37,776 bases of DNA from Dysgonamonadaceae bacterium (GTDB lineage: Bacteria; Bacteroidota; Bacteroidia; Bacteroidales; Azobacteroidaceae), in contig JAISWH010000078.1 of the NCBI GenBank assembly GCA_031271125.1, forward strand, positions 1-37,776, written 5' to 3'. Below, piece after piece: positions 1 to 37,776 of the stretch (position 1 is the stretch's first letter; each line of letters opens with the position of its first letter). The position numbers and the translations under genes are program-made. The notes under the pieces are model-generated. The model was not told the origin of the DNA. It made no database searches and saw nothing but the letters and a program-made list of their open reading frames with translations.

Positions 1-447
1 GAAAAAGCATTTGAAAAAGACCCTGCTTCATATTATAAAAAATCGTTCAGCAACGAGTCCATGCTTGGCGCAATATTTTCGTCAAACAATTTGACGGAAA
101 AAAGTTTGTACTGGGAAAAGATGGCTTATCTGCGTTATCAAAACGATCCCCGCACGGGGTATAACTATGCCAATGTGTTGGTTAGAGAAGAGAAAATAAA
201 TGAAGCAATCCAAATATATGAATCTTCCGTAAGCAAATTTCCTGCGTATGCATTGCCTTACGTTCAACTTGTCGATATATATCTGAAAAACAAAGATTAT
301 GATGCGCTCTATCGTTTGCTTCTGAAAATGGAAGGGATATACAAGGAAAATCCTGCGGTTTTTACATCCCGGTTATCACGTGAACAGATTGATTCTTGCT
401 TTGATATTTTGAATCAATTGAAATCAATGATTGGGGACAAGCCTTAA
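1..447 (+). CDS. C-terminal part of a TPR-like protein (5' end outside window)
   Basis: The frame is open from base 1 to the TAA at 445-447, so at least 148 residues are present and the true start lies upstream of the window. The residues form helical pairs of tetratricopeptide type, for example NYANVLVREEKINEAIQIYE followed by a segment with FPAYALPYVQLVDIYLKNKD spacing. There is no signal peptide or membrane segment in the visible part. TPR proteins are scaffolds, and the substrate or partner cannot be read from this fragment. The internal ATG at 61 is in frame but has no reason to be the start, because coding sequence continues through it. It lies outside the GC-rich block that begins near 567. 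Confidence 0.7.
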   Translation, partial: EKAFEKDPASYYKKSFSNESMLGAIFSSNNLTEKSLYWEKMAYLRYQNDPRTGYNYANVLVREEKINEAIQIYESSVSKFPAYALPYVQLVDIYLKNKDYDALYRLLLKMEGIYKENPAVFTSRLSREQIDSCFDILNQLKSMIGDKP

Positions 448-566
448 ATCCGGTGCGCTAATGTACCCTTTTGACAGCTAAATCAAAAAGAACATTAACA
501 AAAAGTAGGCTTTGAAGATAAATACAGGGCTAGGAATATTGTTTGAGGCACTTACAAATACAAAAG

Positions 567-606
567 GCAGATTCAAGTAACCAATGCAACTTTTTTATAA
601 AACCAT
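567..606 (+). repeat. Left copy of a 40-bp inverted repeat, solo IS end
   Basis: These 40 bases are the reverse complement of 8600-8639 with one mismatch (a T in place of G near position 593). The right copy sits directly behind an IS30-family transposase remnant, so the sequence is most simply an insertion-sequence terminal inverted repeat. Here no transposase remains beside it. The outer end, starting GCAGATTCAAG, points left, so the two copies face outward around the 8-kb GC-rich block. I see no target-site duplication next to 567 and 8639. Confidence 0.7.
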
Positions 607-644
607 TCTATAGACGCGTCAAAGTTAACCCATATTGCAATTCA

Positions 645-1949
645 TCAGAATGCTTTTTCTATATCTTCCACCCGGGCATACCTGCCCTGAATCACGCCTT
701 TACTGTCTATCAGGTAGAAGGTCGGTGTGCCCATCACCCCATAGTTGCGAAAATCCTTACCCGCAAAACCTTCGAAGTCGCAATACTTGTCCTTCCAAGG
801 CAGTTTAGTAGAGTAATTCTCAAACATCGTTTTGTCGTGGTCGGCTGAGATGGAAACTACTTCGCAGCCTTTTTTCTTTAGTTCGGAATACTTCTCGGCT
901 AACTTTGTCATCTGCACGGTGCAGTTGCCACAACCCGAATCGTAGAAAGCAAGTATGGTTTTCTTCTTGGGCAATGTACCCTGAACAAGGTCGGGCGCTT
1001 TTGCTCCTTTGCGGATGCGAAGCAGGGTGTAAAGCGATTCTATCTTGCCCGATGGCTCTTTGATACGGTCTTCGTTCAGCAAATAGAAAGCCAACTCTGT
1101 CTCTTGGTCGTGCCAATTCTGTTTCTCGCAGCTCGTTACAAGCTGTTCGGCTAAGGCGGCATACACCTCGTCAGATTTGATTCGGGAGAGCAAATGCCTG
1201 GCATCATCAATCAGTTGTGGCAAATGATTATCTGTATCGTAGGTGTACCACGATAGCCATTGATCCCATACACTGCCCCAATGCCCCGAAGTATAGAGAG
1301 CCTCGATATCCATCCCGTTCATTATAAAGTCTTTCATCTGTTTCTCGTTTTCCGATTGGTCGGTCGACAGGCTTTGCGGCAATCCCCGTGTCAAATCGAC
1401 TATCTGTGCAAAACGTGCAGCATAGAGCGGGTTACTCGCCGTTTCGAATTGTAACAGCTTGTAAGCCCGCTGCTGCTTCTGTAGTTCTGTGTCAAAGAAG
1501 GAAAGCAGTTCTTCATTGCTCTTGTAAGCGTCTTTTGCCATACGCATGGCATCTATCTTACCCAAAATATCTTGCTGACGTTTGTATCTCCCATTCAGAT
1601 AGTTATTCTCGGAAGTGTTTTTGTAAATGATGTTATCTTCCGAGGGCTGGGCTTCGGTGCAGGAGACCGAGAAATTGCCTTCGTTGGAGAAGATGACGGT
1701 CAGCCCACCGCCTTTGGTCAGCAGCCATTGGGTCATGCCCCGATAAGCTTTGTATCGGTCGGGAAGGCTTAGTTTTGCGTTTCCTGCCTCGTCCAATTTG
1801 CCTGTGGCGATGGTGTCTTGTCTGTTGCCCCGAAAGGTTGTCCAATACCACTCCTGCCCGGCAAAGTGAGGGAAGTGAAGGTCTACCGTTTGGCTATAAA
1901 GCTGACTAATGCTGAATATTATCAGCAGTAATAAATTGGTTCGTTTCAT
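645..1949 (-). CDS. Secreted thioredoxin-like (TlpA/AhpC-type) protein with CGNC motif
   Basis: A 434-residue protein from ATG 1949. An in-frame ATG at 1991 adds 14 residues, but the downstream ATG is followed directly by a signal peptide (MKRTNLLLLIIFSISQLYS), so I chose it. Residues about 330-434 form a thioredoxin fold with C-G-N-C at about 340-343 (in FYDSGCGNCTV) and the cis-proline loop GTPTFYLID. The preceding 300 residues resemble the long helical domains (DUF4369/DUF5106 type) in front of thioredoxin domains in Bacteroidales. It should act in the periplasm as a disulfide oxidoreductase. CGNC rather than CPxC is a less common active site, so redox direction is unknown. The stop lies only 39 bp from the IS end at 567-606. 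GC is high, about 60% in a sampled row, like the other genes of the block. Confidence 0.75.
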   Translation of the reverse strand: MKRTNLLLLIIFSISQLYSQTVDLHFPHFAGQEWYWTTFRGNRQDTIATGKLDEAGNAKLSLPDRYKAYRGMTQWLLTKGGGLTVIFSNEGNFSVSCTEAQPSEDNIIYKNTSENNYLNGRYKRQQDILGKIDAMRMAKDAYKSNEELLSFFDTELQKQQRAYKLLQFETASNPLYAARFAQIVDLTRGLPQSLSTDQSENEKQMKDFIMNGMDIEALYTSGHWGSVWDQWLSWYTYDTDNHLPQLIDDARHLLSRIKSDEVYAALAEQLVTSCEKQNWHDQETELAFYLLNEDRIKEPSGKIESLYTLLRIRKGAKAPDLVQGTLPKKKTILAFYDSGCGNCTVQMTKLAEKYSELKKKGCEVVSISADHDKTMFENYSTKLPWKDKYCDFEGFAGKDFRNYGVMGTPTFYLIDSKGVIQGRYARVEDIEKAF

Positions 1950-2088
1950 TGTTTGTACTACTGTTATTTTTTTATACAAAGAGTATTTCATTGCTCGGAA
2001 ATAGTCTTTTTTTTTCGTTTTAGTGATTATTGGACAAAAAGCTCATTTTTTCAATTTTTTTTTCGAGTGCCTTCGGCACTTTTATTAA

Positions 2089-2115
2089 ATCCTCCCGCTT
2101 TTAATGCGGGAGGAT
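2089..2115 (-). terminator. Intrinsic terminator of the large surface gene
   Basis: A perfect 10-bp stem (ATCCTCCCGC with GCGGGAGGAT) and a 7-nt loop, followed on the minus strand by a T-rich stretch (TTTAATAAAA). It lies 30 bp beyond the stop of the surface-protein gene. A second small hairpin with a UUCG-type loop (2066-2080) follows it and is flanked by T-runs on the plus-strand side. Confidence 0.7.
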
Positions 2116-2145
2116 AATAGAAAAATAGTCAAATAAATCGGATTT

Positions 2146-5100
2146 TTAGTTTGCTATACAGCGAACAGCGTTCCCCTGGGTACGGTAGAAATAGCTCATG
2201 GTAGCCATATAATTGGATAAGTGCATGTAGTAGGCGTAGTTGGTGTTGTTAGTATAATACGTCTTTGACCAGTAGCTACCCTGTAAACCTCGGTAATCCA
2301 GCGTCCCATCATTATAGTCGCGAGAGCCGATAGCCGGCAAAAACAGGAGGCCTCCAAAGTTGCAACCGCTTGTGTAGTTGCCTGCATTATCAGTCCATGT
2401 AGCGCCGCTAGGTACGGTTTGAGGATTGAGCGCTGTATTTATTACACCCTCCCATTCCGCACGCGTAGGCACGTGGTAACCCGTTGGACATGGATCGTTA
2501 GTCGTCGACCAATTGTTCGAAGTTTGATAAGGATACTTAGTCGTGTTCGTCCAGTCGGTAATAGCTCCCGGAGTAGATTGGTCAACAGTCATCGATAAAG
2601 TCTCATTTTTTGCCCCAAACTTATACTTGGCCCCGTGAAGATATTGATTTGGTATAAAAGGATCGAGGGTTTCTTCATTTGTCACACCCAAATTATAGCA
2701 CATAAACTTTTTCCATTGATTGGCAGCCACATATGCCCCGCAAGCGCACATGCAGTCCTGCACGTTTATTTTCAGTTCCACGCGTTTCTTCGTACCTACG
2801 GGTAGTTCTTCGTAAAGGGCATACAGGGTAATGGTAAGGGCCGAGGTTTCGCCTTTATCCGCCGCCTTGGCCAGCACGTCTTGGTTGAAGGTAATCGTAT
2901 GCGTTTTACCCACAATATCACTGGTTTCACTTTGTATTAATACACTCGGGTCGTCAGTCACAAATTGCGGGTTGATATAGGTCGGAGCATCCGATGCAAG
3001 AACAAAAGTATAGGTATATTGAGCCTTGCTCGGATCCCAGTCGCGATTTATACCCAAAAAGTCACCCGTACGTTGCGCCTGCGTACCGCAGGTAGCATCG
3101 AAGTTGCCTTGTGCCACATCGAGGCAGTTCTTGCCAATCAGATAGAAGTTTCCACTGGTATCGAGTGTATAGTTGTTCGGATCGACCTTCACATCCAAGG
3201 TCGCCTGTGCCGTCAAATCACCTACAAGCGTACATTCGTTGGTCACCTGAACCAATACGGTGTATGTCCCCGCATTGACGGGAGTATAACTGAAGGTATT
3301 GGTGGCCGATGTCCCTTGATAGCTTCCGTTTACAAACCACTCGTATTTCAGGTCGCTGTTGTTGTTGCTGGCATTGGTAGTTGCCGAAAAAATGGTCGGG
3401 GTGCCTTCGATAAGGCTGATCGTCCCGTTGGGGGTCAGGTTGACCCATGTACCGGTCATACAGCCGTCTTTTACCTGTATGGTCTGTTCGAGGGTAACGT
3501 CTCCACACGGGTGACCTACACTTTTTACAACGATTTCCACATCAGGCTCTGTATTGGCAGGTAAAGTGCTTATTCCTCCATATTGTATTACCGCCAATGT
3601 ACCGTTGTCGATAGGGTTGATCGATACCACGGCATTGGGATTATTGGTATTGTAGCTCCAACTGTATTGGCCGGCAACAGGTGCAGAGTTGATGGAGTAA
3701 ATCACCTGATCGCCTTTGATAACATTCGCAGGTACAAGATTCCAGCTCATATTCAGCGAAGCGCTTTGTATCACATCTATCGAGGTAGATACCACACTCC
3801 AACAGCCGTTGCTATCTTTGTAGCGAACGGTATATTTGCCCGGCTGGGTGGTGCTCAGGGTCTGGTCGGCTCCCGCCACGGTGGAGCCGTCTTTCATCCA
3901 CTCGTAGTTGCCTGTCCCTGCCGCATAGTCGGCAATCAGGGTAGCCGGTGTGCCGCCGCAGATAGCCGCCTGCGATGCCCCGTTGTTGATGGAGGTAATG
4001 CCCGGAGCGGTAGCCGTTACGCTTACCGGAGGCGATACGACCGTGTTGGGACAGCTGCCGCTTTGGTCGCTGGCTGTCACCCAAAGCACCATGCTGGTGG
4101 TGTTGGGAGCTACCACATACATGACCGGCTTGGTACCTCTGCCGATAGACACGCCGTTGTCGAACCACTCGTATTGTGTGCCCGGAGGGAAAGCGTCGGC
4201 ATTGGTGATCTCTAATTTCAGGGTACCCCCTTTACAGATGGTCAGTGTACCCGTCAGCGGCTGCCCGTTGACCGCTGCCTGCGGAAGTGTCAGGGCTGCG
4301 CTCGCACTCGTGTTGTCGGTCAGGGTAAGCGCATTACTCGCGTTAGATACGCAACCGCTTGCATCTGTTGCCACGGCAAACCAGCTGCCTGCTTCAGCTG
4401 CTCCCGAGAGAGTGAGCGGATTGTCATTCCTGTTTGCCCCTGTCAATGGCATACCATCGTGATACCAAAGCACGGGATCGGTAGTGTTGGCCGTCAGGAT
4501 TACATTTTCTCCCGCACAGAGGATACCTCTGTTGGTGGCATCGATGCGTATGGCCGAAGGAGCGGTGGAAGCATCGGCCGTCACAGTGAGCGTAGCAGCT
4601 GTGCCGCAGCCCAAAAGGCCTGTGTAGACCTTATATACACCTGCGCGTTTGATCTCCATCCAGCTGCCGGTATGTACGATCACACCCGCGTATGTCCAGA
4701 TATAGTCAACCCCTGCCACCGCATTAGTAACATGGGCAAAGACACTGCCTCCCGAACAGAGCGTAAGGGCAGTACTGTTCAAGGTGGGATCGGAATGGCT
4801 TGTACAGGTAGCTCCCAATTGGGCGAAGACAAAGTCTTTGAACTCGCCCGTGCAGTTGCTCGTTACCCGTACCACGGCATTGCGCGGGGAGCTGCTGTTG
4901 TTGGGGCTGAAGTTCACGCTGAAAGCCGATGTCAGCGGGTCTACCGTCAGGGTGGCATAGCTGCCGCCCGCCATGATCAGCACCTCGAAGGCCTGCCCGG
5001 CAGAAACGACACAGGCGGGCTTTTCTACAGGGGTGTATTCACAGCCCGAGTGATTGCCGTCGGCCGTTTCCACTGGCGGGTTCAGCACATCGTAATTGCC

Positions 5101-5475
5101 GCAGGGCGATTGCAACTCGATGTCGGCCGTGCCCAAGCGAAGGCTCACCCATTTGTAACCGTTCCAATACTCTACGCAGTTGGTATCGGTATTGTAGATG
5201 CTCAACCCCAGTGCCAGACCGGGGGCAATGGAGGCGGCATCCCCGCGCTGATCTTCTGCCAGAAACTCGGCGGTGGCACTCAGGGCATCCCGTTCCGCGG
5301 TCGTGAGTTGCGGCAGTCGCAGCCCGCCCGTCGAGTTGGATACGATCTCCAGGATCGAGAATTTTTGGGGAGGCGTAGCATCCCCGATAGTAACCTGTCC
5401 TTTGAGCAGTCCGGCAAAGGGAAGCATAAAAAGAAACAAGAGTAAAACTCTGAATGTTGTTTTTGTTGTTTTCAT
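2146..5475 (-). CDS. Large secreted Ig/PKD-like repeat protein with C-terminal FISUMP domain
   Basis: 1109 residues from ATG 5475. The frame is open to 5586, but the signal peptide (MKTTKTTFRVLLLFLFMLPF) begins at 5475. After the signal comes a Bacteroidota surface-protein N-terminus (VTIGDATPPQKFSILEIVS, then NCVEYWNGYKWVSL). Several Ig/PKD-like beta domains follow, with recurring Y-x-W and G-x-Y patterns and a Cys in many of them. The last ~190 residues match the FISUMP (Fibrobacter succinogenes major paralogous) domain: CPTGYHVPTRAEWEGV, RDYNDGTLDYRGLQGSYWS and a terminal RCIAN. The protein is probably cell-surface exposed, and the ligand is unknown. Its entire upstream region sits inside or beside the inverted-repeat segment 5543-6767, so expression may switch. 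I found no TAnnTTTG match just upstream. GC is about 53% in a sampled row. Confidence 0.85.
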   Translation of the reverse strand: MKTTKTTFRVLLLFLFMLPFAGLLKGQVTIGDATPPQKFSILEIVSNSTGGLRLPQLTTAERDALSATAEFLAEDQRGDAASIAPGLALGLSIYNTDTNCVEYWNGYKWVSLRLGTADIELQSPCGNYDVLNPPVETADGNHSGCEYTPVEKPACVVSAGQAFEVLIMAGGSYATLTVDPLTSAFSVNFSPNNSSSPRNAVVRVTSNCTGEFKDFVFAQLGATCTSHSDPTLNSTALTLCSGGSVFAHVTNAVAGVDYIWTYAGVIVHTGSWMEIKRAGVYKVYTGLLGCGTAATLTVTADASTAPSAIRIDATNRGILCAGENVILTANTTDPVLWYHDGMPLTGANRNDNPLTLSGAAEAGSWFAVATDASGCVSNASNALTLTDNTSASAALTLPQAAVNGQPLTGTLTICKGGTLKLEITNADAFPPGTQYEWFDNGVSIGRGTKPVMYVVAPNTTSMVLWVTASDQSGSCPNTVVSPPVSVTATAPGITSINNGASQAAICGGTPATLIADYAAGTGNYEWMKDGSTVAGADQTLSTTQPGKYTVRYKDSNGCWSVVSTSIDVIQSASLNMSWNLVPANVIKGDQVIYSINSAPVAGQYSWSYNTNNPNAVVSINPIDNGTLAVIQYGGISTLPANTEPDVEIVVKSVGHPCGDVTLEQTIQVKDGCMTGTWVNLTPNGTISLIEGTPTIFSATTNASNNNSDLKYEWFVNGSYQGTSATNTFSYTPVNAGTYTVLVQVTNECTLVGDLTAQATLDVKVDPNNYTLDTSGNFYLIGKNCLDVAQGNFDATCGTQAQRTGDFLGINRDWDPSKAQYTYTFVLASDAPTYINPQFVTDDPSVLIQSETSDIVGKTHTITFNQDVLAKAADKGETSALTITLYALYEELPVGTKKRVELKINVQDCMCACGAYVAANQWKKFMCYNLGVTNEETLDPFIPNQYLHGAKYKFGAKNETLSMTVDQSTPGAITDWTNTTKYPYQTSNNWSTTNDPCPTGYHVPTRAEWEGVINTALNPQTVPSGATWTDNAGNYTSGCNFGGLLFLPAIGSRDYNDGTLDYRGLQGSYWSKTYYTNNTNYAYYMHLSNYMATMSYFYRTQGNAVRCIAN

Positions 5476-5542
5476 TTTTGTTTGTCTGAAGTGAATATTT
5501 GGTTTGTAATACTGATATTTCGTATTTACACTGCGTTCATAT

Positions 5543-5564
5543 CTGTCGCTATTACAGCGACGGA
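5543..5564 (+). repeat. Left half-site of a 22-bp inverted repeat (candidate inversion site)
   Basis: This 22-bp sequence recurs as a perfect reverse complement at 6746-6767. Its core is GTCGCT-ATTAC-AGCGAC: two 6-bp arms in dyad around a 5-nt asymmetric centre. Tyrosine recombinase crossover sites have this geometry. It lies 68 bp upstream of the surface-gene ATG. It is not followed by a T-run on either strand, which argues against a terminator. Confidence 0.7.
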
Positions 5565-5635
5565 AGCTGTTTTTCGGATTTTGCAAACGCTTTATTATCA
5601 GGCTCTTACAGACGGTTGAAAAAGGGGGTGACCTC

Positions 5636-5659
5636 TTTTGTTAAACAATTTGTTAAACA
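5636..5659 (+). repeat. Tandem TTTGTTAAACA motif, copy 1
   Basis: Two adjacent 12-bp units, TTTTGTTAAACA and ATTTGTTAAACA, form a 24-bp block that recurs exactly at 5747-5770. Spacing near one helical turn and occurrence between divergent genes suggest a regulator binding site. The adjacent AraC-type protein is the obvious candidate, since AraC-family proteins usually bind direct repeats. That link is inference. Confidence 0.6.
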
Positions 5660-5672
5660 AATTTGAATAAAA

Positions 5673-5689
5673 AAGGACTTTTTGTCCTT
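5673..5689 (-). terminator. Terminator-like hairpin pointing toward the surface gene
   Basis: A 6-bp stem (AAGGAC with GTCCTT) and a 5-nt loop, followed on the minus strand by TTTTTATTC. It would stop minus-strand transcripts that start between it and the regulator, or act as an attenuator in a long leader of the surface gene. The stem is short, so efficiency is uncertain. Confidence 0.4.
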
Positions 5690-5746
5690 GTAAATAGCTA
5701 AATGCTACTTGTTTAGATTGCCTTTTAGCCTGTTTCGATTTTGGCG

Positions 5747-5770
5747 TTTTGTTAAACAATTTGTTAAACA
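5747..5770 (+). repeat. Tandem TTTGTTAAACA motif, copy 2
   Basis: Exact second copy of the 24-bp block at 5636-5659. It ends 18 bp before the ATG of the AraC-type regulator, a position suited to autoregulation of that gene. The 19-nt stretch 5755-5773 is also identical to 26765-26783 in a distant decayed locus. Confidence 0.6.
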
Positions 5771-5788
5771 TTTAGTAAACGGCTATCT

Positions 5789-6667
5789 ATGAGCAGATTA
5801 TTGTATGTGCAGGAACATCTGCCCTGTATCAACTACGAGCACCGCAAGGATGCATATATTCGTGAAGAAAGGATCGAGAAGGCACAGCCTTTGGATATGT
5901 TCTGTCAGGTCAATACGATCGTGATAGTGGTAAAGAATCCGATCCTGCTCTCTTCGGATATAATCCGTCAATACAGGATCGCGGAGGAAGCCATGTTCTT
6001 TCTTCCGGCAGGCAGCAGGCTGAGCCTGAGCCCGGTAGGGGAAGAGGCAAGCGTGTTGCTGTTCCGCTTCTTTGAGCGCATACGCCTCTGTGACAGCTTT
6101 CCCGTAGAGAGGGTCTTCAAGCGGAAGGCTTCTGAACCCGTGCGGAAGATAGAGGATGCAGAAGGCAAGCCCTTTCTGCTGAACTTAAACATGATAGCCA
6201 AGAAATACCTCTCCTTGTTGCTGGATTGTCACAGGGCAGGGCTAAGGTGTTGCATCTATAACAAAAGCAAGGTAGAGGAACTGCTGTTCATCCTGCGGGG
6301 CTTCTACGGCAAGCAGGAGCTCGCCCTGTTCTTTCATCCGCTGATCAATGCCGATGCCCTCTTTACACAGACCGTGATGGCAAACAGCCTCTCGTGCAGG
6401 AGTATATCCGAGCTGGCAGAGAAGACGGGCTATAGTATTTCGGGCTTCGAGAAGAAGTTCAGGAAGGTATTTAACGAGGCTCCTTACCGTTGGATGAACA
6501 GGCAACGCCAAAAGGATATCTACCACAAACTGCATAGCACATCGATGAGTATCAGCCAGATAAGCGACTCACTGGGCTTCAGCTCGCCTGCCGTTTTCAA
6601 CGACTATGTAAAACGCGCCTTCGGCACCACACCACGGCAATTGCAGGCAGGCGGAAATAAAGAATAA
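5789..6667 (+). CDS. AraC-family transcriptional regulator
   Basis: 292 residues. The C-terminal third (about 195-285) is a double helix-turn-helix of AraC/XylS type: SISELAEKTGYSISGFEKKFRKVF, then SISQISDSLGFSSPAVFNDYVKRAFGTTPRQ. The N-terminal part has a cupin-like look (FFLPAGSRLSLSPVG) and may sense a ligand. There is no membrane segment. The gene is divergent from the large surface gene across about 310 bp and lies entirely between the two 22-bp inverted repeats, so an inversion would turn it around. It converges on the recombinase gene. Likely target: the divergent surface gene and itself, through the tandem TTTGTTAAACA blocks. GC is about 60% in a sampled row. Confidence 0.85.
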   Translation: MSRLLYVQEHLPCINYEHRKDAYIREERIEKAQPLDMFCQVNTIVIVVKNPILLSSDIIRQYRIAEEAMFFLPAGSRLSLSPVGEEASVLLFRFFERIRLCDSFPVERVFKRKASEPVRKIEDAEGKPFLLNLNMIAKKYLSLLLDCHRAGLRCCIYNKSKVEELLFILRGFYGKQELALFFHPLINADALFTQTVMANSLSCRSISELAEKTGYSISGFEKKFRKVFNEAPYRWMNRQRQKDIYHKLHSTSMSISQISDSLGFSSPAVFNDYVKRAFGTTPRQLQAGGNKE

Positions 6668-6745
6668 AACTGCGGAAACGAAGAAGGAGTATCTTTCTTT
6701 TTATGGTTAACTTTGCCGCTCACAGGCATTCATTTTTTTGGATCA

Positions 6746-6767
6746 TCCGTCGCTGTAATAGCGACAG
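6746..6767 (-). repeat. Right half-site of the 22-bp inverted repeat (candidate inversion site)
   Basis: Perfect reverse complement of 5543-5564. It lies 79 bp after the stop of the AraC-type gene and about 105 bp from the 3' end of the tyrosine recombinase gene. Flanking bases differ from those of the left copy beyond the 22 bp, so identity is confined to a site-sized element. Confidence 0.7.
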
Positions 6768-6872
6768 CGTGCATTTCTTCCTGAAACAAAGTTACGAATA
6801 TTTGCTTTATTCATCGGTTTTTATTGCAGATTTAACATTTGAGGCGCAAGTACTACTTTCCCTGACAGCAGC

Positions 6873-8177
6873 TTAGAACACGCGGTGGAAGAGCTCCTCC
6901 CTGCAAGGCGGCCGGGAGTGTGGCGACAGTATGGCCGCACAGACGATCTCGTTGGCCCGGTCCAGGCGCGATCGTTCGAAGCCCGCCAGGTAGGTATGTG
7001 TCACCTTCTGGCTGCTGTGTCCCAAGCCTTCACTGATCACCCACAGGGGCAGGTTCTCCCGTTTGGCGATCGTAGCCCAGCTGTGGCGGGCAACGTGCGT
7101 AGAGAGCGGGCTGTTGATGCCGGCCATCTTGGCCAGTTCTTTCAGGAGCAGGTTCTGCCGGCGAAGGGCGGTCTCGTATTGCAGGCGTTCTGCCTGTGCG
7201 CTGCCCGTCGATCTGATGATAGGGAACAGGTAGGGGCTGTGGGCAGTGTCCCGGGCAAAGCTCTCGATGATACTTTTCATCAGGGGATCGATGTGCAGCT
7301 CGATCATTCCGCCCGTCTTCTTGCGGTAGTAACGGATACTGTTGCCACGGACATTTTCTTTTTTGAGGTAGGCCAGATCCACAAAGCACATCCCGCGGGC
7401 ATGGAAGCAGAAGATAAACAGCCGCCAGGCCTTGTAGAGCTTCCTGTCGCAGGGGCTCTCGGGTTGCCTGTCCTGATGCAGATAATGCTTGAAGGACAAC
7501 TGCTGGATGCGTTGCATCTGGGTGGTATCCAGGGCTCGCTTGGGGGTTCTGCTGAAACCGGTGAAGACCGTCTTGAAGGGATTGATGCCTTTCTGCTCGA
7601 CGAGGCCTTCTTCGATGGCTTTGCGGTAGATGGCACGCAGGCTGCGCATATAGAAGGAGATGGTGTTCAGGCTTTTGCCCTGCGCTTTGAGGTGCTGCTC
7701 GAAACGGGTGATCAACTCGGGACTGATATCTTCTACCAGCAGTATCCTTTTTCGGGTAAATGAGAACAGGCATTCCACCGATGAGCGGTAGGCACGGGCG
7801 GTACGCAGCTGCCCCCGGCTCTGCATGTGGCTGATAAGCCGGTTGCTGTAGGCCGAAAGGCTCTTTAGTGAGCACAGGTTGTTGAAGAGAAGCAGGGCGA
7901 TGTCGTTGACCGTGTCCGAGGCAGGCTGGCCGGCTCTTAAACGGGAAAAGTGCTCGCTGAGCACAAGCAGGTAGGCGTTCGTTTCTTCGATGTACTTGCT
8001 GCGCTCTGTGATGCCGTTGTCTTTCGCACAAAAGAGTGCGGTGTCCCATTCCTGCGCATGGAGCTGGTAAGGAGTGGTGATTACTTTGATCTTGCGGCGA
8101 TAAATAATGCGGGCGCAGAGGCTGCCCGCGCCCCCCGGACGGGAAGACGAACGGAGGAAAAATCGGAGTGATGCCAT
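6873..8177 (-). CDS. Tyrosine recombinase (site-specific integrase, Bacteroidota arm-binding type)
   Basis: 434 residues, a normal length for the family. Residues 1-110 resemble the arm DNA-binding domain, about 120-205 the SAM-like core-binding domain, and about 215-410 the catalytic domain. All catalytic residues are visible: R261 (in HARGMCFVDLAYLKKENV), K286/K287 (YYRKKTGG), H361-x-x-R364 (HVARHSWAT), H387 (EGLGHSSQ) and Y396 (KVTHTYLAGF). The HARGMCFVDLAYLKK context is typical of Bacteroidota recombinases that act on local inverted repeats to invert promoters or surface genes, as well as of mobile-element integrases. A matching inverted repeat lies just beyond its 3' end. It is intact with no frameshift and about 60% GC, clearly foreign to the flanks. 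Confidence 0.9.
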   Translation of the reverse strand: MASLRFFLRSSSRPGGAGSLCARIIYRRKIKVITTPYQLHAQEWDTALFCAKDNGITERSKYIEETNAYLLVLSEHFSRLRAGQPASDTVNDIALLLFNNLCSLKSLSAYSNRLISHMQSRGQLRTARAYRSSVECLFSFTRKRILLVEDISPELITRFEQHLKAQGKSLNTISFYMRSLRAIYRKAIEEGLVEQKGINPFKTVFTGFSRTPKRALDTTQMQRIQQLSFKHYLHQDRQPESPCDRKLYKAWRLFIFCFHARGMCFVDLAYLKKENVRGNSIRYYRKKTGGMIELHIDPLMKSIIESFARDTAHSPYLFPIIRSTGSAQAERLQYETALRRQNLLLKELAKMAGINSPLSTHVARHSWATIAKRENLPLWVISEGLGHSSQKVTHTYLAGFERSRLDRANEIVCAAILSPHSRPPCREELFHRVF

Positions 8178-8276
8178 AGGCTCAGACTAATTTGGGTTTA
8201 TGAGTGATAATTCTATTTTTTGATTCCGAAAAACCCCACCCTGTCCCGCTTACTACCGTACTCGAAGTACAATTGC

Positions 8277-8284
8277 TATCTTTG
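8277..8284 (+). promoter_or_regulatory. -7-like element TATCTTTG before the IS110 remnant
   Basis: Matches the Bacteroidota TAnnTTTG -7 consensus and sits 43 bp before the ATG of the IS110-like fragment. No clear TTTG at the -33 spacing. Probably the old transposase promoter. Confidence 0.4.
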
Positions 8285-8327
8285 TAGCTTAAATTAAGTA
8301 ATTGTATAACAATTAAAATGTAAGTTT

Positions 8328-8495
8328 ATGGACAAATGTTGTGGTCTTGACGTGCACAAAGATAGCATATTTGGCGTGTTATGCAATCGGATTTTTCATT
8401 AAAGTTGGCCAATCCGTATTTTATCAAACAGCTACCGGGTCGAAAAAGCGATGTGAAAGATGCGCATTGGATATCGCAATGCGTGCTTTCAATTA
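8328..8495 (+). pseudogene. IS110-family transposase remnant
   Basis: The frame starting at 8328 reads MDKCCGLDVHKDSIFGV, the N-terminus of IS110-family DEDD transposases including the first catalytic Asp. It stops at 8402. A second frame from about 8405 reads LANPYFIKQLPGRKSDVKDAHWIS, the later PGRKSDVKD block of the same family. About 50-60 residues are missing between the two, with a frameshift, and the C-terminal half is absent. Sequence of another element follows at about 8496. Non-functional. Confidence 0.8.
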
Positions 8496-8611
8496 TTTCC
8501 GATAACGGATCCGAATTTTACGAGCACAAACGTATCGCTAAATATCTGGACGCAAACTATTTTTTTGCTCACCCTTATTCCTCTTGGGAAAGAGGACTGA
8601 TGGTTTTATAA
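8496..8611 (+). pseudogene. IS30-family transposase remnant fused to the IS110 remnant
   Basis: Continues in frame from the IS110 fragment: SDNGSEFYEHKRIAKYLDAN then YFFAHPYSSWERGL. This is the DDE core of IS30-family transposases (second Asp region and the PYSSWERG block). The expected NENTNGLIRQ and the rest of the C-terminus are missing; the frame ends after three unrelated residues and runs straight into the 40-bp terminal repeat. So an internal deletion joined the catalytic core to the right end. Confidence 0.75.
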
Positions 8612-8639
8612 ACAAGTTGCATTGGTTACTTGAATCTGC
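8600..8639 (-). repeat. Right copy of the 40-bp inverted repeat, right end of the IS30-like remnant
   Basis: Reverse complement of 567-606 with one mismatch. It overlaps the end of the IS30-like remnant frame and marks the outer end of that element. With the left copy it brackets 8.07 kb. Confidence 0.7.
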
Positions 8640-8659
8640 GAAACCGTCGATTTTTTTTA

Positions 8660-8690
8660 TTTGTTTTTTATAGAGAAAGTATTACCTTTG
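8660..8690 (+). promoter_or_regulatory. Bacteroidota consensus promoter for the DUF2185-like gene
   Basis: TTTG at 8660-8663, a 19-nt spacer, then TACCTTTG at 8683-8690: a full match to the TTTG / TAnnTTTG consensus. It starts 21 bp beyond the IS end and lies 34 bp before the ATG at 8724. Confidence 0.75.
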
Positions 8691-8723
8691 CTGTGATAAA
8701 TTTATACCCAAAAATTTAGTATA

Positions 8724-9059
8724 ATGGACAAACAAGAAAAATCAACAACTAACGACGACGTTCCTGAGAAGCAGGAAGATGTGAAAAATTATGCCTTTGT
8801 ATCCAAAAGGGCATTGGAAACCGACCATATCGGTTATTGTTACCGAGATACTCCTGAGAATAATATTGACAGCGGATGGCGATTCCTCTACGGCGATGAG
8901 GATGATGAATACCTGGATAATCCTACAAATACCGAAACGGTCTATCCCGAACAAATGCTATCCATTAATCCGGCCTTGGACGGCATTTTGTCCGCACCCG
9001 TGGGTTGTGAATTCGAATGGGACGACGAACAAGAAATTTATGTTGAGATTGTAGATTAA
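8724..9059 (+). CDS. DUF2185 / Imm33-like protein (orphan immunity-type)
   Basis: 111 residues, soluble, acidic. The pattern YAFVSKRALETDHIGYCYR, then DSGWRFLYGDEDDEYLDNP and a C-terminal PVGCEFEWD matches the DUF2185 family, which includes immunity proteins named Imm33. Such proteins neutralise polymorphic toxins when next to a toxin gene, but many are stand-alone and of unknown role. No toxin gene lies nearby: upstream are IS remnants and downstream a sugar isomerase-like lipoprotein. It has its own strong promoter. The first 25 residues (MDKQEKSTTNDDVPEKQED) look disordered. Functional assignment rests on family resemblance only. Confidence 0.65.
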   Translation: MDKQEKSTTNDDVPEKQEDVKNYAFVSKRALETDHIGYCYRDTPENNIDSGWRFLYGDEDDEYLDNPTNTETVYPEQMLSINPALDGILSAPVGCEFEWDDEQEIYVEIVD

Positions 9060-9120
9060 AAATCTATCTATATTTTGTTTTAATTCAAAAAAGTCAATCA
9101 TCTATTAAAAAAAAGTAAAC

Positions 9121-10026
9121 ATGAGAACAATTCAATTTATGCTGTTGCTATGCGCAACTTCATTGTTTTTTGCCTGCACGGCGAAAAAAGAAAGCAACCC
9201 GGTAGTGAATGTCCCTGAAAAAAACATCGGCCTTCAACTCTATTCTTTGCGTGGCGCTATTAGTGATTCATCCGTCGGCATTGATTCGGTAATCAAAGCG
9301 GTCGGTCAAATGGCTTACAAATACGTCGAAACTGCCAATTATTCCGACGGAAAAATTTATGAGATGACGCCCGAAGAGTTTAAGGCTAAATTAGACGCCG
9401 CCGGACTGTTCGCTCTTTCCTGCCACGTCGGCAAAGCTTTGGAAGCAGACATGAAACCTGTTTGGGCTTGGTGGGATCAATGTATCGCCGTTCACAAAGC
9501 TGCGGGTTTAAAATACATCGTAGTGCCTTCCATGCCTAAACCGGAAAACGTAAAACAATTACAGGCTTATTGCGATTATTTCAATCAAATCGGTGAAAAA
9601 TGTAATGCCGCCGGTTTGAAATTCGGATACCATAATCACAGCGCCGAATTTGAAACAATTTTTCCTTTGGAAAATGCGCCTTCCGACAGCATAACATGGT
9701 ATGACTACATGATACAAAATACCGATCCGTCCAAAGTATTCTTCGAATTGGATGTTTATTGGTCTCAAAAAGGTGGCCGCTTAGCTGCCGAATTGTTTAA
9801 ACAATATCCCGGTCGATTCGATTTGTTGCACATCAAAGATGAAAAAGAACTGGGCGCAAGCGGATACATGGATTTCGAAGCCCTTTTCAACAATATCGAC
9901 CCTGCCGTCAAATACCTGATTGTCGAAGTGGAACAATATAATCTTCCGGCTTTCGAATCGGTTAAGGCCAGTCTGGATTATTTGAATAATGCCGCTTTTG
10001 TGAAAGAGGATTATTCTGTCAGGTAA
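9121..10026 (+). CDS. Lipoprotein of the sugar phosphate isomerase/epimerase (AP endonuclease 2) superfamily
   Basis: 301 residues. A lipobox (SLFFAC, Cys at about 19) follows a short signal peptide, so the mature protein is probably membrane-anchored. The rest is a TIM barrel: NIGLQLYSLRGAI at the start, the FGYHNHSAEFE strand, FFELDVYWSQKGG, and LLHIKDEKE with a conserved His and Asp near the C-terminus. These are metal-binding positions in the superfamily. The substrate cannot be told; relatives act on sugars, inositol derivatives or hydroxypyruvate. It ends 10 bp from the convergent uvrA stop. It may be cotranscribed with the DUF2185-like gene (61-bp gap). Confidence 0.8.
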   Translation: MRTIQFMLLLCATSLFFACTAKKESNPVVNVPEKNIGLQLYSLRGAISDSSVGIDSVIKAVGQMAYKYVETANYSDGKIYEMTPEEFKAKLDAAGLFALSCHVGKALEADMKPVWAWWDQCIAVHKAAGLKYIVVPSMPKPENVKQLQAYCDYFNQIGEKCNAAGLKFGYHNHSAEFETIFPLENAPSDSITWYDYMIQNTDPSKVFFELDVYWSQKGGRLAAELFKQYPGRFDLLHIKDEKELGASGYMDFEALFNNIDPAVKYLIVEVEQYNLPAFESVKASLDYLNNAAFVKEDYSVR

Positions 10027-10036
10027 GATAAAGTTT

Positions 10037-12898
10037 TTACTTTTTTCGTTTAAGCAATTCTTTCGCCAAAAACATAGACGTAAAACTTGCGCCTGACTTT
10101 ACCAATTCTTCAGGGGTGCCGGCAAAAAGCACTTCGCCGCCGCCCCTGCCGCCTTCGGGTCCCATGTCGATAACATAATCGGCGCATTTGATAACATCCA
10201 GGTTATGTTCAATAATAATCATGGTATTTCCTTTATCAACTAAGCGGTTGATGACTTCGAGCAGCACTTTAATGTCGTCGAAATGCAGACCGGTAGTCGG
10301 TTCGTCCAGAATATAAAGCGTTTTTCCGGTATCCCGTTTGGCTAATTCGGCCGCCAATTTCACGCGTTGGCTTTCACCGCCCGACAGAGTGGTAGAAGAT
10401 TGCCCAAGTTTGATGTAGCCCATGCCGACATCTTGCAATACTTTGATTTTGTGGTAAATACTCGGCACATTTTCAAAAAATTCGACAGCTCTATTGATGG
10501 TCATGTCCAGGACATCGGCAATAGATTTCCCCCGATAACGAACTTCGAGCGTTTCGCGATTGTAACGTTTTCCGTGACAAACCTCACAAGGCACCATCAC
10601 GTCGGGCAGGAAATTCATTTCGATGGATTTATAACCGTTTCCGCTACACGCTTCGCAACGTCCGCCCGCCACGTTGAACGAAAATCGTCCGGGCTTATAA
10701 GCTCGTATTTTCGATTCGGGCATTTCGACAAACAAGTTGCGGATGTCGGAAAAAATACCGGTATAAGTAGCAGGATTGGAACGCGGCGTTTTTCCGATGG
10801 GAGATTGATCGACATTGACAATTTTGTCGATATATTCCATTCCTTCAATAGATTCGTAAGGTAACGGATCCTGAAGGGAACGGTATAACTTTTTGCTGAT
10901 AACCGGTTCCAGTGTGTCGTTGATAAGGGAAGATTTCCCACTTCCCGAAACGCCGGTGACACAGATAAATTTCCCCAATGGCAAATGAACGGTTACATTT
11001 TTCAGGTTGTTACCCGAAGCGTTTCTCAAAATAATTTCTTTTCCATTTCCTTCCCTTCTTTTCCGGGGAATGGGAATACTCTCTTTTCCGTTTAGGTATG
11101 AGGACGTTAAAGTATCTACCCGGAGTAATTCATCCGGTGTGCCTGCAAAAACGAGTTCACCGCCTTTGCGGCCGGCATGGGGACCAAGGTCAATCACATA
11201 ATCGGCGCTTAACATCATGTCTTTATCGTGTTCCACAACGATGACCGAATTGCCGGTATCGCGCAATTGTTTCAACGACTCGATTAAGCGTTCGTTATCA
11301 CGTTGGTGCAAGCCGATGCTCGGCTCATCAAGAATATACAACACGTTGACCAATTGCGATCCGATTTGGGTAGCCAGCCGGATGCGCTGGCTTTCTCCTC
11401 CCGAAAGGCTTACGGATGATCGATTCAGCGCCAAATAATCCAGGCCGACATCCAGCAGAAATTGAAGCCTTGAATGAATTTCTTTGAGAATTTCCTTTGC
11501 AATGGCTTTTTGTTTGGCCGACAAATGGTTATTCAGATCGTTCAGCCATTCATAAAGTTCAAAAATATCCATTTCCGACAAGTCGGAAATATTTTTTCCG
11601 TTCAATAAATAATGTAAGGCTTCCTTGTTCAGTCTTTGTCCGTGACATTCGGGACAAGTCTGTGTCCGGATAAATTGGCCTGCCCATTTCTGGGCCGCCG
11701 CCGAAGTATCCTGTTCCTGCTGGATAGTAATATACTTGTTAACACCTTCAAAAGAAAGGAAATAGTTGGAATTACCCAAAGACTCGTTTTTGATATGCAG
11801 GCGGTCTTCCGTTCCGTTCATAATTTCGTCGATGGCTTCTTCGGGGACGTCTTTCAAAGGCGTTTTCAAGGATACTCCATATTTATCCAAAATGGCTTCA
11901 ATCTGCCAAAAGATCAAGACATTACGATATTTCCCAAGGGGAACAATACCGCCTTGATAAATATTCAAATTGGGATTTGGAATAATTTTCTTCAAATCAA
12001 TCTGATTCACATAGCCCAATCCTTTACATTTAGGGCAAGCGCCTTGTTGAGAATTGAACGAGAAATTATGCGGCGCCGGCTCGCTGTAAGACAGTCCCGT
12101 GACGGGACACATCAGCTGCCGGCTGAAATAACGGATTTTATCGGTTCCCAATTCAAGTATTAACAACAAACCTTCGCCGATGCGCATCGCGGTTTTTACA
12201 CTTTCTTTAATCCGTTTTTCATCCTTTTTACTGATAAGCAGTTTGTCAATCACAACTTCCACCGAGTGGTTTTTGTAACGGTCTAATTTCAGACCCGGAA
12301 TGATTTCACGCAATTGACCGTCTGTGCGAACATTAAGGAAGCCCTTCTTTTGCAGGTGTTCGAATAGTTCTTTGTAATGCCCTTTCCGGTTTCGGACTAC
12401 CGGAGCCAGGATATAGACTTTCTTTTTTGCGTATTGGTCTATAATCAAATTGACGACTTGATCTTCCGTGTATTTGACCATTTTTTCACCGGAAAGATAA
12501 GAATAAGCGTCAGCGGCGCGGGCGTAAAGGAGGCGGAGGAAATCATAAATTTCCGTTGTTGTTCCTACAGTCGAGCGGGGACTGCGGTTAGTCGTTTTCT
12601 GTTCGATGGAAATAACAGGGCTTAAGCCTGATATTTTGTCCACGTCGGGACGTTCGAGATTACCGAGAAAAGAGCGGGCATAAGCCGAAAAAGTTTCAAT
12701 ATAACGTCGCTGTCCTTCGGCAAAAATCGTATCGAAAGCTAAAGAAGATTTACCGCTTCCACTCAAGCCGGTAATGACGGTAAATTTGTTGCGGGGAATT
12801 TGAACGTCGATATTTTTTAAGTTGTGAACACGGGCGCCTTGTACGTCAATGACTTCGTTGTAATTTTCCATTGTGTGATGATTTGCTTCTTGAGACAT
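10037..12898 (-). CDS. uvrA: UvrA, excinuclease ABC subunit A
   Basis: Damage-recognition ATPase of nucleotide excision repair. About 953 residues, normal for UvrA. Two ABC modules are visible: Walker A GLSGSGKSS near the N-terminus and GVSGSGKSS in the second half, with signatures LSGGESQRIRLA and LSGGESQRVKLA. The zinc modules are present (CPKCKGLGY in the first half; CEACSGNGY and CEVCHGKRY in the second). I chose ATG 12898. A TTG at 12907 overlapping the batE stop is possible, and ATG 12871 would still keep the whole ATPase. The gene is the last of the moxR-bat operon, 5 bp after batE. That suggests it is read as part of that operon. Confidence 0.97.
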   Translation of the reverse strand: MSQEANHHTMENYNEVIDVQGARVHNLKNIDVQIPRNKFTVITGLSGSGKSSLAFDTIFAEGQRRYIETFSAYARSFLGNLERPDVDKISGLSPVISIEQKTTNRSPRSTVGTTTEIYDFLRLLYARAADAYSYLSGEKMVKYTEDQVVNLIIDQYAKKKVYILAPVVRNRKGHYKELFEHLQKKGFLNVRTDGQLREIIPGLKLDRYKNHSVEVVIDKLLISKKDEKRIKESVKTAMRIGEGLLLILELGTDKIRYFSRQLMCPVTGLSYSEPAPHNFSFNSQQGACPKCKGLGYVNQIDLKKIIPNPNLNIYQGGIVPLGKYRNVLIFWQIEAILDKYGVSLKTPLKDVPEEAIDEIMNGTEDRLHIKNESLGNSNYFLSFEGVNKYITIQQEQDTSAAAQKWAGQFIRTQTCPECHGQRLNKEALHYLLNGKNISDLSEMDIFELYEWLNDLNNHLSAKQKAIAKEILKEIHSRLQFLLDVGLDYLALNRSSVSLSGGESQRIRLATQIGSQLVNVLYILDEPSIGLHQRDNERLIESLKQLRDTGNSVIVVEHDKDMMLSADYVIDLGPHAGRKGGELVFAGTPDELLRVDTLTSSYLNGKESIPIPRKRREGNGKEIILRNASGNNLKNVTVHLPLGKFICVTGVSGSGKSSLINDTLEPVISKKLYRSLQDPLPYESIEGMEYIDKIVNVDQSPIGKTPRSNPATYTGIFSDIRNLFVEMPESKIRAYKPGRFSFNVAGGRCEACSGNGYKSIEMNFLPDVMVPCEVCHGKRYNRETLEVRYRGKSIADVLDMTINRAVEFFENVPSIYHKIKVLQDVGMGYIKLGQSSTTLSGGESQRVKLAAELAKRDTGKTLYILDEPTTGLHFDDIKVLLEVINRLVDKGNTMIIIEHNLDVIKCADYVIDMGPEGGRGGGEVLFAGTPEELVKSGASFTSMFLAKELLKRKK

Positions 12899-12903
12899 CC
12901 TCT

Positions 12904-13653
12904 TCAAATCACTGCAATCTCGCTGCTTTTAATCCAACCGACATTCCCATCGGCAGTTTCGATTTCGTTCCAATTGCTGATTTTGTTTTTCAGTTTCACT
13001 TTGGCGCCTTCATGGAGGATGAACAGGTCTGTTCCGCTGTCGGCCGGCGAACTTTTGATGGTGGTTGTCGGCACGAAAATAATGGCGCTGTCGCGTTGTG
13101 TCAGGCTTTTCTTTTGATTGTAGGCGAAAATATTTCCGAAAACGACCAGTACAAACAGACAAATACCGGCGTAAAAGCCTAATTTTTTGATTAAAATCTT
13201 ACGGGAAAAGAAAAAGAGAAACAGGCAGCCAATCAACAGGATAAAGCAGGCAATGGCGAATCTGCTCCAGGCGTCGGTGCTCAAACTGTCCTCAATCGAA
13301 TGAAACCATGAGGTAAGGAAGAATTCCCCGACAGGTTCGATTTTGTCAACGGTTTTCAGTTTGGCGATTTCCAGATTGAAGTGGATGTCGCCGTTTCCGG
13401 GGGCTAACAGAAGCGCTCGTTCGTAATTTAAAATGCTTGAAGCTATTTTGTTGATTTTGTAATAACTGTTACCCAAATTATAATAAACGGTTGCCGACTC
13501 CCCATTTTCTTTCAGGGCGGCTTCGTACCATTCGATAGCTTTCGTAAAATCGCCTTTGGCGTAAGCGTCATTCGCGGCTTGCAGGATGTCTTGCGCCGGC
13601 AAATGCGTTGTTGTGATTAAAATTGTTGTCAGTATAAAAAACAGTTTCTTCAT
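12904..13653 (-). CDS. batE: BatE, TPR and SH3-domain aerotolerance protein
   Basis: 249 residues. Signal peptide (MKKLFFILTTILITTTHLPA), TPR units at about 22-105 (DAYAKGDFTKAIEWYEAALK; YYNLGNSYYKINKIASSILN), two transmembrane helices at about 130-175, and a C-terminal bacterial SH3 domain (about 190-249) ending in NVGWIKSSEIAVI. This is the BatE architecture of Bacteroidota. It lies between batD (9-bp gap) and uvrA in one transcription unit. Role: part of the Bat envelope system linked to oxygen or stress tolerance in Bacteroides; the biochemical activity is not known. Confidence 0.85.
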   Translation of the reverse strand: MKKLFFILTTILITTTHLPAQDILQAANDAYAKGDFTKAIEWYEAALKENGESATVYYNLGNSYYKINKIASSILNYERALLLAPGNGDIHFNLEIAKLKTVDKIEPVGEFFLTSWFHSIEDSLSTDAWSRFAIACFILLIGCLFLFFFSRKILIKKLGFYAGICLFVLVVFGNIFAYNQKKSLTQRDSAIIFVPTTTIKSSPADSGTDLFILHEGAKVKLKNKISNWNEIETADGNVGWIKSSEIAVI

Positions 13654-13662
13654 TTTCTCACC

Positions 13663-15513
13663 TTATTTTTTGATTATACTTTCCATTTTATCTATCGCTG
13701 CAACGGTTGAACGATACAATTCGTCCATCGTCCCGCTTGTCTGTGCAGGCGCAAAACGTGCAAATTCCGCCGTGTCGAGGATATTCCTGAAATCGCGGAT
13801 TAAATTTTCATCCACTCCGTATTGGGTTAAATTGGCTTCCACATTGTCTTTGGTCAACGTCGAAACAGGAATATTCAATTTATCGCTTAGATAACCCCAA
13901 ACAGCTTTTAACGTTTCGTCGTAAAATGCTTCCTGTTTGTTTTCATTCAGGTATTTAGCAGCTGTTTTCAGTCGTTTGGATGCGACTTTATTGGCCTTTT
14001 TAGTGCGTACCAAGGCGATATTGGCATTCTCGGCCGCCTGTTTCCGGTAAATGATGAAAAGAACGATAAACAGCAGCGCCGGAATGATATAGAACAAATA
14101 ATAATTGAATGTCCCAAAGAAAAACGAACCTCTGTGGAAGTTGTAATTTTCCGTCTTGATGTACCGGATGTCTTTTCCCAAAAAGCGGATACTTTCCTTA
14201 TCCGTAGCATTGAGGACAGGTGCGGTAGTGTTTCCGCTTCCGGCTTCCCCCTGTTCGACATGCAATGGATATGCCGGAGTGCTCAATGTCTTGTAAGTCT
14301 GCGATTTCAGGTCGAAATAGGAAAATTCGGTTTTGGGAATGGTAAAATCGCCGGCATAACGCGGAATAGCGTTGTACTCAATGGATTTTGTTCCCCTGAC
14401 GCCCGATGTGGTAACATTGGTTTTCGTATCAACAACAGGATCAAATACTTCAAAGTCGTTTGGGAAAACAATTTCCGGATTTTTAAGCAATTTGATATTT
14501 CCGTTTCCGGAAATGTTCACTTTGACGGTGATGGCGTCGTCGGATTTCACTTTGTCGGAACTGATTGACGAAGTCATCGTATATTCGCCGACGGCGCCCG
14601 AAAAAGAAGCCGGTTTGCCGGCGGGCAAGGGCTTGACATTGATCGTTACCGGCGCGGAAGTCAATGATTTTTTGACGTCGGAATAAGTATCGAAAAAGTC
14701 GTCGAAGAAGCTCCTGACCCTTTGTTGGGAACGGATACGGGCAACGACGTCGAATTTCCCTGCGCCGATCGTGATTTTTCCCGAACGTTGCGGATACAAG
14801 ACGGTTTGTTTGATAATTGCGGTGCGGTAATTGCGCCCGTTGTAAGGCTCCAGGTTCATTTGCGTATTCGTTCCTAAATCTATTTCCTGGGAAATAAACC
14901 CTTCAAATTCGGGAAATTTAGCGCCGGAAAAAGCGCTAATATCAACTAAGGAATACAATTTGAAAGTAACCAAAAGACCTTCATTTTCATAAACGGAATT
15001 TTTGGATACGTGCATCACAACGAACACGTCTTGATTGGACGGTGCGTTGGTCGCCGGCTGTTGTTGTCCGGCCTGTGAAGCGTTGTTGTTTTGAGCGGCC
15101 GCGTTTGCCGTCTGATCGGCGGGAAGCACCTTGACGGTCAATTCGTTGGACTTATACGTGCTGTTTCCTACGGTGATTGCGGCCGGCGGAATGGTAAACG
15201 TTCCTTCCGTTTTGGCCATGACTACGCAAGTGTACACAGATGTGAATGAGGAAGTCATCTTCCCGTTGATAGTGGTTGCAGACATGCCTTGCTGGGAAAG
15301 CACCGGTTCGTATAAAACATCAAAGTCTTTAATGTCGCCCAATTGCAAATTTTTTGCTTTGGTCTGTTCGGGAGTCGATAAGGTGTAAGCTATCCGGAAT
15401 TGTTGATTGACAACAACCGTTCTTTCGGAAGAGGCTCTGAATGTTACTTCCTGGGCTGAAATCCGTCCGATTCCCAAGCAAAATATTGTGAATAAAAAAA
15501 TCAAATGCTTCAT
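13663..15513 (-). CDS. batD: BatD, oxygen-tolerance family protein
   Basis: 616 residues with an N-terminal signal peptide (MKHLIFLFTIFCLGIGRISA) followed by the BatD start EVTFRASSERTVVVNQQFRI. Repeated beta-sandwich domains fill about 20-440, a transmembrane helix lies at about 463-483 (NYYLFYIIPALLFIVLFIIY), and a cytoplasmic helical tail follows with ALKAVWGYLSDKLNIPVSTLT, as in the family. Located 4 bp from batC. The periplasmic part probably binds other Bat or envelope proteins. A 15-residue N/Q/A-rich linker lies near residue 145. Confidence 0.9.
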   Translation of the reverse strand: MKHLIFLFTIFCLGIGRISAQEVTFRASSERTVVVNQQFRIAYTLSTPEQTKAKNLQLGDIKDFDVLYEPVLSQQGMSATTINGKMTSSFTSVYTCVVMAKTEGTFTIPPAAITVGNSTYKSNELTVKVLPADQTANAAAQNNNASQAGQQQPATNAPSNQDVFVVMHVSKNSVYENEGLLVTFKLYSLVDISAFSGAKFPEFEGFISQEIDLGTNTQMNLEPYNGRNYRTAIIKQTVLYPQRSGKITIGAGKFDVVARIRSQQRVRSFFDDFFDTYSDVKKSLTSAPVTINVKPLPAGKPASFSGAVGEYTMTSSISSDKVKSDDAITVKVNISGNGNIKLLKNPEIVFPNDFEVFDPVVDTKTNVTTSGVRGTKSIEYNAIPRYAGDFTIPKTEFSYFDLKSQTYKTLSTPAYPLHVEQGEAGSGNTTAPVLNATDKESIRFLGKDIRYIKTENYNFHRGSFFFGTFNYYLFYIIPALLFIVLFIIYRKQAAENANIALVRTKKANKVASKRLKTAAKYLNENKQEAFYDETLKAVWGYLSDKLNIPVSTLTKDNVEANLTQYGVDENLIRDFRNILDTAEFARFAPAQTSGTMDELYRSTVAAIDKMESIIKK

Positions 15514-15517
15514 ATCT

Positions 15518-16204
15518 TTACCAATTCTTATCCGTTTTCCGTTGTTTTAGTTGCCTTATCTGTTCTGCTTTCACTTTTTCCTGCGTGTTGCGTTCGTTTT
15601 GCATCATTGCATTCAGGATTTGTTCGGCATTTTCTTTTTGCATTTCATTGGGATTCTGCTGTTGCTGCTGCTGATCCTGTTTGTCTTGCTGTTGCTGTTG
15701 GTCTTGCTTTTGCTGTTCGTCTTTGTTCTGCTCCTGCTTGTCTTGATTCTGATCGTTTTGTTGCTGTTGATTTTCCAGCAGTTTCTGAGCCAAAGCCAGA
15801 TTATAGCGCGTCTCGTCGTCGGAGGGATTCAGCCGAAGCGATTGTTTATAAGCCTCGATGCTTTTTTGATAGTCTTTATTGCTCATAAAGACGTTTCCCA
15901 TGTTGTGCCAATCGGCGGCGGCAAAATTTTTGTCTTCTTCCGGAGCAAGCGCGGCTTGGTATTGTTGCATGGCTTCCGGAAACTTCGACTGTTTGTATAA
16001 GCTGTTACCCAGATTATAAGCGGCGTCCTTCGAGCGGGCGTTCGCTTCCAAAGCTTTCCTGTATTTGATTTCAGCTTCGGTATATTTTTCCTGTTTATAC
16101 TCCTTGTTTCCTTTCTTCAATTCTTTCCTGACCTCCTTTTGGGAAAAGGCGGGCGTCGAAAGGGCGATGAGGCAGGATAAAAACACATAAAAAACTCTTT
16201 TCAT
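15518..16204 (-). CDS. batC: BatC, TPR protein with Q-rich tail
   Basis: 228 residues. Signal peptide (MKRVFYVFLSCLIALSTPAFS), then three TPR units (KKGNKEYKQEKYTEAEIKYR; DAAYNLGNSLYKQSKFPEAM; WHNMGNVFMSNKDYQKSIEA). After about residue 145 comes a low-complexity Q/D/K-rich tract, then NPNEMQKENAEQILNAMMQN and a basic end. This tail pattern is typical of BatC. No transmembrane helix beyond the signal is visible, so it is probably periplasmic. The Q-rich tract makes a long leucine-rich shadow frame on the other strand that is not a gene. Confidence 0.88.
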   Translation of the reverse strand: MKRVFYVFLSCLIALSTPAFSQKEVRKELKKGNKEYKQEKYTEAEIKYRKALEANARSKDAAYNLGNSLYKQSKFPEAMQQYQAALAPEEDKNFAAADWHNMGNVFMSNKDYQKSIEAYKQSLRLNPSDDETRYNLALAQKLLENQQQQNDQNQDKQEQNKDEQQKQDQQQQQDKQDQQQQQQNPNEMQKENAEQILNAMMQNERNTQEKVKAEQIRQLKQRKTDKNW

Positions 16205-16215
16205 AAATTATAAAT

Positions 16216-16671
16216 TTACCAAAACTTGAATGCGCTTAAAAATGAACTTTTGCGTGAAAGCGCCGGCGCTGCCTGCGTTTCCGGATTATAATGTTGAGAA
16301 GCCCAATCTACAATGAATTTAGCTTGGTCAAGACCATCCTGAACTATTTTATACCGAAGATTACCGTCATAACCGAGAACTTTGTGTAAAGTTTCATAAG
16401 CAGTCAACAAAGGACGGGTCATTTTGGAGTCAATCTTTGATACTGCCGACAGATAATCATTAAAGTCGGGACGTTGACGACTTTTTAAATTTTTACGGAC
16501 ATCCAATACTTCATCTAAAGCGACAAGGACACCGCACCAAGCCACATGACCCGCAGTCCTGACATACTTCGCGTCGCTGTAAAAATCGCCATCCTTTTTG
16601 GCTCTTTCCGATAAAATCTGCCTTGCATTCGCAAGATAACGGTTTGCCTCCTGTATTTGATTTTTATCCAT
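16216..16671 (-). CDS. DUF5618-like small helical protein, copy A
   Basis: 151 residues, all-helical, no signal or membrane segment. It is a paralogue of 20579-21040: both have EAxRYLxNARxLL, KDGDFYxDxKYVxxAG, GVLVALDxVLDVRKNxK, LGYDG and a C-terminal FKFW/LKFW. I assign it to DUF5618 from memory of the KDGDFYSDxKYV signature; function unknown. It sits between batB (10-bp gap) and batC (11-bp gap) in the bat operon, an unusual place. A role with the cytoplasmic face of the Bat complex is only inference from location. Confidence 0.6.
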   Translation of the reverse strand: MDKNQIQEANRYLANARQILSERAKKDGDFYSDAKYVRTAGHVAWCGVLVALDEVLDVRKNLKSRQRPDFNDYLSAVSKIDSKMTRPLLTAYETLHKVLGYDGNLRYKIVQDGLDQAKFIVDWASQHYNPETQAAPALSRKSSFLSAFKFW

Positions 16672-16681
16672 GTGAATGTTA

Positions 16682-17698
16682 TCAATTAAAAAGTTTGATT
16701 TTACTTAAAATCCTGTTTTTCCGATCTAAAATCAAAAATTCCACAATTAAAAGGAACAACAAAAACCAGGCCGGAATCAGGTATTTTTCGTCGTATGAAG
16801 AATAAATTTTATTTTCCACCTCCGATTTGGTCATTTTAGCTAATTCCTTTTGCAGGGCTTTCAGCGCACTGTTTGTGTTGTCGGTTCTTGCATACATGCC
16901 GTTGCCGGCAGTTGCAATATCCTGACACATTTGCTCATTCAGTTTGGTAATAATCATCGTCCCGTCTTTATCTTTTTGATAATTATTGTCGGGGGTTGGG
17001 ATGGGTCCTCCTTGTAGCGATCCTACGCCTAAAACGTTGATTTTGATTCCTTTTTCGTTCGCGGCCTTAGTGGCGCCCAAGGCATCGTCTTCGTGGTTTT
17101 CCCCGTCGGTAATCAAGATAATTGTTTTTTCCGATTTTTCCGATGGCGAAAAAGAGCTGATCGCCAAATTGATCGCCGCCCCGATAGCCGTTCCCTGCGT
17201 CGGCACCATCGACGGATTAATCGACGACAAAAACATTTTTGCCGAAACATAATCCGAAGTAATGGGCAATTGGATAAAGGCATCGCCGGCAAAGACTATC
17301 AAACCGATTTTATCATTGCGTAAATCGTCGATCAATTTGGATAAAATCTGTTTGGATTTTTCCAAACGGCTTGGGTTTATATCGCCGGATAACATGGAGT
17401 TGGATACGTCCAGACAAATCATCACTTCAATGCCTTGCCGTTTGACGGTTTCCAATTTTGAGCCGAATTGCGGACCGGCAATGATCATGATGAATAAGCC
17501 CAGGCAGACAAACAACAACCAAAATTTCAGATGTTGCTTTTTCAAGGCCACATCGGGCATTAATCCGCGAAGAATCTTCATGTTGCCTAATCTTTTCAGG
17601 TTCCTCTTTTTGATGTACATGGCGTACAGGAAAAGGAGCAAAAAAGCGGGCAATAATGCCAATAAATACAAATATTCGGGATGTGCAAATCTAAACAT
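16682..17698 (-). CDS. batB: BatB, VWA-domain membrane protein
   Basis: 338 residues. Two transmembrane helices at the N-terminus (about 8-26 and 58-78), a von Willebrand A domain with the MIDAS motif DVSNS (in MICLDVSNSMLSGD, about residue 96), TQGTAIGAAI for the MIDAS threonine and LITDGENHED, and a C-terminal helix at about 308-325. This is the standard Bat layout with the VWA domain between membrane anchors. It lies 12 bp after batA. Paralogous to the upstream batA gene. Confidence 0.9.
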   Translation of the reverse strand: MFRFAHPEYLYLLALLPAFLLLFLYAMYIKKRNLKRLGNMKILRGLMPDVALKKQHLKFWLLFVCLGLFIMIIAGPQFGSKLETVKRQGIEVMICLDVSNSMLSGDINPSRLEKSKQILSKLIDDLRNDKIGLIVFAGDAFIQLPITSDYVSAKMFLSSINPSMVPTQGTAIGAAINLAISSFSPSEKSEKTIILITDGENHEDDALGATKAANEKGIKINVLGVGSLQGGPIPTPDNNYQKDKDGTMIITKLNEQMCQDIATAGNGMYARTDNTNSALKALQKELAKMTKSEVENKIYSSYDEKYLIPAWFLLFLLIVEFLILDRKNRILSKIKLFN

Positions 17699-17710
17699 AC
17701 ATATTGAAAT

Positions 17711-18694
17711 TTATGGAATGTTTCTTAATATTGTATACCTCAACAGGAGTTCCATCAAGAAGAAAAACAAGGCCAACATTGCGTAACGGCCATATTCTTC
17801 CTGCTTTTTGCTGTATTCCTGCACACTCATTTTTGTTTTTTCCATCTGGTCGATTTCCTTGTAGATTTCTACCAGGGCTTTATTGTTGGTAGCCCTGAAA
17901 TAGCGTGCTCCGGTAATTTGAGCGATTTCCGTCAATGCTTTTTCGTCGATTTCCACTTTTACCATTTGCGTTCTCACGCCGGTTGCTGTTTGCATCGGGT
18001 AAGGCGCTTCGCCAATCGTTCCAACGGCAATCGTGTAAACTCGGATTCCGTAGGCTTGAGCGATTTGAGCGGCTGTGACGGGAGCGATTTCCCCACGATT
18101 GTTGGTGCCGTCGGTCAGAAGGATAATCACCTTAGATTTCGCTTTACTGTCTTTCAGGCGGCTGACTGCGGTTGCCAGCCCGTGTCCGATAGCCGTTCCG
18201 TCTTCGATCATTCCGCACTCTACGTCTTTCAGCAGGTTCAACAAAACCGCGTGATCGGTAGTAAGCGGACATTGGGTAAAACTTTCGGCGGAGAAAACCA
18301 CCAGGCCGATGTTGTCGTTTTTACGTCCATTGATGAACGATGCGGCGACATCTTTGGCGGCTTTCAGCCGGTCGGGTCTCAAGTCTTGCGCCAACATGGA
18401 GGACGAAATATCCAGACTCATCATGATGTCGATGCCTTCCGTCGTTTCCGTATTCCACCGGTCGGTTGTTTGCGGACGCGCCATGGCAATAATCAGGAAC
18501 GCAATCGCGTGCAGCCGGAAAACGAACGGAAGACGGCGCAAGTAAATCCGAAAAGTATTCGGCGCTTTTTCAAATCCTTCTAAGGATGATAGTTGGATAG
18601 AGGCTTGCGATTTACGCAATTTCCAAATGTACCATCCGATCATCGGGATAAGTACAAGCAATAGCCACAAATATATTGGATTTGCAAAAACCAT
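17711..18694 (-). CDS. batA: BatA, VWA-domain aerotolerance protein
   Basis: 327 residues. N-terminal helices (about 5-23 and 55-72), a VWA domain with MIDAS DISSS (in MMSLDISSSMLAQD), DGTAIGHGLATAV and LLTDGTNNRGE, and a C-terminal membrane helix (YAMLALFFFLMELLL). Metal-dependent adhesion site complete. Upstream of batB in the usual order. VWA Bat proteins are believed to work with the MoxR ATPase encoded at the operon start. Confidence 0.9.
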   Translation of the reverse strand: MVFANPIYLWLLLVLIPMIGWYIWKLRKSQASIQLSSLEGFEKAPNTFRIYLRRLPFVFRLHAIAFLIIAMARPQTTDRWNTETTEGIDIMMSLDISSSMLAQDLRPDRLKAAKDVAASFINGRKNDNIGLVVFSAESFTQCPLTTDHAVLLNLLKDVECGMIEDGTAIGHGLATAVSRLKDSKAKSKVIILLTDGTNNRGEIAPVTAAQIAQAYGIRVYTIAVGTIGEAPYPMQTATGVRTQMVKVEIDEKALTEIAQITGARYFRATNNKALVEIYKEIDQMEKTKMSVQEYSKKQEEYGRYAMLALFFFLMELLLRYTILRNIP

Positions 18695-18715
18695 TTTTTC
18701 TCAGTTTAATAAACA

Positions 18716-19693
18716 CTAATTGACTTCATTTACTTCTTTTTTCTCATTTTCTTCCACCGCCGATTCTTCTTTTTTCGTATGATTGACAAACAAATACGCA
18801 TTCATCAGACTCAATTCGTTTTCGTCGGGAAGCGGGTTGTATTTGGCAAATTTCACGAAATCGGCCAGGATAAGAATTTGTTTCAGGTTGTCGTAGGAAG
18901 TATCCGTATCGCTGTATCCCTTTAATTTGTCCAATAATTCGCCGGAAGTCATTTCCGGAGCCGGCACATCAAACCGTTCATCAATGTATTTCCGCAAAAT
19001 ATCCGTAATGTCGGAATGATACTCTTTTACTTTTCCCATCTGCCATAATTTTTGAGCTTTTACCACGTCCAAACCCTTGATGGCTCGTTCGTAAGGCGGG
19101 ATATAAGGCTCTTCTTTTTTCAGGAAAGGGATGATTGCCTGGTTGTTCATCCTGCGGTAAATAATATAAACGATCAATGCAAGGAGTCCCAAACCCAGGA
19201 TAATTCCGATAATTTGCGGAAGATAATCCGTCCACACAAATCGCGGCTGTACAACTCCTTTTATATCAAAGAATTGTTTGGACTCCGTATCTACCGGGAG
19301 CGTCGAAACGTTCAAGGCCAACGATTCGGAATAAGCCGTATCCGCTCCTGCAATGGCTTTGAACGGCGGCAACAAATACAGAGCCGAATCGAAAGAGGTG
19401 ATTAAATAATGGTATTTCAATTGGATTCTGTCGTTTCCCAAATCGGCAGTGTCGATTTTCGAGACGGCCAACACTTCTATGCCGTTCATCAGCGTGTCGG
19501 TAATTGTGGGAATCTGTAACTGTTGATTTTTATTGGCCGCAACTTCTACGTGAATCTGTGTCTGATGGCCGATAAAGATATGAGTCGAGTCCATAACTGC
19601 TTTGATAACAGGCGGCTGGGCAGATATGGGAAAAAGGCTTATCCATAAACCGATCACACACATAACAACTTTTATCCGGTTATTTTTCTTCAT
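18716..19693 (-). CDS. Bat-operon membrane protein, signal peptide plus single TM
   Basis: 325 residues. Signal peptide (MKKNNRIKVVMCVIGLWISLFPISA), a beta-rich periplasmic domain resembling the start of BatD (VIKAVMDSTHIFIGHQTQIHVEV), a transmembrane helix at about 163-183 (IIGIILGLGLLALIVYIIYRR), and a cytoplasmic helical tail (GELLDKLKGYSDTDTSYDNLKQILILADFVKFAKYNP). The tail also resembles that of BatD (LIRDFRNILDTAEFARFAP). A gene of this type lies between the DUF58 and batA genes in many Bacteroidota. Highly acidic C-terminus. No established name. Confidence 0.75.
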   Translation of the reverse strand: MKKNNRIKVVMCVIGLWISLFPISAQPPVIKAVMDSTHIFIGHQTQIHVEVAANKNQQLQIPTITDTLMNGIEVLAVSKIDTADLGNDRIQLKYHYLITSFDSALYLLPPFKAIAGADTAYSESLALNVSTLPVDTESKQFFDIKGVVQPRFVWTDYLPQIIGIILGLGLLALIVYIIYRRMNNQAIIPFLKKEEPYIPPYERAIKGLDVVKAQKLWQMGKVKEYHSDITDILRKYIDERFDVPAPEMTSGELLDKLKGYSDTDTSYDNLKQILILADFVKFAKYNPLPDENELSLMNAYLFVNHTKKEESAVEENEKKEVNEVN

Positions 19694-19702
19694 CGTTTTC
19701 TA

Positions 19703-20572
19703 TCAACTGCGTATGTTAAACAATCCTATCAAAGCTTTTACGTAATCTTCGTCCGTGCGGATCGAAACGGCGTCTACGCGGCTTCGTTTAAAAGCGTTGT
19801 GCATCTCGGCCTGGCGTTTTTCCCACCAATGTTTGTAAGCCGTCCTCACTTTGAAAGAAGAGGTATCGACGTATTTTTCGATTCCGTTTTCGGCGTCTTT
19901 TACTTTTACTATCCCGACTTTGGGCATTTCCGTTTCGCGGTTGTCGTAAACCTGAATGGCTACCACATCATGCTTTCTGTTGGCAATGGTGAGCGCGTCC
20001 TGATAATCCCCTTTGTCGATGTAATCGGAAAAAACGAATGTCGTACAGCGTTTTTTGATGGCGTTGGTCAGGTATTTCAACGCTTGTCCTACATCGGTAT
20101 TGGCGTGTTGAGGCTCAAAATCAATGAGTTCACGGATGATATAGAGAATATGTTTCCGGCCTTTTTTAGGAGGGATAAATTTTTCTATCCGGTCTGAAAA
20201 AAAGATAACGCCAATCTTATCGTTGTTTTGGAGCGCCGAAAAAGCAAGGGTAGCCGCTATTTCGGCGACCATGTCTTTTTTCAGCGATTCGACTGTACCG
20301 AAATTCCGGCTTCCCGAAACGTCGATCAACAGCATGAGGGTCAATTCCCGTTCTTCTTCGAAGATTTTTATGTAGGGCTTTGAATATCTCGCGGTCACAT
20401 TCCAATCAATATCGCGGATGTCGTCGCCGAATTCGTATTCCCGAACTTCCGAAAAAGCCATACCCCGACCTTTAAACGCAGAATGGTATTGTCCGGCGAA
20501 AATATTGCGGGACAATCCCCGCGTTTTGATTTCGATTTGTCGTACTTTTTTTAATAATTCGCTTGTTTCCAT
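19703..20572 (-). CDS. DUF58-domain protein of the moxR/bat cluster
   Basis: 289 residues, soluble, with the DUF58 core SEVREYEFGDDIRDIDWNVT and then LMLLIDVSGSRNFG, a degenerate VWA-like strand with DxSxS. DUF58 proteins accompany MoxR ATPases and VWA proteins. It has no membrane segment, so it should be cytoplasmic. It lies 9 bp upstream of the TM protein gene and 6 bp downstream of the DUF5618-like gene copy B. Confidence 0.9.
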   Translation of the reverse strand: METSELLKKVRQIEIKTRGLSRNIFAGQYHSAFKGRGMAFSEVREYEFGDDIRDIDWNVTARYSKPYIKIFEEERELTLMLLIDVSGSRNFGTVESLKKDMVAEIAATLAFSALQNNDKIGVIFFSDRIEKFIPPKKGRKHILYIIRELIDFEPQHANTDVGQALKYLTNAIKKRCTTFVFSDYIDKGDYQDALTIANRKHDVVAIQVYDNRETEMPKVGIVKVKDAENGIEKYVDTSSFKVRTAYKHWWEKRQAEMHNAFKRSRVDAVSIRTDEDYVKALIGLFNIRS

Positions 20573-20578
20573 GCAATT

Positions 20579-21040
20579 TCACCAAAATTTTAAAGAGCGA
20601 AAGAAAGAACCACTTGATTTGCCCGTCAAAACATCTTGTGTATCTGCTACATAATTTTTATCCGCCCAACCAATGAGAACGCTTGCCAAATTCATAGCAT
20701 CTTGTACTGTTCGGTATGAAGTTACGCCATCATAACCTAACGATTTATGTAGCAATTCATAAGCATTAATCAAATGTTGATTCATCTTATTGTCTTTCCT
20801 GACAATTGACATTTGATAATCCTTAAAATCCAAACGTTGTCCTTTCTTCATATTTTTACGGACATCCAATACCGCATCAAGTGCAACAAGCACTCCATTC
20901 CATGCCGTATTTCCCGCCATTTTTACATATTTATTATCCGTATAAAAATCGCCGTCTTTTTCGGCTTTTACAGATAACAGTTCTCTTGCATTTTGCAGAT
21001 AGCGCTCAGCTTCCCGAATAGGATGTTTTAACTTTGCCAT
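20579..21040 (-). CDS. DUF5618-like small helical protein, copy B
   Basis: 153 residues, paralogue of 16216-16671 (roughly half of residues identical by eye, same length, same conserved blocks, no gaps over most of the length). Helical and soluble. It lies between the small membrane ORF and the DUF58 gene. Two copies in one operon, at different positions, imply duplication followed by divergence. Family assignment is from memory; function unknown. Confidence 0.6.
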   Translation of the reverse strand: MAKLKHPIREAERYLQNARELLSVKAEKDGDFYTDNKYVKMAGNTAWNGVLVALDAVLDVRKNMKKGQRLDFKDYQMSIVRKDNKMNQHLINAYELLHKSLGYDGVTSYRTVQDAMNLASVLIGWADKNYVADTQDVLTGKSSGSFFRSLKFW

Positions 21041-21058
21041 GTTTTTAATTATTACTTG

Positions 21059-21097
21059 TTTAGAATTTCGGCAATAATTTCTTCGGTTGTTAATTTA
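21059..21097 (-). repeat. Duplicated 3' end of moxR
   Basis: 21059-21086 is identical over 28 bases to 21281-21308, the moxR C-terminus, and similarity goes on to 21097 with two mismatches. On the minus strand it still encodes LTTEEIIAEILNK and then a stop. This is a fragment of a second moxR tail, left by a tandem duplication or by insertion of the intervening 180 bp. Confidence 0.8.
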
Positions 21098-21211
21098 CTG
21101 ATCCAACTCATCTAATTCCTTGGAATCCTTATGATCAAACCAAACAACCAAAATACTACCTATTACTACTACACTCAAAACCATTGCATATTTTAAAATA
21201 ATTATATTCAT
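21095..21211 (-). CDS. Small single-pass membrane protein, 38 residues
   Basis: ATG 21211 to TAA 21095. The protein reads MNIIILKYAMVLSVVVIGSI then LVVWFDHKDSKELDELDQ: one hydrophobic helix (about 4-24) followed by a charged, acidic tail, as in many real small membrane proteins. It is too short for usual gene calling. It lies in the moxR to DUF58 gap, and its stop overlaps the duplicated moxR tail. A GAAG lies upstream on the minus strand. No homologue is recognised. It could be a chance frame, but the ordered hydrophobic-then-charged layout favours a gene. Confidence 0.45.
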   Translation of the reverse strand: MNIIILKYAMVLSVVVIGSILVVWFDHKDSKELDELDQ

Positions 21212-21261
21212 TTTATTTTTACTTCTTCACTCTTTTTTCATAATTCACCTCTACCAATTGT

Positions 21262-22257
21262 TTAGGGAACTTCGACTTTATTTAGAATTTCGGCAATAAT
21301 TTCTTCGGATGTTAAATTACGGGCTTCCGCTTCGTAAGTCAGACCGATGCGGTGGCGCAAAACGTCGAAACAGACGGCGCGAATGTCTTCCGGAATCACA
21401 TAACCTCTTCGTTTGATGAAGGCGTAAGCGCGTGCGGCTAATGCCAGGTTGATGGATGCACGCGGGGAAGCGCCGAACGAAATCATGTCTTTCAGCGTCG
21501 GAAGTCCGTGTTCGTGCGGAAAACGTGTCGCGAAAACAATATCTACGATGTATTTTTCTATTTTTTCATCCAAGTAAACTTCTCCGACAATTTTACGGGC
21601 TTCCAATATTTCCTGTTTCTTCAACACCGGTTTGAGGTCAATCGCTTTTCCGCTGATGTTCTGGCGGATAATCAGTTTTTCTTCGTCCTTTTTCGGATAA
21701 TTGATAATGACTTTCAACATGAAACGGTCGACTTGCGCTTCCGGCAAGGGATAAGTACCCTCTTGTTCGATAGGGTTTTGCGTAGCCATTACCAAAAAAG
21801 GTTCGGGAAGTTTGTAAGTACTTTCTCCGATAGTAACCTGACGTTCCTGCATCGCTTCGAGCAAAGCGCTTTGTACTTTTGCGGGAGCGCGGTTGATTTC
21901 GTCCGCCAAAATGAAATTGGCAAAAACAGGACCGTGTTTTACCAGAAATTCTTCTTTTTTCTGACTGTAAATCATGGTTCCTACAACGTCGGCCGGAAGT
22001 AAGTCCGGTGTGAATTGAATGCGACTGTACTTGGCGTCAATCAATGAAGCCAATGTTTTGATTGCCAATGTTTTTGCCAGACCAGGGACGCCTTCCAACA
22101 GGATATGTCCATCCGACAAAAGACCGATAAGCAAAGATTCAACCAAGTGCTTTTGTCCTACAATGGCTTGATCCATGCCCATAAAAATCATATTGACGAA
22201 ACCGCTTTTGCTTTCGATTTTTTCGTTTAATTCACGAATATCAACTGTTTGACTCAT
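21262..22257 (-). CDS. moxR: MoxR-family AAA+ ATPase
   Basis: 331 residues. Walker A GVPGLAKT (about 56), Walker B with LADEINRAP, sensor-1 MATQNPIEQEGTYPLPEAQVDRF, and arginine-rich C-terminal lid (FGASPRASINLALAARA). Complete. MoxR ATPases remodel or activate VWA-domain partners; here the partners are most likely BatA, BatB and DUF58. It is the first gene of the operon, with a 187-bp upstream gap and a -7-like element (22306-22313). Its last 28 bases of coding sequence are duplicated at 21059-21086. Confidence 0.95.
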   Translation of the reverse strand: MSQTVDIRELNEKIESKSGFVNMIFMGMDQAIVGQKHLVESLLIGLLSDGHILLEGVPGLAKTLAIKTLASLIDAKYSRIQFTPDLLPADVVGTMIYSQKKEEFLVKHGPVFANFILADEINRAPAKVQSALLEAMQERQVTIGESTYKLPEPFLVMATQNPIEQEGTYPLPEAQVDRFMLKVIINYPKKDEEKLIIRQNISGKAIDLKPVLKKQEILEARKIVGEVYLDEKIEKYIVDIVFATRFPHEHGLPTLKDMISFGASPRASINLALAARAYAFIKRRGYVIPEDIRAVCFDVLRHRIGLTYEAEARNLTSEEIIAEILNKVEVP

Positions 22258-22305
22258 AAAAAATACTTGTTTTTATTTTTAAAATCATATTTTATTTTGA
22301 CGCTG

Positions 22306-22313
22306 CAAAAATA
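22306..22313 (-). promoter_or_regulatory. -7-like element TATTTTTG for the moxR-bat operon
   Basis: Minus-strand TATTTTTG matches TAnnTTTG, 48 bp before the moxR ATG. The -33 region (TTTC) is only partly like the consensus. This is the only promoter candidate I see for the unit down to uvrA. Confidence 0.45.
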
Positions 22314-22382
22314 TAAATGTTAAATCGGGATTGAAATACATAACGAGTTAAAAATGATTAATTATAATTAAAAGGATGCTTT

Positions 22383-22422
22383 GGAAAAAGGCGCTGTCAA
22401 AAAACAAACAGTACCTTTTTCC
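22383..22422 (-). terminator. Terminator-like hairpin after the HU-LysM gene
   Basis: GGAAAAAGG pairs with CCTTTTTCC (9 bp), with an inner CTGT/ACAG extension and a short loop. It lies 23 bp beyond the stop of the HU-LysM gene at 22445 and ahead of moxR. The T-run is inside the stem rather than after it, so termination could be in either direction. Confidence 0.55.
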
Positions 22423-22444
22423 GGATTGCTTCATCACTTTCTTT

Positions 22445-23989
22445 TCAATATTTTTTATATTGTTGTTCTAAATTCAGCGCTTTATTAACCGATTCGGGGT
22501 TGTTTTTGTTTATCCCATATTTTTCTGCCGGAGGAATGCTGATTACCATTCCGGGTTCTATCAAATCGGGATTGCTGATCGTTTTGCGATTTTCATCGTA
22601 AATATAAACCCAAAAAGCTTTGTGCCCATATTCCCGCAAAGCAATCGTGTTTAGACGTTCTCCTTGTAGTATCTCGTGTTGTTTATTGCCGCCGGTTTTT
22701 GTAGGCTGACTCCCGGTCGCTTTTGTTTTCGGAGCGGTAGCCGGTTTTGTCGCCGGAGGAGTTGGTGTCTTCGTCTTTGAAGGATTCTGCACTTGTTTCT
22801 TTTGCGTATTGATTGCTTGTACTGTTGCAGAATCGGTTTTTTGCGCCATCTTTAAACTGTCGGTGTTTTGCGACTGATTAACCGAATATGTAAAGACTAC
22901 TACCGAATCGGGAATTGCCTCTTCTATTATCCGAGTTTGAATTTTGGGGCAAAAATAGCGGGCGGCAAAAAATAAAATTAATACAGAGATGACCAGGAAA
23001 AAGAACCAAAAGAAGCCGTTATTTGCCCCTCTCCGGTTATAATCTTCATCGTACAATTCGTCGTACTCAGGTTCTTCTTCTTTATTATATTCCAATTCAT
23101 CGTCCTTATCTTCAAGTTCTTCTTCTTTTTTGTCTTCCGGTTTTTCTTTTTCGATTTCCATTATTTCCGGTTCTTCCGGTTTGACTTCTATTATTTCAGG
23201 TTCTTCCTGCGGCTCTTCCGGTTTGACTTCTATTACTTCAGGTTCTTTTTCCGGCTCTTCCGGTTTGACTTCTATTACTTCAGGTTCTTCCTGCGGCTCT
23301 TCCGGTTCAGCTTCTATTACTTCAGGTTCTTCCTGCGGCTCTTCCGGTTCAGCTTCTATTACTTCGGGTTCTTCCTGCGGCTCTTCCGGTTCAGCTTCTA
23401 TTACTTCGGGTTCTTTCTGCGACTCTTCCGGTTCAGCTTCTATTACTTTCGGTTCTTCCTGCGGTTCTTCCGGTTTGACTTCTATTACTTCCGGTTCTTC
23501 CTGCGGCTTTTCCGGTTCAGCTTTCGCATTTACACTTTCCGGTTTTTTTTGTGTTTCGGGTCTACCCCAGAAATAGCCGGATTTTGCAGAATTTTCATCA
23601 ACCTCATCCTCCACTTCGTCATCGTTATCTTCGTCTAATATATCTTCGATTTTTTCTCTGTATTCATTTCCTTCTATTTCAACAGTTTCCATAGAAGCAT
23701 AAGGAGTATTTATTCTTTCTGCCAATTCTATATCCGGAGAAAATGTCACTTTGTAATGTGCCGGAATTAAGACTCTTTCGCCGGTTGAGACGTCAACGCT
23801 TTCCCGGTCTTCTACCCAAGAGAGTTTAAATGTACCTAAATTTCTTATTTTCAGAAGTTTATCATTTTCGAGACCTTTTTCCATTATATCGAAACATTCT
23901 TTTACCAATGTTTCGGCGTCTTTTTTGGTGATATTTGATTTTTCAGCCAAAAGAACGACTAAATCCTGCAAGCTGATTTTTTCATTCAT
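22445..23989 (-). CDS. HU-domain, acidic repeat, transmembrane, LysM protein
   Basis: 514 residues in an unusual order. Residues 1-95 are an HU/IHF-type DNA-binding domain (LVVLLAEKSNITKKDAETLV; IRNLGTFKLSWVEDRESVDV). Residues 155-275 are acidic 14-residue repeats of the EEPQEEPEVIEAEP type (42 bp each, about 8 copies). Residues 325-345 form one transmembrane helix (FFWFFFLVISVLILFFAARY) preceded by NRRG, which favours a cytoplasmic N-terminus. A T/P/K-rich linker follows, then a LysM domain at about 438-488 (HEILQGERLNTIALREYGHK; PDLIEPGMVISIPP). If topology is as predicted, DNA-binding and peptidoglycan-binding ends lie on opposite sides of the inner membrane, suggesting a nucleoid-to-wall tether. 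It overlaps the upstream HU gene by 8 bp. Confidence 0.85.
   Translation of the reverse strand: MNEKISLQDLVVLLAEKSNITKKDAETLVKECFDIMEKGLENDKLLKIRNLGTFKLSWVEDRESVDVSTGERVLIPAHYKVTFSPDIELAERINTPYASMETVEIEGNEYREKIEDILDEDNDDEVEDEVDENSAKSGYFWGRPETQKKPESVNAKAEPEKPQEEPEVIEVKPEEPQEEPKVIEAEPEESQKEPEVIEAEPEEPQEEPEVIEAEPEEPQEEPEVIEAEPEEPQEEPEVIEVKPEEPEKEPEVIEVKPEEPQEEPEIIEVKPEEPEIMEIEKEKPEDKKEEELEDKDDELEYNKEEEPEYDELYDEDYNRRGANNGFFWFFFLVISVLILFFAARYFCPKIQTRIIEEAIPDSVVVFTYSVNQSQNTDSLKMAQKTDSATVQAINTQKKQVQNPSKTKTPTPPATKPATAPKTKATGSQPTKTGGNKQHEILQGERLNTIALREYGHKAFWVYIYDENRKTISNPDLIEPGMVISIPPAEKYGINKNNPESVNKALNLEQQYKKY
23165..23527 (-). repeat. 42-bp tandem repeats encoding EEPQEEPEVIEAEP
   Basis: About eight tandem units inside the HU-LysM gene, each coding for 14 residues, with AEP and VKP variants and some units nearly identical. 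Because the unit is a multiple of three, copy-number change by slippage would alter linker length without shifting frame. The Ser/Gly-rich frame on the plus strand here is only its shadow. Confidence 0.9.
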
Positions 23990-24269
23990 AATTCAAATCT
24001 TTTATTTTTTTGTTGAAAGATGCGGAAGGTTTAAATTTCACAACCATTTTGGGTGGGAGCAACATTCTTTTTCCCGTTACGGGATGAACGCTTACTCTTT
24101 CATTTCTTTTCTTTACTTCTAAATTGCCGAAGTTAGTAATAGAAATTACATGACCGTTTGCGAGTTCCGTAGCAATTACGGACAGCAAATCATCCAATCT
24201 TATTCCAGCTTCTAATCTGGACAGCTCCAATTTCTTGGCTAATGCTGTAGTAAATTCTGTAGAATTCAT
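23982..24269 (-). CDS. HU/IHF-family DNA-binding protein
   Basis: 95 residues, a normal HU length. The N-terminal helical part (MNSTEFTTALAKKLELSRLE) is followed by the beta-arm region ISITNFGNLEVKKRNERVSV and HPVTGKRMLLPPKMVVKFKPS, which carries the usual GxxxxP-type turn. It binds DNA non-specifically as a dimer. It lies directly upstream of, and overlaps, the HU-LysM gene, so the two HU domains are made together and could form mixed dimers. That would make this small subunit the partner of the tethered one (inference). It follows rimO by 16 bp. Confidence 0.9.
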   Translation of the reverse strand: MNSTEFTTALAKKLELSRLEAGIRLDDLLSVIATELANGHVISITNFGNLEVKKRNERVSVHPVTGKRMLLPPKMVVKFKPSASFNKKIKDLNYE

Positions 24270-24285
24270 ATACTATTTTATTTAA

Positions 24286-25587
24286 TTATATAGATCCGAT
24301 TTTTCCCAATAAATCAAACAATTGCGTTCCGGTAATTTTTACCGGATAAAATTCGCCGGCAACTACGTTTTGTGTTTTTTCCACCAGCACTTCCGGATCA
24401 ACTTCCGGGGAATCGTATTCCGTCCGACCGATATAAAACCCGGATTCTTCACGGTCAATCATGACTTTCAAAGTTTGTCCCACTTTGTTTTCATTGGTTT
24501 CGTGAGCGATTTGTTCTTGCACGGACATCAATTCGTCCATTCGTTCGTTCTTGATTTCCGGTGGAATGTCGTCTTCGTAATACCGGTACGAATAAGTTCC
24601 TTCTTCGGCGGAATAAGGAAAAGCGCCCATCCGTTCAAACCGCATTTCACGAATGAAATCCGACATATCGGCAAAATCCGCGTCCGTTTCGCCCGGATGG
24701 CCGACCATCATCGTTGTCCGGAGGTGAATACCCGGAACTTCCCGCCGAATGATTTGCAATAACTCAACGGTTTCTGCACGGGTGATATGTCTCCGCATCT
24801 TTTTCAACATAGCATCACTACTGTGTTGCAGCGCAATATCCAAGTATTTGCAGACATTCTCTTTTTCGCGCATTACTTTCAGTAAATCCATAGGAAACTG
24901 CGCCGGATAAGCATAATGCAAACGTATCCATTCTACGCCCTGAATATCCGAAATACGATCGGTTAATTCCGCGATGCCGAATTTCTTGTAAATATCCAAT
25001 CCGTAATAAGTTAAATCTTGGGCAATCAGTTGAAATTCCTTGACGCCTTGACTTACCAGCTTGCGAACTTCCGTTTCTATTTCTTCCATGCTCCGGGATT
25101 GGTATTTACCGGTAATTAACGGGATAGAGCAGTAAGAACATTTGCGGTTGCAGCCTTCCGCTATTTTGATGTAAGCGTAATGCGCCGGCGTAGTGAGCGT
25201 TCTTTCGGACGATAATTCCGCGTGATAAGGTTTTCCCAGATCAGACAGTAATTCCTTCCAATCGAATTTCCCGTAAAACTTATCGACTTCGGGAATCAGT
25301 TTTTCCAACTCTTTTTTGTATCTTTCGGAAAGGCATCCCATTACGAAAAGTTTCCGCACTTGTTTGCTTTTCTTTGCTTCTCCAAACCGAAGAATCATGT
25401 TAATCGACTCTTCTTTAGCGCTTTCTATAAAACCGCAAGTATTGATTACGACTATTTCCCCGCCGTTTTTTTCCGCGTCGTGCGCAACCGAAAAACCGTT
25501 TGCAGTAAATTGCCGCATCAGCAATTCCGAATCGACCAAGTTTTTTGAACAGCCCAAAGTTATTATATCGACTTTGTTTTTTCTCAT
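24286..25587 (-). CDS. rimO: RimO, ribosomal protein S12 methylthiotransferase
   Basis: 433 residues. N-terminal MTTase domain with three conserved cysteines (TLGCSKN, NTCGF, MGCLSER), radical-SAM CxxxCxxC in EGCNRKCSYCSIP, and a C-terminal TRAM domain (about 365-433). Adds a methylthio group to a conserved Asp of ribosomal protein S12 using two 4Fe-4S clusters. The start KVDIITLGCSKNLVDSELLM is typical of RimO rather than MiaB. It follows ftsY by 1 bp, so the two are cotranscribed. Confidence 0.95.
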   Translation of the reverse strand: MRKNKVDIITLGCSKNLVDSELLMRQFTANGFSVAHDAEKNGGEIVVINTCGFIESAKEESINMILRFGEAKKSKQVRKLFVMGCLSERYKKELEKLIPEVDKFYGKFDWKELLSDLGKPYHAELSSERTLTTPAHYAYIKIAEGCNRKCSYCSIPLITGKYQSRSMEEIETEVRKLVSQGVKEFQLIAQDLTYYGLDIYKKFGIAELTDRISDIQGVEWIRLHYAYPAQFPMDLLKVMREKENVCKYLDIALQHSSDAMLKKMRRHITRAETVELLQIIRREVPGIHLRTTMMVGHPGETDADFADMSDFIREMRFERMGAFPYSAEEGTYSYRYYEDDIPPEIKNERMDELMSVQEQIAHETNENKVGQTLKVMIDREESGFYIGRTEYDSPEVDPEVLVEKTQNVVAGEFYPVKITGTQLFDLLGKIGSI

Positions 25588-25588
25588 T

Positions 25589-26539
25589 TTATCCGAATAA
25601 AGAGTCTACAAATTCGCGTTTCCTGAATACTTGTAAATCTTCCAAACTTTCACCCAAACCGATGTATTTTACCGGAATCTTGAATTGGTCGGAAATGCCG
25701 ATTACAACGCCGCCTTTGGCCGTACCATCCAATTTGGTGATAGCCAAAGCCGTAACTTCGGTGGCTACGGTAAATTGTTTGGCTTGCTCAAAAGCATTTT
25801 GTCCGGTTGATCCGTCGAGAACCAACAAAACTTCTTGCGGTGCATCGGGAATAACTTTTTTCATGACGTTTTTGATTTTCGTCAATTCGTTCATCAGGTT
25901 GATTTTGTTGTGGAGGCGGCCGGCTGTGTCGATAATTATTACGTCGGCGTCGTTGATAACCGCTGAACTCAATGTGTCGTAAGCCACAGAGGCTGGGTCG
26001 GCGCCCATTTTTTGCTTTACGATCGGGACTTCGACGCGCTTGCTCCAAATCGTTAATTGTTCCGTAGCAGCTGCGCGGAAAGTATCGGCGGCGCCTAAAT
26101 AAACTTTCTTTCCGGCTTTTTTGAAATGGTAAGCTAACTTACCGATAGTAGTCGTTTTACCAACACCGTTTACGCCCACGACCATTATTACGTATGGTTT
26201 TTGTCCTTCCGGCAATTCAAAATCTGCCGATTCTTCCGCATTGCCGTCGGCCAGCAAGGATGCAATTTCATCCCTGAGAATAGACGTAAGTTCTTTTGAA
26301 TCAATATATTTGTCTCTTGCAATTCTTTTTTCTATTCGGGAAATGATTTTCAAAGTTGTTTCCACGCCAACGTCGGAAGTAATCAGGACTTCTTCCAGTT
26401 CGTCCAGAATGTCCTCATCGACCCTTGATTTTCCGGCAACGATGCGTGTCAATTTCGAAAATACACTTTCCTTTGTCTTAGACAATCCCTTATCCAGATT
26501 TTCTTTTTTATCTTTAGAGAAAAAATTAAATATGCCCAT
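25589..26539 (-). CDS. ftsY: FtsY, signal recognition particle receptor GTPase
   Basis: 316 residues from ATG 26539. An in-frame ATG at 26641 would add a 34-residue hydrophobic/aromatic leader not seen in FtsY; MGIFNFFSKDKKE is the family start. NG domain with G1 GVNGVGKTTT, G3 DTAGRLHNK and G4 TKLD followed by TAKGGV. It docks ribosome-nascent chain complexes at the membrane. A TACCTTTG element (26566-26573) gives it a promoter of its own. The acidic A domain is very short, as in other Bacteroidota. Confidence 0.95.
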   Translation of the reverse strand: MGIFNFFSKDKKENLDKGLSKTKESVFSKLTRIVAGKSRVDEDILDELEEVLITSDVGVETTLKIISRIEKRIARDKYIDSKELTSILRDEIASLLADGNAEESADFELPEGQKPYVIMVVGVNGVGKTTTIGKLAYHFKKAGKKVYLGAADTFRAAATEQLTIWSKRVEVPIVKQKMGADPASVAYDTLSSAVINDADVIIIDTAGRLHNKINLMNELTKIKNVMKKVIPDAPQEVLLVLDGSTGQNAFEQAKQFTVATEVTALAITKLDGTAKGGVVIGISDQFKIPVKYIGLGESLEDLQVFRKREFVDSLFG

Positions 26540-26565
26540 ATTGATTATAACATTATCAAATTTCA

Positions 26566-26573
26566 CAAAGGTA
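26566..26573 (-). promoter_or_regulatory. -7-like element TACCTTTG for ftsY-rimO-HU genes
   Basis: Minus-strand TACCTTTG, a full TAnnTTTG match, 26 bp before the ftsY ATG. It supports the start at 26539, since an ATG at 26641 would lie upstream of the promoter. Confidence 0.6.
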
Positions 26574-26764
26574 GTTAAAATTGTTGTAAAAAAAAATTTC
26601 TTTTCAATAAGAAAGTGCAATTCAAATTGTCGCTTCGTCATTGCGAATCATCTGCAAAATTCTGCGTTTTTTAATTTAACAAAAATGTCTGTCACTGTTC
26701 GCCCTTATCTTTCTTATTATCAATAATTTACAAGTAATATTTTCAAGCCTCATTTTTGCAATTT

Positions 26765-26790
26765 AACAATTTGTTAAACATTTGTAAAAC
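26765..26790 (+). repeat. Distant copy of the TTTGTTAAACA motif
   Basis: 26765-26783 is identical over 19 bases to 5755-5773, just upstream of the AraC-type regulator. Repetition continues with TTTGTAAAACA. It lies in the noncoding gap between the DUF4295 gene region and ftsY, ahead of a decayed secreted-protein start. Suggests a shared regulator site or descent of both regions from one ancestor. Confidence 0.55.
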
Positions 26791-26833
26791 ATTAGGCCTT
26801 TTAAGTATCTTAAAATCAGCTATTTAAAAATGT

Positions 26834-26860
26834 TGTCTGTCATCAATACAGTGACAGACA
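26834..26860 (+). repeat. Dyad TGTCTGTCA-N9-TGACAGACA
   Basis: Perfect 9-bp arms around a 9-nt spacer. 26837-26855 also matches the 22-bp inversion-site candidate at 14 of 19 positions (CTGTC....A.TACAG.GAC). It sits between the tandem motif and the decayed secreted-protein start. No T-run follows. Confidence 0.5.
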
Positions 26861-26940
26861 GCGGAAGTACAGAGTTGATTTGACAAATTATTGATTTACA
26901 TAGATTTATGCGTTTTTAAAAAAGTGTTAAAACTTCAAAA

Positions 26941-27091
26941 ATGCAAAAATTAACAATTGAAAGAATGAAGAAAATGAAAAAAGTGATGTTTTTATTGTGG
27001 CTGTTTCCGATGATTTTCGGATATTGCCCGGTCGGTTTCGGGAACAGGCGGACAAATTACGCATGACGGGAAAATAACAGCAGATCAATTT
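26941..27091 (+). pseudogene. Decayed start of a secreted-protein gene
   Basis: From ATG 26941 the frame reads MQKLTIERMKKMKKVMFLLW then LFPMIFGYCPVGFG and stops about 40 residues in. The start looks like a signal peptide comparable with that of the large surface protein. In the next frame the sequence goes on as GTGGQITHDGKITADQF before a TAA, and a hairpin terminator follows at once. I read it as the two ends of a deleted gene, but a short real peptide cannot be excluded. Confidence 0.4.
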
Positions 27092-27092
27092 T

Positions 27093-27141
27093 AAGGGTTG
27101 TATTTCCTTTCGATTTCAAAAACGAAAAAAACACAACCCTT
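27093..27141 (+). terminator. Hairpin after the decayed secreted-protein gene
   Basis: AAGGGTTGT pairs with ACAACCCTT (9 bp), and the interior can extend through TTT/AAA and TTCG/CGAA. It starts right after the TAA of the remnant frame. A terminator-like structure, though the T-tract after it is weak. Confidence 0.55.
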
Positions 27142-27204
27142 TATGTTTATATTTTCAGATACGGATATTCGTAAAGAAAAATTTTGATGTAAACGCGAAG
27201 TAAA

Positions 27205-27780
27205 CTATTGATTTCCTACCGAATATTTATATTCTATTTTTCGCGTAACAGGCGTTTGATTGTTTCCGAACACACCCACAAAACTAACAGTACCTTTGCA
27301 AGTAAATGTCAAAGTTTTGGAAGATAATGTATATTTAGCAGATGAGGGCGATATCGTAATTTTTATATTTTTTATGTCGTCGCTATAATCGGTTCCAAAC
27401 CATTGATGGATATAATCATCTTCGTTTTTAGTATAAGTGTATTCAAAGTAAAAACCTTTTATATTAAAGGTATATCCCAAGTTATCCGGTGTCCTTTTAA
27501 AATCTACGAGAATATCTCCCTGACCGATAATCGCGCCCGACTCATTGGTATATAGCGCCAAGACGTCTTTTTTAGATGTTTTGTCCAAACGAACAGTCGT
27601 ATTTCGCGTTTGTACCTCTTTACCTCCGATATCAGTAATTGAAACTTCACATGTTCCCGAGTATGTACCTTCTAATACGGAAAGATCAGATACGGAATAA
27701 TCAGGTTCATCATCTCCCCCACAAGATACCAAAAACGCAGCTATATAAGCCACTATAAAAAATTTACAGGCTAATTTCAT
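27205..27780 (-). CDS. Small lipoprotein, probable calycin-like beta barrel
   Basis: 191 residues. Lipobox with FLVSCGGDDEP, Cys at about 20, followed by an acidic tether typical of exported Bacteroidota lipoproteins. The rest is beta-rich: LEGTYSGTCEVSI near the N-terminus (a G-x-Y/W-like strand), then alternating strands to KIEYKYSVGNQ. It resembles Bacteroidales lipocalin/calycin-type lipoproteins in shape, but I do not recognise a family. It lies 48 bp after the DUF4295 gene, between that gene and ftsY, where these ribosomal-protein and SRP-receptor genes are often adjacent in relatives. No promoter consensus seen. Confidence 0.6.
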   Translation of the reverse strand: MKLACKFFIVAYIAAFLVSCGGDDEPDYSVSDLSVLEGTYSGTCEVSITDIGGKEVQTRNTTVRLDKTSKKDVLALYTNESGAIIGQGDILVDFKRTPDNLGYTFNIKGFYFEYTYTKNEDDYIHQWFGTDYSDDIKNIKITISPSSAKYTLSSKTLTFTCKGTVSFVGVFGNNQTPVTRKIEYKYSVGNQ

Positions 27781-27828
27781 ACGTGATTATAATTTTTTCA
27801 TTGTTAGTAGCTCAAAGTATTGTATGGA

Positions 27829-27981
27829 TTATTTAAAATAATCTTTTACAACTTCGTTCGGCACCATTTCTTCTTTGAAGACATAAGCGCCTGTTTTCGG
27901 TGATTTCACCATTTTGATAACTTTTGAATACGAACGTCCTTCCGACTTTTCGCGGTATCCCGCAACCGTTTTCTTTGCCAT
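27829..27981 (-). CDS. DUF4295 small basic protein
   Basis: 50 residues (ATG 27981, TAA 27829): MAKKTVAGYREKSEGRSYSK, then VIKMVKSPKTGAYVFKEEMV and PNEVVKDYFK. It matches the DUF4295 family, found in Bacteroidota just after rpmG. Small, basic and encoded with ribosomal proteins L28 and L33 (12-bp gap after rpmG), so a ribosome-associated role is likely, but none is proven. Confidence 0.85.
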   Translation of the reverse strand: MAKKTVAGYREKSEGRSYSKVIKMVKSPKTGAYVFKEEMVPNEVVKDYFK

Positions 27982-27993
27982 GGTTTAAAACAT

Positions 27994-28182
27994 TTATTTG
28001 ATTTCTTTATGAACTGTCATTCTTTTGAGGATTGGATTGAATTTTTTAAGTTCCAATCTACCCGTTGTATTTTTCCTGTTTTTCGTTGTAATATAACGGG
28101 ATGTTCCCGGCAGACCGCTTTCTTTATGTTCGGTACATTCGAGAATTACTTGCACTCTGTTTCCTTTAGCTTTCTTTGCCAT
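27994..28182 (-). CDS. rpmG: Ribosomal protein L33
   Basis: 62 residues, typical bacterial L33: [40 protein letters not shown] and [14 protein letters not shown]. Large-subunit protein. Only one Cys remains (ILECTEH), so this is the zinc-free (C-minus) form. 20 bp after rpmB. Confidence 0.97.
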
Positions 28183-28202
28183 CTCGGTTTTCCTCCTAAA
28201 AT

Positions 28203-28442
28203 TTATAAGTTTATATAACCTTTTTCCGCTGCGCCTTTGATGGCGGCATTCAATCCGATTTTATTGATGATACGTAAACCGTTGGCGGAAACTTTCAGGT
28301 TCACCCAACAATCTTGTTCTACCCAATAGAATTTCTTAGTGAACAGGTTGACATCAAATTTTCTTTTCGTTTTGAGGTTCGAGTGAGAAACATTGTTGCC
28401 TACCATTGCTCTTTTTCCGGTAATTTGACAAATCTTCGACAT
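28203..28442 (-). CDS. rpmB: Ribosomal protein L28
   Basis: 79 residues: [40 protein letters not shown] and [20 protein letters not shown]. Typical L28. First gene of rpmB-rpmG-DUF4295, with a consensus-like promoter 85 bp upstream. Confidence 0.97.
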
Positions 28443-28503
28443 TTCTTATATTCTTTTTATTCGTTTTATTCGCTGATTTACTGTCTTTTAGCATACTTTT
28501 TCA

Positions 28504-28559
28504 ACAAGTACACTTGTAACGAGCGTGCAAAGTTATATAAAATTTTTATTTTGTACAAC
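28504..28559 (-). promoter_or_regulatory. rpmB promoter with adjacent dyad
   Basis: Minus-strand TAACTTTG (28528-28535) matches TAnnTTTG, with a GTTG-like -33 about 20 nt upstream. Just downstream, at the expected transcription start, lies the perfect dyad ACAAGT-AC-ACTTGT (28504-28517). The dyad could be an operator or a leader hairpin of the ribosomal-protein operon. Confidence 0.5.
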
Positions 28560-28714
28560 TTTTCGTGTTGAGAAATTTGAAAAATTATTATTTCTTATTA
28601 GTTTATTTTTATCAAACATTAAAATAACCGTGATGGTTAACTCGTTTACTTATGTTAAAAAACAAGTTCATTAGAAATATTTTTATTAACCTGTTATTGT
28701 CTGAAAATAATCAA

Positions 28715-30109
28715 CTATTTGTGTAACAATATGAACTTACCAGCCGCTTTCGGTTGAGTCAAAGTTTCCACCACCAAATCCAACCGAACTCCATTCGAAC
28801 CTTGTAACAATACAATATCATCGCCGGTAACTTCCTCCGACAGGTATTGAGCAGCCGAAGCCGCATCCTCAAAATGTTTCCAATGCTTCCGGTGCGCTTC
28901 TTCGCCGGTTAATTTCGTATTTTTACCTACGGTAACCAACAGCTCAGGCTCATTCATACCGGCAATTATTTTCCCTATCTGCCGGTGCGCTTCCTCGCTG
29001 TATGCGCCTAATTCCAACATTTCACCGATGACGGCGATGGTACGTTTCCCGTTTCTCGCTAATTCGGAAAGCGTGTGTAAGGAAGATTGAATGCTGTCGG
29101 GGGCGGCGTTGTAGGTATTATCCAAAAGCAAGGCGCCGTTTGCGGAACGGGAAAAAGACCCGCGCCGGTCGGGAGCGCTGAACGTAGCCAACCGGTCGGC
29201 AATATCTTCCGGATTGACGCCCATTTGGATGGCAACGGCATAAGCCGCAGCGGCGTTGTAGACCGGATGTTTTCCGACGCTGTTTTTCATTTCCATCGGG
29301 AATCCGTTCAGTTTAAAGCCCGGATTTGCTTTTTCATCCAACTGCACATCCGAGATGCAGACGTCCGCATCGGGATTTGTTCCGAAAGAAATCACCTTGC
29401 AATGCGCCCGGGATTTGATGTAATCGTAAAAATCGTCGTCGCGATTGATGATCAGGATACCTTCCGAGTCCATACCTTCCAGGATTTCCGCTTTGGCTTT
29501 GGCGATATTTTCCCGCGAACCTAAAATTTCAATGTGCGACATGCCGATATTGGTGATTACGGATATATTCGGACGGGCAATTCTTGACAGGTAATTAATC
29601 TGGTTGAGGTTTCTCATCCCAAATTCCACTACGGAGCATTGGTGATTTCCATCCAGATTCATCAATTCGGTGGGAAGACCTATTTCGTTGTTGAAATTTT
29701 TCCTGCTTTTGTGTGTATTGAATTTTGCGTCAAGCACGTATGCAATCAATTCTTTTGTGCTTGTCTTGCCGACGCTTCCGGTCACTGCGACGACGGGAAT
29801 ATTCAGCCGTCCGCGCCATATCCGCGCCAAATCGCCCAAAGCCGGAACGGAAGAAGGAACAATGAATTGCGGTATACGGACGCCGGCTATTTCATGTTCT
29901 ACAACGGCGGCAACGGCTCCCTGTTTTTCAGCTTCCCGAATAAAATCATGGCCATCTGCACGTTGCCCTTTCAAGGCGACGAACAATGTGCCTTCTTTTA
30001 CTTCCCGCGAATCCTGGGTGACAAAATGTACATAGTCTGCGGGGGAAACAGGCTGGTTCGACCGGCCGCCGACGGCTACCATCGCTTCAAATAATGGAAT
30101 TGTCATCAT
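28715..30109 (-). CDS. murF: MurF, UDP-MurNAc-tripeptide D-alanyl-D-alanine ligase
   Basis: 464 residues (ATG 30109; the next codon is also ATG). Mur ligase fold: N-terminal substrate domain (TQDSREVKEGTLFVALKGQR), central ATPase with the P-loop VTGSVGKTSTKEL, ITNIGMSHIEILGSRENIAK, and C-terminal domain starting near TFSAPDRRGSF with LLDNTYNAAPDS. Catalyses the last cytoplasmic step of UDP-MurNAc-pentapeptide synthesis. Isolated here from the dcw cluster. It follows the CNNM/CBS gene by 9 bp. Confidence 0.95.
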   Translation of the reverse strand: MMTIPLFEAMVAVGGRSNQPVSPADYVHFVTQDSREVKEGTLFVALKGQRADGHDFIREAEKQGAVAAVVEHEIAGVRIPQFIVPSSVPALGDLARIWRGRLNIPVVAVTGSVGKTSTKELIAYVLDAKFNTHKSRKNFNNEIGLPTELMNLDGNHQCSVVEFGMRNLNQINYLSRIARPNISVITNIGMSHIEILGSRENIAKAKAEILEGMDSEGILIINRDDDFYDYIKSRAHCKVISFGTNPDADVCISDVQLDEKANPGFKLNGFPMEMKNSVGKHPVYNAAAAYAVAIQMGVNPEDIADRLATFSAPDRRGSFSRSANGALLLDNTYNAAPDSIQSSLHTLSELARNGKRTIAVIGEMLELGAYSEEAHRQIGKIIAGMNEPELLVTVGKNTKLTGEEAHRKHWKHFEDAASAAQYLSEEVTGDDIVLLQGSNGVRLDLVVETLTQPKAAGKFILLHK

Positions 30110-30118
30110 TGTATTGAA

Positions 30119-31387
30119 TTATTGAATTTTCGGTTTTACTAAAACTTTATCTATCCTCGCTCCATCCATGTCGATAATTTCAAAATCAAAATGATACCAC
30201 GAAAATTTTTCCCCTTCCTGCGGTACATGTTCCAAAATATCCAAAATCAGGCCGCTCAAAGTATTGTAATCATATTCGGCGTACCATTCTTCCAAGTCGA
30301 AATATTCGAGGAAGTTGTAAAACGAGTATTGTCCGTCTACAAGAAAACTGCCGTCGTCCCTTACGGTAATGGAACTTTCTTCCCCTTCTTCGGCGACTTC
30401 GCCGACCAGGGCTTCCATCATATCGGTCAAGGTGACGATTCCTTTCACTTCGCCGAATTCGTCCGTTACGAAGGCGTATTTGAGATGCGCTTTTTTGAAT
30501 TGTTCCAAAGCGCCGTAAACACTCTTATTATAAGGAAGATAGTGTATGGGACGTATGATTTGTTCCATCGAAAAATCAGTTGTGTCGATGCGTCCGAATA
30601 AGTCTTTCAAATACACTACGCCCAAGATTTCGTCCTGATTTCCGCCGGCAACCGGATAGATGCCGTGCATTTCTTTCATGACCGTATCCCGGATTTTGTC
30701 TTTGTGGTCGGAAACATTCAGCCACACCAAATCGTTGCGGTGCGTCATGATGGAGTCCACGTCACGGTCGCCGAGGCTGAAAACCCGTTCCACGATAGCG
30801 TGTTCCACTTCCTGCACTTCACCGGCGTCCAATCCTTCTTTTACGAGGGATTTGATTTCTTCTTCGGTCACTTTGCTTTCATCGTCTTTAACGCCGAGTA
30901 TTTTTAAGAATACAATCGTGCTTTTTGATAATAGCCAGACTACCGGACCCATGATGAGGGAGAGGCCAAGCATGGGCCTTGCCACCGCTTTTGCAACGCG
31001 TTCCGACATTTTGAGGCCTAAGCGTTTAGGTATCAATTCGCCGAATACGATGGTCAAATAAGTTACGACAAATACGATGAAAAAAGTGGCGATGGCCGGA
31101 GCATACGGAGCTAAAAATCCAATGGGTTCAATGATTTTTGCAAAGTCGCCGGCAAAGGCTTTTCCCGAATACAAGCCGGTGAGGATACCGATCAAAGTAA
31201 TGCCTATTTGAATCGTAGAAAGAAATTTATCCGGTTCGTTGGAAAGAAGTAAAGCGGTTTTTGCGGCTTTGCCGCCTTTTTTTGCTTCCGTTTCCAATCG
31301 CGTTTTACGCGCCGAAACCAATGCGATTTCCGACATGGAAAAAATGCCGTTGAGTAAGATGAGTGTAATTATGATAATAAATTCCAT
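30119..31387 (-). CDS. CNNM/CBS-domain membrane protein (HlyC/CorC family)
   Basis: 422 residues. DUF21/CNNM transmembrane domain (about 1-190, four helices, ending near LSKSTIVFLKILGVKDD), a CBS pair (about 205-335: VDSIMTHRNDLVWLNVSDHK; IRPIHYLPYNKSVYGALEQF, KYAFVTDEFGEVKGIVTLTD), and a C-terminal CorC_HlyC domain (about 345-422). The family is thought to take part in magnesium or cobalt homeostasis; older annotations say hemolysin without good reason. The motif YPVAGGNQDEILGVVYLKDL is intact. Confidence 0.9.
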   Translation of the reverse strand: MEFIIIITLILLNGIFSMSEIALVSARKTRLETEAKKGGKAAKTALLLSNEPDKFLSTIQIGITLIGILTGLYSGKAFAGDFAKIIEPIGFLAPYAPAIATFFIVFVVTYLTIVFGELIPKRLGLKMSERVAKAVARPMLGLSLIMGPVVWLLSKSTIVFLKILGVKDDESKVTEEEIKSLVKEGLDAGEVQEVEHAIVERVFSLGDRDVDSIMTHRNDLVWLNVSDHKDKIRDTVMKEMHGIYPVAGGNQDEILGVVYLKDLFGRIDTTDFSMEQIIRPIHYLPYNKSVYGALEQFKKAHLKYAFVTDEFGEVKGIVTLTDMMEALVGEVAEEGEESSITVRDDGSFLVDGQYSFYNFLEYFDLEEWYAEYDYNTLSGLILDILEHVPQEGEKFSWYHFDFEIIDMDGARIDKVLVKPKIQ

Positions 31388-31414
31388 AATATTATCGTAT
31401 TTGAATTTGTATGA

Positions 31415-32215
31415 TTATTGTTTTGAAATCCATGAGATTACATATTCTAAAATATCCTCTTGCAGTTGATGTTTTACAACCGCATATATTCCCTTAATTT
31501 TTAATTCAATGCAACTTAGTTCAAAATGGCAGAGTGCAATTCCGGTATCTATGGCCGCAAATTCAAATGGTAGTTTGTAAAAGTGTAAATTGTTGTTATC
31601 AAATATGATACGGCAAGATTGCCGGTTTATACCGAAAAGTCCCCAACGCACCATTTCCAATGGTTCGCTGTAGATTCCGGCTTGGTCTTCGAAAAGCGGA
31701 TGGTTGAAATCTTTATAGAAAAATAATTCCTCAAAAGGTCTGTAATTATCGTCCGAATCGGCATAATGCATTACGGGAGTGAATTTTCGCCTTTTTTGGC
31801 TGGGATAGCCTATCGGAGTAACCATTTTCAGTACTTCATTGTGTCGTAAGGTAATTTGTTTTGTAAAAGCTTCGTGATGAAATTTGTCAATGAGCCAACA
31901 AGTTCCTATTCCTAAATTTGTACAGAATAAAATGATTTTTTGTAACACATAAGCGGATGCTTCTTCGGCAAGCGGCGCCATTTCGTATATTACGGCTAAA
32001 AATTCGTAAACGCCTTTGACTCTACCGTAAGAGCCTAATCTTGTAGTTTCATTATCCCGATTGGATCGGACTAATTGTATGCGTACTTTGTCGCAGAAAG
32101 GCACTTGTATTTTTCGGATAAATTCTTCAATTATAGCGACATGCTCGTCATTTAACAATTCACCCGAATAAATGCAGACTGTCTTACGATTTTTAATGGC
32201 TGTTATGAAATTCAT
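31415..32215 (-). CDS. Nitroreductase-like protein (TM_nitroreductase type)
   Basis: 266 residues. Begins MNFITAIKNRKTVCIYSGEL, an FMN-site-like NRKT(V)RxY(S) start, then EFLAVIYEMAPLAEEASAYV and LQKIILFCTNLGIGTCWLID, the typical nitroreductase LGLGTCW strand. The second half (RKFTPVMHYADSDDNYRPFE; MVRWGLFGINRQSCRIIFDN; FAAIDTGIALCHFEL) matches the PF14512-type tandem half. Likely FMN-binding oxidoreductase of unknown substrate. Divergent from lgt, with its own TATCTTTG element. Confidence 0.75.
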   Translation of the reverse strand: MNFITAIKNRKTVCIYSGELLNDEHVAIIEEFIRKIQVPFCDKVRIQLVRSNRDNETTRLGSYGRVKGVYEFLAVIYEMAPLAEEASAYVLQKIILFCTNLGIGTCWLIDKFHHEAFTKQITLRHNEVLKMVTPIGYPSQKRRKFTPVMHYADSDDNYRPFEELFFYKDFNHPLFEDQAGIYSEPLEMVRWGLFGINRQSCRIIFDNNNLHFYKLPFEFAAIDTGIALCHFELSCIELKIKGIYAVVKHQLQEDILEYVISWISKQ

Positions 32216-32237
32216 AAATATTCATAAAAAGATAGCG

Positions 32238-32266
32238 CAAAGATACAATTTTTTTATATACTTTTG
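32238..32266. promoter_or_regulatory. Divergent promoter elements between the nitroreductase-like gene and lgt
   Basis: Minus strand: TATCTTTG at 32238-32245, 22 bp from the ATG at 32215. Plus strand: TACTTTTG at 32259-32266, 24 bp from the lgt ATG. Both match TAnnTTTG. The two are 13 bp apart, so they probably exclude each other. Confidence 0.55.
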
Positions 32267-32290
32267 TAGTTTAATAATCAATTCGGAAAA

Positions 32291-33145
32291 ATGATGTTAT
32301 TATCTTATATTACTTGGAATGTTGATCCTGCTGCATTTACCATACCAATCTGGGGTAAAGAAATCCGCTGGTATGCTTTTGCCTTTATTATTGGTTTTAT
32401 TTTAGGGCTGTGGATAGTCAAAAAAATCTGGAAAAATGAAAATCTGAATCCGGAGTGGTACGATAGCCTCTATTTGTATGTCATCTTTGCAACGGTTATC
32501 GGCGCTCGTCTCGGACATGTTTTGTTTTACAATCCCGGATATTATTTTTCCCATCCGATCGAGATCTTTAAGACTTGGGAAGGAGGACTTGCCAGCCATG
32601 GCGGTACGATTGGAATTATTGTTGCTATTTGGATTTATTCTAAACGGGTTACGCATAAAAGCATGTTGTGGACATTCGACCGTTTGGTCGTTCCTGTCGG
32701 GTTTGTGGCTGCTTTGATTCGCATGGGCAATTTGATGAATCATGAAGTTTACGGTCGTGAAACCACCGTTCCTTGGGCTTTCCGCTTTATTGAGAATTTA
32801 CCGTACCGGATGCACGGATATCCGCCGGTATATTCCCCGCCCTCGCATCCGACGCAAATTTACGAAGCGTTTTTCTATGTGCTTACCGGTTTTGCCTGTT
32901 TATGGATGTATTGGAAAAGAAAAGATTATAAATACGAAGGCTTGATATTCGGCGTGTTTTTAATCGGCATTTTCCTGTCACGTTTCTTCGTTGAATTTCT
33001 GAAAAACAATCAGGAAGAATTTGAAGAAGGTATGTTGCTGAATATGGGGCAACTGTTGAGTATTCCATTCATTATTGCCGGAATTTGGCTTACGTGGCAG
33101 GGGTTGAAAAAAAGGCAGACAAATTTGAATAAAAATAAAAAATAA
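32291..33145 (+). CDS. lgt: Lgt, prolipoprotein diacylglyceryl transferase
   Basis: 284 residues, polytopic with seven predicted helices. Signature regions: GARLGHVLFYNPGYY, EGGLASHGGTIGIIVAIWIY (catalytic His region), RMGNLMNHEVYGRETTVPWA and PPSHPTQIYEAFFYVL. Transfers diacylglyceryl to the lipobox Cys of prolipoproteins in the inner membrane, such as the lipoproteins at 9121 and 27205. Followed 8 bp later by the polytopic membrane gene. Confidence 0.95.
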   Translation: MMLLSYITWNVDPAAFTIPIWGKEIRWYAFAFIIGFILGLWIVKKIWKNENLNPEWYDSLYLYVIFATVIGARLGHVLFYNPGYYFSHPIEIFKTWEGGLASHGGTIGIIVAIWIYSKRVTHKSMLWTFDRLVVPVGFVAALIRMGNLMNHEVYGRETTVPWAFRFIENLPYRMHGYPPVYSPPSHPTQIYEAFFYVLTGFACLWMYWKRKDYKYEGLIFGVFLIGIFLSRFFVEFLKNNQEEFEEGMLLNMGQLLSIPFIIAGIWLTWQGLKKRQTNLNKNKK

Positions 33146-33153
33146 CTACATTT

Positions 33154-34605
33154 ATGAATAAATTTTCTTCCTATATTTTTCAGAAACGGCAACTGATTGA
33201 TTGGTTGATAGTTGTAAGTATTTGTGTGTTGGGTTACGTTATTTTGCGAATGTTATATCCCTACCCTGCGGCGACGGCAGATTCGCCCGGATACATATTC
33301 GCCGCAAAAAACGATTCATTTTTCTTTTACCGGCCTTTCGGTTATTCACAGTTTCTTCAGATTGTATACTTTTTTTCGTCGAGCATCCATGCTGTTTTTG
33401 CAGCCCAAATGTTTTTATACGCCGTATCCATTGCATTTTTTGCGCTGACAATTAAGTATTTTTTCAAACCTCAAAATCAGATCATTTGGTATGCCTTATT
33501 GACTGTCCTGGTTTTAAGCCCGATGTCCTTTTTCATGGCAAATGCATTGATGAGCGATATGCTTTTTGCGATTATGATATTTGGTATGTTGGCTGCTTTT
33601 GCCTTTGTGGTTATGAAAAAAAGTTGGCTGGCATTTGCCGTGTTTGTTTTGTTGATGTTTTTCGCATTGCATATCAGGTATTCGGCTGTTGTTTTTCCTT
33701 TTTTGTTCATTCCGGTTCTGTTGTTTGTGAAAAGTCCGATACGTTGGGTTTCTTTGGCCGTTCTTCCTTTAGTGTATGTTATTTTCCATAATCAAGTGAA
33801 ATCCGACATGAAAGAAACAACCGGTTTTAATCAGTTTTCTACCGGCTTTGATGGTTGGCAATTGGCAAATAATGCAATACACATTGTCCCGTATATCGAC
33901 CTTTCGCCGCAGTCCATAAGGAAAGCAAGAATCAGAGACTTACATAAATTTGTACTCAATTATAAGGAGCAAATTCTCGAAACAACGGATAATGGGAAAC
34001 AGATAACGACCGCTTTTATGTGGGATAAGAAACAGCCACTCAAGCAGTATCTGGAACAGATGATATATGAACGCCGAATGAACTATCCATCCCTTTGGAT
34101 TACTTTGGGTTCGGGCGTTTTCAAAGATTACGGCAAATACCTGATGGTCCATTATCCTTACGAATTTATCCGATACTATTTGATCCCTAGTTCCACTCAA
34201 ATATTTTATCCGGCGATAGGCATGATTGCCGGATATGGAAAGTTAAACGGAGATGATATTTTCGATTGGTATGGACTGCCGAAAGATGCTGATTTGAATT
34301 GCAGCAATGATATTTACAGAAAATATATCAGTCCGGCGATTCCCGGTATTTATTTAACCGGTTGGATTTTTATTTTTGCAATCGCCGTATTTGCTTTTGT
34401 AAAGAGGAAAAATATCTCTTTCAATTCCGACGAAAAAATTCTTTTTTGGGGTTTGTTTGCCTTTGGTGTAATTTTTTATGCTTCAACCACTTTCGCGACG
34501 CCTAATGAAATACGCTATTGGTTGCCTATGTCGGTCGTCCGGTTTTCGTTTGTCTATATATTATACAATAAACTGTGTGTATATACTTCAAATAAAAAGA
34601 AGTAA
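33154..34605 (+). CDS. Polytopic membrane protein, possibly GT-C glycosyltransferase-like
   Basis: 483 residues with about 10 transmembrane helices. The first loop after helix 1 has TADSPGYIFAAKNDSFFFYR and RPFGYSQFLQIVYFF, and a later helix has MANALMSDMLFAI. Acidic residues in the first periplasmic loop resemble ArnT/PMT-type GT-C glycosyltransferases, which use polyprenyl-linked sugars. The large loop (about 215-345) is soluble and the last three helices are near the C-terminus. The assignment is tentative; it could be any polytopic protein. Only 8 bp after lgt, so cotranscribed with it. Confidence 0.5.
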   Translation: MNKFSSYIFQKRQLIDWLIVVSICVLGYVILRMLYPYPAATADSPGYIFAAKNDSFFFYRPFGYSQFLQIVYFFSSSIHAVFAAQMFLYAVSIAFFALTIKYFFKPQNQIIWYALLTVLVLSPMSFFMANALMSDMLFAIMIFGMLAAFAFVVMKKSWLAFAVFVLLMFFALHIRYSAVVFPFLFIPVLLFVKSPIRWVSLAVLPLVYVIFHNQVKSDMKETTGFNQFSTGFDGWQLANNAIHIVPYIDLSPQSIRKARIRDLHKFVLNYKEQILETTDNGKQITTAFMWDKKQPLKQYLEQMIYERRMNYPSLWITLGSGVFKDYGKYLMVHYPYEFIRYYLIPSSTQIFYPAIGMIAGYGKLNGDDIFDWYGLPKDADLNCSNDIYRKYISPAIPGIYLTGWIFIFAIAVFAFVKRKNISFNSDEKILFWGLFAFGVIFYASTTFATPNEIRYWLPMSVVRFSFVYILYNKLCVYTSNKKK

Positions 34606-34642
34606 TCTCTTTTTAAATATTTTTATCAAAACTTTATAAAGT

Positions 34643-34688
34643 ATAGTTCTGTTATATCGGGTAGTTACAAAAAATATAATAGAACTAT
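34643..34688 (+). promoter_or_regulatory. 15-bp inverted repeat overlapping the start codon of the HTH gene
   Basis: 34643-34657 and 34674-34688 are inverted complements with one mismatch that becomes a G-U pair in RNA, so a 15-bp stem with a 16-nt loop can form. The right arm covers the ribosome binding region and AT of the ATG (34687-34689). This could be a translational lock or an operator for autoregulation. Confidence 0.55.
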
Positions 34689-35718
34689 GCTTAGAAATCG
34701 AAAAAATTTATTAACAACAAAAATTTTAGAGAGTATCCCTAAAAATATCAAATCGATTGAATATTTGATAAAGATACTTGGGATTAGTAAAGAATCCGCT
34801 TATCGCAGGTTAAGAGGAAAAATTCCGTTTACATTTGAGGAAATGTCCAAATTATCATTGGATTTAAATTTCTCAATGGATGAGTTAATTGCACGAAACG
34901 ACGAATCGCGTGTGTTAATTAGTATGCAAACCGCTGTGGATAAAAACCCTTCGGATGTGTTTTTGAAAAAATTTGAACAATATTCCCATTTCTTACTTCA
35001 TCTGGAAAATTATTCGAATGTAGAGTCTATCATGGTAATGAATCATGTTCCGATAATTGCTTCTATTTATTTCAAGGATTTATTTAAATTTTTCTATTTC
35101 AAGTGGTTACATCAGAATCAAGAAACTTCGTTGAAGCTAAATTATTCGGATGTCGTTATCCCTGCCGAAATTGAAGAATTGAGAAAAAGAGTGAAATTCA
35201 ACACCGTCAATTTTGCAGGTAAAATTACGTTGATTATTGATTCTAATTTCTTCATTTCTCTGATGGATGAAATCCGGTATTATCACAAAAGGCGGCTAAT
35301 CAGTGATGAAGAGTTTGAAAATCTAAAGAACGATATTTCCGGTTCTGTCGATTTTCTGGAAAATTGTGCACAAACCGGTATTTTCGGACGAGGTGCGGAA
35401 ATGGATATCTATTTATCTTCGATGAACATTGACGCCAATAGTATTTATGTTAAACATAACGGTAAAGAAACTTCATTTTTCTATGCTTTTTCAATTAATC
35501 CGATAAATGTCGGCAATGACGTCATTTGTGGAAAGCATAAAAAATGGATTCTTTCCGTGAAAAAATATTCCATGTTGATTACCCGATCGAATGAAATACT
35601 TCAAACCGAATATTTCGATAACCAACGGGAATTTATTAATTCCCGATTCTCAAATCCTTTAAAAATTCTGGAATCGTCTGCTCAAAATTCACTCCGAAAC
35701 GGATATCCGTACCGGTAG
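34687..35718 (+). CDS. HTH-containing protein, probable regulator
   Basis: 343 residues. Residues 20-70 look like a helix-turn-helix (SIEYLIKILGISKESAYRRL, RGKIPFTFEEMSKLSLDLNF). Beyond 80 the sequence is mostly helical (FLKKFEQYSHFLLHLENYSN) and has no named domain that I recognise. The C-terminal part carries FFYAFSINPINVGNDVICGK. Soluble. Function unknown beyond probable DNA binding. Its last 83 bases overlap the 3' end of the convergent pyridoxamine kinase gene. A hairpin covers its start codon. Low GC, like the neighbours. Confidence 0.6.
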   Translation: MLRNRKNLLTTKILESIPKNIKSIEYLIKILGISKESAYRRLRGKIPFTFEEMSKLSLDLNFSMDELIARNDESRVLISMQTAVDKNPSDVFLKKFEQYSHFLLHLENYSNVESIMVMNHVPIIASIYFKDLFKFFYFKWLHQNQETSLKLNYSDVVIPAEIEELRKRVKFNTVNFAGKITLIIDSNFFISLMDEIRYYHKRRLISDEEFENLKNDISGSVDFLENCAQTGIFGRGAEMDIYLSSMNIDANSIYVKHNGKETSFFYAFSINPINVGNDVICGKHKKWILSVKKYSMLITRSNEILQTEYFDNQREFINSRFSNPLKILESSAQNSLRNGYPYR

Positions 35719-36490
35719 CCGCCGTTTTCCGAATAGCGGAAGTAGTGAAACGAACTGCAATTCCGGCCGCTTCGCTCAACGGAAAACCGTTCATCACAGC
35801 AGCCAAAAGCGCGGAACCGAAAACGTCGCCCGTACCGTGATAATAACCCGGAACTCGATTTTCGAATGAATAGGTAATATCCCCTGTTCGGGCGTCGTAA
35901 GCGGCGGCGCCTAATTCTTTTTCATTGAAGAATACGCCTGTTAACACCACTTGTTTGGGACCCAACGCGCTTAATTTCTTGAGTAATTCGGAAATATATT
36001 TTTCATCATACGGACCGGGGTTGTAGGATTCGCCCAACAACAAAGCCGCTTCCGTAAGATTAGGCGCGATAATATCCGCTTTCCTGCACAAGCGGCTCAT
36101 TCCGGCGGCAAATTCCGGCGTGAAAATTTTATATAATTCCCCATTATCTGCCATGACCGGATCAACCAAAATAAGGTTGTCGGAAGTTTTGAATGCATCA
36201 AAGAAACGACCGATTAAGTCCAATTGTTCAAACGAACCTAAAAATCCCGTGTAAATAGCGTCAAATCCGATACCTAAAGACTTCCAGTGGTCGGCAATCG
36301 GTTGAATATCTTCCGTCAGGTCGCGGTAAGTAAAATTGGTAAATCCGCCTGTATGTGTAGATAAAACCGCTGTGGGTAACACGGTAGTTTCGATTCCGGC
36401 AGCTGAAATAATCGGCAGGGCAACGGTCAATGAACATTTCCCAAAACCTGAAATATCGTGAATTGCTACGACTCTTTTTAATTCTTTCAT
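35636..36490 (-). CDS. pdxY: Pyridoxamine/pyridoxal kinase (PdxY/PdxK-like)
   Basis: 284 residues of the ribokinase-type vitamin B6 kinase family. Start KRVVAIHDISGFGKCSLTVA is characteristic, as are VLPTAVLSTHTGGFTNFTYR, LVDPVMADNGELYKIF, IIAPNLTEAALLLGE and the anion-hole and catalytic Asp GTGDVFGSALLAAVMNG. Phosphorylates pyridoxal, pyridoxine or pyridoxamine to the 5'-phosphate. Overlaps the convergent HTH gene by 83 bp at its 3' end. A CAAATGTA (minus TACATTTG, 36514-36521) provides a -7-like element 24 bp upstream. Symbol by family resemblance. Confidence 0.85.
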   Translation of the reverse strand: MKELKRVVAIHDISGFGKCSLTVALPIISAAGIETTVLPTAVLSTHTGGFTNFTYRDLTEDIQPIADHWKSLGIGFDAIYTGFLGSFEQLDLIGRFFDAFKTSDNLILVDPVMADNGELYKIFTPEFAAGMSRLCRKADIIAPNLTEAALLLGESYNPGPYDEKYISELLKKLSALGPKQVVLTGVFFNEKELGAAAYDARTGDITYSFENRVPGYYHGTGDVFGSALLAAVMNGFPLSEAAGIAVRFTTSAIRKTAATGTDIRFGVNFEQTIPEFLKDLRIGN

Positions 36491-36667
36491 TGTTTTTTGA
36501 TTTGAATCGGGTGCAAATGTACGAAAAATTCTTTATTAATTCCTATTCCTGCCCGGAGGGCTAAATCTTTTTTTGAGGTGCTATTGCCTTTTTCTATGTG
36601 TTTAAGAAACAGTTTTTACGTTGTCCAATGTTGAAGAACAATTCGGAAGTAAAGTATTCATTAAAAC

Positions 36668-36734
36668 TTTGCGGAGAAAAAAGCGATTATTCGCCGCAAA
36701 TTATGCGGAAAATAATTTGTACCTTTGCCGCAAA
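36668..36734 (+). promoter_or_regulatory. Fic-gene promoter region with TTTGCGG/CCGCAAA elements
   Basis: A TACCTTTG -7-like element (36720-36727) lies 19 bp before the Fic ATG at 36746. TTTGCGG at 36668-36674, CCGCAAA at 36694-36700 with TGCGG closing a dyad at 36704-36708, and CCGCAAA again at 36728-36734 flank it. They look like a repeated operator around the promoter. The regulator is unknown; the Fic protein's own C-terminal region is a possible binder. Confidence 0.5.
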
Positions 36735-36745
36735 ATTTGGATGAT

Positions 36746-37776
36746 ATGGTTAAGTACATTTATCAACAGAAGAATTGGACGAATTTCACCTGGAATGAGC
36801 GTAAAATAGTTGTTCTTTTAGCGCAGGTCCGTCATTTGCAGGGACGAGTTCTGGGCAGAATGAGCGCATTGGGTTTTGCTTTGCAAAAAGAATCCACGCT
36901 CGCCACGCTCACGCTTGATGTGTTGAAATCGTCTGAAATAGAGGGCGAAAAACTCAATCGCGCGGCAGTACGTTCTTCCATTGCCCGCCGTTTGGGAATA
37001 GAAATTGCGGGCGAAATTTATGCCGACAGAAATACGGAAGGTGTTGTAGAAATGATGCTCGACGCCACGCAAAACTTTTCGCAACCGCTTACCGAAGACC
37101 GTCTGTTTGGCTGGCATGCTGCGCTTTTCCCGTCGGGACGCAGTGGAATGTACAAAATCAAAGCCGGCTGTTACCGCACAGGCGACATGCAGATTGTTTC
37201 GGGCGCTTTGGACAACGAAAAGGTGCATTACGAAGCGCCAAAACCCGAAGTTATTCCGGCTGAAATGAATTTGTTTCTGAAATGGTTAAATACTGAAAAC
37301 AAACAGGATCCGGTTATAAAAGCCGCTATTGCGCATTTGTGGTTTGTTACTTTGCATCCATTTGACGACGGCAACGGGCGCATTGCGCGGGCGATTACCG
37401 ACATGTTGCTTGCCCGCAGCGATGAAAGTTCACAGCGATTTTACAGTATGTCCGCCCAAATTCAAAAAGAGCGAAAAAAATACTATGCCGCACTCGAAAA
37501 AATGCAACACAACAATAACGATATAACACTGTGGCTCAACTGGTTTTTGACCTGCCTGAATCATGCGCTGTTTGCTACGGAACAGACGTTGCAAAATATC
37601 CTGTACAAAGCGGATTTTTGGAATAAACACACAAAAACATCGTTTAACGACCGCCAGAAATTAATGCTCAACAAACTGCTTGACGGCGATTTTCGCGGCA
37701 AACTGCAATCGTCAAAATGGGCAAAAATGGCAAAATGTTCGCCGGACACCGCTCTGCGCGATATTAGGGACTTGAT
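36746..37776 (+). CDS. Fic-domain protein with DUF4172 N-terminus (cut by window end)
   Basis: Open from ATG 36746 to the window end, at least 343 residues. The N-terminus (YIYQQKNWTNFTWNERKIVV; VRHLQGRVLGRM) is of DUF4172 type. The Fic active site HPFDDGNGR is at 204-212 with all catalytic residues, so AMP-transfer activity is plausible. An inhibitory-helix motif of the form [S/T]xxxE[G/N] is present at S62-SEI-E66-G67, so the protein is autoinhibited from its N-terminal side. The C-terminal part near 320 onward (WAKMAKCSPDTALRDIRDL) resembles a winged helix. Likely a chromosomal regulator-type Fic protein rather than a secreted toxin. It has its own promoter. Confidence 0.85.
   Translation, partial: MVKYIYQQKNWTNFTWNERKIVVLLAQVRHLQGRVLGRMSALGFALQKESTLATLTLDVLKSSEIEGEKLNRAAVRSSIARRLGIEIAGEIYADRNTEGVVEMMLDATQNFSQPLTEDRLFGWHAALFPSGRSGMYKIKAGCYRTGDMQIVSGALDNEKVHYEAPKPEVIPAEMNLFLKWLNTENKQDPVIKAAIAHLWFVTLHPFDDGNGRIARAITDMLLARSDESSQRFYSMSAQIQKERKKYYAALEKMQHNNNDITLWLNWFLTCLNHALFATEQTLQNILYKADFWNKHTKTSFNDRQKLMLNKLLDGDFRGKLQSSKWAKMAKCSPDTALRDIRDL

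Follow-up and report, generated by a model that had tools for sequence, protein, structure and literature searches.

An AraC-carrying, probably invertible cassette beside a tyrosine recombinase in a Dysgonamonadaceae bacterium and its relatives

The window analyzed here (37,776 nucleotides) is the entire contig C14 (JAISWH010000078.1) of the Dysgonamonadaceae bacterium assembly GCA_031271125.1, which comprises 2.55 Mb in 197 contigs and is estimated to be 83% complete. It quite probably harbors an invertible, regulator-carrying cassette that is flipped by an adjacent tyrosine recombinase and is seen here in its OFF orientation. The same arrangement recurs in relatives, and the segment between the repeats is inverted between some of their homologous loci. 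In the literature searched, this variant of the invertible-promoter switch, with a regulator inside, is apparently undescribed.

Anatomy of the cassette in the window

The features of the cassette and its flanks are as follows.

2146 to 5475, minus strand: presumed target of the switch, encoding 1109 aa with a marginal FISUMP domain as well as Ig-like/PKD-type domains; first ATG at 5475, 67 bp outside the left arm
5543 to 5564, plus strand: left inverted repeat, on the surface-gene side, 100% complementary to the right arm; palindromic, putative recombination site
5565 to 6745, no strand: putative invertible segment of 1181 bp, bounded by the arms and holding the operators, the AraC gene, and the outward promoter (predicted)
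5637 to 5659, plus strand: distal tandem repeat of two TTTGTTAAACA units, likely AraC operator (predicted), 72 bp inside the left arm
5748 to 5770, plus strand: proximal tandem repeat of two TTTGTTAAACA units, likely AraC operator (predicted), 18 bp before the AraC start
5789 to 6667, plus strand: AraC-family regulator, 292 aa, with PF12833 (HTH_18) at 61.4 bits against a cut-off of 33.6
6708 to 6715, plus strand: TAACTTTG, −7 box of the predicted outward promoter, past the AraC stop and 30 bp from the right arm
6746 to 6767, minus strand: right inverted repeat, on the recombinase side
6873 to 8177, minus strand: tyrosine recombinase, 434 aa, presumed invertase, with PF00589 (Phage_integrase) and PF13102 above cut-off

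The two perfect 22-bp inverted copies of the original prediction were confirmed in coordinates, dyad, and complementarity. The arms are complementary at 22/22 bp and are separated by 1181 bp, and each contains the dyad GTCGCT-ATTAC-AGCGAC and could, as a palindrome, fold into a stem. At ≤2 mismatches, the window has two copies of the 17-bp core, versus none in any of 100 shuffles; elsewhere in the draft genome, this tolerance gives a single unpaired and imperfect site, on contig C158. The 22-bp pair is unique in the draft genome. Neither a second site pair nor, among the assembled contigs, a reverse-orientation junction was found in this incomplete genome. When the whole region was searched at the DNA level against 58 genomes, the only matches outside the window were four short ones (36 to 51 query bases), all inside the recombinase gene.

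The recombinase contains K287, R364, H387, and Y396. Arg-I of a XerC-like chain aligns with Cys264, and Arg261 lies nearby; since an arginine is present at position 261 in 115 of the 137 aligned recombinases, this arrangement is probably a family trait. An intact recombinase beginning about 105 bp outside the right copy had been proposed; the frame is indeed open, but the gene faces the right arm with its 3′ end, 105 bp away. This recombinase presumably flips the window segment. A defence-system scan of six neighboring proteins gave one weak match (16 bits) and nothing more.

The AraC-type gene expected between the repeats is present as an open frame, and the regulator has a C-terminal AraC-type helix-turn-helix domain above the Pfam cut-off. 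Both operator sites upstream of it match exactly a motif of tandem 11-bp half-sites like TTTGTnAAACA. This motif, which was defined by visual inspection of the very sequences in which it was counted (≤5 mismatches over 20 fixed positions), was found upstream of AraC in 14 of 28 of the cassettes described below, versus 0.33 expected from mononucleotide shuffles. It lies 58 to 73 bp from the arm on the AraC-start side in 10/28 and 18 to 19 bp before the start codon in 7 of 28. The tandem TTTGTTAAACA blocks are most simply read as likely AraC operators for autoregulation. On the other side of the left arm, the 1109-residue FISUMP surface protein of the original prediction exists as an open frame of that length; its FISUMP name is approximate, as the domain falls just under both curated cut-offs (29.8 versus 33.9 bits for Pfam and 41.6 versus 41.65 for NCBIfam).

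Recurrence of the cassette and inversion between homologous loci

Relatives were gathered with the recombinase as bait from named contigs (the best 80 of 167) and additional genomes, and inverted repeats that are themselves palindromic were sought mainly 3′ of each recombinase. The loci form two classes, class A with short segments lacking AraC and class B with segments of ~1.0 to 1.3 kb carrying AraC. Class B includes the window and 30 relatives, all with a recombinase and palindromic inverted repeats that enclose an AraC gene, and the inner distance between the repeats ranges from 951 to 1311 bp. The arms within a locus are identical in 26 of these 31 cassettes and differ by 1 to 3 bases in 5, and the arm sequence varies from locus to locus. 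An invertible segment carrying the regulator gene had been thought unusual; it is not a one-off, since 31 such cassettes were found, and no published account was seen.

In total, 151 distinct recombinases scoring above 170 bits were scored for a palindromic pair, which was found in 77. AraC lay within the pair in 29 of these (cassettes L240 and L116 are missing from this orientation and box table), and the 48 loci without AraC are an upper bound because automatic repeat choice took seemingly unrelated palindromes (e.g., in L052, L202, L044, L050, L133, and L338). The distant relatives L082 to L119 without L116 (37 loci, mostly marine or Flavobacteria-type), which serve as an internal control, have a palindromic pair only in L093. 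At L058, L060, L061, L062, L029/L166, L245, and L051/L213 (contig end), AraC adjoins the recombinase and repeats were undetectable; these loci stand outside the 31.

A FastTree phylogeny of 137 recombinases places that of the window with those of L149, L189, L191, L192, L170, and L179 (7 rows; local support of 100). AraC cassettes are present at L149, L189, L191, and L192, and none was found beside L170 and L179. Class B shows 16 label changes on the tree, at least 12 of which are forced by well-supported branches (some unlabelled rows are loci truncated at a contig end), which suggests that AraC carriage has probably changed repeatedly.

The genes beyond the distal arm also vary. A DUF3575 match starts within ~160 bp of this arm in 14 of the 29 cassettes scored, and a FimA-type protein lies beyond it in L046. 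At L149, L189, L191, and L192, window-like proteins start 440 to 850 bp beyond the arm and do not adjoin it. No fimbrial or FISUMP match was found near L057 or L064, whose neighbors we take, from their translations, to be ribosomal protein genes. The cassette reading of the window is made slightly less certain because no cassette accompanies 2 of the 6 nearest recombinases and, in the nearest relatives, the window-like proteins do not adjoin the arm.

A complementary search that started from AraC, with a profile built from 23 proteins of the cassettes, identified 53 places in 28 of 393 genomes; 44 of these places were examined (4 known cassettes, namely, the window, L149, L150, and L151, and 40 fetched loci) and 9 were outside the count. 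In 39/40 of the fetched loci, a palindromic repeat pair with a recombinase is absent; the remaining one is the L064 locus again. Cassettes thus account for 5 of the 44 examined places, which indicates that this AraC family is mostly fixed. Where DUF3575 is in reach of a fetched AraC, the AraC gene is upstream and codirectional in 5/5 loci, the same layout as that of the proposed ON state. Each of these five AraC-DUF3575 stretches contains at least one TAnnTTTG; only the shortest (L294) is telling because the stretches are 130 to 1701 bp long.

AraC and the recombinase are convergent in 28 of the 31 cassettes; in the other 3 (L189, L064, and L328), AraC runs in the same direction as the recombinase and points away from it. 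When L189 was compared with L191, L149, and L192, and L328 with L240, L244, and L253, the flanks were collinear on both sides and the segment was inverted. L064 and L057, which are Alistipes-type and orthologous by position, are collinear over at least 1 kb on each side, with part of the AraC segment in reverse orientation. In L189, the inverted block ends exactly at one repeat (position 7699 in L189 and 6252 in L191) and fades ~210 bp short of the other; between L189 and L191, the collinear recombinase-side block extends through the arm where the inverted block fades. L189, L191, and L192 all occur in one genome (G432).

Since each of the three odd-orientation cassettes has at least one counterpart with collinear flanks and an inverted segment, inversion between homologous loci has occurred. 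At the sequence level, this is inversion between homologous loci of relatives rather than switching inside one population. The comparison of orientation across related genomes therefore bears out the inversion of such segments, and the adjacent recombinase is its presumed agent. The other orientation is found in just 3/31 cassettes, which suggests that flipping may be rare. In a test for mixed orientation, contig ends within 200 bp numbered 8/135 at the recombinase 3′ end versus 5/135 at the 5′ end, with no clear excess.

The outward-facing box and the probable state of the proposed switch

For the primary sigma factor of Bacteroides, the −7 consensus is TAnnTTTG, accompanied by TTTG at about −33. 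Between the AraC stop and the arm end, TAnnTTTG occurs in the direction of AraC in 24 of 28 cassettes versus 2.96 expected from dinucleotide shuffles and on the opposite strand in 1 of 28 versus 1.9 expected. Upstream of AraC, it occurs on the two strands in 4/28 and 4/28 cassettes versus 3.2 and 6.4 expected, with the control stretch of five short-AraC cassettes being simply the first 200 bp. These 28-cassette counts omit L251, in which the AraC reading frame runs past the arm, and L150 and L328, which were found outside the count. The outward box is absent from the AraC stop-to-arm stretch of L057, L064, L081, and L249; L064 has a box on the 5′ side of AraC, directed towards the recombinase. 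A TTTG was found 17 to 23 nt upstream of 0/24 outward boxes and 25 to 27 nt upstream of 6/24. The combined −33 and −7 pattern has one strict match in 29 cassettes, leaving the −7 box alone as informative.

In the window, the outward-facing promoter within the segment is recognized by its motif (TAACTTTG, 6708 to 6715), which in the present orientation faces the recombinase 3′ end and, once flipped, would face the large protein. The left arm and the 67 bp that separate it from the surface-gene start codon have no TAnnTTTG on either strand. The original prediction had placed the surface-gene promoter beside the TTTGTTAAACA blocks. This placement is not supported, as the motif on that strand is found in 4/28 cassettes (6.4 expected), and the conserved outward box lies at the AraC 3′ end instead. 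The position of this box in 24/28 cassettes suggests that the regulator-divergent orientation is probably OFF, and hence that the window is probably OFF rather than ON.

In the proposed mechanism, the adjacent tyrosine recombinase would recombine the two 22-bp palindromic repeats and flip the 1.2 kb between them, which would hold, in order, the tandem AraC operators, the AraC gene, and the outward promoter just past the AraC stop. In the ON state, AraC would point away from the recombinase and the outward promoter would drive the large surface-type protein. In the OFF state, which is probably that of the window, AraC points at the recombinase and the outward promoter would run into the recombinase 3′ end. 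We infer which state is ON; the box would be an active promoter, AraC presumably controls both the box and its own gene, and flipping presumably continues in the window's organism.

The opposite assignment, in which an AraC-dependent promoter with a looser sequence, next to the distal operators, reads out through the left arm, so that the window is ON and inversion turns the gene off, is unlikely. The tandem operator found 58 to 73 bp inside the AraC-start arm in 10/28 cassettes lies, in the common orientation, on the surface-gene side, where an AraC-activated divergent promoter of relaxed sequence is plausible, and the window orientation is the commoner one (28/31). However, TAnnTTTG on that strand is not enriched (4/28 versus 6.4 expected) and is found at the opposite end in 24/28 cassettes; it is also absent from the window's left arm and the 67 bp to the start codon. 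The loci without AraC, too, have the box facing the recombinase (30 versus 4 of 48), and the fixed relatives with DUF3575 in reach have AraC upstream and codirectional in 5/5.

Quite unlikely as well is a frozen relic, a cassette that formerly inverted and is now fixed in the window lineage, with AraC merely a divergently encoded regulator. The absence of the reverse junction from the draft genome, the strong orientation bias across the family (28/31), and the lack of a clear contig-break excess speak for such a relic, but the arms have kept their perfect match, and the recombinase frame is open and retains the catalytic residues. It is scarcely credible that the 22-bp dyads serve as fixed operators or as transcript hairpins instead of recombination sites. 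Each arm is palindromic and could form a stem, but the sites occur beside recombinases in inverted pairs that are matched within a locus and different between loci, 39/40 fetched AraC relatives lack them, and the segments between them were found inverted. The matched arm pairs and the inversion between homologous loci led to the rejection of this reading.

The box faces the recombinase only in 23/29 AraC cassettes (including L064, whose box lies at the AraC 5′ side) and 30/48 loci without AraC, the target only in 1/29 and 4/48, both ways in 1/29 and 0/48, and neither way in 4/29 and 14/48. The loci without AraC are thus also biased (30 versus 4 of 48), which suggests self-limitation of the recombinase. 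Tentatively, the OFF-state promoter may transcribe antisense into the recombinase, damp it, and hold the switch OFF, and the ON state may release this brake so that cells soon return to OFF. Selection could be another cause of the bias. In Bacteroides fragilis YCH46, the local promoter IVp-I of BF2766 is described as mostly OFF in the wild type, and this bias is gone when the recombinase is on a plasmid (main text of PMC4747536). The loss of OFF bias in trans fits a brake acting in cis but proves nothing for the window cassette. The consistent orientation bias makes a concrete feedback hypothesis testable. If it is true, an autoregulated AraC inside a self-limiting switch would join, in a single portable unit, a heritable DNA state to a gate that responds to a signal.

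Comparison with known invertible systems

The switches described in Bacteroidota are, in the sources consulted, mostly promoter inversions. No description of a regulator-carrying inverton of this kind was found in the main texts of the open-access papers searched, which is weak evidence of absence (sources include PMC11892184, PMC12632263, PMC10939037, PMC13114119, PMC4747536, PMC5903667, and PMC7366714). A recurring cassette that moves AraC, its likely operators, and an outward promoter together would couple random switching to a sensed signal in the control of fimbriae and large surface proteins. Such AraC cassettes might escape scans designed for short segments.

The B. fragilis segments are promoter segments, and AraC is unmentioned in the main text (PMC4747536), whereas the window segment carries an AraC gene; the B. 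fragilis recombinase also acts on a distant site, whereas the incomplete genome of the window yielded no second site pair. The invertons of a defined gut community resemble the window cassette in that inverted-repeat groups are tied to integrase groups and fimbrillin genes in Bacteroidota, but the main text makes no mention of AraC (PMC11892184), which the window cassette carries. As in fimS/FimB of Escherichia coli (PMC9993118), a tyrosine recombinase would flip DNA that connects or disconnects the genes for a surface structure, there an operon; fimS, however, is a 314-bp segment, whereas that of the window is 1.2 kb with a regulator gene inside. The invertible Hin segment of Salmonella (PMC5903667) is similar in that a gene travels within it, but there the travelling gene is the recombinase, whereas in the window the AraC regulator lies inside the segment and the recombinase outside.

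Genomes with multiple recombinase relatives

At the thresholds used, 8 relatives of the window's tyrosine recombinase were found in one genome (G432) and 13 in another (G465), and several of these genes have repeat pairs of their own. The recombinase sets of G432 and G465 are possibly large private sets of switches.

Variation among related cassettes

The L-numbers denote loci collected with the window's recombinase as bait. Six of them (L246, L247, L250, L253, L256, and L251) form a group with shorter cassette segments of 951 to 983 bp between the inverted repeats. The AraC frame is only 141 to 192 aa long in the first five, and in L251 it extends beyond the repeat. The regulators of all six cassettes are possibly HTH-only or decaying.

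L167 has a palindromic repeat pair (6135-6451; spacing 263 bp) next to the 5' rather than the 3' end of its recombinase, an arrangement also observed in L036. In L079, the recombinase-side repeat (7233-7261) overlaps the final bases of the recombinase gene.

Genes neighboring the recombinases

Two features lie at higher coordinates than the window's recombinase:
8328-8378, short, possibly transposase-like segment that by eye reads MDKCCGLDVHKDSIFGV
8724-9059, gene for a small protein whose Imm33 immunity-type domain scores 81 bits against a cut-off of 25.4

The former presumably resembles the start of an IS110-type transposase, and the ORF listing contains no frame of at least 80 aa starting there. 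The Imm33-domain gene is located upstream of a TIM-barrel gene.

In two Alistipes-type genomes (L057, about 7310-8503; L064, 7303-8526), the AraC cassette and recombinase are directly followed by ribosomal protein genes, which we take by eye to be L35/L20, rather than by a fimbrial operon, and the cassette orientation is opposite between the two loci.
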